A DNA stretch of 64,000 nt from the NCBI GenBank assembly GCA_900314455.1, contig OMVI01000021.1, positions 1 to 64,000 on the forward strand, in the 5' to 3' direction. Shown here one piece after another: positions 1-64,000 of the stretch (position 1 is the first letter of the stretch; each line of letters starts with the position of its first letter). Under the pieces are notes generated by a model that was not told the origin of the DNA, made no database searches, and was given only the letters and a program-made list of their open reading frames with translations. Both the position numbers and the translations under genes were made by a program. This DNA comes from an uncultured Prevotella sp. (GTDB lineage Bacteria > Bacteroidota > Bacteroidia > Bacteroidales > Bacteroidaceae).

Positions 1-266
1 ACGATACACGTCACATCATCGACCGTATCCTCGACCACGAGATCGACAAGGCTCCTACGAAGAATATTCCTTACTTCAACTTCAAGGTTCCTACAGAGCT
101 TGAGGGTGTCGACGTTACTCCGCTCGACCCACGTGACTCTTACAAGGACCCAGCTGAGTGGGACAAGAAGGCTAAGCACCTTGCTGAGCTCTTCATCAAC
201 AACTTCAAGAAGTATGAGACCAACGATGCCGGCAAGGCTCTCGTAGCTGCTGGTCCTCAGCTCTAA
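1..266 (+). CDS. pckA: Phosphoenolpyruvate carboxykinase (ATP), C-terminal part
   Basis: Partial gene; the reading frame starts at base 3 and 87 codons remain before the TAA at 264-266. The visible tail reads [19 protein letters not shown] and continues with [20 protein letters not shown], ending in AGPQL, which I recognise as the C terminus of the ATP-dependent PEP carboxykinase family (conversion of oxaloacetate and PEP, cytosolic). In Prevotella-type fermentation this enzyme normally runs in the carboxylating direction towards succinate; that is family knowledge, not visible here. The catalytic and nucleotide-binding residues lie upstream of the window. A clear terminator follows 38 bases after the stop, so it is the last gene of its transcript. 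Confidence 0.9.
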
Positions 267-303
267 GCTATCGGAAAATTCATATTTCCCACATAATTTA
301 TTA

Positions 304-334
304 AGCCCGTCGCCAAAAGTGACGGGCTTTTTTT
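304..334 (+). terminator. Rho-independent terminator of pckA
   Basis: Perfect 8-bp stem AGCCCGTC (304-311) with GACGGGCT (321-328), 9-base loop, followed by a run of T to 334. It lies directly after pckA. Confidence 0.9.
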
Positions 335-483
335 GTATATAAAAAAATGCTTTTCCCTTGGGCTTGGGGAGACCTTATCATTAAAAATCATTGTTTTCAG
401 GTATCGTGTAAGCGTCAGAAAGCCAATACCGTTGCATGTCCCTACAAAGGAAAGGGCTTTTTCAGAAAGAATAATGATACAAA

Positions 484-934
484 ATGCATAAGAATAGAGT
501 CGCTATTACCGCCCTATTATTGTCTTCTGTTGTGACGGCCTCTGCCCAGACCGTCTGCGGTCGCATTACCAATGCCGACACAAAGAAACCCGTTGAATTC
601 GCTTCCGTTCTCTTCAAGGAGAGCCGCCTTTACGCCTACACCGACGAGAAAGGCCATTTCAGTATACATAATGTACCCGAGGATCGCAAAGAACGGACCT
701 CTCCAGTCGAGTCTTCAGAAAGTAAAGAAATACTTGTTGAAGCAGTATGACCAGATGGCAATTACCAATGACTACTGGAATTGGGCAATTTACAATCAGC
801 TACGGTTTGGCATAGACTTTGTTAAAGATTATAAGAAGCTCGTAGAAAAAGTCACCGCCGCCGACATACAGGCTGTTGCCAAGGACATGCTCGACAGCCA
901 TCGCCGCATTGAGGTGACGATGCTCAGCAAGTAG
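484..934 (+). pseudogene. Chimeric remnant: receptor-like N terminus joined to an M16 peptidase C terminus
   Basis: Two unrelated fragments in different frames. The first starts at ATG 484 with a signal peptide (ALLLSSVVTASAQ) and a short carboxypeptidase-regulatory-like segment (VCGRITNADTKKPVEFASV, then DEKGHFSIHNVPE), as at the N terminus of TonB-dependent receptors. It loses similarity near base 685. From about 700 the next frame reads LQKVKKYLLKQYDQMA and ends VTAADIQAVAKDMLDSHRRI followed by EVTMLSK, typical of the last about 75 residues of a pitrilysin-type (M16) zinc peptidase; its TAG is at 932-934. The HXXEH metal site is absent. A deletion that fused two neighbouring genes and shifted the frame is the simplest reading. 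The first frame would still give an 88-residue secreted peptide. Confidence 0.7.
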
Positions 935-935
935 A

Positions 936-1952
936 ATGAAACGAAACGTATTCTTATTGACACTCGCCGCAGTCCTGTTAGTGGGCTGCGGCAAGCATGC
1001 CGGCTCACCAACCGGCATTGAACATTTCACTACCGAGGTACGCCTGAAGACCACTCCCGTCAAGGAGCAGGGTCGCAGCGACCTCTGTTGGGACTATGCC
1101 ATGTTGGCAACCATCGAGACCGAGCACCTCATGCAGGGCGACTCTGTCAACCTAAGTACTGACTTCGTGGCACGAATGCTTATCCAGGAGGAAGCCTCCG
1201 AGATGTTCTACACGCATAAAGGAAGGATAAACACTCGCGGAATGATGGCGATGGTGCCACGGTTGCTTGCAACTTACGGTCTGACTCACTACGATGCCTA
1301 CCACAGCAGTGAAGCAACCGACTACCATCTGACAGAGCGCAAGGTGGCGCAGGCTGTCCGCACGGCGATGTCCTACGAGCAAATGAGCTCCCGTGTAAAC
1401 GAAATTCTTGATAAGGAGATAGGCGCCTGCATGCCGAAAGTTTTCATGCTGGGAGCCGTTTACACACCTCTTGAATTCGCCCATAGCGTCTGCCACGAGG
1501 ACGAATACATTGCATACACTAGTTTCACACATCATCTTTTCGGACAAGCGTTCCCACTTGAAACGCCCGACAACCATTATCACGATACTTTTCTCAACGT
1601 TCCTATCGACACACTGATGAATATCATGGAGCAGAGCGTGCGCCACGGCCATCCCGTTTGCTGGGAAGGCGACATCAGTGAGCCGGGCTTTTCATTCGAG
1701 AAAGGTGTCGCCGACATCAGTACTCCGCTACCTGCCGACGTGCAGAAGGAACGCCAGCGCGAGTTCAACAACCACCAGACAACCGACGACCACTGCATGG
1801 AGATTGTAGGAATTGCCCACAACCACCAGGGCAGAAAGTTCTTTATCATGAAGAATAGTTGGGGTACTGCAAATCCATACCATGGCTTTATGTACGTCAG
1901 CTTCGACTATGTGCGCCTCAAGACCATTGCTATTATGGCGAAGAACGTGTAA
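936..1952 (+). CDS. Lipoprotein C1-family cysteine peptidase (bleomycin hydrolase/PepC-like)
   Basis: 338 residues. The N terminus MKRNVFLLTLAAVLLVGCGK is a lipoprotein signal peptide with Cys18 as the lipidation site, so the protein is probably anchored in an envelope membrane. The papain-fold triad is visible: QGRSDLCWDYA with catalytic Cys51, DDHCMEIVGI with the histidine, and MKNSWGTANPYHGFMYVS with the asparagine, plus the oxyanion Gln in KEQG. Length and the spacing between Cys and His fit the C1B (bleomycin hydrolase) group. It would hydrolyse peptides at the cell surface or in the periplasm. The ATG lies one base after the stop of the remnant upstream, so the gene may be read from a promoter belonging to that broken gene. 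Confidence 0.85.
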   Translation: MKRNVFLLTLAAVLLVGCGKHAGSPTGIEHFTTEVRLKTTPVKEQGRSDLCWDYAMLATIETEHLMQGDSVNLSTDFVARMLIQEEASEMFYTHKGRINTRGMMAMVPRLLATYGLTHYDAYHSSEATDYHLTERKVAQAVRTAMSYEQMSSRVNEILDKEIGACMPKVFMLGAVYTPLEFAHSVCHEDEYIAYTSFTHHLFGQAFPLETPDNHYHDTFLNVPIDTLMNIMEQSVRHGHPVCWEGDISEPGFSFEKGVADISTPLPADVQKERQREFNNHQTTDDHCMEIVGIAHNHQGRKFFIMKNSWGTANPYHGFMYVSFDYVRLKTIAIMAKNV

Positions 1953-1989
1953 AGGAAAAAGGAAAGACTTCCCCAAAAGCAAGCTAAAT

Positions 1990-2026
1990 CCTCTCCAGGT
2001 CTCCCCTTGGGGGAGGCCTGGAGAGG
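1990..2026. repeat. CTCCCC/GGGGAG hairpin repeat, copy 1
   Basis: Near-perfect palindrome with arms CCTCTCCAGG and CCTGGAGAGG around a CTCCCC/GGGGAG core. The same core recurs at 2364, 16707, 16803, 23867, 24067, 24316, 29722, 34153, 37200, 38196, 47091 and 47186 in this window. Confidence 0.8.
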
Positions 2027-2115
2027 AATTCCATCAGGTTTGGAGAGGTCATGGGGGAGGTCTTAGGAGGGCATCACTTAGGCTTGGTGAGGTCAAGCCT
2101 TAAGTTTGACGTTGC

Positions 2116-2198
2116 TTTTTAATTTATTTTTATGAGAAAAATAATTTATTTTTAGTTGGTTTTTAATTTATTTTTCTCTCATTTTTAATTTAAAAATC
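2116..2198. repeat. AT-rich array, copy A
   Basis: Repeats of TTTTTAATTTATTTTT separated by 4-6 bases, with a partial inverted unit at the 3' end (ATTTTTAATTTAAAAATC). Related arrays are at 23940-24021 and 37292-37372, and the same flanking words recur there. Confidence 0.75.
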
Positions 2199-2363
2199 AA
2201 ACTAAAAGCTAAGCTTTGATAATCAGGAAGTTAACCTATTATGGTCTAAGATATACCCTTAGTCACTCCCAAGTGGGAGAGGTTTGATTTCCATCGATAA
2301 GCAAGCACTCTGAAATAGAACTCATCCACAAAACTAATATTGAACATTCACAAAACTAATAAA

Positions 2364-2386
2364 ACCCCTCCCGTTCGGGAGGGGTT
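2364..2386 (-). terminator. Terminator of the minus-strand GH3 gene
   Basis: ACCCCTCCC (2364-2372) pairs with GGGAGGGGT with a 4-base loop. Read on the minus strand it is followed by TTTTATTAG, and it starts 15 bases after the stop of the GH3 gene. It is also built from the CTCCCC repeat core, so a repeat copy seems to serve as terminator. Confidence 0.75.
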
Positions 2387-2400
2387 GGGGTGGTTTATTC

Positions 2401-4725
2401 CTATTTTAGCTCAAACTGCTTCTTAAGCTTCAAGTTATCCGACGCATTACCAACGAGAACGGTGAATGCTCCGGGCTCAGCCTTCCACTGATGTGCAGCT
2501 TCATCGTAGAAGCTAAGGGCATCACGGCCAATCGTTATGGCGACATCGCGCGACTCACCGGGCCTCAGAAATACCTTGCGGAAGCCCTTCAGCTCCTTGT
2601 AAGGCCTGTCAATAGATGCTTTGTCGTCGTGGATGTAAAGCTGGACGACCTCCGCTCCAGCACGCTTTCCAGTGTTTTTGACTGTTACCGTTACCGTCAG
2701 GCTGTCCGAAGGAGTAATCTTCAAGTTCGACAAGCGAAGGTTTGATATATTAAAAGATGTGTAGCTCAGACCGTGACCGAAGGCAAACAGCGGGTGAGTG
2801 TTGTGCTTGTCAGCCCAGCGGTAGCCCACATAAATGCCCTCTTTGTATTCCTCGTCGATGATATTACCATCCGTCTGCTTGCCACCCGGCTTCCGCCATG
2901 TGCCCGGATACGTACTGAGGGCATGCGCGCCCACATCCTTCAGCGATGCAGGCCACGTGAACGGCAGTTTGCCTGATGGGCTGACGTCGCCGCAGAGGAC
3001 TGCTGCAAGCGCCTCGCCAGCCTCCGAACCGAGGAACCAACCTTGTACTATAGCCGGCACTTTGTCCTTCCACGGCATCGCAACGGCATTTCCGGAGATG
3101 TTGACGTACACCAAATGCGAGTTCACCTTTGCCAAAGCATTGATGAGTTTGTCCTGAGCGTAAGGCAAACCGTACTCTTTGCGGTCGTGACCTTCGCAGT
3201 CCTGATAGTCGCTTTTGTTGAGTCCGCCGAACAGAATGACATAGTCGGCAGTGCGAGCCTTAGCCACCGCGTCGTCGATAAGCTGTTGCTCAGAGCGGTT
3301 GTCGTTAAGATTCTGACCCGTGGTGACGCCGTTGTAGTTGCCCGTTACATCACCGACATATCCGCGTTCGTACTCCACGCCGGCGACATCCTTCAACCGC
3401 GACTTGAGACCATCTAACGGAGAGATTTCCTTCTGTACCTTCAGCGACGACGAACCGCCACCGACTGTCATCATCTTTATGGCGTTTTCGCCCACGACGA
3501 GGACTGTAGGACGATGCGATACGGCGTCAGCTTTTGCACCGTTGCCGACTTTGTGGCATTGAGTTTTCAGCGTTGAGCCTTGGATAATAGGAAGTACACC
3601 GCCGTCGTTCTTAAGCAGAACGATACCGTCCTCGGCTATTTGCTTTGCTGCGCCGTAATGACTTTCGGAGCAAAGGAGCCCGTGTCCACGATGCGCCATT
3701 GTCGTCCGATAGTACAACCGCAGCACCCGGCGCACCTTGTCGTTGAGCTGTTCCATCGTGTACTTGCCGTTCGCTATTCCCTCCTTGAAGGGATTGGCAA
3801 GGTAGTAGTTGTCGTAGGCTTTGCTGGCGCCCTTGTTCAGTCCGTTTGTCCACGAGCCGAACTCCATGTCGAGACCGTTACGCACTGCCTGGTCGGTGTT
3901 GTGCGTGCCACCCCAATCGCTCACCACGACGCCGTCGAACTTCCAATCGCCTTTCAAGATATCGTTGAGCAGATACTCATTGTGGCAGTTGTGCTCGTTC
4001 TTATACATTCCGTAACTGCCCATTATTGCCCATACGTGGCCCTTGGTGACGGCAGCGTGGAATGCCGGGAGGTAAATCTCGTGGAGCGCGCGGTCGGAAA
4101 CGATGACGTTCTCTTCGAACCGATTCTCCTCATCATTGTTCAAAGCGAAGTGCTTAACGCATGCCGATACGCCGTTGGACTGCATACCTATTATATAAGG
4201 TACTACCATTGTGGACGTCAGGTAAGGGTCTTCGCCCATGTATTCGAAGTTGCGGCCGCCCAGCGGAGTTCTATAGATGTTCACGCCCGGACCAAGTATC
4301 ATGTCCTTACCGCGGTAGAGTGCTTCCTCGCCGAGGCTCCGTCCGTAGAGCAAAGACATCTGCGGGTTCCACGAAGCAGCAAGGCATGTGAGGGCGGGGA
4401 AGGCAACACACGAGTCGTTGGTTTGTCCTGCCTGTTCCCATTCGTCCCAAAGAACGTCGGGACGGACACCGTGAGGGCCGTCGTCGGTCCAGAAATCGGG
4501 AAATCCCAGACGCGGAACGCCACGGCTGGAGAATTTGCTTTGCGCGTGTATTACTGCTATTTTCTCGTCCAAAGTCATGCGTGAGAGGGCATCCTCAACA
4601 CGCTCTTCCACTGTCTTCGTCTCATCGAGGTACGCAGGCAGGGCTGGTTTCGGCTGCGCCTTTGCCGTCGCTAATCCCGTAAGGAGTAGTGCCGATGTAA
4701 TCAGTGCGATTGTTCTGAATTTCAT
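2401..4725 (-). CDS. Glycoside hydrolase family 3 beta-glucosidase
   Basis: 774 residues with a signal peptide (MKFRTIALITSALLLTGLA, cleavage near AKAQ). The order is that of a three-domain GH3 enzyme: N-terminal barrel (about 40-340), C-terminal alpha/beta sandwich (about 370-620) and fibronectin III-like domain (about 670-770, VVQLYIHDDKASIDRPYKEL). The nucleophile is Asp270 in GVVVSDWGG; KHFALNNDEENR and GRNFEYMGEDPYL are typical substrate-site motifs. It likely removes terminal beta-linked glucose from oligosaccharides in the periplasm. It is divergent from the SusC gene of the beta-glucan locus and shares the 666-bp intergenic region with it, so joint control is plausible. Which linkage it prefers cannot be told from sequence. 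Confidence 0.9.
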   Translation of the reverse strand: MKFRTIALITSALLLTGLATAKAQPKPALPAYLDETKTVEERVEDALSRMTLDEKIAVIHAQSKFSSRGVPRLGFPDFWTDDGPHGVRPDVLWDEWEQAGQTNDSCVAFPALTCLAASWNPQMSLLYGRSLGEEALYRGKDMILGPGVNIYRTPLGGRNFEYMGEDPYLTSTMVVPYIIGMQSNGVSACVKHFALNNDEENRFEENVIVSDRALHEIYLPAFHAAVTKGHVWAIMGSYGMYKNEHNCHNEYLLNDILKGDWKFDGVVVSDWGGTHNTDQAVRNGLDMEFGSWTNGLNKGASKAYDNYYLANPFKEGIANGKYTMEQLNDKVRRVLRLYYRTTMAHRGHGLLCSESHYGAAKQIAEDGIVLLKNDGGVLPIIQGSTLKTQCHKVGNGAKADAVSHRPTVLVVGENAIKMMTVGGGSSSLKVQKEISPLDGLKSRLKDVAGVEYERGYVGDVTGNYNGVTTGQNLNDNRSEQQLIDDAVAKARTADYVILFGGLNKSDYQDCEGHDRKEYGLPYAQDKLINALAKVNSHLVYVNISGNAVAMPWKDKVPAIVQGWFLGSEAGEALAAVLCGDVSPSGKLPFTWPASLKDVGAHALSTYPGTWRKPGGKQTDGNIIDEEYKEGIYVGYRWADKHNTHPLFAFGHGLSYTSFNISNLRLSNLKITPSDSLTVTVTVKNTGKRAGAEVVQLYIHDDKASIDRPYKELKGFRKVFLRPGESRDVAITIGRDALSFYDEAAHQWKAEPGAFTVLVGNASDNLKLKKQFELK

Positions 4726-4769
4726 GTTTTTATAGTTTTAGTTAGCTTCTCGTATATAATTCGTTTCGA

Positions 4770-4777
4770 CAAAGTTA
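4770..4777 (-). promoter_or_regulatory. Promoter -7 element of the GH3 gene
   Basis: TAACTTTG on the minus strand matches the Bacteroidetes TAnnTTTG element, 45 bases before the GH3 start codon. No clear -33 TTTG at the ideal distance. Confidence 0.5.
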
Positions 4778-5139
4778 GCCAAAAAAGCAAGACGGAGGGG
4801 AGACGGGGACTTCAAATATAGATTTCCAAGCGCCGAGAAAATCGTTAACCGGTTTAAAATGAGGTATTTGCTATATTTGAAGAAGTCTGAAAAAGTGGAG
4901 ATCATTTAAATTTTGCGTTCGAAAAGTGTATTTTAAACAATCTCTTTTTGAAGGAAAAATGAGCCAATTTAATGGTGTGAATTAAACAATTTTTGGTTAA
5001 AAATAATCCCAAACTTCCCACTTTTTTTTGTGGTTTGAATTTTATTTAATTGTTTGATAATAAATGCTTTAATATATTTTGAGTGCAATCGATTATCCAC
5101 TTTTGAACCAACTCACGTTTTTTGAACTGTTATTTTGTT

Positions 5140-5147
5140 TAACTTTG
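5140..5147 (+). promoter_or_regulatory. Promoter -7 element of the SusCD operon
   Basis: TAACTTTG followed by C. The nearest TTTG upstream (5121-5124) is only 15 bases away, short of the usual 19-21, which fits a promoter needing an activator. Transcription would start near 5152-5156. Confidence 0.55.
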
Positions 5148-5251
5148 CAAGTGTAAGATGATTAGGACATCGTTGATGATGGAATAAACATCAGATGCAT
5201 AAACGAATTTATGGTTTAGTTATTAGGTTGTCAGGGTTGGCAATACCTTAC

Positions 5252-5281
5252 GCGGGGACGGCGAGCGAGCCCAATCCCCGC
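5252..5281 (+). promoter_or_regulatory. Leader hairpin upstream of SusC
   Basis: GCGGGGA (5252-5258) pairs with TCCCCGC (5275-5281) around a 16-base loop inside the predicted 5' leader, about 110 bases before the start codon. No T-run follows, so it is not an ordinary terminator. Function unknown. Confidence 0.45.
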
Positions 5282-5391
5282 TTCTATTAGGAAACGAAAC
5301 GACAGAAAACCTATAACAAGGACCTATCGAGTATTTTTTGAAAGTATATATCTAACTAACATAATTAAATATAACCAAAATTTAAAAACTT

Positions 5392-8300
5392 ATGAGAAAA
5401 GCAAGAATCTTTACCTTATTGGTGGCTCTGCTTATTGCCGTCGTGACCCAGGCGCAGAACGTTAAGTTCTCGGGGCAGGTCGTTGACGTTGACGGCGAGC
5501 CTATCATCGGCGCCTCCGTAATGGAAAAGGGAACGTCGCGGGGTGCCATCAGTGACCTTGATGGTAACTTTAGCTTTAACGGTTCTGAAGGTGCCAAGCT
5601 CGTAGTCTCCTACGTTGGCTATGTCAGCAAGGAAGTTGCAGGCGGGCAGAACATGAAGGTGGTCCTCAAGGAGGATACCAAGGCACTGAACGAAGTCGTC
5701 GTCCTCGGTTACGGTGTACAAAAGAAGAGCGTCGTAACGGCGTCCATCGCCAAGGTCGACGGTGACGATATAGCCAACAAGACACAGCTCCGCGCTGAGG
5801 ATGCACTGAAAGGCATGGCGGCCGGCGTTAACGTAACGAGCGTTTCCGGACAGCCTGGCGAGAAGTCGGTGATACGTATCCGTGGTATCGGAACTATCAA
5901 CAACTCTGAACCTCTGTACATTATTGATGGCATGGCAACCGACCAGAACGGCATGGAACTTGTCAATCCTGAGGACATCGAGAGCATCGAGGTACTGAAG
6001 GATGCGGCTTCCGGCGCTATCTACGGTTCACGTGCAGCCAACGGTGTCATCCTTGTTACAACCAAGAAGGGCGCCAAGGGCAATGCCAAGATTAACTATA
6101 ACTTCACTTACGGATGGCAGAGTCCATGGCGTAAGCGCAAGGTTACGAGTGCTACCGACTATGCAATACTTCAGAATGAGAAGTATGTCAACGGCGGACA
6201 GGCACCTCTCTATGCTGACCCGTACAACCTTAAGGATGACAACGGAAACCCTGTGACTGGCTTCGGAACAAACTGGCAGAACGAACTCTTCAACGATAAC
6301 GCTCCTATCGTACAGCATGACTTGTCGATAAGCGGTGCCAGTGACAAGGTCAACTACTATCTTTCTCTCGGCTATACATCGCAGGATGGTATCGTTGGCG
6401 GTAACTACGGGCAGTCGAACTACGACCGTCTGACTCTCCGTTCGAACACTAACTACAACCTGTTCGACCACTCTAAGGAGCGCAAGTTCCTCAACAAGCT
6501 CGACCTCGGTGTCAACATAGGCTACATGCGTGTACATAGCACGGGCGTTGCGACCAACTCCACATGGGGCTCTCCTCTTGGGTCGGCTCTCTATCTCTCA
6601 CCGATACTGCCTGTAACGATAACAAATCCGAAGGTAGCGGCAGCAATGGAGGCACAGTATTCAGCCTACGACCTCTACAAGGATGCCAACGGCAATCCTT
6701 ACACGGTGCCTGGTTACTTCGGCTCTTATCAGGAACAGAACAACCCTATAGCAATGATGCAGGGGCATCCTCAAAAGAACTGGTCGCATAAGATTATGCC
6801 TAAGTTCTCTCTCGACTTGCAACTCTTCGACAATTTGAAGTACCACTTCGCCTACAGCGCAGAGCTCTCGTTCTGGGGATACGACGGAGCAACTACTCAG
6901 AAGTTCTATCTTTCAGGCAACAACAACGCAGACCACACATCAGCCACAGCTCAAAAGGCTGACAACAACACATGGCAGGTCGATAATACTCTCTCTTACG
7001 ACAAGACCATCGGTAAGCACTCGTTCGATATCGTGCTTGGTCAGTCGGCAAGTAAGTTCAAGGGCAGCGTCCTCGGTGGCGGCGCCTGGAACCTCATCAA
7101 CATCAACAAGCCTTCTATCAACTACACTACCGGTAACGGTGAGGTCGTTTCAGAAGAGGGCAGTCTTAGCGGAACAGCTCACTTCAACGTATGGGGCTAC
7201 CCATATACGGAGCACCGTCTGTCGTCACTCTTTGCCCGTTTGAGCTACAACTACGATGAGCGCTACATGGCACAGTTCACTGTTCGTCGTGATGGTTCTA
7301 GCCGTTTCGGTTCTGACAACTTGTATGGTACATTCCCATCGTTCTCTCTTGGTTGGAATATCATGAACGAAAAGTTCATGAAACCTACCCGCGACTGGTT
7401 GAACAATGCAAAGCTTCGCTTCAGCTGGGGTAAGAATGGTAACGAGAACATTGATGACTTCGCTTACACATCGCTCACTTCTATGGGCAACGACTACTAC
7501 TTCGGTACTGGTAATGTAAAGAACCACGGTTCTAAGGCCAATCGTCTTCCGAACCCTGACCTGAAGTGGGAGGAGAGTGAACAGACTGATATCGGTCTTG
7601 ATTTAGGCTTCTTCAACAATGCGTTGACGTTCACTGTCGACTACTACGTTAAGAAGACGAATGGTATGATTATAGAAATGCCTATCCCAAGTTACGTCGG
7701 TGAGTCTTCACCGCTTGCTAACGTGGGTGACATGAAGAACTCCGGTTGGGAGTTCGAGCTCGGCTACAACGGTCGCATCCGTGACTTCAAGTACAGCATA
7801 AGGGGTAATGCCTCGTATCTGCACAATGAACTTAAGAACATCGGTAATGCTACCGGCTTCCTCGATTGGGGTATCTCCCAGTTCTCGGATGGCGGCACTC
7901 GTGCAGAGAACGGTCAGCCTTTCCCATTCTTCTATGGTTATAAGACAGCCGGAGTGTTCCAGACTGTTGACGAGGTTAACGCCTATAAGGATGCTAATGG
8001 AAAACCGATTCAGCCTAACGCAGTACCTGGTGACCTCCGCTTCGTCGATGTCAACGGTGATGGTCAGATAACTTCAGACGACCGTACTAACATCGGTAAC
8101 GGTGTTCCAAAGTGGACATTCGGTTTCAACCTCAGCGGTGAATGGAAAGGATTCGACGTCAGTCTCTTCTTCCAGGGCGTCAGCGGCGTCGATGTATTTG
8201 ATGCAACGTATCGCTCAGATATAGCTTCGGGTAACTATCCGACATGGATTCTCGACCGTTGGACTGGTCCTGGCACGTCGAATTCAGTACCTCGTCTCGC

Positions 8301-8592
8301 TCTCGGCGACACAAAGAACTGGGTTGTCAGCGACCTTTACGTTCACAGCGGCAACTATCTCCGCCTCAAGAACTTCCAGCTTGGCTACACACTGCCGAGA
8401 CTTCTCACTCAGAAAGTCGGTGTCGACCGTCTCCGCTTCTTTGTAATGGCAGAGAATCTCTTTACCTGGACCAAGTACTGGGGTTTCGATCCTGAAATCG
8501 GTGGTTCAAATGGTATAACCTCACTTGGCGTCGACTATGGTGTTTACCCACAGGCACGCACATGGTCTATCGGCTTCAATATCACTCTGTAA
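5392..8592 (+). CDS. SusC-family TonB-dependent outer-membrane glycan transporter
   Basis: 1066 residues. Signal peptide to about residue 21, then a carboxypeptidase-regulatory-like domain (about 25-105: FSGQVVDVDGEPIIGASVM, DLDGNFSF), a plug domain starting at NEVVVLGYGVQKKSV (about 104-230, with IRIRGIGTINNSEPLYIIDG and the SusC signature DAASGAIYGSRAANGVILVTT), then a 22-strand barrel to the C terminus. It would import beta-gluco-oligosaccharides across the outer membrane using TonB energy, with the SusD partner as lid. It is the first gene of the plus-strand operon SusC-SusD-surface lipoprotein-GH16-GH5. No feature suggests damage. Confidence 0.95.
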   Translation: MRKARIFTLLVALLIAVVTQAQNVKFSGQVVDVDGEPIIGASVMEKGTSRGAISDLDGNFSFNGSEGAKLVVSYVGYVSKEVAGGQNMKVVLKEDTKALNEVVVLGYGVQKKSVVTASIAKVDGDDIANKTQLRAEDALKGMAAGVNVTSVSGQPGEKSVIRIRGIGTINNSEPLYIIDGMATDQNGMELVNPEDIESIEVLKDAASGAIYGSRAANGVILVTTKKGAKGNAKINYNFTYGWQSPWRKRKVTSATDYAILQNEKYVNGGQAPLYADPYNLKDDNGNPVTGFGTNWQNELFNDNAPIVQHDLSISGASDKVNYYLSLGYTSQDGIVGGNYGQSNYDRLTLRSNTNYNLFDHSKERKFLNKLDLGVNIGYMRVHSTGVATNSTWGSPLGSALYLSPILPVTITNPKVAAAMEAQYSAYDLYKDANGNPYTVPGYFGSYQEQNNPIAMMQGHPQKNWSHKIMPKFSLDLQLFDNLKYHFAYSAELSFWGYDGATTQKFYLSGNNNADHTSATAQKADNNTWQVDNTLSYDKTIGKHSFDIVLGQSASKFKGSVLGGGAWNLININKPSINYTTGNGEVVSEEGSLSGTAHFNVWGYPYTEHRLSSLFARLSYNYDERYMAQFTVRRDGSSRFGSDNLYGTFPSFSLGWNIMNEKFMKPTRDWLNNAKLRFSWGKNGNENIDDFAYTSLTSMGNDYYFGTGNVKNHGSKANRLPNPDLKWEESEQTDIGLDLGFFNNALTFTVDYYVKKTNGMIIEMPIPSYVGESSPLANVGDMKNSGWEFELGYNGRIRDFKYSIRGNASYLHNELKNIGNATGFLDWGISQFSDGGTRAENGQPFPFFYGYKTAGVFQTVDEVNAYKDANGKPIQPNAVPGDLRFVDVNGDGQITSDDRTNIGNGVPKWTFGFNLSGEWKGFDVSLFFQGVSGVDVFDATYRSDIASGNYPTWILDRWTGPGTSNSVPRLALGDTKNWVVSDLYVHSGNYLRLKNFQLGYTLPRLLTQKVGVDRLRFFVMAENLFTWTKYWGFDPEIGGSNGITSLGVDYGVYPQARTWSIGFNITL

Positions 8593-8615
8593 ACATTTAA
8601 ATACTATTGAGCATT

Positions 8616-10145
8616 ATGAAAACGACAAAATATTTATTTGTAGGAGCTCTTGCTTCAGCTTTCCTGTTGAGCTCTTGCAGTGACGATTTTCTGAAGGTGG
8701 AAGACCCTGACGGTGAGCCATTGGAGGAATACTATACAACCGACGCGCACCTTCAGGAGTCGGTGACGGCAGCTTACGACCCGCTGCACTGGCCTGACTG
8801 GGACGGTACCGCATACAATGCGCTGAACATCGACGCTGAAATCATGGGCGACGACTTCTTCCCTGGCGGCAGTAACATATCCGATAACCAGCACTGGCAC
8901 AAGCTCTTTAACTTCGAAGGCGATGGCAACAACACGCTGGCAACGCTCTGGGGCGACTTCTACTCTGGCATTAAGCGTTGCAACGACGTGATAAAGTATT
9001 GCGGATACTCTGTTAATGCAGACAATCCGAACCTCCCGACGTACATCGAACAGGCTCGTCTGCTCCGTGCCTACTACTATAATATATTGTGGCACTACTA
9101 CGGCGACGTTCCTTTCTACCTCGATAACATCTCTTCTCCGTACACTGCACCGCAACTGTCGGCCGACGAAATCTACGAGAGACTTATCGCCGAGATGGAG
9201 GATATCTTAAACAACAATGTACTGCCAATGCGCTGGGACGATGCTGACGCAGGCCGCGTGAGTCAGGCTTTCGCCTATATGCTCTACGCAGAGATGGTCA
9301 TGTATCAGAACGATACACAGCGTTACCCTCAGGCTCTTGCATATATGAAGGAGATAATCAACAGCGGTCAGTACGATTTGCTGCATAACTACGCCGACAT
9401 TTGGAAGGAAAGCGGCGAGTGGGGCAAAGAGTCTATCTTCGAAATCAACTACCAGGACGACAATGCAGCTCGTGACTGGGGTACTCCAAAGTCAGCTGGC
9501 GGAACCGTTCTGCCAACCCTTATCTCACCGAACGGCTGGAAAGGCGGCGACGGATGGGATGCCGGACAAGATGGTTGGGGCTTCCTCCCGATGCGCGTAG
9601 AGACCTACAACATGTACGATGCTGCCGATCAGCGTCGCGACGCTACTTGCTGGGATTTGCGCAGCTTGCAGGGAACCGACCAGGACTACACCGCCCGTTA
9701 TCAGGACACTCACCTCTGGCTCGCAAAGTATCGTCCATACTCAGAGAATAGTAAGGACTGCCCGACCTCGAAGAACTTGAACTACAACAACAACCTTCGT
9801 ATTTATCGCTACTCGGAGACCCTTCTCAACGCAGCTGAACTTACCCTGGCAACAGGCGGAAGCAGCGCAGAGGCACTCGGATACCTCAACAAGGTTCACC
9901 AGCGTGCAGGTCTTCCAGCTCTCAGCTCTATAACGGCTGACGACATTCTCAATGAGCGTCACCTCGAATTCGTAGGCGAAGGCAAGCGTTACTTTGACCT
10001 CGTACGTACCGGAAAGGCTGCAACGACTCTCGTGCCGATACCTGGCACCGACCGTACCAACGCATGGACTCCTAACAAAAAGCACATTCCTCTGGCACAG
10101 TCTGAGCTCGATGCAGACCCGTCATTGAAGCAGAACGAATACTAA
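8616..10145 (+). CDS. SusD-family glycan-binding outer-membrane lipoprotein
   Basis: 509 residues from the ATG at 8616 (a TTG 9 bases earlier is in frame, but the ATG gives a regular lipoprotein signal MKTTKYLFVGALASAFLLSSCS). Cys near residue 23 is the lipid anchor. The N-terminal SusD-like region (DFLKVEDPDGEPLEEYYTTDAHL) and the C-terminal RagB/SusD region (RIYRYSETLLNAAELTL, DILNERHLEFVGEGKRYFDL) are both complete. It begins 23 bases after SusC and must form the lid of that transporter, capturing glycan at the surface. Confidence 0.95.
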   Translation: MKTTKYLFVGALASAFLLSSCSDDFLKVEDPDGEPLEEYYTTDAHLQESVTAAYDPLHWPDWDGTAYNALNIDAEIMGDDFFPGGSNISDNQHWHKLFNFEGDGNNTLATLWGDFYSGIKRCNDVIKYCGYSVNADNPNLPTYIEQARLLRAYYYNILWHYYGDVPFYLDNISSPYTAPQLSADEIYERLIAEMEDILNNNVLPMRWDDADAGRVSQAFAYMLYAEMVMYQNDTQRYPQALAYMKEIINSGQYDLLHNYADIWKESGEWGKESIFEINYQDDNAARDWGTPKSAGGTVLPTLISPNGWKGGDGWDAGQDGWGFLPMRVETYNMYDAADQRRDATCWDLRSLQGTDQDYTARYQDTHLWLAKYRPYSENSKDCPTSKNLNYNNNLRIYRYSETLLNAAELTLATGGSSAEALGYLNKVHQRAGLPALSSITADDILNERHLEFVGEGKRYFDLVRTGKAATTLVPIPGTDRTNAWTPNKKHIPLAQSELDADPSLKQNEY

Positions 10146-10167
10146 CAAACTTAAAACGAGTAGTACA

Positions 10168-11610
10168 ATGAAAAATATATATAAGCTAATGGCAGGAGTT
10201 CTGTTCGCCGGACTTACCCTTACGGCTTGCTCTCCGGAGGATTTCGACACGGCAAACGAGAACGGACTCCCCACGATGGAAGGCGTTGACTTCACCATCG
10301 ATGTAGACCAGTCGACCAATACGATGACCGCCACGGCTCCCGTTATTGAAGGCGAATACCCTGTTTGGCTCGTCAACGGAACCGTATATTCCACCCTTCA
10401 GACCGTGACATGGTCTAATAAGATTCGCGGAACATATCCTATTGAGTTGCGCATGGCAAACCGCAACGGCTTCAGTCAGTCGAGTGTACAGAAGACTTTC
10501 ACATTTGACGAGACCAAAGTCGACTTCGCTCCGTACCTCACCAAGCTTCAGGGCAAGGAGTGGCGCATAGACAACAGCGTTAAGGGACACCTCGCCTGTG
10601 GTCCTTCAGGTACCTCAGGAACAGAGTGGTGGTCAGCCAATCCTGACGACAAGAAGGACTACAGCGTCTATGACGACCGCATAACGTTCGAGCCAACCAC
10701 AGCGACCGGTGGCAACTACACCTACAGCTCAGGTGTCGACGGCAAGACATTCGTCAACACCGGTACAACCCTTTGGGGCTCATCATCAGCCGACTGGGAT
10801 GCAACCATCACTCCAGAGCAGAAGGCAACCTTCAATCTTGAGTCAGGAACATGGACAGACGCCGACAAGAAAGTTCAGGATGCAGTTTACCTCGTACTCT
10901 CCGACAACACACTGTTCCCGTACATTTCAACCGACGACCAGTACCAGCACCCTCGCTTCCGTATAGAAGGTCTGACTGCAAACGAGCTCGACCTCGTCTA
11001 TGATAATGGAGGAATAGCATGGCATTTCATCCTGACGAGCAAGTCGACGGAGAAGGGCTTTGAGGGCTACGACGCCAACAACGACTTCAACCTCTTCAAG
11101 AATGCCGCCACTTCGTTCGAGTTCTACTATGCTCCAAACTGGAAGCAGATAGACAATCCGGCTTATGTGCAGAACGGAAACAACTGGACCTTCACCTTCC
11201 CGGCTGCTACTTTCCAGCAGTGGCAGAACCAAATCAAGTGGGATACGGACATCAAGACGACTTCGGCAAGCAACTACGACTTCTCCGTACAGCTCACACC
11301 GAGTCAGGATATAAGCCAGGCAACGGTCAAGTTGGACGACCAGAGCGACGACGACAAGTACTACTTCGTCGACCGTGTAGACTTGAAGGCAGGACAGACG
11401 TATATCTTCTATAAGAGCGATATGCCTGGACTCGACATCAACAACTTACAGCTCGTGCTCGACTTCGGTGGAAATCCCGACAACACAACTGTCGAAGTGG
11501 CCAACATCGTAGTGAAAGACCACGCCAACGACGATGGTACTGTGTTGCCAACGGGAACAACCGCTAACGCAAAAGGCATCATTGTTAAAAGACTGAATTC
11601 TAAGAAGTAA
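10168..11610 (+). CDS. Surface lipoprotein of the beta-glucan locus, putative glycan-binding
   Basis: 480 residues with the lipoprotein signal MKNIYKLMAGVLFAGLTLTACS (Cys21). Position directly after SusD is the usual place of a SusE/SusF or SGBP-type surface glycan-binding protein. The sequence suggests an N-terminal Ig-like segment (about 35-115, WLVNGTVYSTLQTVTWSNK) then a tryptophan-rich beta region (EWRIDNSV, GTEWWSANPDDKK) and a C-terminal beta-sandwich-like part (about 330-470, NWTFTFPAATFQQWQNQIKW). I see no catalytic motif. Substrate binding is inferred from context only. A strong hairpin with T-run lies just after the stop, before GH16. Confidence 0.75.
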   Translation: MKNIYKLMAGVLFAGLTLTACSPEDFDTANENGLPTMEGVDFTIDVDQSTNTMTATAPVIEGEYPVWLVNGTVYSTLQTVTWSNKIRGTYPIELRMANRNGFSQSSVQKTFTFDETKVDFAPYLTKLQGKEWRIDNSVKGHLACGPSGTSGTEWWSANPDDKKDYSVYDDRITFEPTTATGGNYTYSSGVDGKTFVNTGTTLWGSSSADWDATITPEQKATFNLESGTWTDADKKVQDAVYLVLSDNTLFPYISTDDQYQHPRFRIEGLTANELDLVYDNGGIAWHFILTSKSTEKGFEGYDANNDFNLFKNAATSFEFYYAPNWKQIDNPAYVQNGNNWTFTFPAATFQQWQNQIKWDTDIKTTSASNYDFSVQLTPSQDISQATVKLDDQSDDDKYYFVDRVDLKAGQTYIFYKSDMPGLDINNLQLVLDFGGNPDNTTVEVANIVVKDHANDDGTVLPTGTTANAKGIIVKRLNSKK

Positions 11611-11616
11611 ACTCCG

Positions 11617-11675
11617 AAAAGGACGAGGAAGTTTCCGGCACAACAACCGGGACTTCCTTGTCCTTTTCTTTTTCA
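11617..11675 (+). terminator. Intra-operon terminator or attenuator before GH16
   Basis: Long interrupted stem: AAAAGGAC (11617-11624) with GTCCTTTT (11660-11667), AGGAAGT (11626-11632) with ACTTCCT (11652-11658), CCGG with CCGG, then CTTTTTC. It lies 6 bases after the surface lipoprotein stop and 17 bases before GH16. It should reduce transcription into the hydrolase genes relative to SusCD. Confidence 0.8.
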
Positions 11676-11691
11676 ACTATTTATTACGCAC

Positions 11692-12828
11692 ATGAACATA
11701 AAGAAATATCTGCTCCTGTTCCTTGCCGCAGCCTCGCTGCCACTGGCAGGATGCAGCAGCGACGACTCCGATGATGGTGGTGGAGCATCCACGACTCCAA
11801 CTATCGAGGTCAGCAACGACAACCTCACGTTCACCGCCGATGGCGGAAAGCAGGATATAACCATCACTGTCAACCACGAATGGGGCGCAACCGTGACCAC
11901 AGGCAACGACTGGGTGACCATTTCTCCGAGCAGTAATACATCGTCAACGGGCGGCACCACGACATCGACAGTTACGGTTGCTTCGAACCCGACCACATCT
12001 TCCCGCACTGCAACGATTACCATTGCATCGGGACTGGCACGGAAATACATCACCGTAAACCAGCAGTCGGCAACGACTGACGCATACGACACGCCGACAG
12101 GATACACCCTTGTGTGGCACGACGAGTTCGACAAGGGAACCGAACTCAGCTCCGACTGGACCCACGAGGTGCAAGGTCCGGGGTGGGTCAACCACGAATT
12201 GCAGAACTATGTCAACCATGTCTCGCCCGCAGGGAACCCTGTCACCGAGATAAGCAACGGCTCCTTGCACATCCATTGCTTCAAGGAGAACGGTCAAATC
12301 TACTCCGGCCGCGTCTATGCAAAGGTAAACACGGGCTGGAAATACGGCTATTTCGAAGCTCGCATACGCTTGCCGAAGGGTAAGGGCACATGGCCTGCAT
12401 GGTGGATGATGCCCGTTGGCAACAATAATAATACCAACCCATGGCCTGGCTGCGGAGAAATTGACATCATGGAGGAGGTCGGTGTAGATGCTAACAATGT
12501 CACTTCGACTATCCATTGCAACAAATACAACAATGGCAACACAGCTACTGAGCACGGAGTGCTGCGCGTTCCGACTGCCGAAAGCGACTACCACGTCTAC
12601 GCTTGCGAGTGGACCGACTCTAAGTTGGAGTTCTTCGTCGACGGACAGAGCATCCTCAAGTACGAGCCAGCTGACAAGAGCAAGGACTACTGGCCGTTCA
12701 ACGTACCGTTTTATCCTATCCTCAACCTCGCCTGGGGTGGCGATTGGGGTGGCATGAACGGCGTCGACGAGACAGCATTGCCTATCACCATGGACGTCGA
12801 TTACGTAAGAATATTCCAGAAGAACTAA
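11692..12828 (+). CDS. GH16 endo-beta-1,3(4)-glucanase (laminarinase type) with BACON domain
   Basis: 378 residues. Lipoprotein signal with Cys21 (LPLAGCSSDDSDD), so probably on the cell surface. A BACON domain covers about 37-125 (IEVSNDNLTFTADGGKQDIT, WVTISPSS). The GH16 jelly roll runs from about 137 (YTLVWHDEFDKGTELSSDW) to the end. The active site is GEIDIMEEVG with nucleophile Glu256 and acid/base Glu261; the extra residue between them (EIDIME rather than EIDIE) is the beta-bulge form of laminarinases and mixed-linkage-active enzymes, not of Bacillus lichenases. WPAWWMMP forms part of the cleft. It would make the first cuts in laminarin-like or mixed-linkage glucan for the neighbouring SusCD. 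Confidence 0.92.
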   Translation: MNIKKYLLLFLAAASLPLAGCSSDDSDDGGGASTTPTIEVSNDNLTFTADGGKQDITITVNHEWGATVTTGNDWVTISPSSNTSSTGGTTTSTVTVASNPTTSSRTATITIASGLARKYITVNQQSATTDAYDTPTGYTLVWHDEFDKGTELSSDWTHEVQGPGWVNHELQNYVNHVSPAGNPVTEISNGSLHIHCFKENGQIYSGRVYAKVNTGWKYGYFEARIRLPKGKGTWPAWWMMPVGNNNNTNPWPGCGEIDIMEEVGVDANNVTSTIHCNKYNNGNTATEHGVLRVPTAESDYHVYACEWTDSKLEFFVDGQSILKYEPADKSKDYWPFNVPFYPILNLAWGGDWGGMNGVDETALPITMDVDYVRIFQKN

Positions 12829-12853
12829 CGGGTAATAGCAAAAAACTGGAAAT

Positions 12854-14116
12854 ATGATGAAAAGAAACATCAAGGCACTCATCTCAATTCTATTAGTTTC
12901 TGTATTATCGGTTCTCCCAATCAACGCGGGAGAACCGGTAAACGGAGGCTTCATAGGTATAAAAGGCACATCGCTCACAGACGGAAACGGAAAGCCGTAC
13001 CACATCGTTGGCACCAACCTCGGCAACTGGCTGAACCCTGAAGGCTATATGTTCGGCTTCAAGAAGGCCAACTGCGAGTGGATGATAAACGATGTCGTGT
13101 GCGAGCTTGTAGGCCCCGACAAGGCACGGGAGTTCTGGAATGCGTTCAAGGACAGCTACATAACGGAGGCCGACATTGCCTTCATCGCACGCACCGGAGC
13201 CAACACCATACGTCTGCCGTTCAACTATAAGCTCTTCACCAACGAAGACTACATGGGCGCCAACAACCCGAACGAAGGCTTCCGGCTGATGGACGAGGTT
13301 GCCGGTTGGGCTAAGAAGTACGGCTTGCATGTAGTTCTCGACATGCACGACTGCCCCGGCGGGCAGACCGGCGACAACATCGACAATGGCTATGGCTATC
13401 CCTGGCTTTTCGTGAGCGAGGCAAGCCAGCAGCTCTTCTGCAATATCTGGACATCTATCGCGAAGCACTTCGCCGGCGAGACGACAGTCCTTGGATATGA
13501 ATTGATGAACGAACCGATTGCCACAAAATTCCCGAAGGAAGTGCAGGACAGCCTGAACACTCTGCTGGAACCACTCTACAAGCGTGCCGTTGCTGCCATC
13601 CGTACGGTCGATACTAACCATATCGTGCTGCTTGGCGGTGCACAATGGAACAGCAACTTTGCACCATTCGCCGACTGGAAGTTCGATAATAAGATAATGT
13701 ACACCTGCCATCGCTACGGCGGCGAGGCTACCCATGACGCCATCAGCAGCTTCATAGATTTCCGCGACAAGACCGGTCTGCCTATGTACATGGGTGAGAT
13801 AGGCCACAATACGGACCAATGGCAGGCCGATTTCGTTGCCGTTATGCGCAAGGCAAACATCGGATACACGTTCTGGCCGTACAAGAAAATCGACTCGTCG
13901 TGCATGGTCGGCATCGTGAAACCGGAAGAATGGGACAGCACGGTAGTGAAGTTTGCCGAGGTCGACCGCAGCTCCTTCGACGCAATACGCAAGGCTCTGC
14001 CGGAGCAGACAAAGGCAATGAAACTTCTGTTGCAGTTCTGTGAGAACGCAAAATTCAATAACTGTGTGCCACAAAAGAGCTATATCAAATCAATGGGATT
14101 GAAGTCCGACAATTAA
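12854..14116 (+). CDS. Glycoside hydrolase family 5 beta-glucanase
   Basis: 420 residues, starting at one of two adjacent ATG codons (12854 and 12857), with a signal peptide (ALISILLVSVLSVLPINAG). GH5 barrel signatures: VGTNLGNWLNPEGYMF at the N terminus, ANTIRLPFNYKLF, VLDMHDCPG, acid/base Glu220 in YELMNEP, and nucleophile Glu315 in MYMGEIGHN. The opening NLGNWL resembles exo-beta-1,3-glucanase and related GH5 groups more than classic endocellulases, but I cannot fix the subfamily by eye. It starts 25 bases after GH16 and is the last gene before the internal promoter of the next GH3. Likely acts on released oligosaccharides or on mixed-linkage glucan. Confidence 0.85.
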   Translation: MMKRNIKALISILLVSVLSVLPINAGEPVNGGFIGIKGTSLTDGNGKPYHIVGTNLGNWLNPEGYMFGFKKANCEWMINDVVCELVGPDKAREFWNAFKDSYITEADIAFIARTGANTIRLPFNYKLFTNEDYMGANNPNEGFRLMDEVAGWAKKYGLHVVLDMHDCPGGQTGDNIDNGYGYPWLFVSEASQQLFCNIWTSIAKHFAGETTVLGYELMNEPIATKFPKEVQDSLNTLLEPLYKRAVAAIRTVDTNHIVLLGGAQWNSNFAPFADWKFDNKIMYTCHRYGGEATHDAISSFIDFRDKTGLPMYMGEIGHNTDQWQADFVAVMRKANIGYTFWPYKKIDSSCMVGIVKPEEWDSTVVKFAEVDRSSFDAIRKALPEQTKAMKLLLQFCENAKFNNCVPQKSYIKSMGLKSDN

Positions 14117-14209
14117 GGTAAATATCCAACGACAGGTATTTGGATAGTTGGACAATGATAAATGAGATTGTATTTCAGGATAACATACTTTATATCGTAT
14201 TATTTTGAT

Positions 14210-14217
14210 TAACTTTG
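14210..14217 (+). promoter_or_regulatory. Promoter -7 element of the plus-strand GH3 gene
   Basis: TAACTTTG, followed 25 bases later by the start codon. It suggests that this GH3 gene has its own promoter in addition to read-through from the operon. Confidence 0.55.
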
Positions 14218-14242
14218 TGGCATAAATCCAGATGTAAACAAT

Positions 14243-16513
14243 ATGATTAAAAGACTGATTTTCACTCTGACTTTGTTGGCTGCTGTGACGGCATCCTTTG
14301 CCCAGAAGCAGACAATGGATAACTTTATAGACAAGCTCTTGTCGAAGATGACACTCGACGAGAAGATAGGTCAACTTACGCTTCTGCCCGGTGGTGACAT
14401 CACGACGGGAGCTGTCATGGACTCCCCGCTTGCCGATATGGTGCAGAAAGGGCAGCTTGGGAGTGTGCTCAACGTTAAAGGCATCGGCAAAATACGCACC
14501 TTGCAGGAACTTGCCGTCAAGAAGAGCCGTCTCGGAATTCCGCTTCTGATTGGTCAGGACGTCATTCACGGCTACGAGACAGTGCTCCCTATACCACTGG
14601 CACAGGCTTGCTCGTGGGACACAAAGGCTGTTGAGGAAGGCGCAAAGATAGCCGCCAAGGAAGCATCGGCACAGGGTATCAACTGGGTTTACAGTCCGAT
14701 GGTCGACGTTGCACATGATGCACGCTGGGGACGCGTGTCCGAAGGCTACGGCGAAGACCCTTACTTGTCGTCGCAGATGGGCGTGGCTGCTGTTCGCGGA
14801 TACCAAGGCGACAACAATGAATATGGCAAAGAGCGTGTCATGGCGTGTCTGAAGCACTACGCTCTGTATGGTGCCACGGAGGCAGGCAAGGACTATTGCT
14901 CTGTCGATATGAGCCGTCTGCGCATGTTCAATCAGTATTTCCCGCCTTACAAGGCAGTCGTCGAGGCTGGCGTCGGCAGTGTTATGTCATCGTTCAACAT
15001 AGTTGACGGTATCCCGGCAACGGGCAACAAGTGGCTCATGACTGACGTCCTGCGCGACAAGTGGGGCTTCAACGGCTTCACGGTGACCGATTATGCATCG
15101 ATAAACGAGATGTCCCAGCTTGGCTTCGGCGACGGACGGACATCGGCAATACAAGCGTTGAAGGCCGGAACGGACATGGATATGTGTGCATTGGCTTACA
15201 ATAAATATCTCAAGGATGCTCTTTCGAATGGCTCCGTAACGCAAAGCGAAATCGATACTGCCGTCCGCCGTGTCCTGGAGGCAAAATATAAGCTCGGACT
15301 CTTTGACGACCCGTACCGCTATTGCGATACGAAGCGTGCCAAGACGGATATGTACACGCCCGAGAACCGTCGTGTAGCTCGTGACATTGCAGCTGAAACG
15401 TTCGTACTGTTGAAGAACGACGGCAACCTCCTTCCTCTGAAAAAGCAAGGCACAATAGCACTTGTCGGTCCGCTTGCCGACACCCGCAACAACCTGCCGG
15501 GCTGTTGGTCGTTTGCCGACAAGCCTGAGAAGTATTCTACTTTGAAAGAGTGTATGCAACGCTACCTCGGTTCTTCCGCCAAGGTCGTCTATGCTCAGGG
15601 CAGCAATATATATGCCGACTCACTGCGCCAGCGTGCCGACGAGTTCGGACGTCCTATCCATTGGGGTGATGCTGATGCAATGCTCAAGGAGGCAGTCGAC
15701 GTTGCCAATAATGCCGATGTTGTCGTGGCATGCATCGGCGAAATGGCTGAGATGACGGGAGAGAGCTCTACCCGCACCGACTTGAACCTTCCGGACGTGC
15801 AGATGCGACTGCTGAAGGCGCTTCTTGCAACAGGTAAGCCGGTCGTACTCCTCAACTATTCGGGTCGTCCAACAGTGCTTTCGTGGGAGAGCGAGCATGT
15901 TCCTGCCATCATGAATGTATGGTTTGCCGGTAGCGAAACGGGCGATGCAGTCTGCGATGTACTGTTCGGCGACAAGGTGCCGACGGGCAAACTGGTCAAC
16001 ACCATGCCTCGTTCAGTAGGTCAGGTGCCTATCTTCTATAACCACACAAGCACCAGCCGCCCTGTTCCGGATGGCGAGAAGTACTTCCATAAGTATGTCA
16101 GCAACTACATCGACGAGACCAACGGACCGCTGTATCCTTTCGGTTTCGGACTCAGCTATACAACTTATAAATATGGCAATGTGACCCTTTCGGCTTCCAC
16201 AATGCCTAAAGACGGAAAGGTGACGGCAACTGTTGCAGTTACAAACACGGGCAGCCGCGATGGCGACGAGGTCGTCCAACTCTACATCCACGACCGTTAT
16301 TCGTCGGTGGTACGTCCCGTCAAGGAGCTCAAAGGCTTCCAGCGCGTTCACATCGCTGCTGGTGAGACGAAGACTATCAGCTTCGACATCGACGCATCGA
16401 CGCTCAGTTATCTCGACGCTGATGGCAATCCGTTCCTCGAGTCTGGAGATTTCGAAATCATGACTGGTCCCAACAGCCGTGATGTAACTACTGCAAAGCT
16501 TACAGTGGAGTAA
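14243..16513 (+). CDS. bglX: GH3 beta-glucosidase (BglX type)
   Basis: 756 residues with signal peptide (MIKRLIFTLTLLAAVTASFA). Full BglX-like order: N-terminal barrel (DNFIDKLLSKMTLDEKIGQL, GIPLLIGQDVIHGYETVLPI), Asp283 as nucleophile in GFTVTDYASI, C-terminal sandwich (about 385-600, ETFVLLKNDGNLLPL, ACIGEMAEMTGESSTRTDL) and FnIII-like domain (DEVVQLYIHDRYSSVVRPVK). Conserved KHYALYGATEAGKDY helps place it near known periplasmic beta-glucosidases of laminarin and mixed-linkage glucan loci. Together with the GH3 at 2401-4725 it would finish glucan breakdown to glucose in the periplasm. The two GH3 proteins are clearly different in sequence, so they probably split linkage types. Confidence 0.92.
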   Translation: MIKRLIFTLTLLAAVTASFAQKQTMDNFIDKLLSKMTLDEKIGQLTLLPGGDITTGAVMDSPLADMVQKGQLGSVLNVKGIGKIRTLQELAVKKSRLGIPLLIGQDVIHGYETVLPIPLAQACSWDTKAVEEGAKIAAKEASAQGINWVYSPMVDVAHDARWGRVSEGYGEDPYLSSQMGVAAVRGYQGDNNEYGKERVMACLKHYALYGATEAGKDYCSVDMSRLRMFNQYFPPYKAVVEAGVGSVMSSFNIVDGIPATGNKWLMTDVLRDKWGFNGFTVTDYASINEMSQLGFGDGRTSAIQALKAGTDMDMCALAYNKYLKDALSNGSVTQSEIDTAVRRVLEAKYKLGLFDDPYRYCDTKRAKTDMYTPENRRVARDIAAETFVLLKNDGNLLPLKKQGTIALVGPLADTRNNLPGCWSFADKPEKYSTLKECMQRYLGSSAKVVYAQGSNIYADSLRQRADEFGRPIHWGDADAMLKEAVDVANNADVVVACIGEMAEMTGESSTRTDLNLPDVQMRLLKALLATGKPVVLLNYSGRPTVLSWESEHVPAIMNVWFAGSETGDAVCDVLFGDKVPTGKLVNTMPRSVGQVPIFYNHTSTSRPVPDGEKYFHKYVSNYIDETNGPLYPFGFGLSYTTYKYGNVTLSASTMPKDGKVTATVAVTNTGSRDGDEVVQLYIHDRYSSVVRPVKELKGFQRVHIAAGETKTISFDIDASTLSYLDADGNPFLESGDFEIMTGPNSRDVTTAKLTVE

Positions 16514-16624
16514 CTGAATTCCTCTCCAAGCCTCCCCCATGGCTGGGCTTTTGATTACTTAACGCCTCATTGCGACATAATTCTACAGCCCAATTTTATT
16601 AATTTTGAATTATTAAAGGCTTGT

Positions 16625-16656
16625 CATCCACTGCAGGGACGCTCCTGCAGTGGATG
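16625..16656. repeat. 32-bp palindrome, copy 1
   Basis: CATCCACTGCAGG (16625-16637) pairs with CCTGCAGTGGATG (16644-16656). A second copy of the same length with compensating changes is at 24173-24204; the 60 bases upstream of both are also similar (TAATGCCTCCTTG, TTTATTAATTTT). Confidence 0.85.
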
Positions 16657-16706
16657 TGTTCATTACAGGCAGGCTTGCTTAGGAAGTCTATAAGGTAATC
16701 AAACAA

Positions 16707-16831
16707 CCCCTCCTTGGGAGGGGCTTGGGGAGGCCTCACATTACATTAGACATACATATTCGCATCTTTATGCCAAGTTTGCACCAACAGAACATATCAA
16801 CATCCCCCCATTCAGAGGGGCTTGGGGAGGC
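16707..16831. repeat. CTCCCC/GGGGAG hairpin repeats, copies 2 and 3
   Basis: Hairpins at 16707-16733 and 16803-16831, each followed by GGCTTGGGGAGGCC. The segment before the second (TTTGCACCAACAGAACATAT) matches the segment before the copy at 23867. Confidence 0.8.
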
Positions 16832-16842
16832 CCTTGTCCTTT

Positions 16843-18513
16843 TTATATCTTCCCCAACCTCTTCACTTCTTCCTCAAACGTATCACGATTGCCGATGCAA
16901 CCGTTCTTCGTGCGGGCGCGATAGTTGTAAATCGTATTGACAGAATAGTGCAGGAACTCAGCTATCTTGCCACTATCGTCGATGCCAAGGCGTATCAACG
17001 CGAAGATACGGAGCGTAGTATTCAACTTGTTGTCAGGTGCTTCGATGCGGTTCTCGGGCTTCAACAAAGCGTTGAAGTCATCGACAAAGGTCGGGAAAAT
17101 GTTCAGGAACGTACTGTCGAAGTAACCATACAGCTCCTCCACATCTTTCTCCTTGCGCTCCGTTGAATGCGTCTGCTGGTACAGTTCGTCAATTTTGTGA
17201 GCCTTGATAAGCCTCGTTGCGTCCTTGCGAGCTTTATCCATGCGGTCGACATAGTCAGAGCAGAGCGACAGGAAGCGCCCTATGTATGCCTCCTTGATTT
17301 GGTCCGACTCATGAAGCCGTGCACTACCGGCACTTATCCGCTCGTTGGCCTCCTTCAGTTTGTTGTAGCTTTCGGCTAGCTTATGGTTCGTTTCGGCCAA
17401 GTCATCATTACGTTGACGAAGGTCGTTGCGCGCCGACAGAACGCGCTTACGCTGCTTTGTGGCATAGTAGAGCAGGAAAAGGAGCACCACGGCGAGTATC
17501 GTTATCAGTACCGTTATAAAAAGAAGGCGATGGTTGGCGGTGTCGAGTTCATCCTTATACTTCGACTCTATAACCGAGAGAATTGGCGAAATCTGCGCCG
17601 TCCGTACACTTGTTCCGAACTTGGCGGCACACTGCCATGAGAATTCAATGTACTTATACGACCTGCTGAGGTCACTCCCGCTGATATAATCGGCTATCGC
17701 CCACAGCGAAGCCTGGTCCATTACGGCATGCGTTATGTCGCAGATGGCAGAGCGGGCGGCCCATGATATCGCCTCCTGCTCAGCCCCCATAGACATTCGG
17801 ATAAGGTATTGGTAGTAGGCAACGAGGGCAAACTCACGCGAGTTCTCTGGTACGAGCTTCACCCATTCGTTGCAAACACGGAGGGCGGCACTAAGGTTAT
17901 TGTCGCTGAAAAAAAGATGACGGCAAAGGAATTCCTTGTATTCGGCTGAGTTCTTGTCGAGGCAGTTCATCGCCAAAAGCTCATACTTCGAACGCATAGC
18001 GTAAGCACTGTCCCTCACGCTCTGTATCTTTGAGTAGTAGCCGAGTTCATTATACAAGTGATATTCAGCCCGATAGTAGTGGAACAGACCGTCGCCACGG
18101 AGCGCAGACTTGTCGACCAGTGCCAGCATAGCCCTTGAATCGGCATAGCTTCCGGCGTTTGACGACTGATAGGCGAGTAGCGAAAGGCAGTCGCCCTCAA
18201 GGTCTTTGCGATTCATCCGGCGTGCAAGCAACAGTGCTCTTTGCAACGTTGCAAGGGCTGAATCGCTCTGGTACGAACGGTATTCCTCAAAGAGCTGCAT
18301 ATCGATGTTGTATCGTGAGGCAGCATCCTTGGTGTTTCCGAGGTTGTTGCGGAGCGTGGCAATGCGTTCCAGTTTTACCTTTTCGTATTGCGGCGCGGCA
18401 ACTATCACTGTATCGAGACGGCGCAGTTCCTCCGTATAATCATGCTTCTCGCCGGCAAAAACGGCAATGGGGAGTAAGGATAGTATTATTATCAGGCTTA
18501 TAAAGCGATGCAT
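16843..18513 (-). CDS. SusR-like membrane-spanning transcriptional regulator (DUF6377 type)
   Basis: 556 residues. Signal/anchor at the N terminus (MHRFISLIIILSLLPIAVFAG), then about 300 residues of helical, TPR-like repeats that would lie in the periplasm, one membrane helix near residues 325-347 (LLFITVLITILAVVLLFLLYY), a coiled-coil stretch (RNDLRQRNDDLAETNHKLAE), and a C-terminal cytoplasmic domain ending in a helix-turn-helix (DDSGKIAEFLHYSVNTIYNYRARTKN). This is the layout of SusR, the activator of the starch system, rather than of hybrid two-component sensors. Its place beside the beta-glucan locus suggests that it senses glucan oligosaccharides and switches on the SusCD operon. It has its own well-formed promoter. 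Confidence 0.8.
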   Translation of the reverse strand: MHRFISLIIILSLLPIAVFAGEKHDYTEELRRLDTVIVAAPQYEKVKLERIATLRNNLGNTKDAASRYNIDMQLFEEYRSYQSDSALATLQRALLLARRMNRKDLEGDCLSLLAYQSSNAGSYADSRAMLALVDKSALRGDGLFHYYRAEYHLYNELGYYSKIQSVRDSAYAMRSKYELLAMNCLDKNSAEYKEFLCRHLFFSDNNLSAALRVCNEWVKLVPENSREFALVAYYQYLIRMSMGAEQEAISWAARSAICDITHAVMDQASLWAIADYISGSDLSRSYKYIEFSWQCAAKFGTSVRTAQISPILSVIESKYKDELDTANHRLLFITVLITILAVVLLFLLYYATKQRKRVLSARNDLRQRNDDLAETNHKLAESYNKLKEANERISAGSARLHESDQIKEAYIGRFLSLCSDYVDRMDKARKDATRLIKAHKIDELYQQTHSTERKEKDVEELYGYFDSTFLNIFPTFVDDFNALLKPENRIEAPDNKLNTTLRIFALIRLGIDDSGKIAEFLHYSVNTIYNYRARTKNGCIGNRDTFEEEVKRLGKI

Positions 18514-18542
18514 TTAAATTCAGTTATCAGGTTTATTTGCTG

Positions 18543-18573
18543 CAAATATAAGGAGAAAAAAATAATATCCAAA
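18543..18573 (-). promoter_or_regulatory. Promoter of the SusR-like regulator
   Basis: Minus-strand TTTG (18573-18570), 19-base spacer, TATATTTG (18550-18543). Full Bacteroidetes consensus at ideal spacing, 30 bases before the start codon. Confidence 0.8.
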
Positions 18574-18675
18574 GTAAAACCGCAATTAATTTAACATTCT
18601 TCGGTTTTATTTGGATATTACTTTCTATTGCCCTCAGGCTGTATTCCTTAATGCATTTGCAACGGGATAGTCTTG

Positions 18676-21198
18676 TTACATACCGGCTCCTGTGCCTGCG
18701 CCGAGGGCTCCTGAGCCCATAGTTCCCATCTGCTGACCACCCGTCTGGTGCTCGCTGAAGTCGCTGGAAGCCTTCGACTGCCTCTGCTGGAACATGCGCT
18801 TGGTGTTTCCGAAGTTCCATGTCACGGTCAGACCGATGCTCCGCATGTCGACGCCGATGCGCATACGCTGGTTGAAATCGTCGTTGAAGGTCTCATTGTT
18901 GATATGCAACCGGTTGGAGAACGGCGTCACGAACATCAGCGAAACGTTCAGCTTGTCCTTTATAATGTCCTTGGCGAGTGTCGTGAACATCATGTTCATG
19001 TCGCCGCCGAGGCCCTGTAGGCTCACGTCCTTTGTCTTTGCGAAAGCTCCGATACTCCATTTCAGGTCCCACCACAGCGTCTGCTGGAAATTGAAGAAGC
19101 CACTTGCCGACCATCCACTGTTACTATAGGCGAGGCGGTCGGAGCGTGTATCGGTGTAGCCAAGACTGAAATTACCCATCAGACGGGTCTTTGTCGTTGG
19201 CGACCAACTGGCGAATATGTTACCCGAAGTGTATCTGTTCTTGACGATATTGCCGTATGTTTGATTCAAAATGGCGCCGTCCATGAAGCTGTACTGGTAT
19301 ATCTGATTGTTGCAGAAATTCTGCGAGAGAGTGGCATTGATGACGAACTTCGACGAGAAATGATTGAACACGAGGTTTATGTTGTGCGATTTCTCGACGT
19401 CGAGGTCAGGATTTCCGTATGTCAGCATTGTAGGATTACTACGGTCGACGTAAGGATTCAGATAGCTGATGCCCGGCCGCACGATGCGCATAGAGTAAGA
19501 AAGACCAATGTTCGTGGCAGCGGCAAGGCTCCAGGTGAAGCTCGCCGTCGGAACGAAATTGCCATAGTTTCGATGGAAGTTGTCGCCGGCACCGTGCTCA
19601 AACTTCACGCGCTCCCATGTCTGCTCGTATCTTGCACCAAGCCGAGTAGAGAATATGCCGAACGTTCCGCTGTACTCTGCGTATCCGGCGAGTATGTCCA
19701 CGTTGTTGCGGTACTCCGAACTGTTGTCGGAATTGTAGACATCGGAGCCGTCAACAATATTATAATAGCGTGAGTCGCTGTGATTGGTGCGAGCCGTGAA
19801 CTTAGCTCCGGCGCTCAGGGTGTGCTTCTCGCTGCCCAGCGGAGTTACGTAGTCGATTTGCCCGATGTGCTCGGTGCCGCGCGCATGGACATCCGAATAC
19901 ATGTCAACGAGGCTCAACGGCATCGCCTGAGCCATTCCCGGAACACTCAACGAGTCGTAAGTGGTGCGCGTGGAGTTGTGGTTCGGCGAATTGTTGAAAA
20001 GGTATGTCAGCGTGATACTGCTCGTCTTGGCTTTGTTCAGGAACCTTTGGTAGTCCAAACTGGCGTCGATGGAGAAGTTGCGCTGCTTCATATCGAACAG
20101 ATTTGAGTAGGAGAAGCCGTCGCCGAAGGCTCCGCCGCTGAACGTCGTGGTAGGATGTCCGTTGTTCTTAAGCGTGAAACGCGTCACGCCGACCGTCGCA
20201 TCGACTTGCTGCATGGAGTCGATGGCATAGCCGAGACTAAGGTCTCCCATTGCGAAAGGCGTCCGCGATTTACTCTCCTGATAGTAACTCATGTCGTAGC
20301 CGCCGCTTTGTTGCTGCGTCGTTCGGTCGAAGCTGACACGTGTCGACATAGGGAACGTTTGGTTGGTGAACACGTTCGCGCTGTAAGTAAGCTTCCCCTG
20401 CTGTCCGCTGACGAACACCGAGCCGTTCCAGTTGTGGTTGCCGATGGAGGCGCGGATAGAGCCGTTGTAGCCGTTCATCGACTGCTTGTCACCGTTCTGC
20501 GCATCTGCCATGACGATGTTGAGTATTCCTCCCGTTCCCTCAGCATCGTACTTAGCTCCCGGATTGGTCTCTACCTCAATCGACTTGACAGCCGACGCAG
20601 GCATACTCTTGAAGATTTGCGACGGATTCGACGAGAACATGATACTCGGTTTACCGTTGACGTAGACCTTGAACGAACTCGAGCCCTTCACCTGAATGTT
20701 GTCCTGACCGTCCACGGTGACCATCGGGACCTTGCGAAGCATGTCGAGTACGGTCTGAGATTTTGAGTCGACATCACTCTGGACATCGTAGGTTGTCTTG
20801 TCGGTGGTCATCTTAACGAGCGGCTTCTGTGCCACAACGGTGACGCCTTCAAGCTGTTGGGCGTCATCCTCGATGTACATTGTGCCCAAGTCAACAGACC
20901 GCTGCCCACTGAGATTCACACGTTTCGTGATGGTCTTGTGCCCCACGCTGCTCAGAATGACGGTATATAGACCGCGCCCCGACACCGATTGGGAGACGTG
21001 TCCCTGCTCATCGGTGACTGACATGGCATCAGCAGAGCCCTTGGTATTTGTGCCTTTGTACACCCGGACGGTAGCATATGGCTCTCCCTCGTGGGTCACC
21101 GAGTCCAATAAAAGTCCTTTGATTATTGTTGTCTGCGCACTTGTTTGCAAAGAGAATACTGCCAACAAAAGCATGAGGAATGCTGCTTTAATTTTCAT
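18676..21198 (-). CDS. TonB-dependent receptor-like outer-membrane beta-barrel protein
   Basis: 840 residues. Signal peptide (MKIKAAFLMLLLAVFSLQTSA), carboxypeptidase-regulatory-like domain (about 25-110), plug region (VVAQKPLVKMTTDKTTYDV, VLDMLRKVPMVTVDGQDNIQ, VYVNGKPSIM, ETNPGAKYDAEGTGGILNIV) and a long barrel rich in aromatic strands. It belongs to the outer-membrane receptor group with a C-terminal beta-barrel of the OMP_b-brl type, distinct from SusC, and has no SusD partner. After the barrel comes a Ser/Gly/Gln-rich tail (GTMGSGALGAGTGAGM) instead of a terminal Phe. Ligand unknown. Confidence 0.85.
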   Translation of the reverse strand: MKIKAAFLMLLLAVFSLQTSAQTTIIKGLLLDSVTHEGEPYATVRVYKGTNTKGSADAMSVTDEQGHVSQSVSGRGLYTVILSSVGHKTITKRVNLSGQRSVDLGTMYIEDDAQQLEGVTVVAQKPLVKMTTDKTTYDVQSDVDSKSQTVLDMLRKVPMVTVDGQDNIQVKGSSSFKVYVNGKPSIMFSSNPSQIFKSMPASAVKSIEVETNPGAKYDAEGTGGILNIVMADAQNGDKQSMNGYNGSIRASIGNHNWNGSVFVSGQQGKLTYSANVFTNQTFPMSTRVSFDRTTQQQSGGYDMSYYQESKSRTPFAMGDLSLGYAIDSMQQVDATVGVTRFTLKNNGHPTTTFSGGAFGDGFSYSNLFDMKQRNFSIDASLDYQRFLNKAKTSSITLTYLFNNSPNHNSTRTTYDSLSVPGMAQAMPLSLVDMYSDVHARGTEHIGQIDYVTPLGSEKHTLSAGAKFTARTNHSDSRYYNIVDGSDVYNSDNSSEYRNNVDILAGYAEYSGTFGIFSTRLGARYEQTWERVKFEHGAGDNFHRNYGNFVPTASFTWSLAAATNIGLSYSMRIVRPGISYLNPYVDRSNPTMLTYGNPDLDVEKSHNINLVFNHFSSKFVINATLSQNFCNNQIYQYSFMDGAILNQTYGNIVKNRYTSGNIFASWSPTTKTRLMGNFSLGYTDTRSDRLAYSNSGWSASGFFNFQQTLWWDLKWSIGAFAKTKDVSLQGLGGDMNMMFTTLAKDIIKDKLNVSLMFVTPFSNRLHINNETFNDDFNQRMRIGVDMRSIGLTVTWNFGNTKRMFQQRQSKASSDFSEHQTGGQQMGTMGSGALGAGTGAGM

Positions 21199-21228
21199 TT
21201 AATATTTGGTTTGAGTACGTATGAAGTG

Positions 21229-21236
21229 CAAAGATA
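21229..21236 (-). promoter_or_regulatory. Promoter -7 element of the receptor gene
   Basis: TATCTTTG on the minus strand, 31 bases before the start codon; no clear -33 element. Confidence 0.5.
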
Positions 21237-21284
21237 GTGAAAAATTAATGTTTGCTATCGCTTTTAATATTTTTTTTTAATTCT

Positions 21285-23282
21285 TCAAAACTTCCACCTG
21301 AGCTGGAGCTCAAGGTCGGTTTGGGAACTCCCATCAATCTGCTGGAGGCCCGAAGAGATGTGGTCGCGGTCGAAATAGTCGGAAATGCCACACTTGCAGA
21401 TAAGCATCAAGTCCTTCGTTATGTCCCCACGTACGAACAGCGCATAGCGGATGCCACGCCCGTAGTAAGCCGGGAAGGAGAACGAATACAACGGACCACG
21501 CTCGTAGGAGTATATCCTGCTGGCGTAGTCGTCGGTGTCGAAGTATCCGAAAGTTCCCACAAGGCGAAGCCGCCACACCTTGCAGCCACCCGTGAGGGAC
21601 GTCATCCAGCCATAGCTGTTGTCCTTGTAGCCGTTGTAAGCTACGTCGCCCTGCATGCGGAGCAGCCAAGTGTCGCCGCCATAGCCAACCGACAGGCGTC
21701 CGCGCTGCGTTATGTCGTCGGTCAGTCCCGTCTTCTTCGAGTTGTCCTTCTGCCGGATACGAATGCGGTAGCGCCCCAGCACCGTCCACTTCTTCAGTGT
21801 CAGCGTTGCCGTAATGGCATTGTCCCAACTGTGGCTTGCCTCCATTGCCTGATAACGGGGCTTCGAAAAGTATGCGTAATCGGTATATGCCATGATGTTG
21901 AGGTTCTCGCATGCCTTCCATGTTATGCCGAAATAGATTCCGTTTTCGTTCTGAATATGACCGCCATCGCTGTAGCTTTGTGAGAAGAGCGACGAGTATT
22001 TGTAACCGTAATAGCGCTGAAGGAGCATCAGTGACACGCTGTTTGAGGCAATAAACGACAAGGCATTGATAGTGGCAATGCCGTGGCTGTTGCCCGTAGC
22101 GGTCTCTCCGCTGAAGGAGATACGGCTGTTCACATAACCGTAATCTACACTGGCGTTCCAGAAATTGCTGCCTGCGGGATAGTATCTGCGGTACTCCTGC
22201 TTCGTGTTGGGGCACAGTTCACGGTCGAGGTGGGCATAGACGCCGGTGACGCCGACATGGAAACCGCCGCCCTGCCAGTGGAGATTGCCACCCGTGGCAG
22301 TCTCGTGGGCGTTGTTCTTGCGTACCATTTCCGCCTTGGTACGATGATAACCGCTCTTCTGAATGGTTGCAATTGTTCCGTCCTCGTTGAGTGTTGCGTC
22401 GATACCACGGTACGAGAAGAAACCCGTCAGCTCCAATCCCTTAGTCAACGTGACCGTTGCTGCCGCGCCTTGCATGTAGTTTGCCTGCGAGCGAGACGAG
22501 TGGGCGCGCACGCTATTGGTACTTCTTCCGAGCGAGGAGAGCGTCATCATCTTGCCGAAACCAAAGTCGTTGTTCATCACAAGTCCCATTCCGAGCCTCA
22601 GCTTATACTGTCCGAGGGCGAGGGTCTTAATGCGTCCGAGCCTGCGAAGTACGAGATAATAGCTGTAATAGTCGTATCCCTTGCCATTGCCACTTGCAAA
22701 AAGAGGCTCACCAGCATCTTGTGAGCCTTGCAATCCGAATTTTATAAAGCTACCGACGTTGAACGTATATCTGACGCTATGCCTGTATTTCGGTCCGAGA
22801 TAGCCGTCGCGGTCGCCCTTGCGGGTGTAGAATGGTATCTTCATCGTTGCCAAAACCTCGCTGCGTCCTTGCTTTGCTATGTCCTTCAGCTTTGGAAACT
22901 TCGCCTTGCCGTCATCGTTCTGTATCGTGATAAAGTATTGTAGCATTTGCCGGCGAATAGGGTCGAGACTCTCGATGAGCGACAGTTCGCCGATGGATTT
23001 CATTCCGTGGTACTGGTAGATGTATGCTTCGATGTCTTCAATCTGCTGCGCTGTGAGAAAGGGAATGCGACTGAGCTCATCGCGGGTTGCGTGGTTTATG
23101 TCGATGGGGTTGTCCTCCAAGTCGCTGAGAACGTCGAACATCTCTTCCGAAACTTCAATATCTCCGTCGTCAGACGCCGTCAATTCGTCAAGAAATTTCT
23201 CCCAAGGACGTTGCTGTTGTGCTGTTGCGGTAGTGCAGATTATAGTCAATAGTAATGAGGCAAGTAGTGGCTTTAGGTTCAT
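21285..23282 (-). CDS. Exported protein with helix-hairpin-helix domain and predicted outer-membrane barrel
   Basis: 665 residues from the ATG at 23282, chosen because it opens a normal signal peptide (MNLKPLLASLLLTIICTTATA); an upstream in-frame ATG would add 18 charged residues. Residues about 55-125 form a ComEA-like helix-hairpin-helix unit (NPIDINHATRDELSRIPFL, QQIEDIEAYIYQYHGM, then IGELSLIESLDP). The remaining about 500 residues are rich in Tyr, Gly and alternating strands and end in LELQLRWKF, with a terminal Phe as in outer-membrane barrels. The combination suggests a periplasmic HhH domain on a barrel. DNA binding is not proven; in this family the HhH may simply be a structural unit. 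No neighbour explains its job. Confidence 0.7.
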   Translation of the reverse strand: MNLKPLLASLLLTIICTTATAQQQRPWEKFLDELTASDDGDIEVSEEMFDVLSDLEDNPIDINHATRDELSRIPFLTAQQIEDIEAYIYQYHGMKSIGELSLIESLDPIRRQMLQYFITIQNDDGKAKFPKLKDIAKQGRSEVLATMKIPFYTRKGDRDGYLGPKYRHSVRYTFNVGSFIKFGLQGSQDAGEPLFASGNGKGYDYYSYYLVLRRLGRIKTLALGQYKLRLGMGLVMNNDFGFGKMMTLSSLGRSTNSVRAHSSRSQANYMQGAAATVTLTKGLELTGFFSYRGIDATLNEDGTIATIQKSGYHRTKAEMVRKNNAHETATGGNLHWQGGGFHVGVTGVYAHLDRELCPNTKQEYRRYYPAGSNFWNASVDYGYVNSRISFSGETATGNSHGIATINALSFIASNSVSLMLLQRYYGYKYSSLFSQSYSDGGHIQNENGIYFGITWKACENLNIMAYTDYAYFSKPRYQAMEASHSWDNAITATLTLKKWTVLGRYRIRIRQKDNSKKTGLTDDITQRGRLSVGYGGDTWLLRMQGDVAYNGYKDNSYGWMTSLTGGCKVWRLRLVGTFGYFDTDDYASRIYSYERGPLYSFSFPAYYGRGIRYALFVRGDITKDLMLICKCGISDYFDRDHISSGLQQIDGSSQTDLELQLRWKF

Positions 23283-23402
23283 TGTGTGTGGTTTTTTAGG
23301 TTTATTAATTAATTTATCTCTTTCGGCCATTTCCATATAATCAGGAATGTGAACCTAATCGAAGTAGCTTTATGATAGGTTTAGTTTCTTTTAACTGCAT
23401 AT

Positions 23403-23672
23403 TCAGAGATTTTTAACATATTCATCGAAGTGATCTAAATCCAACGTTTCCAGTTCCTTTCCTGAACGAGCATATTCAATAGCTGCTTTAGTTTGCGCAT
23501 TAAGAACGTCATAAACTTTATTGGAAGAGTCTAAAGCACGCTGCAAAATAGTTTCAGTGAAATTACTGAAACTTCGATTCTGTCGCTTTGCCATCTCCTT
23601 TAGGCTCTTAACTAAATCAGAATTCCAACGGAAGGAAACCGATTGTTTAACTGTAGTTACTGACGTGTTCAT
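23403..23672 (-). CDS. Ribbon-helix-helix antitoxin-like protein, no toxin partner seen
   Basis: 89 residues. N-terminal VKQSVSFRWNSDLVKSLKEM and the following helix RSFSNFTETILQRAL fit a CopG/Arc ribbon-helix-helix DNA-binding domain as found in antitoxins; the C-terminal half (NAQTKAAIEYARSGKELETL) is acidic and would be the toxin-binding tail. No toxin-size frame lies on either side (120 bases to the HhH gene, repeats upstream). It has a strong Shine-Dalgarno sequence, unusual in this phylum, and lower GC than its neighbours, which hints at acquisition by transfer and later loss of the toxin. Confidence 0.65.
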   Translation of the reverse strand: MNTSVTTVKQSVSFRWNSDLVKSLKEMAKRQNRSFSNFTETILQRALDSSNKVYDVLNAQTKAAIEYARSGKELETLDLDHFDEYVKNL

Positions 23673-23678
23673 TTTTAT

Positions 23679-23686
23679 CTCCTTTT
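23679..23686 (-). promoter_or_regulatory. Strong Shine-Dalgarno sequence of the antitoxin-like gene
   Basis: AAAAGGAG on the minus strand, 6 bases before the ATG. Most other genes in the window lack such a site, so this one stands out and also supports the chosen start. A TACATTTG -7 element lies just upstream (23692-23699). Confidence 0.7.
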
Positions 23687-23866
23687 ACATGCAAATGTAA
23701 TACAAAGTATTCAATAGTTGAAGCGATAGGGAATATTTTTTCTAAATATTTTATTTGGAGAAGGCTAAAATAGAGTTTAAAAGGTTAGAAGTATGTTTTT
23801 GGAGTATATTCTATAGACATAATGACATAAAGACACATATGCTTGCACCAACAAAAAATATCTGCA

Positions 23867-23894
23867 TCCCCTCCATTCGGAGGGGCTTGGGGAG
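23867..23894. repeat. CTCCCC/GGGGAG hairpin repeat, copy 4
   Basis: CCCCTCC pairs with GGAGGGG around ATTC, followed by CTTGGGGAG. The 25 bases before it (GCTTGCACCAACA...) match those before the copy at 16803. Confidence 0.8.
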
Positions 23895-23939
23895 ACCGCA
23901 GCTAACCTTTTGTAATTCAAAAGCTTAGCTTTCGTCTTG

Positions 23940-24021
23940 GTTTTTAATTTATTTTTGTCAGATTTTTAATTTATTTTTCTTCCATTTTTAATTTATTTTT
24001 TGAGCAAAAATAAATTAAAAA
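23940..24021. repeat. AT-rich array, copy B
   Basis: Three direct TTTTTAATTTATTTTT units separated by short spacers and one inverted unit (AAAAATAAATTAAAAA) at the 3' end, flanked by GCTTAGCTTT and by AAAGCTAAAAC. Confidence 0.75.
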
Positions 24022-24066
24022 CAAAGCTAAAACATAAGGTTTGACATCGTAAAAGGTAAAGTTTAA

Positions 24067-24095
24067 CCTCTCCAAACCTCCCCCAAGGGGAGGCT
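24067..24095. repeat. CTCCCC/GGGGAG hairpin repeat, copy 5
   Basis: CCTCTCCAAACCTCCCCCAA followed by GGGGAGGCTT, then TAATGCCTCCTTG as at 16560, 37172 and 47136. Confidence 0.75.
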
Positions 24096-24172
24096 TCCAA
24101 TCACCTAATGCCTCCTTGAGACATATATATGTCATCTTAGTTTATTAATTTTGGATTTATAAAGTGGTTTGC

Positions 24173-24204
24173 CATCCACCGCAGGGGCGCCCCTGCGGTG
24201 GATG
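24173..24204. repeat. 32-bp palindrome, copy 2
   Basis: CATCCACCGCAGGGGC pairs with its exact reverse complement. Compared with 16625-16656 the changes T-to-C and A-to-G are compensated in both arms. Confidence 0.85.
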
Positions 24205-24315
24205 GGAATTAAACCTCGGTCATTGTGGATAGGCCCAAAAACAATTCAAGCCTCCTTCAAGTTGAGGATGTTCAATTACCTTATAGCTTTCGCAAAAACT
24301 GCTTTGGTAATCAGA

Positions 24316-24340
24316 CATCCTCCCCTTGGGGGAGGCTTGG
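24316..24340. repeat. CTCCCC/GGGGAG hairpin repeat, copy 6
   Basis: CATCCTCCCCTTGGGGGAGG followed by CTTGGAGATG, preceded by TTTGGTAATCAGA as in the other composite copies. Confidence 0.75.
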
Positions 24341-24389
24341 AGATGTTTTATGGAATCCCTTTAGAGGATATAAGAATCCTATAATTGAA

Positions 24390-26477
24390 TTACTTCAGGA
24401 TGTACTTCTTGCCATTGTGGATGAAGATACCCTTCATTCCGTCAACACTCTGCAGCTTAACACCCTGGATAGTGTACCAAGCGCCATCGCCGAACTTCTC
24501 GACGTTAGTCTTGATAGTGCTGATTCCAGTTACAGGCTGGTTGCTAGAGATGAACTCAAAAGCATAGAAGTTGATTGCTCCGTTAGGATATCCAACTTTT
24601 ACGGTGCCCTTCTTGACAGGTACAGAGATAACTGGGAATACTTTCTTTGCAACACCTTCGATTGTAGCTTCAACAGCGTCAGCATCCTTTACAACAGCAT
24701 TGTAGAGCTCAGCATTGTTCTGGTTGAGCACAACGGTGCGCGTTGTCTCCTGTGCATTTGCCGAACGAGCATAGACTTTCAGAGTTCCGTCGTCAGGAAT
24801 GTTAAGAGTCATGTAGTAAATATCCTGACTCTTGCCACCACTCTTCAGGCGAGCGCCGAATGAACGGTAGCTTGTTGCAGTGCCAAAGTATTGTGAGTTA
24901 GCGTCGATTGAGTGTCTGTTGTTAGGGTCTGTGATAGTAAGTGTGAAGTCAGGATTGGTAGGCGAAGCGAACGTAGTTGTGGTGATGTCCTCTGTTCCAA
25001 CCCAAGAGATGACGTCGCCGCTCTGTACTGGAGTCGGGTCTGTCCCGGTTGTGTCAGTCACTGTAGTATCAGATGCAGCCTCCTTTGTGAAGGTTACAGC
25101 GATAGTATCAGAGTTCTCCTTGCCTTCCTGAGAAGCGAATGCACTGATAGTTGTGGTCTCAGTGAGAGTGATAGGTTCACTGTAAGCCTTGAATGTCTTG
25201 CCGTCGGTAGCGTAGTTGACAGTCGCGCCCTCAGCAGCAGTGATGGTTACGGTTACTGACTCCTTGAAAGTCTTGTCGCCGATGACAGTAGGAGCAGCGA
25301 GCTTCTCTTTCTTTGTCGGTTCTGTCTGGGTTGTATCAGTCTTCGTGGTGTCGGTCTTCACCTCACCAACGATGATTGACTGCAGGTTGATGCCACCACC
25401 GTTTGCAGTGATAGTTGCATATCCGTCAGCGGTAGCAGTTGCTACATTAGCTGTCCAATCAGCATAACCGGTAGCTGTCTTAGCGAACTCAGAAACTACG
25501 GTAGCGTTGGTAATGGTCAGGTAACGGTTAGGAGCGTCAGTAGTATTACCACTCTTTGCGGTTACAGTAATCTTGTCGCCCTTCTTTACAGGGATATCAA
25601 TAGAGATGTCCTTGCCGTTCATTTCGAGGCGCTGCTCGTCCTTGTTGATACGGAACTTACCAGCCTTACCGGTGAAGAGAAGTCCTTTAGTGAGAGCAAG
25701 CTCCTTGCCACCAGCTGTCAGAGCGGCCTTCGTCAAATCCTGCTTTGTAGCATAACGGTTCTTCGAAGCGTCCTTAGTCCAGTTTGTAGCGTCAGCAGAG
25801 ATGGCTGCATAGTCGGCGTCTGAAATTGTGGTGAAGTCCCACTTGGTGCCGCCTGTTGAAGGTGTTGGCTCATAAGGCTGAGGGTCTACCTTCGTGGTAT
25901 CGGTCTTAGTAGTGTCAGTCGTGGTGGTATCAGTCTTCGTAGTGTCAGCCTTCGTCTCTCCGGCGATGAACTCAAAGCCATAGATATTGATACTGTTGAT
26001 AGGATAGGTAACAGCTACGTCGCCTGCAACAACTGCTGCAGAGACTGCAGGATATACCTTGTTGACAGCCTCAGATTCAAGAAGGATGTGGTTGGCGATT
26101 TCCTTTCCGCTCTGGGTAAGTACCACGTTGCGGTCGGTTGCGCTGTTAGAACCTGTGCGGACATACACCTTCAGCGTTCCTGCTGCAGGGATAGAGAGGG
26201 TCATTCCGTTACCGGTCTGGCTCTTACCACCTGTCTTCAAGCGGAAAGTGAATTCATGACCACCCTCAAAGGTTGCCTTGTTCGCATCAATGACGAGCTT
26301 TCCCTTTGCGTTGTCAAGGGTAAGCTTGAAGTTCGGATTGGTAGCCGACGTGTACGGTCCGGCTGCCTTTGTCTCAGCAGCCGACCAAGAGATGAGGTCT
26401 CCCGACTGTGCGCTCAGCGGTAAAGAGAATACCGCCAATACCAGAGCTGCTAAACCATAAAGTAAATTTTTCTTCAT
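24390..26477 (-). CDS. Large secreted protein with a duplicated beta domain and TKTDTT linkers
   Basis: 695 residues. Signal peptide to about residue 24. Layout: domain A1 (25-172), linker of TKTDTT repeats (174-209), a different beta domain B (212-371), linker (372-393), a chitobiase/hexosaminidase C-terminal-like segment (394-464, VTITAAEGATVNYATDGKTF), linker (466-486), domain A2 (486-643) and a C-terminal tail (WYTIQGVKLQSVDGMKGIFI) of the type found at the end of many secreted Bacteroidales proteins. A1 and A2 are copies: SGDLISW/SGDVISW, KTGGKSQ/KSGGKSQ, GTLKVYVRTGSNS/GTLKVYARSANAQ, INIYGFEFI/INFYAFEFI. No catalytic motif is seen. A surface carbohydrate-binding or adhesive role is a guess. 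Confidence 0.7.
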   Translation of the reverse strand: MKKNLLYGLAALVLAVFSLPLSAQSGDLISWSAAETKAAGPYTSATNPNFKLTLDNAKGKLVIDANKATFEGGHEFTFRLKTGGKSQTGNGMTLSIPAAGTLKVYVRTGSNSATDRNVVLTQSGKEIANHILLESEAVNKVYPAVSAAVVAGDVAVTYPINSINIYGFEFIAGETKADTTKTDTTTTDTTKTDTTKVDPQPYEPTPSTGGTKWDFTTISDADYAAISADATNWTKDASKNRYATKQDLTKAALTAGGKELALTKGLLFTGKAGKFRINKDEQRLEMNGKDISIDIPVKKGDKITVTAKSGNTTDAPNRYLTITNATVVSEFAKTATGYADWTANVATATADGYATITANGGGINLQSIIVGEVKTDTTKTDTTQTEPTKKEKLAAPTVIGDKTFKESVTVTITAAEGATVNYATDGKTFKAYSEPITLTETTTISAFASQEGKENSDTIAVTFTKEAASDTTVTDTTGTDPTPVQSGDVISWVGTEDITTTTFASPTNPDFTLTITDPNNRHSIDANSQYFGTATSYRSFGARLKSGGKSQDIYYMTLNIPDDGTLKVYARSANAQETTRTVVLNQNNAELYNAVVKDADAVEATIEGVAKKVFPVISVPVKKGTVKVGYPNGAINFYAFEFISSNQPVTGISTIKTNVEKFGDGAWYTIQGVKLQSVDGMKGIFIHNGKKYILK

Positions 26478-26562
26478 TTTGGTTTTGTTTTAGTTACTAT
26501 ATAATCATTAGATTTGTGAGAAGTATCACATCAGTTAAAAAGCGTCTGTAGCATAGAATATG

Positions 26563-26570
26563 CAAAGGTA
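26563..26570 (-). promoter_or_regulatory. Promoter -7 element of the duplicated-domain protein
   Basis: TACCTTTG on the minus strand, 86 bases before the start codon. A second candidate TATATTTG is at 26587-26594. Confidence 0.5.
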
Positions 26571-26670
26571 GAAGCTATTTATTTTGCAAATATAGAAAGA
26601 GTTGGTGAGAAAATTCTAATTAAAGTTGTGTAATTTAACGCAAACGTTTACAGAAGTGTAGATTAACCAC

Positions 26671-26701
26671 TAAAATAAAAGCCTCCCAAAGTGGGAGGCT
26701 C
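26671..26701 (-). terminator. Rho-independent terminator
   Basis: On the minus strand AGCCTCCCA-CTT-TGGGAGGC is followed by TTTTATTTTA. It lies 35 bases after the stop of the secreted protein gene at 26736. Confidence 0.85.
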
Positions 26702-26735
26702 TCTGTATAATAGTTAGTTATAGAGGTTACTCTAT

Positions 26736-28838
26736 TTACTTAACTAGGACTTTGCGGGTAGTAGTTCCCTGACGAACGATGTACAATCCGGGTGTCAAAG
26801 TGTGCATATCGACATTGTCTTTACCAACGAACATGCCGTCGATGGTGTAGACTGACTTCACGGTGGTTGCTCCGTCGGTGTTGACTTCCGATATTCCGTC
26901 GATGGCTTTCTTTGCTGTTATGTCGACAATACGGAAACTGCCGGCAAGGAACATGTCCATTGCAGGGTTGCTTTCGCATTCGATGGCGAGGAAACTGGTG
27001 AACTTGTCGTGGTCAGTACCTTGTCCGTCGTCGGCGAGCTTTGAGAGATGGAAGTTGAAAGTGACAAGTGAGTCGGGGCTGTTGACGACTATCGGGTCGG
27101 TGAGGGCTGTACCGATGACGGCTCCGTGAGGTGCGTTGCCACCCATGGTGCGTACCGTGAATGCCTCAGGATATGGTGCGAACGAACTTGCCGCGGCAAC
27201 TGTGATGTTGTATTCGTGGCCCTCGGTGAACTCCATTGGAGGCGAAACAAGGTAGTCGTTGGCATAGTTGGTCTGGTGGGCTTGGTAAACGTAGAGGTTG
27301 CGACCTGCCGGATGGAGCATCGGATAGTAGTGCCACTCGAACGTATAGCCGTCGCCGTTGGCATCGAACGGTGTCCACAGCAATGCCTCAGCTTCACTGT
27401 TGAAGTCGGCTGTGTAGACGGTGTCGATTTGAACAGCAGGTCCGTTGACGATGAAGGTCGTCAGTGTGGAGTCGCCAACACCGTCGGCAGTCTTCGGAAC
27501 GACAACGTACTGGTAGCGCTGGAGGGTCGTCACGTCCTCATCAGTGTAGGTGCTGTCGGCTGAATTGTCGAGGAGTACCTTGCCGTCGTTCTTCCTTATG
27601 AGACTGTAACGCAGGCTGCTCTTGTCGTACCAGCCACCGTTCTTGCCGGCAACGGGACTGTGCCAGGTTATGACATTTGCGACTTTGTTGCTTCCGTAGA
27701 GGTCGGCGAAGGCAGTGGTTGCCTTTCCCGGTACATCGTGACCTATATATGCGTCGGCGAAGCGGTCGGCACTGGCGCCCTCGGAATTGTATGCCAAGAC
27801 GTGATAACGGTACTTGCCGGATGCCGGAACACTGTCAGTGTAAGTCGACTTTGTGCCCGGTGCGACTGCCGTAAGCTTTCCGACGGTGCTGTCGCCACGA
27901 ACGATGACGACACTGTCGATAGCTTCGAGCTTCTGTCCGTTGACCATTGAGTCTGGATTAACCCACGACAGAGTCACCACAAGTGCTCCGTCGGCTGCCG
28001 GAGTTGCCGTGAGGGAGTCGACATGGGCAGGTGCTGCGGCAGAGGAAGCAACGTAAGGGGCATCGAGAGCCACTGTCCAGTAGCCTTCGCCGTTGCTAGT
28101 CGTGCCTATAACGCCAAGTTCGGTAGCGGCGCCGTTAGTCAGGCTGAGCTCGTAAAGTTTGTTGACGTAGCTTCCCTCGGCCTCAACAGCCCAGTAGAGC
28201 TTGTTCGCCTTGCGGTCCATACCTAGTGAGGCGAATGTGCCACGGGGCTTTATGCCGGTGGAACCTATCTCCGTACTCTCGCCGGTAGCTATATTATAAC
28301 TGTACAGGATGCCGTCGCGGGTGATGTAGTACATTGTTCCGTCGGCTGCAACGGTCATAGAACGGGCGAAGAAACCTAAGTTGGACTTAACCAGTGTGGA
28401 AGCTCCCGTGTTCAAATCCATTGTGCAAAGTTGCGACATACCATCTACTTCGGAGTTGTTGACGAAGTACATCTTGTCGTCATTGTAGTTGTATCCCATG
28501 TCCATTGGCAAGCCGACAGACTCAGGCACTGTCCTTATCTTGGTCGTTTTGCCGTCGGTGAGGTTCACACGGAAAAGCAACGTGTTGAAATCGTCGTCGA
28601 ATCCCACGATAAACATTGTGGAATCCTTAATAGCTCCGGCTGTTGGCTGGACATTGCTGCTCGTGAACACGGCTGCGGAAGGCTGTGATGGGTCGATTGT
28701 TACAAGGCCCGTGGTGCCGTAATTGCGCGCGTAGCCGTAGAGTTTTGTGCTTTGTGCTGTTGCCGAAGATGGCAAAAGCAACGATACCGCAAGGACGGCA
28801 ATGCTGAGAATTGTCTTTCTTGTAGTGTTGAAATTCAT
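26736..28838 (-). CDS. Secreted multi-domain protein with fibronectin III and type IX sorting-like C terminus
   Basis: 700 residues. Signal peptide (ILSIAVLAVSLLLPSSATA). Residues about 30-260 show propeller-like repeats (TKLYGYARNYGTTGLVTIDP, MYYITRDGILYSYNIATGES). About 275-460 are two fibronectin III-like units (VDSLTATPAADGALVVTLSW, YRYHVLAYNSEGAS). About 470-640 resemble the cleaved-adhesin/choice-of-anchor fold (DTVYTADFNSEAEALLWTPF, ANDYLVSPPMEF). The last about 50 residues (SVYTIDGMFVGKDNVDMHTL, TPGLYIVR, TTRKVLVK) look like a type A sorting domain of the type IX secretion system, which fits with the porZ gene at 58873. Probable surface-attached or released protein; ligand unknown. 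Confidence 0.75.
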   Translation of the reverse strand: MNFNTTRKTILSIAVLAVSLLLPSSATAQSTKLYGYARNYGTTGLVTIDPSQPSAAVFTSSNVQPTAGAIKDSTMFIVGFDDDFNTLLFRVNLTDGKTTKIRTVPESVGLPMDMGYNYNDDKMYFVNNSEVDGMSQLCTMDLNTGASTLVKSNLGFFARSMTVAADGTMYYITRDGILYSYNIATGESTEIGSTGIKPRGTFASLGMDRKANKLYWAVEAEGSYVNKLYELSLTNGAATELGVIGTTSNGEGYWTVALDAPYVASSAAAPAHVDSLTATPAADGALVVTLSWVNPDSMVNGQKLEAIDSVVIVRGDSTVGKLTAVAPGTKSTYTDSVPASGKYRYHVLAYNSEGASADRFADAYIGHDVPGKATTAFADLYGSNKVANVITWHSPVAGKNGGWYDKSSLRYSLIRKNDGKVLLDNSADSTYTDEDVTTLQRYQYVVVPKTADGVGDSTLTTFIVNGPAVQIDTVYTADFNSEAEALLWTPFDANGDGYTFEWHYYPMLHPAGRNLYVYQAHQTNYANDYLVSPPMEFTEGHEYNITVAAASSFAPYPEAFTVRTMGGNAPHGAVIGTALTDPIVVNSPDSLVTFNFHLSKLADDGQGTDHDKFTSFLAIECESNPAMDMFLAGSFRIVDITAKKAIDGISEVNTDGATTVKSVYTIDGMFVGKDNVDMHTLTPGLYIVRQGTTTRKVLVK

Positions 28839-28917
28839 AATACTTTGGTTTGATTTTTATTGTAGTGTTATCTGAATTACAAGTGATTGTTTTATTATAC
28901 AATTTTTATACGGGTTG

Positions 28918-28925
28918 CAAAGTTA
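28918..28925 (-). promoter_or_regulatory. Promoter -7 element of the sorting-domain protein
   Basis: TAACTTTG on the minus strand followed by C, 80 bases before the start codon. Confidence 0.5.
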
Positions 28926-29047
28926 CACAAAAAAAAAGGAAATGGCAGAGATTACAGCTCTTCATTTCCGTTTTTTAATCGATACTAAAAAGTTTGTTGG
29001 AAGATGAAATTATGCAAATAAATTGATTGGAATAAAGAAATAATAGT

Positions 29048-29055
29048 TACTTTTG
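29048..29055 (+). promoter_or_regulatory. Promoter -7 element of the DUF4294 gene
   Basis: TACTTTTG only 8 bases before the ATG at 29064, so the transcript would have almost no leader. Confidence 0.5.
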
Positions 29056-29063
29056 CCGTCGTA

Positions 29064-29702
29064 ATGAAGATTGTAAAGTCCATATTGGTTGCTTTGGCAT
29101 TAACGATGGTGGCTGGTTCGCCACTGATGGCGCAGGATTTGACCGACCAGGGACCGGCTCCGGTTGGTCCGCGGTATGTCCCCGACTTATATGTTGGAAA
29201 GGCGTTTATCGACGGCGACTCGGTACAGTATATCCGGCGCTCGGAGCCTTTTGTAAAGATGGCACCGCTGACGTTCAAGAATGAGCGTGAGCGCGAGGCT
29301 TACTACCGTCTAGTCCGCAACGTTAAGAAGGTGCTGCCGTATGCCAAGCAGGTGAAACTGATAATCTTTGAGACTGAGGAATACCTCATGACGATACCTG
29401 ACCCGAAAGAGCGGCAGGCGCAGGTGAACCGCGTCGAGGCGGGTATAAAGAAGCAATACTACAAGAAAATGAAGCATGACTTGTCGTATAGTCAAGGCAA
29501 ACTGCTCATTAAACTTGTTGACCGCGAGTGCGGACAGACGTCTTACGAGATTGTGAAGGCGTTCTTCGGTCCCCTCCGTGCGGGTGTCTACCAGACCTTC
29601 GCAGGCCTTTTCGGTGCCAGTCTGAAGAAGCGTTATGAGCCCAATGGTCGTGACCGCCTCATCGAAAGGGTTGTGCTGCAAGTGGAGGCGGGGCAACTTT
29701 AA
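29064..29702 (+). CDS. DUF4294 family exported protein
   Basis: 212 residues with a signal peptide (SILVALALTMVAGSPLMAQ). The central part AYYRLVRNVKKVLPYAKQVK and the block QGKLLIKLVDRECGQTSYEI plus KAFFGPLRAGVYQTFAGLFG match my memory of the DUF4294 family, common across Bacteroidetes and of unknown function. No catalytic site is apparent; many Lys/Arg residues. It stands alone on the plus strand between two minus-strand blocks and is followed by a repeat hairpin. Confidence 0.75.
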   Translation: MKIVKSILVALALTMVAGSPLMAQDLTDQGPAPVGPRYVPDLYVGKAFIDGDSVQYIRRSEPFVKMAPLTFKNEREREAYYRLVRNVKKVLPYAKQVKLIIFETEEYLMTIPDPKERQAQVNRVEAGIKKQYYKKMKHDLSYSQGKLLIKLVDRECGQTSYEIVKAFFGPLRAGVYQTFAGLFGASLKKRYEPNGRDRLIERVVLQVEAGQL

Positions 29703-29721
29703 CACCCACCCCTTAAAGAAA

Positions 29722-29763
29722 GACCTCTCCTAGCCTCTCCCAAGGGGGAGGCTAGGAGAGGTC
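29722..29763. repeat. CTCCCC/GGGGAG hairpin repeat, copy 7
   Basis: Long palindrome GACCTCTCCTAGCCT (29722-29736) with AGGCTAGGAGAGGTC (29749-29763), followed by TTCGCTTAGGCCTGGATAGG as in the copies at 2075 and 37248. It sits between two convergent genes and could stop transcription from both sides. Confidence 0.8.
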
Positions 29764-29807
29764 TTCGCTTAGGCCTGGATAGGTCTCAGAGTATGGGGGT
29801 GGGGTTT

Positions 29808-31295
29808 CTACTTATTCAACTTCCACGTTGCACCATCCTTAGTGTCCTTGATTTCGAAGCCATCGTTGGTGAGCTCGTCGCGGATATGGTCGGAAGTAGT
29901 CCAGTCCTTGGCAGCTTTAGCCTTGGCACGGAGCTCCAACACCATGTCAACAACTTTACCGAAGGCTTCCTCACGGCCACTGTTGTTGGCTGAACGCTCA
30001 TCCTTGAGACCCAGAAGGTCGAAGGTGAAGAGGTTGAACGTATCTGTCAGTTCCTTCAAATCATCAGCACTGATTTGCGCTTTGTGGTCAATGGAAGAGT
30101 TGATGACGTGCGTTGCCTCGAAGAGATTGCTTATAACAAGTGGCGTCTGCAGGTCATCGTTCATCGCATCGTAGCACTTCTGACGCAGACCGGCAACGAA
30201 TTCGTGTGTCTTTTCATCACTCTTGGCTGACGGCTGGATACGTTTCAGGTCATCGACGGCGTCCATCAGGCGCTGATAGCCCTTCTCCGCCGCCTTAAGA
30301 GCATCGTTTGAGAAGTCAACGGTGCCACGGTAGTGAGCCGAAAGGATAAAGAAGCGTATCGTCATTGGCGAGTATGCCTGGTCGAGAGTAGGATGATTGC
30401 CTGTGAAGAACTGCTCCAGCGTGATGAAGTTGCCAAGCGATTTGCCCATCTTCTGTCCGTTAATGGTAATCATATTGTTATGCATCCAGTACTTAACCAT
30501 CGGCTCTCCCTGTGCTGCAACAGCCTGGGCGATTTCGCATTCGTGGTGCGGGAAGATGAGGTCCATGCCTCCTCCGTGTATGTCAAAGTGACTTCCAAGG
30601 TACTTGCTGCCCATAGCGGTGCACTCGCAGTGCCATCCAGGGAAGCCGTCACTCCACGGACTCGGCCACCGCATGATATGTTCAGGCTGCGCCTTCTTCC
30701 ACAATGCGAAGTCGGCCTGGCACCTTTTCTCCTCCGTGCCGGCAAGCTCACGACTCTTGTTGATGATGTCTTTGAGGTTACGACCTGACAAAACGCCGTA
30801 GTGATACTTCTTGTCGTACTTCTGAACGTCGAAGTAGACGGAGCCGTTGCTGACGTATGCATAGCCGTTGTCAAGTATTTTCTTGACGAGTTGCTCCTGT
30901 TCGATGATATGACCGGTGGCATGCGGCTCTATTGACGGCGGCAAAACGTTCAGCGCCCGCATAGCGTCGTGGTAGCGGTTGGTGTAGTACTGTGCCACTT
31001 CCATTGGCTCCAGCTGCTCCAAACGAGCCTTTTTCTCGATTTTGTCGTCCCCCTCATCGGCGTCATGCTCTAAGTGTCCGACGTCGGTTATATTGCGGAC
31101 GTAACGCACTTTGTAGCCTATGTGCTGCAAATAGCGGAACAATATGTCAAAGGTTATTGCTGGACGAGCGTGGCCAAGATGTGGATCGCCATACACGGTG
31201 GGGCCACATACGTACATGCCAACGTGTGGAGCGTTAATCGGTTGGAAAAGTTCTTTCTGCCTGTGTAGTGTGTTGTATATAAGTAAATTCTGCAT
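29808..31295 (-). CDS. cysS: Cysteinyl-tRNA synthetase
   Basis: 495 residues, full length for bacterial CysRS. Class I signature HLGH (39-42) in [14 protein letters not shown], zinc ligands Cys30 and the later WHCECTAMG and [10 protein letters not shown] blocks, and the KMSKS-type loop as KMGKSLGN. It charges tRNA-Cys in the cytosol. It is the last gene of the minus-strand block of acyl-chain genes (85 bases after the thioesterase stop), but the spacer contains two palindromic repeats that may separate the transcripts. Confidence 0.96.
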
Positions 31296-31309
31296 AATAC
31301 TTTGCTTTT

Positions 31310-31383
31310 GGGCTGAGACAGTGTCTCAGCAAACTTAATTTCGTGGGTAATAAGGGCTGAGACGGCGTCTCAGCAAACTTAAT
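31310..31383. repeat. Tandem 30-bp palindromic repeat
   Basis: Two copies, 31310-31339 and 31354-31383, of a 30-bp unit beginning GGGCTGAGAC, with GTCTCAGC as the second arm, and ending AAACTTAAT. They differ at two loop bases (CAGTG versus CGGCG). The second copy includes the stop codon of the thioesterase gene (31379-31381). Confidence 0.85.
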
Positions 31384-31807
31384 GTTGGATTCCAATATAT
31401 TTGCGTTGCCACTCGATGTAGTAATCGGGGAGATCGGTCATGAGCTGCCCTTCGCGGTCGATAAACAACTGAGTGGTCGAGCCGGTACAACATAAGGCGC
31501 CGTCGCTCTTACGGTATATCTCATACTCGTAGTCGAGACGCGCGCCTAAATGGTGCTTGTACTTGGTGTGAATGACCGCCACATCGTTCAGACCAAGTGG
31601 TGAAACATAATGGACATGCAGGTCGTAGACGGGGGCATAGATGCCCTCGCGCTCCATGTCAGCATATCCGATGCCAGGGTAATGGCGCCCAAACGACTCG
31701 CGTCCGTCCTCAAAGTACTTGACGTAAGAGCCGTGCCAGACGCATCGCATGGAGTCGATTTCGCTGAATTTTACCTGTATGTGAGTGATGTCTTCTAGCT
31801 GAGTCAT
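31379..31807 (-). CDS. Hotdog-fold acyl-CoA/acyl-ACP thioesterase (4HBT type)
   Basis: 142 residues. QVKFSEIDSMRCVWHGSYVK followed by YFEDGRESF is the conserved N-terminal motif of the YbgC/4-hydroxybenzoyl-CoA thioesterase group, with the usual Asp (EIDSM) and the His-Gly helix start. It would release an acyl chain from CoA or ACP. It follows FabG by 64 bases, with a decamer array in the spacer, and is part of the operon with ketosynthase and ACP, so its substrate is probably the chain built by those enzymes. The last codons lie in a palindromic repeat. Confidence 0.85.
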   Translation of the reverse strand: MTQLEDITHIQVKFSEIDSMRCVWHGSYVKYFEDGRESFGRHYPGIGYADMEREGIYAPVYDLHVHYVSPLGLNDVAVIHTKYKHHLGARLDYEYEIYRKSDGALCCTGSTTQLFIDREGQLMTDLPDYYIEWQRKYIGIQH

Positions 31808-31818
31808 TGATGGGAGAT

Positions 31819-31858
31819 GATGATAGGCGATGATAAGTGATAATAGGCGATGGTAGGT
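31819..31858. repeat. Decamer array between FabG and thioesterase
   Basis: Four contiguous 10-base units: GATGATAGGC, GATGATAAGT, GATAATAGGC, GATGGTAGGT. Related units occur at 34552-34591 in the same operon. Confidence 0.8.
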
Positions 31859-31871
31859 ACCGCCTTAATGG

Positions 31872-32600
31872 CTATGTATAAAGGCCGCCGTTTATAGAGA
31901 TAACGTTGCCGGTGATGTAGCCAGAGTCATCAGAAGCGAGGAAGCCTATCAAGGAAGCGACCTCCTCCGGAGTACCGAAGCGGCGCGCAGGGATGGTCTT
32001 CTTGAGGCTGTCCTCATCGAGGTCAGCAGTCATGTCGGTCTTGATGAAGCCCGGAGCAACAGCATTCACGGTGATGTTCTTGCGTGCCACCTCCTGCGCC
32101 AGAGCCTTCGTAGCAGCTATGATGCCACCCTTAGCGGCAGAATAGTTGGTCTGTCCCGGCAGACCCTTTATGCCACTGAGGCTCGCCATGTTAATAATAC
32201 GCCCGAACTTATGGAACTGCATCATCGGGATTAACGGCTTCGTGACATTGAAGAAGCCGTTGAGCGTAGTGTTGAGCACTGCCGTCCAGTCGTCGTCAGG
32301 CATGAGAGCGAGCAGGTTGTCACGGCGAATGCCGGCATTGTTGACCAGCACTGCGATGTAGTCATCTGCGTGGGCCTGCTGCCATTTGTCGATGGTTGTA
32401 CGAGTGGCGGTTATGTCGGCAACGTCAAACTGCAACAATTCTCCGTCCTGCCCGGCCTCACGAACGAGGTCGAGGGTTTCCTTTGCCTTCGCGCTGTTGT
32501 GTACGTAGTTAATGAGAACGCGGTATCCCATCTTGGCAAGTTGCACGCATGCCGCGCGTCCTATGCCCCGGCTGCCGCCTGTTACTAATGCATATTTCAT
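31872..32600 (-). CDS. 3-oxoacyl-ACP reductase (FabG-like SDR)
   Basis: 242 residues. Rossmann motif GGSRGIGRAACVQLA at the N terminus, NNAGIRRDNL, catalytic Ser and YxxxK in SLSGIKGLPGQTNYSAAKGG, and the C-terminal SDDSGYITGNVISINGGLYT typical of FabG. It would reduce the 3-keto group of an ACP-bound chain with NADPH. In the operon it lies between the CrtI-like oxidoreductase and the thioesterase, so it is probably dedicated to this pathway rather than the housekeeping FabG. Confidence 0.9.
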   Translation of the reverse strand: MKYALVTGGSRGIGRAACVQLAKMGYRVLINYVHNSAKAKETLDLVREAGQDGELLQFDVADITATRTTIDKWQQAHADDYIAVLVNNAGIRRDNLLALMPDDDWTAVLNTTLNGFFNVTKPLIPMMQFHKFGRIINMASLSGIKGLPGQTNYSAAKGGIIAATKALAQEVARKNITVNAVAPGFIKTDMTADLDEDSLKKTIPARRFGTPEEVASLIGFLASDDSGYITGNVISINGGLYT

Positions 32601-32745
32601 AAGCTTTACTTATTTTGCCATTCAAATAAGCCCGCATATCGGGGCCAATTTGATTACTTTGAAGTTTGGCTATATATTATTATTCCTTATTATTCAGTGT
32701 TTCAAACCGAGCTGACAGACACATTTGTCGTCCCGGCGGCTGGTG

Positions 32746-34215
32746 TCACAGACACTCCTTTGCTGTTTCCATTGCCGTCATTGTGACTCCCTGGAGTCCG
32801 TGGAGGACAAGACTCTGACCCGTGAGAAGCAGATTCGGAACCGGAGTGTGTGCCGACAGCTGCGTCATGAGAGGATTATTGCAATCCTTCCTCACGCCGA
32901 ATGCCGAGCCATCGGGCGTCAGCGTGTAATCGCGGTAGGTCAACGGCGTGCTTGTGTACATCCTTTCGACGGCGTTACGAAGTCCCGGCAGAACCGTTTC
33001 GGCAAGCTCTATGCACTCGTCAGCTCTTCGTTGCTTCATGGCACGGTAGCCTTCCGGCCGCCTTCCGACAGTAGAATTGCTCCAAGGCTCCACCTCCTCC
33101 CACGTCATCGGCGTGAGAATGTCGACCTGCTGAGCCCATTCACCACCATCATCGGGAACCCGGCACGATACCATCACGCCTCCGACGGGACCTTTCTTGC
33201 GGTAGAAGTCCCACACATCGGCGTTCCGATAGACATAGTCGTTATGGTTGAAGTACCTCAACGTGTGGGGTTTGAGAACCAACGAGACTGTAAACATGCC
33301 CGTGGTGTTCTGCAATTCCGACATACGACGTCGGTAAATCTTCTTTATTTTGATGCTTTCACGAACCCAGGAGCACGTCAATGACGGATGAACATCCGAT
33401 ATGAACGTTTCGCCGGCGTACCTCCTGCCGTCCTTGCAGACAGCCTCAACGATGCGTCCGTCATGCTCCACGAGTTCAGTTACTTCCGCGTTGCAAACTA
33501 TTTGTCCGCCAAACCGACGAATATCGTTGACGAGTGACGCCACAATCATGTTTCCGTCGCCTTTCAACCGCCATGCGCTTTGAATGTAACTGCTGTTGCA
33601 ATGGAGGAACGTGAACAGTGGCAGCGTCTCCTTTCGCAGTTCAAGCTTCATCGCCGCGCCAGAAACAACGTTGGCAAGGAGCTCATCCGAGAAATTGGTT
33701 GACAGCCATTGCCACGCGTTTGTAGCAACAAGCTGCTGCGTGGTGGCGGCATCACGTCTCTCCGACTTGCGCATCATGTCGACGTAACGGACAAGTGCCT
33801 CACGCTCAGAGGGGAAGTCCCGTGCCAAAGTTTCGACAAAGTTGTCATACCCTTCGGCAATTTTGAATGTCCTTCCGGCTATTGTCACGTGGTCGAAACC
33901 ATCTCGGTCGAGGCGCACCCACGGCAAACGGAGCAGCCCCAGACGCTCAAATGCATCGTGAAGCGACTGCCCTTCGCCAAGGCCACCTACATAATGGAGT
34001 CCTGTATCGAATGCAAACGCCCCTCGGCGATAGCTTTGCATGCAACCGCCGGGCTGTTGTTCGCGCTCAAGTACTATAACACGACGACCTTGGGAGGCAA
34101 GAACGCGAGCGCATTCCAGTCCACCAAGGCCGCTGCCTATAATAATACAATTCCCTCCCCGTTCCCCTTCAAGGGAGGGGAGTTCTTCATTAGTTCTGTG
34201 GTTGACTTCTGCCAT
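32746..34215 (-). CDS. CrtI/phytoene desaturase-like FAD-dependent oxidoreductase
   Basis: 489 residues. Dinucleotide-binding motif IIIGSGLGGLECARVLASQG followed by VLEREQQPGGCMQSYRRGAF places it with phytoene desaturase and retinol saturase-like flavoproteins. The C terminus (LLLTGQSLVLHGLQGVTMTA) carries the usual second FAD-binding segment. It may reduce or desaturate the polyunsaturated or acyl product of the neighbouring ketosynthase system. Odd feature: residues 11-21 (EELPSLEGERG) come from a translated copy of the CTCCCC repeat lying between the ATG and the Rossmann motif. A start closer to the motif is not excluded, but no ATG lies between them. Confidence 0.85.
   Translation of the reverse strand: MAEVNHRTNEELPSLEGERGGNCIIIGSGLGGLECARVLASQGRRVIVLEREQQPGGCMQSYRRGAFAFDTGLHYVGGLGEGQSLHDAFERLGLLRLPWVRLDRDGFDHVTIAGRTFKIAEGYDNFVETLARDFPSEREALVRYVDMMRKSERRDAATTQQLVATNAWQWLSTNFSDELLANVVSGAAMKLELRKETLPLFTFLHCNSSYIQSAWRLKGDGNMIVASLVNDIRRFGGQIVCNAEVTELVEHDGRIVEAVCKDGRRYAGETFISDVHPSLTCSWVRESIKIKKIYRRRMSELQNTTGMFTVSLVLKPHTLRYFNHNDYVYRNADVWDFYRKKGPVGGVMVSCRVPDDGGEWAQQVDILTPMTWEEVEPWSNSTVGRRPEGYRAMKQRRADECIELAETVLPGLRNAVERMYTSTPLTYRDYTLTPDGSAFGVRKDCNNPLMTQLSAHTPVPNLLLTGQSLVLHGLQGVTMTAMETAKECL
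34153..34182. repeat. CTCCCC/GGGGAG repeat inside a coding region, copy 8
   Basis: CCCTCCCC at 34153-34160 pairs with GGGAGGGG at 34173-34180. It encodes LPSLEGERGG of the oxidoreductase on the minus strand. A partial copy (CTCCCCTCCTTTGGAGGG) lies just upstream of the gene at 34232-34249. Confidence 0.85.
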
Positions 34216-34271
34216 TGACGTAATTGTTAACTCCCCTCCTTTGGAGGGACCGTGGGAGGCTGTATGACCAG

Positions 34272-34514
34272 TTACTTAGCGTGCTGCTCAATGTAGTCGT
34301 AGAGGTCGTTGAAGGTTTCAATCTTCCTCAAATCCTCTGTTGGAATCTTAACCTTGAAGGTGTAGTTGACAACTGCAACGAGGTCAACGAGGCTCAAGCT
34401 GTCGAGGCTCAGAACGTCCTTGATGGCTCCTTCTGGAGAGATTTTGCTCTCGTCGACTTCGAATTCCTCTGCCAGTGTTGAGTTAACTTTTTTAATAATG
34501 TCTTCGCGTGTCAT
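34272..34514 (-). CDS. Acyl carrier protein
   Basis: 80 residues, acidic, four-helix ACP size. LSLDSLSLVDLV holds the Ser that takes phosphopantetheine (DSL motif, Ser about 37). It differs from housekeeping AcpP (which has DSLDTVELVM) and sits between ketosynthase and oxidoreductase, so it is probably the dedicated carrier of this operon. Confidence 0.9.
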   Translation of the reverse strand: MTREDIIKKVNSTLAEEFEVDESKISPEGAIKDVLSLDSLSLVDLVAVVNYTFKVKIPTEDLRKIETFNDLYDYIEQHAK

Positions 34515-34551
34515 AATTGTCTTCTTTTGTGGGGGGGATAACCTTGAGGCT

Positions 34552-34591
34552 AATCATAAGCGATGATAGGCGATGATAAGCGTTTATGGGG
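34552..34591. repeat. Decamer array between ketosynthase and ACP
   Basis: Units AATCATAAGC, GATGATAGGC, GATGATAAGC and a diverged GTTTATGGGG, exactly 10 bases each, matching the array at 31819-31858. Confidence 0.75.
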
Positions 34592-34607
34592 GGGCTGCCG
34601 ATTATAA

Positions 34608-35837
34608 TTATTTGTTTTTAATGTTCTTTATTATTAATGTGGAGTTGGTGCCGCCGAAGCCGAAACTGTTCGAAAGGAACATGTCGAAGTGGGCTTCCTT
34701 GGTCTCAGGGATGATGTTCAGCTTTGCGCTTTCCTCATCCGGGTTCTCGAAGTTGATGTTTCCGGCAATGAAGTCGTTCTTCATCATCAACGTAGAATAT
34801 ACTACTTCGCTGGCTCCTGCCATCCACATCTCGTGACCGGTCTGGCTCTTTGTCGATGTCACCGGTACCTTATAGTCGCCAAAGTTCTGAGCTATGGCAA
34901 GCGCCTCGCGGCTGTCTCCGATGTGGGTCGATGTGGCATGAGCGTTGACATACCCTATTTCGTGAATGTCTTTAATGCCACTGTTCTGCAGGCAGAGCTC
35001 CAAAGAGCGTGCCGGACCTGCTACATTAGGAGTAGAAATATGGTCGCCATTGCCTGAGAAGCCCCATCCTATGACCTCAGCGATAATCGGTGCGCCACGT
35101 TTGACGGCATGTTCGTAGTCCTCTACTATGACAGTAGCTGCTCCTCCACCAGGAACGAGACCGTCGCGGTCGCGATCGAACGGGCGACTTGCCTTCGTTG
35201 GCTCGTCCTCACGTGTAGAGAAAGCCTGGATTCCGTCGAAGCTTGCAATACCATACATATTGTTCTCCTCGGCACCACCGCAAATAACGTAGTCCTGAAG
35301 ACCGTTGCGGATGAGCAGTGCAGCAAGTCCTATAGCCTGACTCGACGACGAGCATGCTGACGAAGCTGTCAGATTGATGCCCTTAAGATGGAAAAGGCAG
35401 GCGAGGTTCATAGAAATCGTGGAGTTCATGCTCTGGAAAATAGCACCGCTGCCACACATTTCCGTATCCTTGAACTCACGGAACTTGTCGAGAGCCTCCA
35501 TCGTTGCCTGAGCCACTGAGTCGTTGCCGTAGATTATTCCGACCTCATGCTTGTCGATGAAGTCCTGGTCCATCTTCGCGTTCTCCAGTGCCTGGCGTGT
35601 TGCCATGTAGGCGTACTGAGCCTCTTCCGGCATAAACTGGCGGAGATTACGTTTAACATAAGGCTTGAGGTCCGGCTTCTTGACGTCGGTGCAGAGTGCC
35701 GAACGGAAACCGGCATCCTTGCGTTCCTGACTGTATATGACACCACTCTTGCCGTTGTACAGTGAGTCGCGTACTTCGTCGAGCGTTGTTCCGAGGCACG
35801 ACCAAATGCCCATGCCTGTTATTACTACTCTTTTCAT
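34608..35837 (-). CDS. Beta-ketoacyl-ACP synthase (FabF/FabB-like)
   Basis: 409 residues, full ketosynthase length. Catalytic Cys162 in LTASSACSSSSQAIG, His in YVNAHATSTHIGD (about 304) and His in KSQTGHEMWMAGASE (about 338) complete the Cys-His-His triad. The residues around the Cys (SACSSSSQ rather than TACATGT) and the KSQTGHEMW block place it in the secondary-metabolism branch found in aryl polyene and related clusters, not in housekeeping FabF. It condenses malonyl-ACP with an acyl chain on the neighbouring ACP. Starts 6 bases after the GNAT gene stop, so the two are co-transcribed. Confidence 0.88.
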   Translation of the reverse strand: MKRVVITGMGIWSCLGTTLDEVRDSLYNGKSGVIYSQERKDAGFRSALCTDVKKPDLKPYVKRNLRQFMPEEAQYAYMATRQALENAKMDQDFIDKHEVGIIYGNDSVAQATMEALDKFREFKDTEMCGSGAIFQSMNSTISMNLACLFHLKGINLTASSACSSSSQAIGLAALLIRNGLQDYVICGGAEENNMYGIASFDGIQAFSTREDEPTKASRPFDRDRDGLVPGGGAATVIVEDYEHAVKRGAPIIAEVIGWGFSGNGDHISTPNVAGPARSLELCLQNSGIKDIHEIGYVNAHATSTHIGDSREALAIAQNFGDYKVPVTSTKSQTGHEMWMAGASEVVYSTLMMKNDFIAGNINFENPDEESAKLNIIPETKEAHFDMFLSNSFGFGGTNSTLIIKNIKNK

Positions 35838-35843
35838 TGTTGT

Positions 35844-36977
35844 TTAGTCTATTTTCTTAATCCAGCAGCGGCGGCGCTTCACGTACTGAGGGTTCAGCGG
35901 TTTCCACTGCGAAAGTTCTTTCACGTTGTTCTCCAACTGTGGTCCGGTCTCGGCATAGCGTATTCCAAGACGGTTGTAAACCGGTATGAGATGGTCGAAA
36001 AGCAGTGCGTTGACACCCAGTCCCTGGTAGTCGGGGCGCACGGCGATGAGCAACAGTCCGGCGGTATGCTCCGGATGCCACTTCAAGGCACGCAGCATGT
36101 AGAACCATCCGAACGGGAACAGCCGTCCGTGGGTGCGGCGGAGGGCATGCGACAGACTCGTCATCGTCACCGTAATGGCAACGAGTTCGCCTTTCTCGTT
36201 TTCCACAATTGGCACCATATCGAGGTTCAACAGAGGCAGATACATGCCTACAAACTCCATCGTTTGCTCCGGAGATATCGGCGTGAAGTCGTAGAGGGGA
36301 GCGTAAGCGGCATTGAGCAATTCGAAGATACGAAGCGCATAGCCATCCTTAACCTCCTTGCGGGTGAGCGTACGGGTATGCAGTCCGAACATCTCCTTCG
36401 ACAAACGGGACACGCGGGCATACTTTGCCGGCACCTCTTCGGGCACCTTTATGCGTATCTGAACCCAGTCGACGGCCTTCTCATAGCCCAAAGCCTTCAT
36501 GTGTTCGGGGTAATACGGGTAGTTATAGTACTCCGTCATTGCCGCCATCTTATCATAATCCTCTAGCAGCATGCCTTCCTTGTCGAAGTCGGTGAAACCC
36601 AACGGACCCTCAATAGTGTCCATTCCGCGTTCCTTGCCCCACTTCGTCACAGTGTCAAGAAGTGCCTTTGAGACCTCGCGGTCGTCAATAAAGTCGAACA
36701 TACTAAACCGTACGTTCTGCTTTTTCCATGTTTCGTTAGCATGGTGGTTTATGATTCCGGCAACACGACCCACCACCTTTCCGTCCTTATAAGCGAGGAA
36801 AGGCTGTGCATCGCAGAACTTCAGTCCTGGGTTCTTGCCCGGAGTGAACGTGCCGCGAACGTCGCTGTCAAGGTCGGGAACATACTCGTGGCTGCTTTTG
36901 TACAATTCATGAGGGAATTTAACAAAAGCGGTCAACTCGTGTTTCGATACCACAGGTTTGACGACTATATTGCTCAT
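35844..36977 (-). CDS. GNAT-superfamily N-acyltransferase-like protein
   Basis: 377 residues. N-terminal SKHELTAFVKFPHELYKSSH and KFCDAQPFLAYKDGKVVGRV followed by AGIINHHANE are typical of a long GNAT-like family common in Bacteroidetes; the C-terminal half carries the acetyl-CoA-fold region (LLLIAVRPDYQGLGVNALLF) with the Q/RxxGxG/A-type loop (YQGLGV). Twice the size of a simple acetyltransferase, so it may use long acyl-CoA or acyl-ACP. It is the first gene of the operon with ketosynthase and ACP and has its own promoter. Similar proteins act as ceramide synthases in some bacteria; that role here is only a hypothesis. Confidence 0.7.
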   Translation of the reverse strand: MSNIVVKPVVSKHELTAFVKFPHELYKSSHEYVPDLDSDVRGTFTPGKNPGLKFCDAQPFLAYKDGKVVGRVAGIINHHANETWKKQNVRFSMFDFIDDREVSKALLDTVTKWGKERGMDTIEGPLGFTDFDKEGMLLEDYDKMAAMTEYYNYPYYPEHMKALGYEKAVDWVQIRIKVPEEVPAKYARVSRLSKEMFGLHTRTLTRKEVKDGYALRIFELLNAAYAPLYDFTPISPEQTMEFVGMYLPLLNLDMVPIVENEKGELVAITVTMTSLSHALRRTHGRLFPFGWFYMLRALKWHPEHTAGLLLIAVRPDYQGLGVNALLFDHLIPVYNRLGIRYAETGPQLENNVKELSQWKPLNPQYVKRRRCWIKKID

Positions 36978-36996
36978 AGCTAAAAGTTTCAGAGTG

Positions 36997-37027
36997 CAAA
37001 AGTACTCATATTTTTCCGAATGACAAT
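36997..37027 (-). promoter_or_regulatory. Promoter of the GNAT-ketosynthase-ACP operon
   Basis: TACTTTTG on the minus strand (37004-36997), with ATTG (one mismatch to TTTG) 19 bases upstream. It lies 20 bases before the GNAT start codon. Confidence 0.6.
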
Positions 37028-37097
37028 GATTTATGGTTCTATTTTAATTTCTCTGGGGTTTCTATGGAAGATAAAAAGGAAGAAATGAACAGTGAAA

Positions 37098-37280
37098 AAC
37101 AAGGGGAAGACCTCACCAAACCTACCATATGACCTCTCCAAGCCTCAACAGGGCTAGGCTTTTAGTTACCTAATGCCTCCTTGCGCATAGCTGTCAGGTG
37201 ACTAAACAACCCCTCTTTGAGAGGGGCTTGGGGAGGTTTCAGGAGGTCTTCGCTTAGGTTTGGTGAGGTCAAACCTAAGG
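37098..37280. repeat. Mosaic CTCCCC repeat, copy 9
   Basis: Several modules in the order seen elsewhere: GACCTCTCCAAGCCTC, TAATGCCTCCTTGCGC, the hairpin CCCCTCTTTGAGAGGGG, CTTGGGGAGG, and GGTCTTCGCTTAGGTTTGG. Confidence 0.75.
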
Positions 37281-37291
37281 TTTCGCGTTGC

Positions 37292-37372
37292 TTTTTAATT
37301 TAATTTTGCTCGAAAAATAAATTAAAAATTGAGGAAAAATAAATTAAAAATCAGATAAAAATAAATTAAAAA
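37292..37372. repeat. AT-rich array, copy C
   Basis: One TTTTTAATTTAATTTT unit followed by three inverted AAAAATAAATTAAAAA units. Flanks GCGTTGC and AAGTTAAGCTTTGATA match copy A. Confidence 0.75.
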
Positions 37373-37473
37373 TGAACACCAAAGTTAAGCTTTGATATTC
37401 AGAAAGTTATGATATAGCAAAATAAAACCCTTGTTGGTTGAAGGTGGTTCGCTTGTTGGTGGAGTGTTTTTGA

Positions 37474-38271
37474 TTAATACTCCACCATCCTTTGCCACTC
37501 TTCTGCAACCCCATCGGGTAGCGGCGGGAGGTCAGAGGGCACCGAAAACTGCCAGATATGGTTCTTTTCCTTCTTTATCTGACGAAGTTCCGACTTCGAG
37601 ACATACTGCCTTGCGGTGACAAAAAACTCCGACGTGACGCTGATACGCTCATCGGTGTCCTCGCCGCGGTAACGTGCAAGGAAGCCGGTCTGCTTCCCGA
37701 ACGACAGCAGACGATTGGAAGTGGAATAGCGGGTCTCACTGTCGGTGTAGCCAATCATCGTCGCCACAATGCCGTACATCTTCATTTGACTCATGTTCAG
37801 ACTATGTTCCGGACGGCCGGCGAGCTCGTCAACGGTCACCGTCGTCGTCGAATCGGTATAGCTGATGTGCCCCGCCTTGTTTCGGAAGAGATATATGTCG
37901 CCGTTGCTGCGCGTCGAATATTCGTCACCACTTATACTATTGAGCAGCGGTTGAGCCTCAAGGTTCGGCAAACTCATCTGTATGAACGTGTCATCACCAT
38001 TCGCTGCCGGTGCCTTCCGACGCCTTTCGCCAAGGAATTTGCGGTCGCAGAAGTCGACACCGGACGCCTCCGCCGAATCAACGGGGATGTATATCTCCAT
38101 ATAACCATCCCAAAAATAGGACAGAACGGAGTCGGTGGTCTGCCAAACGCGGTAGTATCCCTTCAGGCGCTCGTAGGTTTGGGCATGCAAGATAAGACCT
38201 CCCCCGACCCCTCCGAAGGAGGGGAGAAGGAGAAATGTTATGAGGATGAGTAAGTGTTTGAAGTTTATCAT
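37474..38271 (-). CDS. Exported protein of unknown function with repeat-derived signal peptide segment
   Basis: 265 residues; not recognised. The N terminus MINFKHLLILITFLLL then PSFGGVGGG then LILHAQ is a signal peptide interrupted by nine residues encoded by a CTCCCC repeat (38196-38230). The mature part has short beta segments (YYRVWQTTDSVLSYFWDGYM, EIYIPVDSAE) and a charged C-terminal half (SKSELRQIKKEKNHIWQF). Its ATG overlaps the rnr stop (ATGA), so it is translationally coupled to RNase R, though nothing in the sequence suggests an RNA role. Confidence 0.7.
   Translation of the reverse strand: MINFKHLLILITFLLLPSFGGVGGGLILHAQTYERLKGYYRVWQTTDSVLSYFWDGYMEIYIPVDSAEASGVDFCDRKFLGERRRKAPAANGDDTFIQMSLPNLEAQPLLNSISGDEYSTRSNGDIYLFRNKAGHISYTDSTTTVTVDELAGRPEHSLNMSQMKMYGIVATMIGYTDSETRYSTSNRLLSFGKQTGFLARYRGEDTDERISVTSEFFVTARQYVSKSELRQIKKEKNHIWQFSVPSDLPPLPDGVAEEWQRMVEY
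38196..38230. repeat. CTCCCC/GGGGAG repeat inside a signal peptide, copy 10
   Basis: CCCCTCC (38208-38214) pairs with GGAGGGG (38218-38224). Read on the minus strand it gives LLPSFGGVGGGL, residues 15-26 of the exported protein. Confidence 0.85.
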
Positions 38272-40577
38272 CTTCTGTGTTTGCCTTTTTTCTTGTCGTC
38301 CTTGCCACCTTTGGCGTGCTTGCCCTGATGCTTCGACGCACCGCCTTTGGCATTATTGGCAGACGATTTGGAGTTGTCGGTCTTGTCGGCAAGCACGAAG
38401 TCGAGCTGCTTCTTTTCGAGATTGGCACGCGCAACACGAATGCGGATAGGGTCGCCGAGCTGATACTGGTGGTGATGACGGCGTCCGATGAGACAGTAGT
38501 TCTTCTCGTCGAAGTCGTAGTAGTCGTCGTCGAGGTCGCGCATCGGCACCATACCCTCACAGTGGTTCTCATCTATCTCGGCATAAATGCCATAGCTCTG
38601 TATGCCGGAAATGTGTGCATCGTATTCCTCTCCGACATGGTCGCCCATGAATTCCACCATCTTATACTTTATGGAATCGCGCTCGGCATTCTGCGCTATC
38701 TGCTCCATGTCGGAGCAATGCTCACATAGCTCTTCGTATTTGTCCTTGTTTGCCGAGCGGCCACCATTCTGATAGCGAGTCAGCAGACGGTGTACCATCG
38801 TGTCGGGGTAGCGCCGTATCGGTGAAGTGAAGTGCGTATAGTAGTCGAAAGCGAGACCGAAGTGACCGATGTTGTGCGTCGAGTACTTCGCCTTCATCAT
38901 CGAGCGGAGGGCGATAGTTTGTATAAGCTTCTGCTCACGCTTGCCTGCAACCTCGTCCATGAGGGTGTTCAGCGCGCGTGCCGTTGCTCCCTTGGTGCTC
39001 GACGACTTGAGTTTATAGCCGAACTTGGCAGAGAACTCTCGAAGGTTCTCAAACTTCTGCGGGTCTGGATTATCATGGATACGGTACGGAAGGGTCTTTG
39101 CCTTTTTGCCCTTTGGCACCTTGCCGACGCTCTCGGCAACGGTCTTGTTGGCGAGGAGCATGAATTCCTCAATGAGTTTGTTGGCATCCTTTGAGCGCTT
39201 GAAGTAGCAGCGGATTGGCTTGCCCTTCTCGTCGACGTCGAAGTGGAGCTCCTCTGAGTCGAACTTAACACTACCGTTCTTGAAGCGTTTCTTGCGAAGC
39301 TTCTTGGCAAGTCTGTCCAGTGCGATTAGCTCGTTGGCATATTCGCCATTGTAACCTTCCGGACCAGGTGCGGGAGCGGGCTCTCCGGTACCGTCGACGA
39401 CACCGTTGTCCTCGAGAAGTTGTTGTACTTCCTCGTATGCATAGCGTCTGTTCGACTTTATAACGGTATGTACTAGGCGGAAAGCCTTGATGTCTGCGTT
39501 GTCGTCAAGGTTGAAAACGGCACTGTAGCAAAGCTTTTCCTCATTGGGACGGAGCGAGCATACGAAGTTGCAAAGGTGCTCGGGGAGCATCGGAATGGTA
39601 CGGTCGACGAGGTAAACGCTCGTAGCGCGCTTCTGTGCCTCTCTGTCGATGATGTCGCCTTCGTGTACGTAGTGGCTCACATCGGCGATGTGCACGCCCA
39701 CTTCCCATTGTCCGTTAGGCAGCTTCTTTATGCTGAGGGCATCGTCGAAGTCCTTTGCGTCCTTCGGGTCGATGGTACATGTCCACGTGTTTCGGAAGTC
39801 TTCGCGTTCTGCCAAATCCTCTTTGGTCACTTGTCCGGTAATTTTCTCAGCGGCATCCTCGACCCGTTTCGGGTACTTATATGGCAAACCGTACTGCGCC
39901 AGTATAGAGTTCATCTCTACATCGTTATCTCCGGCAGGCCCGAGGACGTCGATGACTTCGCCAACGAGGTTCTTATGGTCGGCATCAGGCCATTGCGTAA
40001 TCTTCACAACTGCCCTATCGTCAGTCTTTCCACCTTTAAGCTTCTTCTTGGGGATAAGGATGTCGTGTACGAAAAGATTCTCCTGAGTTACGAGGAATGC
40101 TATATCCCTATCCACACGGAGACGTCCGACGAACGTATCTTTCTTCCGCTTGATGATTTCGATTACCATTGCCTCCTTGATATGCTTCTGTCGGCGTGCC
40201 ATAATCTGGACCTTCACGCGGTCGCCGTTGAGGGCTGACATCGAGTTACGTTCTGAAACGAAGATTGGAGTGCCGCCATCGTCGGGCTGGAATGTGTTCT
40301 TTCCGTTTGCCTTACGGATGAAGGTGCCTTCCTGAACCTGCCCCTTGGTGTTCAGACGATATGCGTTTTCGCCGACTTTCGACAGGAAATCGTCCCACGC
40401 CATTTCGTCCATTGTGTCGATAGCGAGCATCTTCTGCGGATGAGTGGTAAGCCGCAGTGCCTTGAAAATTTGCTTATAACTGAACGTTTCACCTGGTTGC
40501 GACTGGAAGAAGCTCGTCAGCTTCTCTGCCATTTGGTTTTTGGTGAGACGTCGTCCGTTTCCATTTCCTTTTGCCAT
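38268..40577 (-). CDS. rnr: Ribonuclease R
   Basis: 769 residues from the ATG at 40577 (MAKGNGNGRRLTKNQMAEKL); an upstream ATG would add nine residues without similarity. Domain order: N-terminal helix-turn-helix-like region, cold-shock domains (about 80-240), catalytic RNB domain with the Asp cluster TIDPKDAKDFDDALSI and the VADVSHYV-like block HIADVSHYVHEG, then an S1 domain (YDAHISGIQSYGIYAEIDEN) and a Lys/Gly/His-rich tail. It degrades structured RNA 3' to 5' in the cytosol. The stop codon overlaps the next start by four bases. Confidence 0.95.
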   Translation of the reverse strand: MAKGNGNGRRLTKNQMAEKLTSFFQSQPGETFSYKQIFKALRLTTHPQKMLAIDTMDEMAWDDFLSKVGENAYRLNTKGQVQEGTFIRKANGKNTFQPDDGGTPIFVSERNSMSALNGDRVKVQIMARRQKHIKEAMVIEIIKRKKDTFVGRLRVDRDIAFLVTQENLFVHDILIPKKKLKGGKTDDRAVVKITQWPDADHKNLVGEVIDVLGPAGDNDVEMNSILAQYGLPYKYPKRVEDAAEKITGQVTKEDLAEREDFRNTWTCTIDPKDAKDFDDALSIKKLPNGQWEVGVHIADVSHYVHEGDIIDREAQKRATSVYLVDRTIPMLPEHLCNFVCSLRPNEEKLCYSAVFNLDDNADIKAFRLVHTVIKSNRRYAYEEVQQLLEDNGVVDGTGEPAPAPGPEGYNGEYANELIALDRLAKKLRKKRFKNGSVKFDSEELHFDVDEKGKPIRCYFKRSKDANKLIEEFMLLANKTVAESVGKVPKGKKAKTLPYRIHDNPDPQKFENLREFSAKFGYKLKSSSTKGATARALNTLMDEVAGKREQKLIQTIALRSMMKAKYSTHNIGHFGLAFDYYTHFTSPIRRYPDTMVHRLLTRYQNGGRSANKDKYEELCEHCSDMEQIAQNAERDSIKYKMVEFMGDHVGEEYDAHISGIQSYGIYAEIDENHCEGMVPMRDLDDDYYDFDEKNYCLIGRRHHHQYQLGDPIRIRVARANLEKKQLDFVLADKTDNSKSSANNAKGGASKHQGKHAKGGKDDKKKGKHRR

Positions 40578-40707
40578 AGTAGTAAATTGTTTAAGCGAAA
40601 GCACAAGGGAGAAATGTTGATGTTATCGGATTGTAATCGGGGAAAACAGATAGTCGAAAATGTTCGATTATTTTTTATTTCTTGTCAGTAAACGAAGTGT
40701 TGTCCCT

Positions 40708-40737
40708 TTAACTTCCCATTAACTTCTTTTTAACTTC
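40708..40737. repeat. 11-bp period array of TTAACTTC
   Basis: TTAACTTC at 40708, 40719 and 40730, exactly 11 bases apart, in the divergent region between rnr and the SDR gene. A similar array with TTAACTCC is at 62583-62612. Confidence 0.75.
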
Positions 40738-40813
40738 TCTTCCAATCCCTTAATATAATCTTTCGTGTGTTTTTAATGTTTATATTCTGTACGCAAAGTA
40801 ACAAAAAAGTTTG

Positions 40814-40821
40814 TACCTTTG
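40814..40821 (+). promoter_or_regulatory. Promoter -7 element of the SDR gene
   Basis: TACCTTTG followed by C, 23 bases before the ATG at 40845. It lies downstream of an earlier in-frame ATG, which supports the later start. Confidence 0.6.
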
Positions 40822-40844
40822 CAAACAATTCGATTGAAAACTTA

Positions 40845-41846
40845 ATGAAAAAAATATTAATAACAGGTGCTTCGGGCTTCATTGGCTCGTTCATCGTCGA
40901 GGAAGCTCTTCGCCGCGGCTTCGAGACTTGGGCTGCGGTACGTTCTACTTCGTCAAGAAAATACCTTCAGGACAAGCGCATCAACTTCATTGAACTTGAC
41001 CTGTCGAGTGAGGAAAAGCTGCGGGAGCAACTGAAGGGACATTCCTTCGACTATGTGGTTCATGCTGCGGGAGTCACCAAGGCATTAAAGCGTGAGACGT
41101 TCTTCAAGGTCAACACTGAGGGAACGAAGAACCTCGTGCGTGCCATCCGTGCCTTGAACATGCCGCTGGAGCGCTTCGTCTACATGTCGTCGCTGAGCAT
41201 CTTCGGTGCCATCCGTGAGCAGCAGCCTTACAAGGAGATTGAGCCGACGGACACGCCGCAGCCTAACACGGCTTACGGAAAGAGCAAATTGGCAGCGGAG
41301 GAGTTCCTTGCAAGCCTCAACAAGCCAGCCTTCCCCTACATCATCCTTCGTCCGACGGGCGTCTACGGACCACGCGAGAAGGACTATTATGTAATGATGA
41401 AGAGCATAAAGAGCCACTCCGACTTCGCTGTTGGCTTCAAGCGGCAGGACATAACCTTCGTCTACGTTCGCGATGTGGTACAGGCGGTGTTCGAAGCGTT
41501 GGACAAGGGCGTCATAGGACATACCTATTTCCTCAGCGACGGCAACGTTTACCAGAGCCGGACGTTCAGTGATTTGGTTCACGAAGAGCTCGGCCGCCCA
41601 TGGTGGATACGCATCACGGCACCGTGCTGGCTGCTCCGCATCATCACGTTCCTTGGCGATGTCGTGGGCCATATCACGGGAAAGATGATTGTGCTGAACA
41701 ACGACAAGTACAACATACTTAAGCAACGCAACTGGCGTTGCGACATTTCTCTCGCCGAAAAGGAGCTTGGCTACAAACCGGAATGGGACCTCCTGCGTGG
41801 CGTCCACGAAGCCGTCGCCTGGTACAAGGCCAACGGCTGGCTCTAA
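40845..41846 (+). CDS. Extended SDR, NAD(P)-dependent epimerase/dehydratase family
   Basis: 333 residues from MKKILITGASGFIGSFIVEE; the start is fixed by the Rossmann motif GASGFIG and by the promoter just upstream. NAD(P)-binding and the catalytic YxxxK (NTAYGKSKLAAEEFL) are intact, as is LRPTGVYGPREKDYY. This extended-SDR shape covers sugar epimerases, flavonol-reductase-like and 3-ketosphinganine or ceramide reductase-like enzymes. Downstream is a PAP2 enzyme of the inositol-phosphotransferase type, which points to lipid rather than sugar metabolism. The exact substrate is open. Confidence 0.8.
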   Translation: MKKILITGASGFIGSFIVEEALRRGFETWAAVRSTSSRKYLQDKRINFIELDLSSEEKLREQLKGHSFDYVVHAAGVTKALKRETFFKVNTEGTKNLVRAIRALNMPLERFVYMSSLSIFGAIREQQPYKEIEPTDTPQPNTAYGKSKLAAEEFLASLNKPAFPYIILRPTGVYGPREKDYYVMMKSIKSHSDFAVGFKRQDITFVYVRDVVQAVFEALDKGVIGHTYFLSDGNVYQSRTFSDLVHEELGRPWWIRITAPCWLLRIITFLGDVVGHITGKMIVLNNDKYNILKQRNWRCDISLAEKELGYKPEWDLLRGVHEAVAWYKANGWL

Positions 41847-41875
41847 CAACCTCCCCTCCAATAAAGCTCTTTATT

Positions 41876-41935
41876 AGTCTATCCCCCATCTATAATAGTC
41901 TATAAAAGTCTATAAGTTAGTCTATCAAAGTCTAT
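41876..41935. repeat. AGTCTAT array in the SDR-PAP2 spacer
   Basis: AGTCTAT at 41876, 41897, 41907, 41919 and 41929 (steps 21, 10, 12, 10), with ATCTAT variants between and after. It fills the whole spacer up to the ATG at 41944. Confidence 0.8.
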
Positions 41936-41943
41936 CCTCATCT

Positions 41944-42939
41944 ATGTCAAAGAAAGATAACACATGTCTGCTGACCCGCGAGGGTCTCCGCAGCCTTTTC
42001 ATCATCGATAAAAAGCCGGTAAAGGGATTACTTCTCTTCGAGAAAGTCGTTATCGCCTACGCCGTGGTAACAACCGTACTGACGCTCTTTCTCTACACAA
42101 AGCTCGACAATCCTGTCGAGATTCTTATGGCGCGAGTTCGTTTCCTCGCCATGACTTTGGCAATGTGGGCAGTCTACAGGATGGTGCCTTGCCGTCTTAT
42201 CCTTGGACTCCGCGGTATCGTCCAGCTTGCTCTGTTAGGCTTGTGGTACCCCGAGACGTACGAGTTCAACAAGCTCTTCCCTAACCTCGACTACATTTTT
42301 GCGAGCTGGGAGCAGGACATCTTCGGTTGCCAACCGGCACTGTTGTTCTCCAAGGCACTGCCAAGTCCGGTCATAAGTGAGCTTTTCGACATGGGATATG
42401 GTTCTTATTACTTCATGATTGGCTTCACTGCACTCTTCTATTTCGCCGTCCGCTATAAGGAGTTCGAGCGTGCCACGTTCGTCATTCTCTGCTCATTCTT
42501 CGTTTACTACATTATATACATATTCGTTCCGGTTGTCGGACCGACTTACTATTACCATGCTATCGGATTGCAAACGGCGGCCCAGGGTGTCTTTCCAAAC
42601 GTCCACGACTACTTCCTAACACACAGTCAGAGCCTGCCATCGCCGGGCTATACGGATGGAATATTCTATCAATTCGTCGAGAGCGCCAAAGCTGCCGGCG
42701 AGCGTCCGACCGCCGCTTTCCCCAGCAGTCATGTCGGAATAAGTACCATCTGCATGCTTCTTGCATGGCACTCACGCAACCGCAAGCTCTTCTTCATCTA
42801 TCTTCCGTTCTACCTTTTCCTATGTTGCGCCACCGTGTACATCCAGGCTCACTACCTCATCGACGCCATCGCCGGCCTCATAACGGGTGTTGCCTTCTAC
42901 TTCCTCACCATGTGGCTCTCCCGCAGAACTATTCAATGA
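41944..42939 (+). CDS. PAP2-superfamily membrane phosphotransferase/phosphatase (Aur1/IPC synthase-like)
   Basis: 331 residues with about six membrane helices. The PAP2 active-site blocks are present in the order of the inositol-phosphotransferase (PAP2_3) group: RPTAAFPSSHVGISTICMLL (SxxxxGH-like core with the catalytic His) and VYIQAHYLIDAIAGLITGVA (HYxxD with the second His and Asp). It may move a phosphate-linked head group to or from a lipid, such as ceramide or undecaprenyl. It is 97 bases after the SDR gene. Its last 11 bases overlap the convergent methylase gene. Confidence 0.8.
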   Translation: MSKKDNTCLLTREGLRSLFIIDKKPVKGLLLFEKVVIAYAVVTTVLTLFLYTKLDNPVEILMARVRFLAMTLAMWAVYRMVPCRLILGLRGIVQLALLGLWYPETYEFNKLFPNLDYIFASWEQDIFGCQPALLFSKALPSPVISELFDMGYGSYYFMIGFTALFYFAVRYKEFERATFVILCSFFVYYIIYIFVPVVGPTYYYHAIGLQTAAQGVFPNVHDYFLTHSQSLPSPGYTDGIFYQFVESAKAAGERPTAAFPSSHVGISTICMLLAWHSRNRKLFFIYLPFYLFLCCATVYIQAHYLIDAIAGLITGVAFYFLTMWLSRRTIQ

Positions 42940-43993
42940 ACGGCAGATCCTCATCTGGCAAAGGCTCGGAGGCAAACATATCAGCCGGCATCTTGTGCAT
43001 TTGCTCCATCTTTTTGATATCTGCTATCTTGCTGCGATACTCTGATAGGGCTTTGAAAAATAGGCTGTTTGTTATTTTATAGTTATTGTGTAACAGTAGC
43101 TCTGTCAGTTTTCCACGTTTCAGCGGGTTAGCGTTGATGGAGCGGGAAGCATAAACCTTATTGATGCTGTACCTGTTATACAAATCCTCTATGAACGTAT
43201 CATTAGCATCTTGAGCCTTACTGTCGGAGTTGCTGAGCATCCACAAGCAGTTGGCAGAGTCTATATCAGAACAGAAGGCGGCAAGTCTCTTCTGGTCATC
43301 GTCGTTGAAATTGCCCTTAGAGTATGCCGTAAAGCTTGCCGTTGCAGTCAAAGGACGGTACGGTGGGTCGAAGTAATAGAACGTCAGACCTTCATTATCA
43401 ATGAACCTTCTTGTCCCTTCGAAATCACCATTGGTTATTATTACATCCTTGGAATTCAAAGCCTTGCTGTCGGCAATGATATTTGCAGGATTGCAGATAG
43501 GCGGATTCTTGTATTTACCGAACGGTACATTGAATTCCCCTTTGCTGTTAACACGGTACAATCCGTTGAAACACGTCCTGTTCAGAAATATCAAATAGAC
43601 CGTATTCTGTATATCGTCGACATTATGCAGGTTAAACTTTGAGCGTATATCGAGATAGAAATCCTTTCGCTTTTCCTCATCCGTCACAGCCAAGTAACGT
43701 GATTGGATATCGTCAAGTTTATTGATCAAGGTTTCAGGATGAACCTTCACAACATTGTATGCCTTGATAAGGTTTTCATTAACATCGTTAATGATGACTC
43801 TTTTGGCGTGCTTGAAAGTCTTAATCATGTGGAAAAGCATCGCTCCCCCACCTACAAAGGGCTCTATATAAGTGAAGTCCTCGCTCATGAGGCGAGAGGG
43901 AAGGAACTTGTCGAGCTGCTCCAGCAACTGTCCTTTTCCGCCCGCCCATTTCACGAAAGGCTTTGCGTTTTCACTTGTCTTGATATTTCCCAT
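42929..43993 (-). CDS. D12-class DNA adenine N6-methyltransferase (Dam/DpnII-like)
   Basis: 354 residues. FVKWAGGKGQLL (13-24) is the SAM-binding motif of the D12 class, IEPFVGGGAML follows, and DPPY (209-212) is the catalytic motif. The family usually methylates the A of GATC. It is longer than typical by about 60 residues at the C terminus (EYRSKIADIKKMEQMHKMPA to PDEDLPFIE). No restriction endonuclease lies beside it, so it looks like an orphan methylase. GC is visibly lower than in the neighbours, suggesting transfer. Two GATC sites are just upstream of the start (44037 and 44057). Confidence 0.9.
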   Translation of the reverse strand: MGNIKTSENAKPFVKWAGGKGQLLEQLDKFLPSRLMSEDFTYIEPFVGGGAMLFHMIKTFKHAKRVIINDVNENLIKAYNVVKVHPETLINKLDDIQSRYLAVTDEEKRKDFYLDIRSKFNLHNVDDIQNTVYLIFLNRTCFNGLYRVNSKGEFNVPFGKYKNPPICNPANIIADSKALNSKDVIITNGDFEGTRRFIDNEGLTFYYFDPPYRPLTATASFTAYSKGNFNDDDQKRLAAFCSDIDSANCLWMLSNSDSKAQDANDTFIEDLYNRYSINKVYASRSINANPLKRGKLTELLLHNNYKITNSLFFKALSEYRSKIADIKKMEQMHKMPADMFASEPLPDEDLPFIE

Positions 43994-44033
43994 ATTACTG
44001 CAAATTAACCAAAATAAATCGGGAAAATGTTGG

Positions 44034-44065
44034 AAAGATCAAAGTTTGTCTTAAAAGATCAATCT
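44034..44065. promoter_or_regulatory. Paired AAAGATCAA sites upstream of the methylase
   Basis: AAAGATCAA at 44034-44042 and AAAGATCAA at 44054-44062, 20 bases (two helix turns) apart. Both contain GATC, the usual target of this methylase family. The first lies 41 bases before the methylase start codon. Confidence 0.45.
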
Positions 44066-44185
44066 TTAACCTTTCTTTGAGAGCCGTTTTTGTTTATTCT
44101 TGCAATTAGAACGTATATTATTCCGTTTTAGATAGTTATTTTAAAATATTTATGTAATTTATGCTTGGCATTCAATAATTATTGC

Positions 44186-44193
44186 TACCTTTG
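44186..44193 (+). promoter_or_regulatory. Promoter -7 element of the CoA-transferase
   Basis: TACCTTTG followed by C, 37 bases before the ATG at 44231. An in-frame ATG at 44165 is upstream of it and so unlikely to be used. Confidence 0.6.
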
Positions 44194-44230
44194 CGTCAAT
44201 TACATAGCACCGAATAAACATACACAAAAT

Positions 44231-45739
44231 ATGGCATACACAAGGATGACGGCTGCCGAGGCCGCCGAGCTTATTCACGATGGCGACAACATAGCAATTG
44301 GCGGTTTCACGCCCAACGGCGACCCTAAGGCTGTGTTCCGCGAGCTGTCGAAACGTGCAAAACGCGAACACGAGGCAGGCCGTCCGTTCAAAGTGGGAAT
44401 ATTCTCCGGCGCATCGAGTTGCCAGAGCATAGAAGGCGACATGGCAGCAGCGCACGCCATAAAGTTCCGCGCCCCGTTCTCAACCAACAAGGACTTCCGC
44501 GACCATGTGAACCTTGGCGAGATTGAATACGAAGACATGCACCTCGGACACATGGCCGAACGCATGCGTCATGGGTTCTACGGGCAGATGGATTGGTTCA
44601 TTGTTGAAGCCTCGGAGATTGAAGAGTTCGACGACGAATGCCGCCTTGTGCTCACCTCCGCAGGAGGAATAGCAGCCACATCGGCGCGCCTTGCCAAGCG
44701 TGTCATTATCGAACTGAACCACTTCCACAGTCCTCGCTCACGCATGTTGCACGACACCTACGAGCCAGGCGAGTGCGGTTTCAGTCGTAAACCAATACCT
44801 ATCATCCACGTATATGATAAAGTTGGCAAGGACTACATCACCATTGACCCGAAGAAAATTGTCTGCGTGGTAGAGTGCAACATACCGGAAGAGGCGCGAA
44901 AGTTCAAAGCTCTGACTCCAACGACGACCCAAATGGGCAACAACGTTGCCGAATTCCTCGTCGCCGATATGAAAGCGGGACACATACCGCCACAGTTTCT
45001 GCCAATACAGAGTGGAGTCGGAGCCACCGGCAATGCCGTTCTGGAGGCAATGGGTGCCAATCCGCACATCCCGAGCTTCCAAGTCTACTCCGAAGTGGTG
45101 CAGGATGCCGTCATCGATTTGATTGAAAAGGGAACCATTGTGAACGCTTCGGCAACGGCAATGACCGTCACCAACGAGGCACTTCAACACATATACTATA
45201 ATATAAACTTCTTTGCAAAGCACCTGGTGATACGCCAGAGCGAGATTGCAAATTCTCCGGAGATAATCCGCCGACTTGGTTGCATAGCCATAAACACGGC
45301 AATAGAATGCGACATATACGGCAACGAGAACTCCAGTCATATATGTGCTTCACGGCTGATGAACGGCATCGGCGGCTCGTGCGACTACGAACGCAACGGC
45401 TATATATCCATCTTCACGACACCGTCGACGGCAAAGGACGGTAAGATTTCGTCCATTGTACCGTTCTGTTCGCATATCGACTCGACCGAGCATGACGTCG
45501 ATGTCATCGTCACCGAGCAGGGAATAGCTGACTTACGTGGAAAGGGACCGCTGCACCGTGCCCACGAAATAATCGAGAACTGTGCCCATCCGGACTACAA
45601 GCCATTGCTGCGCGAGTATCTGAAGATTGCCGAGAAGGGCCACACACCACACTCGCTGCGTGCCGCTTTTGCCATGCACGATACCTTTGAACGCAAGGGT
45701 GACATGCGATTGACCGATTTTGGCGAGTATCTTGGCTGA
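44231..45739 (+). CDS. Acetyl-CoA hydrolase/succinate CoA-transferase family enzyme
   Basis: 502 residues from MAYTRMTAAEAAEL, the start selected by the promoter position. Class I CoA-transferase features: IAIGGFTPNGDPKAV near the N terminus, SGVGATGNAVLEAMG forming the oxyanion/CoA loop, and the catalytic Glu288 in FQVYSEVVQDAVID; VIVTEQGIADLRGKGPLHRA is the conserved C-terminal block. It most likely moves CoA from succinyl- or propionyl-CoA to acetate (or the reverse) in the fermentative pathway that ends in succinate, acetate and propionate. Its stop abuts the stop of the convergent DUF4230 gene. Confidence 0.9.
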   Translation: MAYTRMTAAEAAELIHDGDNIAIGGFTPNGDPKAVFRELSKRAKREHEAGRPFKVGIFSGASSCQSIEGDMAAAHAIKFRAPFSTNKDFRDHVNLGEIEYEDMHLGHMAERMRHGFYGQMDWFIVEASEIEEFDDECRLVLTSAGGIAATSARLAKRVIIELNHFHSPRSRMLHDTYEPGECGFSRKPIPIIHVYDKVGKDYITIDPKKIVCVVECNIPEEARKFKALTPTTTQMGNNVAEFLVADMKAGHIPPQFLPIQSGVGATGNAVLEAMGANPHIPSFQVYSEVVQDAVIDLIEKGTIVNASATAMTVTNEALQHIYYNINFFAKHLVIRQSEIANSPEIIRRLGCIAINTAIECDIYGNENSSHICASRLMNGIGGSCDYERNGYISIFTTPSTAKDGKISSIVPFCSHIDSTEHDVDVIVTEQGIADLRGKGPLHRAHEIIENCAHPDYKPLLREYLKIAEKGHTPHSLRAAFAMHDTFERKGDMRLTDFGEYLG

Positions 45740-46330
45740 TTATTTGCGAAATACAACGAATTTATAACCATGGCGGAGGAGGATTTTTCGGAGTTCCTCT
45801 TCCGCTTTTTTCTGTGTCGACGGAATACTGCCGTTGCCCTTATCAATCATCAACGCCTTCACCTTACGTGCCATACCAGCCTTCACTTCGGGCTTATTGG
45901 CAAAGTCCTGACTGCCTTCCACGACCCGTGTGCGCCTTTCGTCGAGGAATTTATCGTCGAGCAAGACCACTGAAGGAAGACTGACGTAAGCCGTATCACC
46001 GCCTCCGCTAATCCAATCAGCGTCCGTCTTCGTCATGTCAATACCATAGTGAAGTGTCCCGTGGAACACCATTCGCACCTTGTCCCTACCCAGTCCCGTG
46101 CCCAAAACACCATTATCGAGAGTGTCAACCTCCTGCTCGACATCCACAGTTGCAAGCGACCATTGTCCGATAGCCCGTATCGAGTCGAAGACAACAGGCA
46201 GATTGTGGTCGGTTTCGACGGTCTTTACAATCGGTTCCGAGCCGTGGAACTGTTTGTAAATAGCATAAACGCCAATGCCGGCAAGCACCAGAACGATTAT
46301 AATCACTATAAGTTTGACTTTGCGTATCAT
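45740..46330 (-). CDS. DUF4230 membrane-anchored protein, copy 2
   Basis: 196 residues. One N-terminal membrane helix (LIVIIIVLVLAGIGVYAIY) then a DUF4230-like extracytoplasmic domain (ATVDVEQEVDTL, VRMVFHGTLHYGIDMTKTDA, KVKALMIDKGNGSI, EEELRKILLRHGYKFVVFR). Function of the family is unknown. Its ATG overlaps the stop of the upstream gene by four bases, and the two are distant paralogs, so they may form a complex. Confidence 0.75.
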   Translation of the reverse strand: MIRKVKLIVIIIVLVLAGIGVYAIYKQFHGSEPIVKTVETDHNLPVVFDSIRAIGQWSLATVDVEQEVDTLDNGVLGTGLGRDKVRMVFHGTLHYGIDMTKTDADWISGGGDTAYVSLPSVVLLDDKFLDERRTRVVEGSQDFANKPEVKAGMARKVKALMIDKGNGSIPSTQKKAEEELRKILLRHGYKFVVFRK

Positions 46331-47007
46331 TGTTCCTTACCGAATTCTATTATGTTTGTTCTCAGCTTGTTTATGTCCATGCTTGGCGAGTAGGTAACGT
46401 TCACCTTCTTATAGCCCGCCTGCAACAATACGGCAGCTATCGTTTTGTTGGCGCTTTGGCGTGCTTCGTCGAGCAATTGGTTCTTCGATGTCATGCTGAT
46501 GTCGCTCCAAACGCTGCGCTCCGCCTGCTCCACCTTTCCGTTGATGAACTCCTGCGACTTCGTACGGGAAAACAACTGCTTGTAGTAGACTTCTTTGCCA
46601 TGCTCTATCTCGCAACTCGTCATCTCTATTTCCGGCTCCGGCAGAGTCACGGTAATAGTAGAATCGGCAGCAACGGATATGTCGTCAGCTTTTATTCTAC
46701 TTAAATCTATGCAAGCTTTGTAGGTCACTGTAATCGGAATTCGCGCTGTTGTCCCTGACCATGGCACTGTTATGTCGTGTCCAAATACTGACACTGCCTC
46801 TTTCGTCGAAAACGAAATAGTCTTATGGGCGGTCTGTTCGGCGGAATAGAGTTTCGACTCCTGCTGTACCAAAACTGCAATATCAGACGGCGACGGTGGC
46901 TCCACCGTCTTCTCCTCCTTGCCTTTTCCCAACAGCAGAACTGCAATGGTGGCGAGCACCACTATAACTGCAACTGTAATATATGTGTACTTTTTGTTTG
47001 CTTGCAT
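46327..47007 (-). CDS. DUF4230 membrane-anchored protein, copy 1
   Basis: 226 residues from the ATG at 47007 (MQANKKYTYITVAVIVVLAT); 12 upstream residues in frame lack support. One membrane helix then a DUF4230 domain (TARIPITVTYKACIDLSRIK, DSTITVTLPEPEIEMTSCEI, ARQSANKTIAAVLLQAGYKK). Shares the order of the downstream copy (beta strands, then a helix ending in LLQAGYKKVNV versus LLRHGYKFVVF). The -7 element is only 6 bases before this ATG, so the message may be leaderless. Confidence 0.75.
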   Translation of the reverse strand: MQANKKYTYITVAVIVVLATIAVLLLGKGKEEKTVEPPSPSDIAVLVQQESKLYSAEQTAHKTISFSTKEAVSVFGHDITVPWSGTTARIPITVTYKACIDLSRIKADDISVAADSTITVTLPEPEIEMTSCEIEHGKEVYYKQLFSRTKSQEFINGKVEQAERSVWSDISMTSKNQLLDEARQSANKTIAAVLLQAGYKKVNVTYSPSMDINKLRTNIIEFGKEQ

Positions 47008-47012
47008 GCTGC

Positions 47013-47020
47013 CAAAATTA
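47013..47020 (-). promoter_or_regulatory. Promoter -7 element of the DUF4230 pair
   Basis: TAATTTTG on the minus strand, with CTTG 20 bases upstream. Transcription would start within a few bases of the ATG. Confidence 0.45.
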
Positions 47021-47088
47021 TACAAAAAAACATCATCCACCAAGCAACGCTGCTAAACATTAAGGGTTTTTAAAGAATAAAGGAAGGG

Positions 47089-47222
47089 TAAGACCTCCCC
47101 AAGTCCCTCCCAAGGAGGGGTTGTCTAAACATCTAATGCCTCTTTGCGCCAGTCTAAAAGGTAATCAACATCATCCCCTTTGGGGGAGGCTTGGTGAGGA
47201 AATCCATTAGGCTTGGAGAGGC
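47089..47222. repeat. Mosaic CTCCCC repeat, copy 11
   Basis: CCTCCCCAAGTCCCTCCCAA with GGAGGGG, then TAATGCCTCTTTGCGCCAG, AAGGTAATCAACATC, CCCCTTTGGGGGAGG, CTTGGTGAGG and TTGGAGAGG. The modules and their order match the copies at 16560-16733 and 37172-37230. Confidence 0.8.
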
Positions 47223-47224
47223 AT

Positions 47225-48061
47225 CTATTTCTTTTTGAACACCATTTTTCCAACGTATATGCCTGATTTGCCATTCTGGTCGACGGGAACCATGCGTCCA
47301 GACTTATCGCTAACATACTCTAGCTTGGTGAAGAAAGTATGGCTGTGACCACCAAGGACTATGTCGATGCCACTTGTTCCTGCTATAAGTTTACGGTCGT
47401 CGGGAAGTCCCGGAGTCTCTTCCCAGCCAAGATGCGACAGACAAATTATGATATCGCAGCCCTCACGATGAAGTTCATCAATCTGCTGCTGTGCCGGAGC
47501 CACTGGGTCGGTGTACTTCACGCCACGGCATTTGTTCTCGTCGACGAGCCCGTCCATCTTGGGGCATACTCCGAAGACACCAATTTTGTGACCATTGCGC
47601 TTTATAATAATATGTGACTTCACAATCCCCTCCACCGGAGTTCCTGTGAAATCGTAGTTGCAACAGACTATCGGGAAGTTGAGTGAGCGGAACAACCGTG
47701 CCATATTCTCCAGTCCAAAGTCGAATTCGTGGTTGCCTATTGTGGCGGCATCATACTTCATGATATTCATCAGACCACCTTCCACGTCGCCTTTAAATAA
47801 TGTATAGTAAGGCGAGCCTTGCGAGAAGTCACCACTGTCGAACAGCAACAGTGATGGGTCCTTTGCCCTCTCATCTTTCAGCATTGCCACTCGGCGGAGG
47901 TATCCGGCACGTCCGGCTCGCAGAGTGTCGGCAAGGTTCGTCGAGAATGGATATATCTGACTGTGCGTATCGTTAGTATGGAGTATTGTAAGAGGCTTGA
48001 ATGTTGAGCAACTGCATAACAATCCAACTACCAAAGACAATATTATAAAATTCTTCCTCAT
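47225..48061 (-). CDS. Metallophosphatase domain of 5'-nucleotidase, separate lipoprotein
   Basis: 278 residues from the ATG at 48061, which opens a lipoprotein signal (MRKNFIILSLVVGLLCSCS). The calcineurin-like metal motifs are complete: ILHTNDTHSQI, LLLFDSGDFSQGSP, ATIGNHEFDFG, IICLSHLGWEE and VLGGHSHTFF. This is the N-terminal catalytic half of UshA/5'-nucleotidase enzymes. The C-terminal substrate-binding half is encoded by the gene just upstream, so a normally single protein is split into two lipoproteins. It would hydrolyse nucleotides or related phosphoesters in the periplasm or at the surface. Confidence 0.9.
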   Translation of the reverse strand: MRKNFIILSLVVGLLCSCSTFKPLTILHTNDTHSQIYPFSTNLADTLRAGRAGYLRRVAMLKDERAKDPSLLLFDSGDFSQGSPYYTLFKGDVEGGLMNIMKYDAATIGNHEFDFGLENMARLFRSLNFPIVCCNYDFTGTPVEGIVKSHIIIKRNGHKIGVFGVCPKMDGLVDENKCRGVKYTDPVAPAQQQIDELHREGCDIIICLSHLGWEETPGLPDDRKLIAGTSGIDIVLGGHSHTFFTKLEYVSDKSGRMVPVDQNGKSGIYVGKMVFKKK

Positions 48062-48079
48062 TGCTATTAGAATTTGATT

Positions 48080-48110
48080 CCTCACTCTTCGTTCTTCACT
48101 CTTCACTTAC
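48080..48110. repeat. TTCACTCTTC-type spacer repeat
   Basis: CTCACTCTTC, GTTCTTCACT, CTTCACTTAC: short near-repeats of CTTCACT between and overlapping the ends of the split 5'-nucleotidase genes. Confidence 0.45.
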
Positions 48111-48854
48111 TCTAATTCTTCCTTCTACCTTTGCATCGACCTGCTTGCCTTGTTTCATCATATCGGTGAAGTAATCCATGATTAGATAACGGACGTTATT
48201 CTCCTCCGACGAAGGCGAAACGACATCAGTCTTTGCCTTGAAAGCATCCATGCGGTCATTGCCCTGGGCAACGTAGTCGAGAGTGACGATGCGGTACTTA
48301 CGGTTCTTGTCGACCGGCTCACCATTGACTGTTGCACTCAGTAGTTTTCCGTTCTTGTCCATAACGAGGCGTACGGCATGGCTCACACCTTGTCCGCCCT
48401 GTTCCGTCATCTGCTGGAACAGTTCAAGAACCTTATCGCCCGTGAGTGTTAGGAAGTATATCTTGTTTTCGAAAGGAGCCATATCGAGGACGTCACCCCT
48501 TGTCACCGCACCTTTTGAAAGCATGGCACGGATGCCTCCTATATTGTAGACTCCGAAGTCCGGGGTCTCATTGAAGTTCTTGCTTTCATAGACAAGGATG
48601 TCCGGCATGAGGTTCGACAGCGGGCTCTCAGGCTGATACACCTTCATGTTCGAAGCCGCATAGCCGACTATTGGGCTCATAAGCGAGTCGACACGTGCCT
48701 TGTATGGCTTTATGAATTCTGCCGCAGTGGTATCGGGATGCGCATCGTATGTTGAGTCGATGAGTATCCTCGTGCGTGTCACATCATACTGTCCGTGATA
48801 GCATGAGGCAAGTAAGGCCAGCGAGGCGGCAAGCAATAAGTTTCTACTTTTCAT
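48096..48854 (-). CDS. 5'-nucleotidase C-terminal domain protein, separate lipoprotein
   Basis: 252 residues from the ATG at 48854 (MKSRNLLLAASLALLASCYH, lipidation Cys18). The 5'-nucleotidase C-terminal fold is visible in SPLSNLMPDILVYESK, VYNIGGIRAMLSKGAVTRGD, LDMAPFENKIYFLTLTGDKV and YRIVTLDYVAQGNDRMDAFK, which hold the adenine-stacking and substrate-pocket residues of the family. It has no metal site and needs the downstream metallophosphatase for activity. Overlaps the TPR-like gene end by 11 bases, so the three genes form one operon. Confidence 0.88.
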   Translation of the reverse strand: MKSRNLLLAASLALLASCYHGQYDVTRTRILIDSTYDAHPDTTAAEFIKPYKARVDSLMSPIVGYAASNMKVYQPESPLSNLMPDILVYESKNFNETPDFGVYNIGGIRAMLSKGAVTRGDVLDMAPFENKIYFLTLTGDKVLELFQQMTEQGGQGVSHAVRLVMDKNGKLLSATVNGEPVDKNRKYRIVTLDYVAQGNDRMDAFKAKTDVVSPSSEENNVRYLIMDYFTDMMKQGKQVDAKVEGRIRVSEE

Positions 48855-50022
48855 TATTATCTTCTTTTGGATATTGCTCAACGATGTAGTCTACAAGTGC
48901 ATCTTCACTCTTATTGTATAAGGATACGGCCTTGTCGAGCGACTTTACCTTACCTGTCAGTTCCTTATTATTAATGTAGAAGTTGAGCATGTCGATAGTC
49001 GCGGAATAATGCATAAGCGGTGAGTATTCCTTTTCTTCATTCTCTATAGAGTATTTCACGCATCCGGCAATATATGCAACAAAATAAGGAAGTCCGTTCT
49101 TATCTTTCAATAGCTTTGCATAAGATTCAGGAGCGTTAATTTTGATATCAGGAGAAGCATCCACCCAGTTCATCAAATAAACACGGCACTGGTCCATATA
49201 GTTTGATGTGATGAGGTGATTGAGATAGAAATCGGCGCAGCGCAGTGCTTCATAAGAATATTTGTGGCACACTTCGGCTGACGTAAAGTCGCGCTGGTCG
49301 GCATTAGGAAGGTCACGCTGCCCTTTGTCATACTCGTTTTTAAGAGTCTCCTTGTCCAAGTCTGTCTTGTCGGCGTTGACAGTATCGCCAGCCTCCAGGT
49401 AGTACTTCGACAAATAAGGGAGTTCGTCAATGTATTCCTCACTATGCTTTCCGTTTAGTTTCTCACATATATTAAGACAGCGAATCTCATAGACGATGGC
49501 GTCCTTCGGCATCTTGACGTTGCTGTAGGCTTCAGCTATGTGGCACAAAACACCCTGCATGTCTGACGATACAGCCTTGTCGGGAATGTCATTTATAACG
49601 TTCAGAGCCTGAAGAGTTCTCTGTAAGCCTTTCTGCGAAGAAACTGAATCGCCAACACTGATGTAGTATAAACCCTGATTATCGAGCATAAAGGCATACT
49701 GATCGCCTTTCTTTCCTATCTTGCTTTCCCATCTTTGGATACCTCTGTCTAGAGCATCGATAGCCTTTTGCGGCTGGTTCTTGCGGTAATAGCTTTTTCC
49801 CTTGAACACTTGCAGTGTACAGAAGAGCGAGTCCTTGTCAGCTCTCGTGGCGGTATCGAGCTGCGCCTCTATCTCATCGGCAAGGTTTATGGCTGAAGTA
49901 TATTGTGCCTCTTTATATAATGACAGAAGACTGTCAGTCAGTTCGTCAATTGTTGGGGTGGTTTGTGCCGTTGCTGACATTGCAAAAGCACATAAAAGTA
50001 GTGAAAATAAACTTTTCTTCAT
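48844..50022 (-). CDS. Exported TPR-like helical repeat protein
   Basis: 392 residues. Signal peptide (MKKSLFSLLLCAFAMSATAQ), then helical repeats with TPR character (YKEAQYTSAINLADEIEAQL, GKSYYRKNQPQKAIDALDRG, AEAYSNVKMPKDAIVYEIRC). The C-terminal half is also helical but less regular. Probably a periplasmic scaffold; no enzymatic motif. It is the first gene of the operon with the split 5'-nucleotidase and has a complete promoter. Confidence 0.7.
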   Translation of the reverse strand: MKKSLFSLLLCAFAMSATAQTTPTIDELTDSLLSLYKEAQYTSAINLADEIEAQLDTATRADKDSLFCTLQVFKGKSYYRKNQPQKAIDALDRGIQRWESKIGKKGDQYAFMLDNQGLYYISVGDSVSSQKGLQRTLQALNVINDIPDKAVSSDMQGVLCHIAEAYSNVKMPKDAIVYEIRCLNICEKLNGKHSEEYIDELPYLSKYYLEAGDTVNADKTDLDKETLKNEYDKGQRDLPNADQRDFTSAEVCHKYSYEALRCADFYLNHLITSNYMDQCRVYLMNWVDASPDIKINAPESYAKLLKDKNGLPYFVAYIAGCVKYSIENEEKEYSPLMHYSATIDMLNFYINNKELTGKVKSLDKAVSLYNKSEDALVDYIVEQYPKEDNNEK

Positions 50023-50072
50023 AATTTAGTCGCTAGCTGTTCATTTAAGGGTTCATACTCTCATGATATTGG

Positions 50073-50103
50073 CAAAGTTAGGAATTTTCTGCTTGTTAAC
50101 AAA
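50073..50103 (-). promoter_or_regulatory. Promoter of the TPR/5'-nucleotidase operon
   Basis: Minus-strand TTTG (50103-50100), 19-base spacer, TAACTTTG (50080-50073). Exact match to the Bacteroidetes consensus, 51 bases before the start codon. Confidence 0.8.
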
Positions 50104-50275
50104 ATATTTCAATACAATAATTTAACAAGTTAAACTTAACAAAGAAGAAAATAAATTACAAAAAGGTTACATTTCGGATTCTAATTATATAATAGATATA
50201 GCTCAATGATATATGTCAAACAGCTTGATATGTGTCAAAATAATCAACTGTTTGCGTACACAGTTTTATTTTTTC

Positions 50276-50306
50276 TTTGTCGGTGGCAATTTTACCTCTA
50301 CCTTTG
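50276..50306 (+). promoter_or_regulatory. Promoter of the small secreted protein
   Basis: TTTG (50276-50279), 19-base spacer, TACCTTTG (50299-50306). It gives a leader of about 87 bases before the ATG at 50400. Confidence 0.8.
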
Positions 50307-50399
50307 CATCGTCAAAAGGATAACAATACTTTGGTAAAACTTATTGAAAAGAAGGCCGTGAGGTCTGACATGTTTAACTTAAAAAGAAAGGATAACGAA

Positions 50400-50762
50400 A
50401 TGAAAAAGATTGTATTGACACTTGCAGCACTACTTTCAATGACAGTAGCATTCGCAGAAGGAACAAACGACAATGAGTCAACAGAGGCAGCTAAGTATGA
50501 ATTCGCTGTCAACATTAACTCCCTGAGCAAGGCACTTGACCTTAACTATGACCAGCGCAAGGCTGTTGAGGACATCACTTCAATGTTCTCGTCAGACATG
50601 ACAAACGCAGCCGCAGCCAGCGGAACTGAGCGTGCAAAGATGCAGAACGATGCTCTCATTCGCAATCTGGCTTACATGCGCACGGTTCTCGACAAGGATC
50701 AGTATCACACATACGTTGCCCTGCTGAACACTACGATTAACAACCGTGGTCTGAACAAGTAA
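50400..50762 (+). CDS. Small exported helical protein
   Basis: 120 residues. The ATG at 50400 is chosen because it opens a clean signal peptide (MKKIVLTLAALLSMTVAFAEG) downstream of the promoter. The mature part is helical: INSLSKALDLNYDQRKAVED, TERAKMQNDALIRNLAYMRT, VLDKDQYHTYVALLNTTINN. The pattern LNYDQRKAVED...LDKDQYHTYV recalls Spy/LTXXQ-like periplasmic helical proteins, but similarity is weak. A strong terminator follows. Monocistronic. Confidence 0.7.
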   Translation: MKKIVLTLAALLSMTVAFAEGTNDNESTEAAKYEFAVNINSLSKALDLNYDQRKAVEDITSMFSSDMTNAAAASGTERAKMQNDALIRNLAYMRTVLDKDQYHTYVALLNTTINNRGLNK

Positions 50763-50792
50763 AAGAGAAAGTATAGTATCGCACATTATAAT

Positions 50793-50834
50793 AGCGGGTT
50801 GTCAGCATAACAACTGACGACCCGCTTTCTTTTT
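50793..50834 (+). terminator. Terminator of the small secreted protein gene
   Basis: AGCGGGT pairs with ACCCGCT and the inner GTCAG pairs with CTGAC, with one unpaired base on each side, then TTCTTTTT. Confidence 0.85.
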
Positions 50835-50923
50835 GCCCCTACCCAATCGTCCGTCACCCTTCTTTCGCTCATTCCTTCACCTCCTTAAGTTCTTTTTTTC
50901 CCTTCCAATCTTGCGTTCTGTAT

Positions 50924-50942
50924 GCTTCTGCGTTGCAGAAGC
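50924..50942 (+). repeat. GCTTCTGCGTTGCAGAAGC hairpin, copy 1
   Basis: 8-bp stem, 3-base loop. The preceding CGTTCTGTAT and following T are shared with the other copies (51781-51799 and, inverted, 53286-53304). Confidence 0.85.
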
Positions 50943-51028
50943 TCCAACCCCATCGTATATATACCAAAATATAGGTAAAACCGTAAATATCATCACTTAT
51001 AGGTATTGCACATCAGTTATTTTTTGTA

Positions 51029-51036
51029 TAACTTTG
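51029..51036 (+). promoter_or_regulatory. Promoter -7 element of flavodoxin
   Basis: TAACTTTG followed by C, about 122 bases before the start codon; no clear -33 element. Confidence 0.55.
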
Positions 51037-51158
51037 CAACCGTAGACAAATAAGACTATCATCCTGTGCGTTACGGCGCATGAAAGGGAAAATGATATAA
51101 GTTGTCTTACAGTTGAACAAGATAAATATACAAAACTTATAACTAATAGAAAAAGACA

Positions 51159-51647
51159 ATGAAAAAGACTATCGTAGTATTCGGTTCAACAACCGGAACA
51201 TGTGAAGAGATTGCAAACACAATAGCCGACAAGCTCGGTGTAGAAGCAATAAACGTTTCTGACTTCTCTGAGGATACCATCAAGGAGAACGATAACCTCA
51301 TCCTCGGTACATCAACATGGGGCTCTGGTGAGCTTCAGGACGATTGGTACGACGGTGTAGAGGTACTGAAGAACGCTGACCTCAGCGGTAAGACTGTCGC
51401 TCTGTTCGGCTGCGGCGACTCAGAGAGCTACTCAGATACTTTCTGCGGCGGTATGAAAGAGCTGTACGATGCTTGTCAGGGTGCAAACATCCTGCCGGGT
51501 GTATCGACCGACGGTTACACATTCGACGACTCTGACGCTGTTGTTGACGGCAAGTTCGTTGGACTCGCACTAGATAACGTAAACGAGGACGACAAGACTG
51601 AGGAGCGCATCGACGCTTGGATTGAGGCTATAAAGCCAAGACTGTAA
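51159..51647 (+). CDS. fldA: Flavodoxin
   Basis: 162 residues, acidic, usual long-chain flavodoxin size. FMN phosphate loop FGSTTGTCEEIA (residues 6-17), first isoalloxazine-stacking segment STWGSGELQDDWYDG, and second loop FGCGDSESYSDTFCGG. It carries electrons at low potential, for example to pyruvate:ferredoxin-type or radical enzymes, in place of ferredoxin under low iron. It is monocistronic between a -7 promoter and a strong terminator. Confidence 0.95.
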   Translation: MKKTIVVFGSTTGTCEEIANTIADKLGVEAINVSDFSEDTIKENDNLILGTSTWGSGELQDDWYDGVEVLKNADLSGKTVALFGCGDSESYSDTFCGGMKELYDACQGANILPGVSTDGYTFDDSDAVVDGKFVGLALDNVNEDDKTEERIDAWIEAIKPRL

Positions 51648-51719
51648 TAGGTTTAGATTTATATTAAAGTGAATCTTGTTCGCTAAATAAAATTCATAAT
51701 GTTTTTGTATAAAGTATTA

Positions 51720-51746
51720 GGGACGTCGAGATGACGTCCCTTTTAT
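51720..51746 (+). terminator. Terminator of flavodoxin
   Basis: GGGACGTC (51720-51727) pairs with GACGTCCC (51733-51740), 5-base loop, then TTTTATT. Confidence 0.88.
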
Positions 51747-51780
51747 TATGCCCTGCTGCGTAATCCCTCGCGTTCGGTAT

Positions 51781-51799
51781 GCTTCTGCGTTTCAGAAGC
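51781..51799 (+). repeat. GCTTCTGCG-type hairpin, copy 2
   Basis: GCTTCTGCGTTTCAGAAGC, preceded by CGTTCGGTAT as in copy 1. One base differs, which shortens the stem by one pair. It lies between flavodoxin and nadA. Confidence 0.85.
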
Positions 51800-51842
51800 T
51801 CACGCAACTTTCCTGCAATGGCTTGCGAAGGAAGGCTGAAAG

Positions 51843-52838
51843 CTAACTCAGGGTAAGCATACGCTCGATAGGCTTGACTGCATCACGGGCGATGGCAGGG
51901 TCTATCTCTATTGTAGGCCAACCATACTTCAGTGAGTTGTATATCTTCTCAAGCGAGTTCTTCTTCATAAACTCACACTCGTTGCAGCTACATCCAAGAC
52001 CACCTTCGCTTACTTCTGGCGGAACAGGGATGAACGTTTGCTCAGGACAAGTGCGCTGTAGCTCGTGCAGAAGACCAGCCTCGGTAGCCACGATGAACTC
52101 TTTTATCTCTGGGTGAGCTTGTGCATACTTCAGCATTGTTGCCGTACTGCCCTTTACATCGGCAATGGCAAGGACCGGTGCCTTACACTCCAGATGAGCC
52201 ATTACAACGGCATTAGGATGCTTCTTCTTCAATTCTACGATGCCATCGACAGAAAATTTCTCATGTACATGGCAGCCACCATTCCACAATAGCATCTTAC
52301 GGCCGGTTACGGAATTAATGTAATTGCCCAGATTATAGTCCGGACCGAAGATTATCTTTTCATCCTTAGGAAAGCATCCCACAACTTTGACGGCATTGCC
52401 GGACGTCACCACCACGTCAGTAAGTGCCTTTACGGCTGCGGTAGTATTTACATAAGAAACTACTTTATATCCCGGATGCTCCTCTTTGTACTTCTTCAAG
52501 TCGGCTGCATCACAGCTGTCGGCAAGCGAGCAACCGGCTGTCAGGTCCGGACAAAGCACTGTCTTGTCGGGCGAAAGCAGTTTACAGGTCTCAGCCATGA
52601 AGTGAACGCCGCACATAACCATTATCTTTGCGTCGGTCTCGGCAGCCTTACGGGCAAGCGCCAACGAGTCACCAACGAAGTCGGCGATGTCCTGTATCTC
52701 ACCAACGGTATAGAAGTGGGCAAGGATGATAGCGTTCTTCTCCTTGCACAAACGGCGTATTTCTTTCTTCAGGTCTAAGCTCTTGTCAACAGGCTCGGTA
52801 ACGTAGCCAGCCTCTTTCCATTCTTTCTTAATCTCCAT
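51843..52838 (-). CDS. nadA: Quinolinate synthase A
   Basis: 331 residues. IILAHFYTVGEIQDIADFVG, MCGVHFMAETCKLLSPDKTV, CPDLTAGCSLADSC and the final GCSCNECEFMKKNSLEKIYN are diagnostic of NadA. Three of the cysteines hold the 4Fe-4S cluster. It condenses iminoaspartate with dihydroxyacetone phosphate to quinolinate in NAD synthesis. nadB and nadC are not next to it. The promoter (53080-53087) gives a leader of about 235 bases that overlaps the DnaA-box region, with a hairpin 20 bases before the start codon. Confidence 0.96.
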   Translation of the reverse strand: MEIKKEWKEAGYVTEPVDKSLDLKKEIRRLCKEKNAIILAHFYTVGEIQDIADFVGDSLALARKAAETDAKIMVMCGVHFMAETCKLLSPDKTVLCPDLTAGCSLADSCDAADLKKYKEEHPGYKVVSYVNTTAAVKALTDVVVTSGNAVKVVGCFPKDEKIIFGPDYNLGNYINSVTGRKMLLWNGGCHVHEKFSVDGIVELKKKHPNAVVMAHLECKAPVLAIADVKGSTATMLKYAQAHPEIKEFIVATEAGLLHELQRTCPEQTFIPVPPEVSEGGLGCSCNECEFMKKNSLEKIYNSLKYGWPTIEIDPAIARDAVKPIERMLTLS

Positions 52839-52857
52839 AATGTCTTTTCAAGTATGC

Positions 52858-52875
52858 GCCGGTTTATCAACCGGC
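52858..52875. promoter_or_regulatory. Hairpin in the nadA leader
   Basis: GCCGGTT (52858-52864) pairs with AACCGGC (52869-52875), loop of four, followed on the plus strand by TTTATTTTTATT. On the plus strand it has the form of a terminator, which would stop transcription towards leuS or shield the candidate origin; on the minus strand it is a leader hairpin 20 bases before the nadA ATG. Confidence 0.5.
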
Positions 52876-52930
52876 TTTATTTTTATTATTTCTTTTGTTT
52901 TAAATTTTAAATATAAAGAATAAGAATAAG
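52876..52930. other. AT-rich stretch, possible duplex-unwinding element
   Basis: 55 bases with only a few G or C (TTTATTTTTATTATTTCTTT and so on, ending TAAAGAATAAGAATAAG), directly beside the first DnaA-like boxes. Confidence 0.5.
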
Positions 52931-53079
52931 ACAGTGTGGAAATGTGGAAAACTTTTGTTGGTATTTCAACGATTTTCTGTTGTCAACTGGTAGTTGGCAT
53001 TTATCCACACGTTCTTTTAATTCTTACTTCTTGATATTCAGCAGTTAAAGTTACTTATCCACAATTTTGAATTACGGTG

Positions 53080-53087
53080 CAAAGATA
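53080..53087 (-). promoter_or_regulatory. Promoter -7 element of nadA
   Basis: TATCTTTG followed by C on the minus strand, inside the DnaA-box cluster. Confidence 0.5.
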
Positions 53088-53285
53088 ATAAGTTTATATC
53101 TTTTATGGAATTAAATCGGTGGAAAAGTTTTATAAAACCCTTGGAAAACGTAGTGGATATCATGGTCGGCTGTTTTCAAGAATGGATAACGTTGATAACT
53201 GAAACGTTTTCCACGCGCTTTTCCACGAGTTATCCACAGCCGATTGTGGATAAGTGTGGAAGTAGGGCGTTGCTGAGGACGAACT

Positions 53286-53304
53286 AGCTTCTGCGTTGCA
53301 GAAG
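53286..53304 (-). repeat. GCTTCTGCG-type hairpin, copy 3 (inverted)
   Basis: Same 19-base hairpin as at 50924, followed by ATACTGAACG, the reverse complement of the sequence preceding copies 1 and 2. It lies at the leuS edge of the DnaA-box cluster. Confidence 0.85.
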
Positions 53305-53343
53305 CATACTGAACGTGGATATACAATATTATATAGAAAAGTT

Positions 53344-53374
53344 TTTGTGTTTTCTTTCTTTTATTGTAAATTTG
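53344..53374 (+). promoter_or_regulatory. Promoter of leuS
   Basis: TTTG (53344-53347), 19-base spacer, TAAATTTG (53367-53374) followed by C. Ideal Bacteroidetes promoter, 61 bases before the start codon. Confidence 0.8.
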
Positions 53375-53435
53375 CAGTTTAAAATGAGGCAGTGTATGCC
53401 TTTTAGATTGAATAATAAGAAAAATCGAAATAACA

Positions 53436-56291
53436 ATGGATTACAATTTCAAGGAAATTGAGCAAAAGTGGCAGAAAGCGTGGGTTGACAACAAGACCTA
53501 CAAGGTTACAGAAGACAAAAGCAAGCAGAAGTACTACGTTCTGAACATGTTCCCGTATCCATCGGGCGCCGGTCTGCATGTAGGACACCCTCTTGGATAT
53601 ATAGCTTCGGATATTTTTGCACGCTATAAGCGTCTTAAGGGCTTCAATGTCCTCAACCCTATGGGTTATGATGCTTATGGCCTTCCTGCCGAACAGTATG
53701 CTATCAAGACCGGACAGCATCCTGCCATTACAACGGAAAACAATATAAACCACTATCGCGAGCAGTTGGACAAGATTGGATTCTCGTTCGACTGGGACCG
53801 TGAGGTTCGTACCTGTGACCCAGGTTATTATCATTGGACTCAGTGGGCATTTGAGAAGATGTTCAATTCGTTCTATTGCAACAAATGCCAGAGTGCCCAG
53901 CCGATAGAGAAACTTATCCGTCACTTTGAGGAAAAAGGAACTGAGGGCATTGATGTGGCACAGAGTGAGGAGCTGTCGTTCACCGCTGACGAGTGGAACG
54001 CTATGTCGGAGAAGGAAAAGGAGCAGACTCTGATGAACTACCGCATAGCTTATCTCGGTGAGACGATGGTAAACTGGTGTGCAGGATTGGGCACAGTGCT
54101 TGCCAACGATGAAGTTGTCGATGGCGTCAGTGTACGTGGCGGTTTCCCTGTTGTACAGCGTAAGATGCGCCAGTGGTGCCTCCGTGTTTCGGCATACGCA
54201 CAGCGTTTGCTCGACGGACTTGACACTATTCAGTGGAGCGACTCAATAAAGGAAACCCAGAGAAACTGGATAGGACGCTCTGAAGGTACAGAGGTTGAAT
54301 TCAACGTTAAGGATTCCGATAAGCACTTCACTATCTTTACGACCCGTGCTGATACTATGTTCGGTGTCACTTTCATGGTTCTTGCACCTGAGAGTGAGCT
54401 TGTTCCTGAGCTTACAACTGCTGAACAGAAAGACGAAGTAGACAAATATCTCGCTTATGTTAAGAGCCGCACGGAGCTTGAACGTATGTCCGACCATCGC
54501 GTTACGGGCGTCTTCTCTGGCTCATACGCTGTAAACCCGTTCACAGGCGATAATATTCCAATTTGGATTTCAGAGTATGTCCTCGCCGGATATGGTACCG
54601 GAGCCATCATGGCAGTACCTGCCCACGACAGCCGCGACTATGCTTTCGCCAAGCATTTCAATCTTCCTATCATCCCATTGATAGAAGGCGCAGACGTCAG
54701 CGAGGAGAGTTTCGACGCCAAGGAAGGCATCGTGACCAACTCACCGGCTGCTGGCAAGAATAGTTTGGACGGTTTCTCACTCAACGGACTTAACGTTAAG
54801 GAAGCTATTGCAGCAACTAAGAAATTCGTAACTGAGCACAACATCGGTCGTGTCAAAGTCAACTACCGTCTCCGCGATGCTATTTTCTCACGTCAGAGAT
54901 ATTGGGGCGAGCCATTCCCGGTATATTATAAGGATGGTATGCCACAGATGATACCGGAGGATTGTCTACCTTTGGAACTTCCGGAAGTTGACAAATATGA
55001 GCCGACAGAGAACGGAGAGCCACCACTCGGACGGGCTAAGAAATGGGCTTGGGACGTTGAGAAGAAGCAGGTTGTCGACAAAGACCTAATCGATAACAAG
55101 ACTGTCTTCCCAATAGAGTTATACACTATGCCTGGCTTTGCAGGTTCCTCAGCTTACTACCTCCGCTATATGGACCCTCACAACGACAAGGAACTCGTCA
55201 GCAAAGAGGCCGATGAGTACTGGCGTCACGTTGATTTGTACGTTGGCGGAACAGAGCATGCTACGGGACATCTTATCTACAGTCGTTTCTGGAACAAGTT
55301 CCTGCACGACTACGGGTACAGTTGCGAGGAGGAACCGTTCCAGAAGCTCATCAACCAAGGCATGATTCAGGGTCGAAGCAACTTCGTTTACCGTGTCAAC
55401 GAACTGTCTACGCAGGACAAACCGGTATTCGTCAGCTATAATCTTCGTAAGAACTACAAGGACGTAACACCTATCCACGTGTGGATAAATCTTGTTAAGA
55501 ACGATGTTCTCGACACTGAGGCATTCAAGAAATGGAGCCCTGAGTACAAGAATGCGGAGTTCATTCTCGAAGACGGAAAATACGTTTGCGGTTTCGCAAC
55601 GGAAAAGATGTCGAAGTCGATGTACAACGTTGTCAACCCTGACGATATAGTCAACGACTACGGAGCTGATACTCTCCGCCTTTATGAGATGTTCCTCGGT
55701 CCTGTTGAAGCCAGCAAGCCATGGGATACAAACGGTATTGACGGCTGCTTCCGCTTCCTTAAGAAGTTCTGGAACTTGTACTGGAAGAAGGATGAGGATG
55801 CTATTGTAGACGACAAACCGGCATCAGCAGAATCGCTGAAGAGTGTCCACAAACTCATAAAGAAGGTTACCGGCGACATCGAAAGTTTCTCATACAACAC
55901 CAGTATTTCAGCTTTCATGATTTGTGTGAATGAGCTTACACAGCAAAAGTGCACCAACCACGAACTTCTTCAGGACCTGGTGGTTCTCATAGCACCGTTT
56001 GCGCCTCACATTGCAGAAGAGTTGTGGCACGCATTGGGCAACAAGTCGACTGTATGCGATGCTCAATGGCCTGCCTACGATGAGAAATATCTCAAGGAAG
56101 ACGAAGTAAAGATGATGATAAGCTTCAACGGAAAAGTTCGCTTCCCTATGAACTTCCCTGTCAATGCACCTAAGGATGATGTCGAGAAGGCTGTCCTTGC
56201 CGATGAGCGCACTGGTAAATACCTTGCCGGAAAGAATATCGTGAAGGTCATAGTTGTACCTAACCGTATAGTAAATATTGTTTTGAAGTAA
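53436..56291 (+). CDS. leuS: Leucyl-tRNA synthetase
   Basis: 951 residues, within the family range. HIGH motif as HVGH (48-51) in [18 protein letters not shown]1 editing domain (about 230-440, with the Thr-rich [20 protein letters not shown] and [16 protein letters not shown]), and KMSKS near residue 724 ([17 protein letters not shown]). It charges tRNA-Leu. A zinc-type insert region ([20 protein letters not shown]) is visible. It heads a plus-strand row of genes (leuS, yitT-like, acyltransferase, rdgB, porZ) with short gaps. Confidence 0.97.
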
Positions 56292-56299
56292 GAGCGTAA

Positions 56300-57232
56300 A
56301 TGGGTAAAGGCATTTGGAATGAGGTCCGCGATTACGTTTGGATAACCGTTGGACTGTTGATGTACACATTCGGATGGACTGTTTTTCTCCTCCCTTACAA
56401 GATTGTAACGGGTGGAGTGACGGGTCTGTCGGCTATCATTTTCTATGCTACAGGCATTCCAATATCCTACAGTTACTTCTTCATAAACCTCGTCTTGCTT
56501 ATCGTTGCACTCAAGATACTTGGCTGGCGGTTCATGATAAAGACTGTTTATGCTATCGGTGTACTGTCTGTTTTACTGGCGGCGGCACAATGGATGATGA
56601 CCACAGGACCAAATGGACAGATGTATATGATACTTGGTCCGGGCCAGCAGTTCATGTCGCTCGTCATAGGATGTATGATAACCGGTACTGCCCTTGCAGT
56701 GGTCTTCTTGCATAATGGCTCTACCGGTGGCACGGATATTATTGCGGCGTGTGTCAACAAGTACAAGAACATATCGCTGGGACGCGTGCTTATAGCCGTC
56801 GACTTTGTCATTATAGGTTCCTGTATGTTCATTCCGCAATTTGGAGACACGCTGCAACGCGTTCACATGACTGTGTTCGGACTTTGTACTATGGTAATCG
56901 AGAACTACATGCTTGACTACGTTTTCAACGCAAGACGTGAGTCGGTGCAGTTCATGATATTCTCTTTGAAGTATCAGGAAATAGCCAACGCAATAGGAAC
57001 GCAGCTTGACCACGGCGTAACGATACTCGATGGACACGGCTGGTACACAGGTAAGGACCGCAAGGTGCTGTGTATCCTTGCCAAGAAGAACGAGAGTCAG
57101 TACATTTTCAGGCTTATAAAGATGATTGACCCGAATGCTTTCGTATCGCAGTCGAGCGTTATCGGTGTCTACGGCGAGGGCTTCGACCCTATCAAGGTTA
57201 GTGTTCCGAAGAAGAAAGACAATGAAAATTGA
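56300..57232 (+). CDS. YitT/DUF2179 family membrane protein
   Basis: 310 residues, start 8 bases after leuS. About six membrane helices in the first 200 residues (WITVGLLMYTFGWTVFLLPY, ITGTALAVVFLHNGSTGGTD) and a C-terminal cytoplasmic DUF2179 domain (about 220-300, GVTILDGHGWYTGKDRKVLC, SQYIFRLIKMIDPNAFVSQS). The conserved GSTGGTDIIA and LPYKIVTGGVTGLS repeats are family signatures. Transport substrate unknown; the family is common beside leuS in Bacteroidales. Confidence 0.88.
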   Translation: MGKGIWNEVRDYVWITVGLLMYTFGWTVFLLPYKIVTGGVTGLSAIIFYATGIPISYSYFFINLVLLIVALKILGWRFMIKTVYAIGVLSVLLAAAQWMMTTGPNGQMYMILGPGQQFMSLVIGCMITGTALAVVFLHNGSTGGTDIIAACVNKYKNISLGRVLIAVDFVIIGSCMFIPQFGDTLQRVHMTVFGLCTMVIENYMLDYVFNARRESVQFMIFSLKYQEIANAIGTQLDHGVTILDGHGWYTGKDRKVLCILAKKNESQYIFRLIKMIDPNAFVSQSSVIGVYGEGFDPIKVSVPKKKDNEN

Positions 57233-57241
57233 TATTTGTCG

Positions 57242-58240
57242 ATGGCAGCTTCAAACAAGATAACATGGATATCAGTACTGAAAGGGTTCAATATCCTTTT
57301 GGTACTGTGTATGCATGATTATCTTGTAGATATGTCGACAGGTAGCAACCATTTGTTCCTGAGTGGCTTCAAGGCGTATTATGAGCCTTGGTATATGGCT
57401 TTGTTCATCTTCACTTCGGGGTTTCTCTTGCAGTTGTCGCGTATCAGGAAGGGGTATTCGGTCAAAATATTGTACATCGATAAAGTAAAGCGCATAGTTG
57501 TGCCGTTCGTATTCTTTGTAACCGTTTTCTATCTTGCGAAGATTGCAATGGCACCGTTCATAAAGACGGCGGTACCGTTATCGCTGACGGAATATCTCAA
57601 ATCGTTTGTCTATTATCGTGGTTATTCGTCGGAGATGTTGTGGTTCCTGCCGGTACTTTTCGAGTCGATGCTACTTTATCCATTGTATTTATGGCTCGAA
57701 AAGAATGTCGTCAGAATGGTTGTCTTTCTATTAGTGTTAGTAGGATTCTACTGTCTGGACTTGCCAATCTTCAGCGATTACAATGTATTTTACATTTTCT
57801 ACATCAACAAATATCTGATATTCTTCTTTGTCGGAATACTTTTCTGTCGCTATGAGCTGTACAGATACTTGGACAAAGTGTGGATTTCAGCTCTCAGTAT
57901 AGTGGTTTACAGCCTCGTTTACTATTTCACTGACTTATATTTGGTTATTCAATTGCTCGGAATAGTTATGGCTGTATCTATCAGTATGACAGTTTCACGA
58001 GTGCTTCCAAACCTGTTCTCGTCGTTCCGCGACTACATTTACCAGATTTATCTCATGTCTCTCTTCTTCCAATGCTTTGTAGAAATAGTTCTCTGGAAAC
58101 AGCTTTTATACAATGAATCATTGTTCTACATATTCTATCTATTGAATATTCTGCTAGGCATCTATGGTCCCGTACTTGTTTCGAAGTGTGTGGAGCGGGT
58201 GCCAAATAAATATATTCGACTTTGTTTTGGTTTAAAATAA
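57242..58240 (+). CDS. Acyltransferase 3-like multipass membrane protein
   Basis: 332 residues from the ATG at 57242 (a TTG two codons earlier is in frame). About ten hydrophobic helices. [20 protein letters not shown] has the K/R-G-xxI-xxVxxxH pattern of acyltransferase family 3, with the conserved His in helix 1, and [20 protein letters not shown] is the following signature. Such proteins acylate surface sugars or lipids. It is co-transcribed with yitT and rdgB. AT content is higher than in the neighbours. Confidence 0.75.
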
Positions 58241-58241
58241 T

Positions 58242-58844
58242 ATGAAAATAGTTTTCGCAACAAACAACAAGAACAAGCTGAGGGAAATCCGCGAGATACT
58301 CGGCGACAGCTTTGAAATTCTCTCCCTTAGCGACATCGGATGTCATGAGGACATTCCGGAGACAGGCAACACGATTGAGGAAAATGCCCATCAGAAGGCT
58401 TCTTACATTGTTGACAAGTACGACCACGGCTGTTTTGCCGATGATACGGGCCTCGAAGTAGAGGTACTTGGCGGTGAGCCCGGTGTTCATTCGGCTCGTT
58501 ATGCAGAGGGAACCGACCACGATTCGGAGGCCAACATGGCAAAATTGTTACGCAAATTAGGAAATAATAACAACCGGAATGCAAGATTTCGCACTTGTAT
58601 CTCGTTAATACAGAAAGGCTCTGACGGTAAATACCACGAGCATCAGTTTGAAGGCGAGGTCAAAGGGCATATCGATTACGAAAAGCACGGTAGCGAAGGC
58701 TTCGGCTATGACCCTGTTTTCATACCTGAAGGCTACGACAAGAGTTTCGCAGAACTTGGCGAAGACATCAAGAATGCAATATCCCACAGGGCTCGCGCTG
58801 TTGCAAAGTTGGCTCAATTCCTTAAGAAGCAACAGGCAGAGTAG
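58242..58844 (+). CDS. rdgB: dITP/XTP pyrophosphatase (RdgB/HAM1)
   Basis: 200 residues, starting one base after the upstream stop. [13 protein letters not shown] (phosphate-binding SxNxxK-type motif), [27 protein letters not shown] and the C-terminal [20 protein letters not shown] and [12 protein letters not shown] are diagnostic. It removes non-canonical purine triphosphates (ITP, dITP, XTP) from the nucleotide pool in the cytosol. Confidence 0.96.
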
Positions 58845-58872
58845 TACTATATAGTAATTAAAATTGAATACA

Positions 58873-60885
58873 ATGAAGAAGATTATCCTTTCCCTTTTAC
58901 TCGCTGTATTGGCATTGCCGGCATTCTCGCAGGTAGGTACTTGGAAGGCATATATGGCATATCAGGACATTACCGACGTAAAACGCGGTGGCAATCACTT
59001 GTATGTCCTCGCCTCGGATAATCTCTATTCGTACAACGAGAACGACCACAGCATTCAGACTTACGATAAGATAAACGGGCTTAACGACTCGAAAATCAAC
59101 AAGATAGAATGGAACAACAACGTCAGAAAGCTCCTTATAGTTTATTCTGACTTTAATATCGATGTACTGGACGAGTCGGGCAACATTACGAATATATCCG
59201 ATTACTACTCCAAATCGATGACTGAGGGTAAGACAATCTACGACATTTACATGAATGGACGTTTCGCTTACCTCGGTACTGCCTTTGGTATTCTTAAGAT
59301 AGACATGCGCGACTGCATCATAAGCGATACCTATAACCTTCACTTCCGTGTAAATAATTGCTACATAGAGGGCAACTATATCTATGCGTCGAGTTCCACT
59401 AACGGACTCTATAGGGCTTTGCAGACCGACAATCTGCTAGACCCTTCGGTGTGGCAGCACGTCGGTGAGTACAGGGCAAAGAACTATACGGTTGATGCCG
59501 ACTTGCTTGCTGAGGCGAAAACACTTAACCCAGGCGGTCCTAAGACAAACGATTTCGACTGCATAAAGTTTGCTAACGGTAAGCTGTATTCAGTCAATGG
59601 CGGTTATACATCTGGCAATGACTTCAACAGAAGAGGAGTTGTACAGATTTACGACGGCACATCATGGACTTTCCCTGACAACGGAGTAGCTGAGCAAATA
59701 AACCATAGGTACCTTGACTTGACCGACATCGACGTTGACCCGGCTGATGGAAGCCACTTCTTTGTGGGTGCAAGGACGGGTCTGTACGAGTTCCGTGGCA
59801 ACACATTCTATAAGGAATACACCCCTGACAATAGTGAGTTGAGGGGCGCATCCGTTGTCAGTCCTCAAAGCAAAGATTACAACCTAGTGCTTGGAGTGAA
59901 GTTTGACAACAGCGGAAACCTTTGGGCTCTGAACAGCGTGAGTGCCACAACGTCAATCCTGGAATACATTATGAACGGCGAATGGGTCAGCCATCATAAG
60001 AGCGGACTTATGGTAAACAACCAGTATAGCTTCCAGTTTATGAACAAGCCGATATTCGACCGCGACAATCTTCTTTGGTTTATCAATTCCCATTGGGTAG
60101 AGACTTCAGTCATTTGCTACCAGCCTTCAACCGACGGAATTAACATATACCGTACCTTTACCAATGAGGATGGAACGACAATAAATATCGGTGGTGTCAA
60201 CTGCATTGCTGAAGACCTTGACGGAAATATTTGGATTGGCACGAATGCAGGCCCGCTTTACATCGACTACAACGACAAAACGAAGTCGTCTGATGATATG
60301 ATTTTCCAGCAATACAAGGTTCCGCGTAACGATGGAACTAACCTTGCCGACTACCTTTTGTCAGGAGTTGCGATTACAGCGATTGCCGTTGACGGTGGAA
60401 ACCGTAAGTGGTTTGGTACGAGTGGCGCAGGTTTGTACCTCATCAGTGCCGACAACAACACGCAGGTGCAGCACTTTACGACTGATAACAGCGATATCCT
60501 CTCGGATAATATTCTATCTCTGGCAATCAATCCTACCAACGGTGAGGTTTTCATAGCTACTGACCAGGGTCTTTGCTCTTATGTCAGCGATGCCACTGCA
60601 ACTGTCGACAAGATGGATAAAGACGTTACATATGCATATCCAAACCCTGTTAAACCTGGCTACACAGGTCCTATAACGATTACTGGTCTGACATATAATG
60701 CCGATGTGAAGATAGTCACCACAAGTGGTACTCTCGTAGCTCAGGGACGCAGTACGGGTGGTTCTTTTATTTGGGACGGCAGAGACCTCGACGGCAAGCG
60801 TGTTGCAAGCGGTGTATATATGGTAGAAACGGCAACGCAGGACGGCGACAGTGGAACTGTTTGCAAGATAGCAATAGTCAACTGA
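58873..60885 (+). CDS. porZ: Type IX secretion system component PorZ
   Basis: 670 residues from the ATG at 58873, which opens a signal peptide (MKKIILSLLLAVLALPAFSQ). The mature start VGTWKAYMAYQDITDVKRGG followed by NHLYVLASDNLYSYN is the PorZ N-terminal propeller. Two beta-propellers with two-component-regulator-like blades fill about 22-580 (CIAEDLDGNIWIGTNAGPLY, IAVDGGNRKWFGTSGAGLYL). The C-terminal about 85 residues (AYPNPVKPGYTGPITITGLT to SGVYMVETATQDGDSGTVCK) form the sorting-type domain. PorZ sits on the cell surface in the attachment complex that links type IX cargo to anionic lipopolysaccharide. It supports a working type IX system, as do the sorting-like tails at 24390 and 26736. 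Confidence 0.88.
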   Translation: MKKIILSLLLAVLALPAFSQVGTWKAYMAYQDITDVKRGGNHLYVLASDNLYSYNENDHSIQTYDKINGLNDSKINKIEWNNNVRKLLIVYSDFNIDVLDESGNITNISDYYSKSMTEGKTIYDIYMNGRFAYLGTAFGILKIDMRDCIISDTYNLHFRVNNCYIEGNYIYASSSTNGLYRALQTDNLLDPSVWQHVGEYRAKNYTVDADLLAEAKTLNPGGPKTNDFDCIKFANGKLYSVNGGYTSGNDFNRRGVVQIYDGTSWTFPDNGVAEQINHRYLDLTDIDVDPADGSHFFVGARTGLYEFRGNTFYKEYTPDNSELRGASVVSPQSKDYNLVLGVKFDNSGNLWALNSVSATTSILEYIMNGEWVSHHKSGLMVNNQYSFQFMNKPIFDRDNLLWFINSHWVETSVICYQPSTDGINIYRTFTNEDGTTINIGGVNCIAEDLDGNIWIGTNAGPLYIDYNDKTKSSDDMIFQQYKVPRNDGTNLADYLLSGVAITAIAVDGGNRKWFGTSGAGLYLISADNNTQVQHFTTDNSDILSDNILSLAINPTNGEVFIATDQGLCSYVSDATATVDKMDKDVTYAYPNPVKPGYTGPITITGLTYNADVKIVTTSGTLVAQGRSTGGSFIWDGRDLDGKRVASGVYMVETATQDGDSGTVCKIAIVN

Positions 60886-60927
60886 TTGCCATCAACCTCC
60901 TGCCTTCTATTTGGCAAATAAGATTAG

Positions 60928-62550
60928 ATGAACAGACTATCAAATAAGATAACATACAGCCTTGCATTGCTGTTGACAGGTGTTCTGTATCTGTTATTGG
61001 AGTGGAACACGACTCCAACACTTGCTGATGACATCGTATATGAGTTCAAGTTCAACCTCGCACTTGATTATTCGCATCCCATACATATCAAAAGCCTTGA
61101 TGATGTAGTACAGTCGATGTCGGCATTCTATTACGTTATCAACGGCAGATACCCTACGCAGTTCCTCAATCAGGTGTTCCTGAGCCTGCTGCCGAAACAC
61201 TTGCTGGATATTGTAAACACTCTGCTGTTCGTCGCCTTAATACATTTCAGCATCGTCTTCTTGCGGATTAAGGAAAGCCGGACGGCATTTTTCGGCATCT
61301 TTGTGTCGCTATTGTTCCTCATTGTGATAGGTTTCCAGAGTGCAATGCTATGGAGTAACGGCACGTTCAGCTATCTTTGGGTTCTCGCCCCTACCCTACT
61401 CTACTTTATTCTCTTACAATCTTACGGCTGCCGGAGCCTCAGCTGGTACCATTGGATATACTGCTTGCCCGTCATCCTTGTCGGTTGGGGACACGAAGGA
61501 CTCGCCCTTCCGGTTTCAATAGGTTTCTTTGTATATGCTATTGTCAACAGACGGACATCCTTCCGTCAGCTTTCCTTCCCCATGATGTTGTACTACGGAA
61601 TAGGAATGCTGCTATGCCTGTCGCCAGCCGTGTGGTCGCGTGCATCATCTGGGTTGACCATCAAGCAGCATATAATGTCCGGCTGTGTGGTCATTCTTTT
61701 GCAATCTCGCGCGTTGTGGGTGCTCTTACTGACAATTATAGTACTGTGGTTCAAGAACCGCTCAGCGGTCAAGAAAAGCATAAAAAACAGGCTTTGGCTG
61801 TGGGTTGCATGCTTTATGGCTTACGGAGTGGCTTTCGGATGCGGCGAAGCAACTACCCGTGTGTCGTTCTTCGGTGACTTTATTGCGTTACTGTTATTGC
61901 TCGATTTACTGCAATCATGCAGTCTCTCGCTCGTCAGAAAATCATCTGCTGTGCTGTCAGTAATAGCCTTTATCATGAGCATTGCAGCCATTTATTGCTG
62001 CCGTTTGCAAGTTGGAGATTATCAGTATGCCTTGAAACAGATGGAGAATCCGGGCCAAACGGTAATCAAGACGCATAGTACAGTACCTGAGAACGGTTTT
62101 CTCCGTTACGCATACAATACTTATGTAATGCCATTTGTTGTTTATGGCTATTACAGTGCTTATATGGCTTTCGACGCAACGGACATCAACACTCGTTGCA
62201 TAGCTGCCAAATACCATAAGCCAACAATGTTTTTCCTGCCTGAGAAGATAATCAATAAGGTTGAGAATTGTACGCTTAGCGCGTCTCATTTCATGGCCGA
62301 GAAGTCAGACAATCTGTATGCTTTGCGTTTAAACGGCAATAAATCTGTCAGGAAGGTGTTTTTCAATCTTAGACAGGAAGATACAAGCAAGCTGTCGTTA
62401 AAGCAGCGTGTGACGGCTTATAATGGCTCTGTGTATGAACTGGATGACTTCCATTGGCAGGTTGTTAGCGTAGATGGCACCCGCATTTTGGTATTGACTA
62501 TGCCGCAAAACAATATTCTTCGTCGAGTGAAGAGTATTGCGATAGAATAG
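60928..62550 (+). CDS. Polytopic membrane protein, DUF6056-like
   Basis: 540 residues with about eleven hydrophobic helices in the first 380 residues and a soluble C-terminal part. The early loop WNTTPTLADDIVYEFKFNLA, with DD after the first helix, and the following INGRYPTQFLNQVFL resemble the DUF6056 group, distantly related to GT-C-fold glycosyltransferases that use polyprenyl-phosphate sugars. The first-loop Asp pair would be the metal/substrate site if that is right. Follows porZ by 42 bases. A role in surface glycan assembly is plausible, also given GtrA and GT2 next door. Confidence 0.65.
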   Translation: MNRLSNKITYSLALLLTGVLYLLLEWNTTPTLADDIVYEFKFNLALDYSHPIHIKSLDDVVQSMSAFYYVINGRYPTQFLNQVFLSLLPKHLLDIVNTLLFVALIHFSIVFLRIKESRTAFFGIFVSLLFLIVIGFQSAMLWSNGTFSYLWVLAPTLLYFILLQSYGCRSLSWYHWIYCLPVILVGWGHEGLALPVSIGFFVYAIVNRRTSFRQLSFPMMLYYGIGMLLCLSPAVWSRASSGLTIKQHIMSGCVVILLQSRALWVLLLTIIVLWFKNRSAVKKSIKNRLWLWVACFMAYGVAFGCGEATTRVSFFGDFIALLLLLDLLQSCSLSLVRKSSAVLSVIAFIMSIAAIYCCRLQVGDYQYALKQMENPGQTVIKTHSTVPENGFLRYAYNTYVMPFVVYGYYSAYMAFDATDINTRCIAAKYHKPTMFFLPEKIINKVENCTLSASHFMAEKSDNLYALRLNGNKSVRKVFFNLRQEDTSKLSLKQRVTAYNGSVYELDDFHWQVVSVDGTRILVLTMPQNNILRRVKSIAIE

Positions 62551-62582
62551 TGAAAGTGTAGAGAAGGGAAGTAAAAGAGGAG

Positions 62583-62612
62583 TTAACTCCTCCTTAACTC
62601 CCCTTTAACTCC
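62583..62612. repeat. 11-bp period array of TTAACTCC
   Basis: TTAACTCC at 62583, 62594 and 62605, exactly 11 bases apart. The last copy contains the stop codon of the convergent GtrA gene. Related to the TTAACTTC array at 40708. Confidence 0.78.
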
Positions 62613-63033
62613 TCTTCTCTCCCATTAAATTCGTCTTCGACGAGAACACAAAGAACCTCTGTCCGAAGTAATTGAGGATGACGAAGAGGATGGAACCGGC
62701 GAGGAGGGCTACGTTGCCTTGCAATTGAGCATCGTATCCGGACATCAGATGGAGGGCCAAAGTCTTTGCAAAACCATACGCTATGAGATAGCAGACAACG
62801 ATATTGACGATGAATTTCACCACTGCCCTACCCTGCTTCTCTTTGCTATGGAACGTGAAATTGCGGTTAAGGAAGTAGCTGACGATACTCCCCACGACAT
62901 AGTTGGCTGCAGACGAGAGCCAGTAGCTGCAACCTGCGAGGTTGAAAAGGAGGAACATCACCGACATGCCGACAATCGTATTGATGATGCCGACAATGCC
63001 GAAGCGGATGAATGTGTTGTCTTTCAGATTCAT
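62605..63033 (-). CDS. GtrA family membrane protein
   Basis: 142 residues with four membrane helices (FIRFGIVGIINTIVGMSVMF, LSSAANYVVGSIVSYFLNRN, IVNIVVCYLIAYGFAKTLAL, LLAGSILFVILNYFGQRFFV). The loop NYVVGSIVSYFLNRNFTF is the GtrA signature. GtrA proteins help to flip polyprenyl-phosphate sugars across the inner membrane. It is divergent from a GT2 enzyme of the GtrB type 99 bases away, the usual functional partner. The last codons lie in an 11-bp array. Confidence 0.88.
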   Translation of the reverse strand: MNLKDNTFIRFGIVGIINTIVGMSVMFLLFNLAGCSYWLSSAANYVVGSIVSYFLNRNFTFHSKEKQGRAVVKFIVNIVVCYLIAYGFAKTLALHLMSGYDAQLQGNVALLAGSILFVILNYFGQRFFVFSSKTNLMGEKRS

Positions 63034-63081
63034 TTCTTATTCTAATAACGACGTTATTGCTAATAATATTTTATCCGATGG

Positions 63082-63113
63082 TTTGATTTATTGGATAAAA
63101 AGTTATATCTTTG
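63082..63113 (+). promoter_or_regulatory. Promoter of the GT2 gene
   Basis: TTTG (63082-63085), 20-base spacer, TATCTTTG (63106-63113), 19 bases before the ATG. Confidence 0.8.
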
Positions 63114-63132
63114 TGCGAAATATCGGAAGCGT

Positions 63133-64000
63133 ATGGACAAAGGAACATCGAGACGGAAGGTATCGGTACTTATACCGTGCCACAACGAGGCAGAGAATCT
63201 TGAAAGGCTCTTTGCGGCGTTGCGTAGTCTCATAGAGCAAGAGAAAGACTACGACTGGGAAGTTCTGCTTGTCGATGACGGCAGTACCGACGGCACGCTG
63301 GTGGGCTTGAAGACCCTCAGAGAGCGTGACTGCCGTTTCGCCTGGATAAGTTTGTCACGCAACTTCGGCAAGGAAGCTGCAATGCTGGCAGGCTTTGACA
63401 ACGTAACCGGTGACTGTATGGTCATCATGGATGCAGATTTGCAGCACCCGGTGAGTGCTATTCCCGATATGCTGAGGCTTTGGGAGCAAGGCTACGACGA
63501 TGTCTACGGCAAGCGGATAACGCGTGGCAAGGAGAGTTTCTTCCGCCATCACCTGTCCATGGCTTACTACAAGCTTCTCCAAAAGGTAGCTAAGATAGAC
63601 ATACTGCCCAACGTTGGCGACTTCCGCCTGCTCGACCGCAAGTGCATCGATGCTCTGCGGCAGCTCCGCGAGACCCAACGCTACACAAAGGGACTGTACA
63701 ACTGGATTGGATTCAAGAAGAAGGAGGTGACGTTTGAGCAGGGCGACCGTACCAGCGGGCACTCGTCGTTCACCTACCGTAAACTCTTCGGACTCGCTGT
63801 CAACGGCATAACATCGTACACCACTACCCCACTCCAGATTTCATCTATCGCCGGCATCATTGTCTCCCTTGTGGCTTTCATTTACATGCTATACGTCCTT
63901 GTGAAGACAATCATCATCGGCGAGCCTGTCCACGGCTTCCCTACCCTCGTCATTCTGATACTTTTCCTTGGCGGCGTGCAGCTCATCTCGTTGGGAATTA
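63133..64000 (+). CDS. Family 2 glycosyltransferase (GtrB/DPM1-like), cut by window end
   Basis: 289 residues visible from the ATG at 63133, with no stop before the window ends. GT-A motifs: VSVLIPCHNEAENLERLFAA, LLVDDGSTDGTL, MVIMDADLQHP (DxD) and the polyprenol-type SRNFGKEAAMLAGFD. Two membrane helices begin near residue 230 (ISSIAGIIVSLVAFIYMLYV, then FPTLVILILFLGGVQLISLG). It would transfer a sugar from a nucleotide donor to undecaprenyl phosphate at the inner membrane, for GtrA to flip. Only the last few residues seem to be missing. Confidence 0.92.
   Translation, partial: MDKGTSRRKVSVLIPCHNEAENLERLFAALRSLIEQEKDYDWEVLLVDDGSTDGTLVGLKTLRERDCRFAWISLSRNFGKEAAMLAGFDNVTGDCMVIMDADLQHPVSAIPDMLRLWEQGYDDVYGKRITRGKESFFRHHLSMAYYKLLQKVAKIDILPNVGDFRLLDRKCIDALRQLRETQRYTKGLYNWIGFKKKEVTFEQGDRTSGHSSFTYRKLFGLAVNGITSYTTTPLQISSIAGIIVSLVAFIYMLYVLVKTIIIGEPVHGFPTLVILILFLGGVQLISLGI

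Follow-up and report, generated by a model that had tools for sequence, protein, structure and literature searches.

A very likely chromosomal replication origin between nadA and leuS in an uncultured Prevotella sp., and a conserved 27-bp element within it

Does chromosomal replication in this uncultured Prevotella sp. begin in the gap between nadA and leuS, as a first-pass annotation of the locus proposed, and is the site kept in related genomes? The window analysed here is a stretch of 64,000 nucleotides taken from the start of contig C50 (118 kb) of a draft genome of 2,445,974 bases in 121 contigs that is 87% complete. The gap combines an intergenic cluster of DnaA boxes, an AT-rich neighbour (by composition), a strand-composition skew switch at the matching site in relatives, and a conserved element that is nearly always single-copy. 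The boxes, their conservation and the skew in relatives support the proposed reading, and we conclude that the nadA-leuS gap is very likely the chromosomal replication origin (oriC).

According to the available text of PMC4755523, the one Prevotella origin paper that our open-licence literature searches turned up, Bacteroidetes commonly have their oriC at a distance from dnaA, and the P. intermedia origin, with several DnaA boxes at a GC-skew transition, also lies far from dnaA. Origins distant from dnaA are thus already known in Bacteroidota (PMC4755523), and the origin described here is therefore of a known kind. The gap resembles the first-chromosome oriC of P. intermedia OMA14 in its several boxes, in a skew transition at the matching site of relatives and in its distance from dnaA; the OMA14 origin, at 1,498,452-1,498,927, is an Ori-Finder prediction from boxes and skew, so the comparison is one by description, and the available portion of the paper names neither a neighbouring gene nor a conserved element.

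Box cluster and gene context of the nadA-leuS gap

The features of the locus, from the nadA side to the leuS side, are as follows.

51843..52838, minus strand: nadA, left flank (Pfam PF02445), transcribed outward from the origin
52839..53435, no strand: nadA-leuS gap with the predicted oriC; A+T 67%, against 51% in the whole window
52876..52932, no strand: AT-rich tract, predicted unwinding region; 89% A+T, assigned by composition, with melting presumed
52909..52932, plus strand: run of eight NAN triplets, DnaA-trio-like, beside a weak box; suggestive
52935..52943, minus strand: weak DnaA box with two mismatches (sequence match)
52943..52951, minus strand: DnaA box TTTTCCACA with one mismatch (sequence match)
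53001..53009, plus strand: exact DnaA box TTATCCACA (sequence match)
53055..53063, plus strand: exact DnaA box TTATCCACA, 23 bp ahead of the 27-bp element
53078..53104, plus strand: conserved 27-bp element TGCAAAnnTAATAAGTTTATATCTTTT, assigned by conservation, inside the predicted origin
53080..53087, minus strand: TATCTTTG, matching the −7 consensus TAnnTTTG; predicted promoter core, pointing to nadA through the presumed unwinding region
53207..53215, plus strand: weak box TTTTCCACG with two mismatches, start of an array (sequence match)
53219..53227, plus strand: weak box TTTTCCACG with two mismatches, same array (sequence match)
53230..53238, plus strand: exact DnaA box TTATCCACA, last plus box of the 11-12-bp array
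53245..53253, minus strand: exact DnaA box TTATCCACA, inverted partner of the box at 53230
53367..53374: −7-like TAAATTTG pointing to leuS, separate from the 27-bp element
53436..56291, plus strand: leuS, right flank (Pfam PF13603 and others), transcribed outward from the origin

Pfam bore out the identities given earlier to the two flanking genes. The remark that dnaA is not nearby also proved correct: dnaA is on contig C32 and the window is on C50, where no DnaA match was found; no dnaA therefore lies in the 53 kb left of the gap or in the 65 kb right of it.

Read from the nadA side, the gap contains the AT-rich tract, the NAN triplets, two imperfect minus boxes, the exact plus boxes at 53001 and 53055 with a spacing of 54 bp, the 27-bp element, and an array of three plus boxes at 53207, 53219 and 53230 spaced by 11-12 bp and followed by the minus box at 53245. 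The four exact boxes within 253 bp and the imperfect box at 52943 that the first-pass annotation had listed are all present, the last on the minus strand, and the boxes at 53230 and 53245 form an inverted repeat with a 6-bp gap. A search of Rfam matched nothing in 52600-53600.

The window holds five exact boxes, compared with a mean of 0.51 and a maximum of two in dinucleotide shuffles of the same window. The relaxed pattern TTWTNCACA occurs eight times in the window, a total reached by 20 of 100 shuffles and thus ordinary; it is therefore clustering, not number, that counts. The draft genome contains 30 exact boxes in all, and only at the nadA-leuS gap do two of them lie less than 1 kb apart; elsewhere, no two exact boxes of the same contig come closer than 2.2 kb. 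The fifth exact box of the window (55480-55488, minus strand) lies within leuS, off the cluster.

Conservation and strand-composition skew in relatives

We compared 32 nadA loci, namely our own, those of two named relatives and those of 29 other genomes (30 fetched out of 45 genomes with a match, plus L002 and L003). At least three boxes with at most one mismatch are present in the 700 bp upstream of nadA at 22 of the 32 loci, our own included; the other ten have two or fewer, among them L127, which has no upstream sequence, and L135, which has 316 bp. Alignment of 17 of the 22 (L113, L130, L132, L133 and L141 were omitted) revealed one layout at every locus: AT-rich tract, triplets (with GAT as the usual last one), weak boxes, plus boxes at a spacing of about 54 bp, and the element; boxes about 12 bp apart follow the element at many of the 17.

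The suggestion that relatives would keep the boxes in their nadA-leuS gap stood in one part and failed in the other: boxes and element are kept, but the gene pair is rare. In a scan of 79 leuS loci (four with less than 1 kb of upstream sequence; L080 omitted), nadA lies just upstream of leuS at two, and these belong to the closest relatives, L002 and L003; we therefore rejected nadA-leuS adjacency as the conserved unit. Two loci whose gap lacks nadA, L020 (9944-10186) and L022 (10494-10826), have box clusters resembling an origin some 4 kb beyond the downstream end of leuS, where no close copy of the element was found.

The conserved unit is the origin itself, most often beside nadA, and the genes on its other side vary. 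We examined 31 loci with the element, consisting of the window and 30 that were fetched as best matches and are thus a non-random set (G010, G024 and P. lacticifex among them). The left gene is nadA at 21 of the 31 and not nadA by BLAST at the other ten, eight further left genes appear DUF3108-like by eye (Pfam confirmed this for the G010 copy), and the left gene is transcribed outward from the origin at 29 of the 31. Right-hand genes are encoded on the minus strand at 19 loci and on the plus strand at nine; none was called at three. G010 carries the cluster, with the element in an exact copy, at 803.2-803.5 kb; the flanking genes there encode a family-9 glycosyltransferase and a DUF3108 protein (Pfam), and nadA lies away from them at 1.72 Mb; in G016, the cluster lies at 662.4 kb between acetyl-CoA hydrolase/transferase and DUF4254 genes (Pfam) with an 18-bp core of the element bearing two mismatches, and nadA was not found in the genome. 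Since similar clusters in G010 and G016 have neighbours other than nadA, the site is not just a nadA control region. A search of open-licence literature for oriC with nadA in Bacteroidetes gave nothing on a Bacteroidota origin, judging by titles.

A skew check had been proposed for the locus, and in closed relatives it came out in favour of an origin: raw GC skew increases from the left to the right of the corresponding site in 7/7 chromosomes tested, with an exact p < 0.01 in four. In the directed comparison of left and right, p was 0.004 each for S. baroniae B14, G071 and G024, 0.008 for G010, and 0.060 for G276 and 0.147 for G087 (6-kb stretches only); P. lacticifex showed a negligible rise (+0.007, p 0.305). 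S. baroniae B14 is the cleanest case, with 5/5 stretches negative to the left of the site and 5/5 positive to the right. For G024, G010 and P. lacticifex this test omitted the stretch containing the site and used stretches chosen after the free-fit results; G016 was not included. On our own contig, which spans 118 kb only, the cumulative GC-skew minimum falls at 13.8 kb, and fourfold T/A skew is higher by 0.109 to the right of the gap than to its left (p 0.052), with its best break at 86 kb.

Free two-arc fits used four skew measures per genome, and single p-values are to be weighed accordingly. In G024 (20 sampled stretches), the switch falls at 1485-1584 kb, with the cluster at 1509.8 kb, for three of the four measures (raw GC, p 0.003; fourfold GC, p 0.023; fourfold T/A, p 0.010). 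In P. lacticifex, the nearest closed relative (36 stretches), the fourfold T/A switch is placed at 290-310 kb, next to the cluster at 313.7 kb, with p 0.007, the smallest value obtainable in the test; raw GC and fourfold GC fitted elsewhere, at 2.38-2.45 Mb (p 0.040) and 2.30-2.38 Mb (p 0.119). Three of four measures in G010 gave 770-820 kb for a cluster at 803 kb, none significantly (p 0.23-0.37); in G016, where the cluster is at 662 kb, fourfold GC switched at 690-780 kb (p 0.037) and no other measure reached significance. Coding-strand bias was not significant in 4/4 genomes examined.

The 27-bp element and its promoter-like features

The element at 53078-53104 was absent from the first-pass annotation. 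With at most two mismatches, it is present in 153 of 299 genomes of the genus, our own included, and in 85 of the 130 with at least 90% completeness and at most 5% contamination; at this threshold it was not found in the other 45 of these good-quality genomes. The reversed element, used as a control, occurred in 0/299. In a sample of 151 genomes from the family, the element was found in 9/10 of the same genus and 0/141 of other genera, and the control matched once. It is single-copy in 152 of the 153 carriers; the exception, G070, has three copies on three contigs (C13, C26 and C30) and is perhaps a mixed assembly.

The element goes together with DnaA boxes. All 30 fetched loci have 4-11 boxes around it; the mean is 6.8, where the remaining sequence of these loci would predict 0.39. 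When the window is counted with them, 29 of the 31 loci have a box with at most one mismatch at −21 to −25 from the element. Each of the 17 aligned nadA loci carries the 18-bp core with three mismatches or fewer. A one-mismatch copy of the core that lacks the TGCAAA part occurs in P. lacticifex, 14 kb from its origin (G060:C1, about 299,649; L168:9649). The full element lies at about 313,651 in P. lacticifex and at about 2,108,971 on chromosome 1 of S. baroniae B14.

Bacteroidota primary-sigma promoters, as described in the available text of PMC7366714, carry TAnnTTTG at −7 and TTTG at −33. Like them, the element contains TAnnTTTG, on the minus strand and so in the reading direction of the left gene at 29 of the 31 loci; the motif is found in the window and, by eye, at 17/17 aligned loci. 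The two columns of the element that vary, in an alignment selected without regard to this pattern, coincide with the two unspecified positions of the motif. Unlike them, the window has a fixed AAAAGATATAAACTT where the −33 TTTG is expected. By eye, no −33 TTTG is present in the window; TTTG at a −33-like distance, 14-24 nt upstream, occurs at 10 of the 31 loci, and an ordinary promoter therefore fails to explain the fixed remainder of the element. That the element is a mere nadA promoter is unlikely: it accompanies the boxes away from nadA in G010, and the −33 TTTG is not conserved. We infer from these sequence features that a dedicated promoter or protein site may lie within the origin. Tentatively, and as a reading that falls somewhat short of probable, we propose that the element is a genus-specific origin switch: either a DnaA-tuned internal promoter whose transcription through the unwinding region aids opening, or the site of a putative new Prevotella origin protein at the −33 position. 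Searches of open-licence literature found neither a genus-specific 27-bp element of this sort nor anything on transcriptional activation of oriC with DnaA in Bacteroides.

Proposed mechanism, other readings and significance

At an oriC, DnaA assembled on its boxes extends into an AT-rich tract and opens it. In the nadA-leuS gap, binding of DnaA to the clustered boxes would melt the adjoining AT-rich tract towards nadA (about 52876-52932), and forks would then start in both directions. The promoter predicted within the element would drive transcription leftward through the melting region, and DnaA may tune that transcription from the box at 53055-53063, which lies immediately beyond the start so predicted. 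The BUS model (PMC8287927) could apply to the opening step, with box-bound DnaA reaching into the AT-rich tract and opening it: as in the BUS of the B. subtilis oriC, boxes in the gap adjoin NAN triplets next to an AT-rich tract. The available portion of PMC8287927 mentions neither Bacteroides nor Prevotella. The window fits the BUS rule (a box, a spacer of 0-16 bp and at least three NAN triplets) with eight triplets, a run that is suggestive only, as the tract is A-rich. The same caution holds for the relatives: 13 of 17 loci have at least three NAN triplets by a box, which is likewise only suggestive because shuffles reach this in 24% at a single random anchor, whereas for each real locus the best result among several boxes was used; the run in P. 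lacticifex comprises only two triplets.

Could the cluster instead let DnaA control transcription of nadA and leuS, with replication starting elsewhere? The gap does separate divergent genes, each faced by a −7-like element (for leuS, the one at 53367-53374), and nadA is the prevalent left neighbour (21/31 loci); but the cluster has other neighbours together with the element in G010 and with the core in G016, BLAST does not recover nadA as the left gene at 10/31 loci, and skew switches at the site in relatives, so we regard this as very improbable. Clustered boxes are also common to loci such as datA and DARS of E. coli, which regulate initiation, and a DnaA-storing or DnaA-recharging locus of this type would not be the origin. 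An AT-rich tract adjoins the boxes here, however, several relatives show a skew switch at the site, and there is no other exact-box cluster to act as origin in P. lacticifex or in our draft, where at 87% completeness one could be missing; this explanation is more doubtful still.

The least credible alternative, to which we assign almost no weight, is that replication of a second chromosome, plasmid or integrated element, and not of the main chromosome, starts at the gap. Prevotella species can carry two chromosomes, and for P. intermedia the available text of PMC4755523 gives the second chromosome's origin as unknown; the P. lacticifex and S. baroniae assemblies also contain further large contigs. 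Against this, the element in both species is single-copy and on the largest contig listed, with no copy on P. lacticifex G060 C2-C4 or S. baroniae G061 C2; exact boxes are present on the further P. lacticifex contigs but unclustered; and nadA and leuS are ordinary genes. The listing of exact boxes is uninformative for S. baroniae, because its origin has only one. As the further contigs lack the element, and those of P. lacticifex also lack an exact-box cluster, second replicons probably start by another route.

Returning to the reading of the gap as the chromosomal origin, what is new here is the 27-bp element, and it is the element that merits follow-up over the origin, which is ordinary in kind. 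Skew helps little, and dnaA is no marker of the origin, in fragmented drafts, and many Prevotella and Segatella genomes are of that kind; a signature that is nearly always single-copy would fix both the origin and its orientation in about half of the genus. The element would help to locate the start point in fragmentary genomes and in growth-rate estimates from read depth. Moreover, its conservation beyond the DnaA boxes poses a testable question: what binds or starts there.
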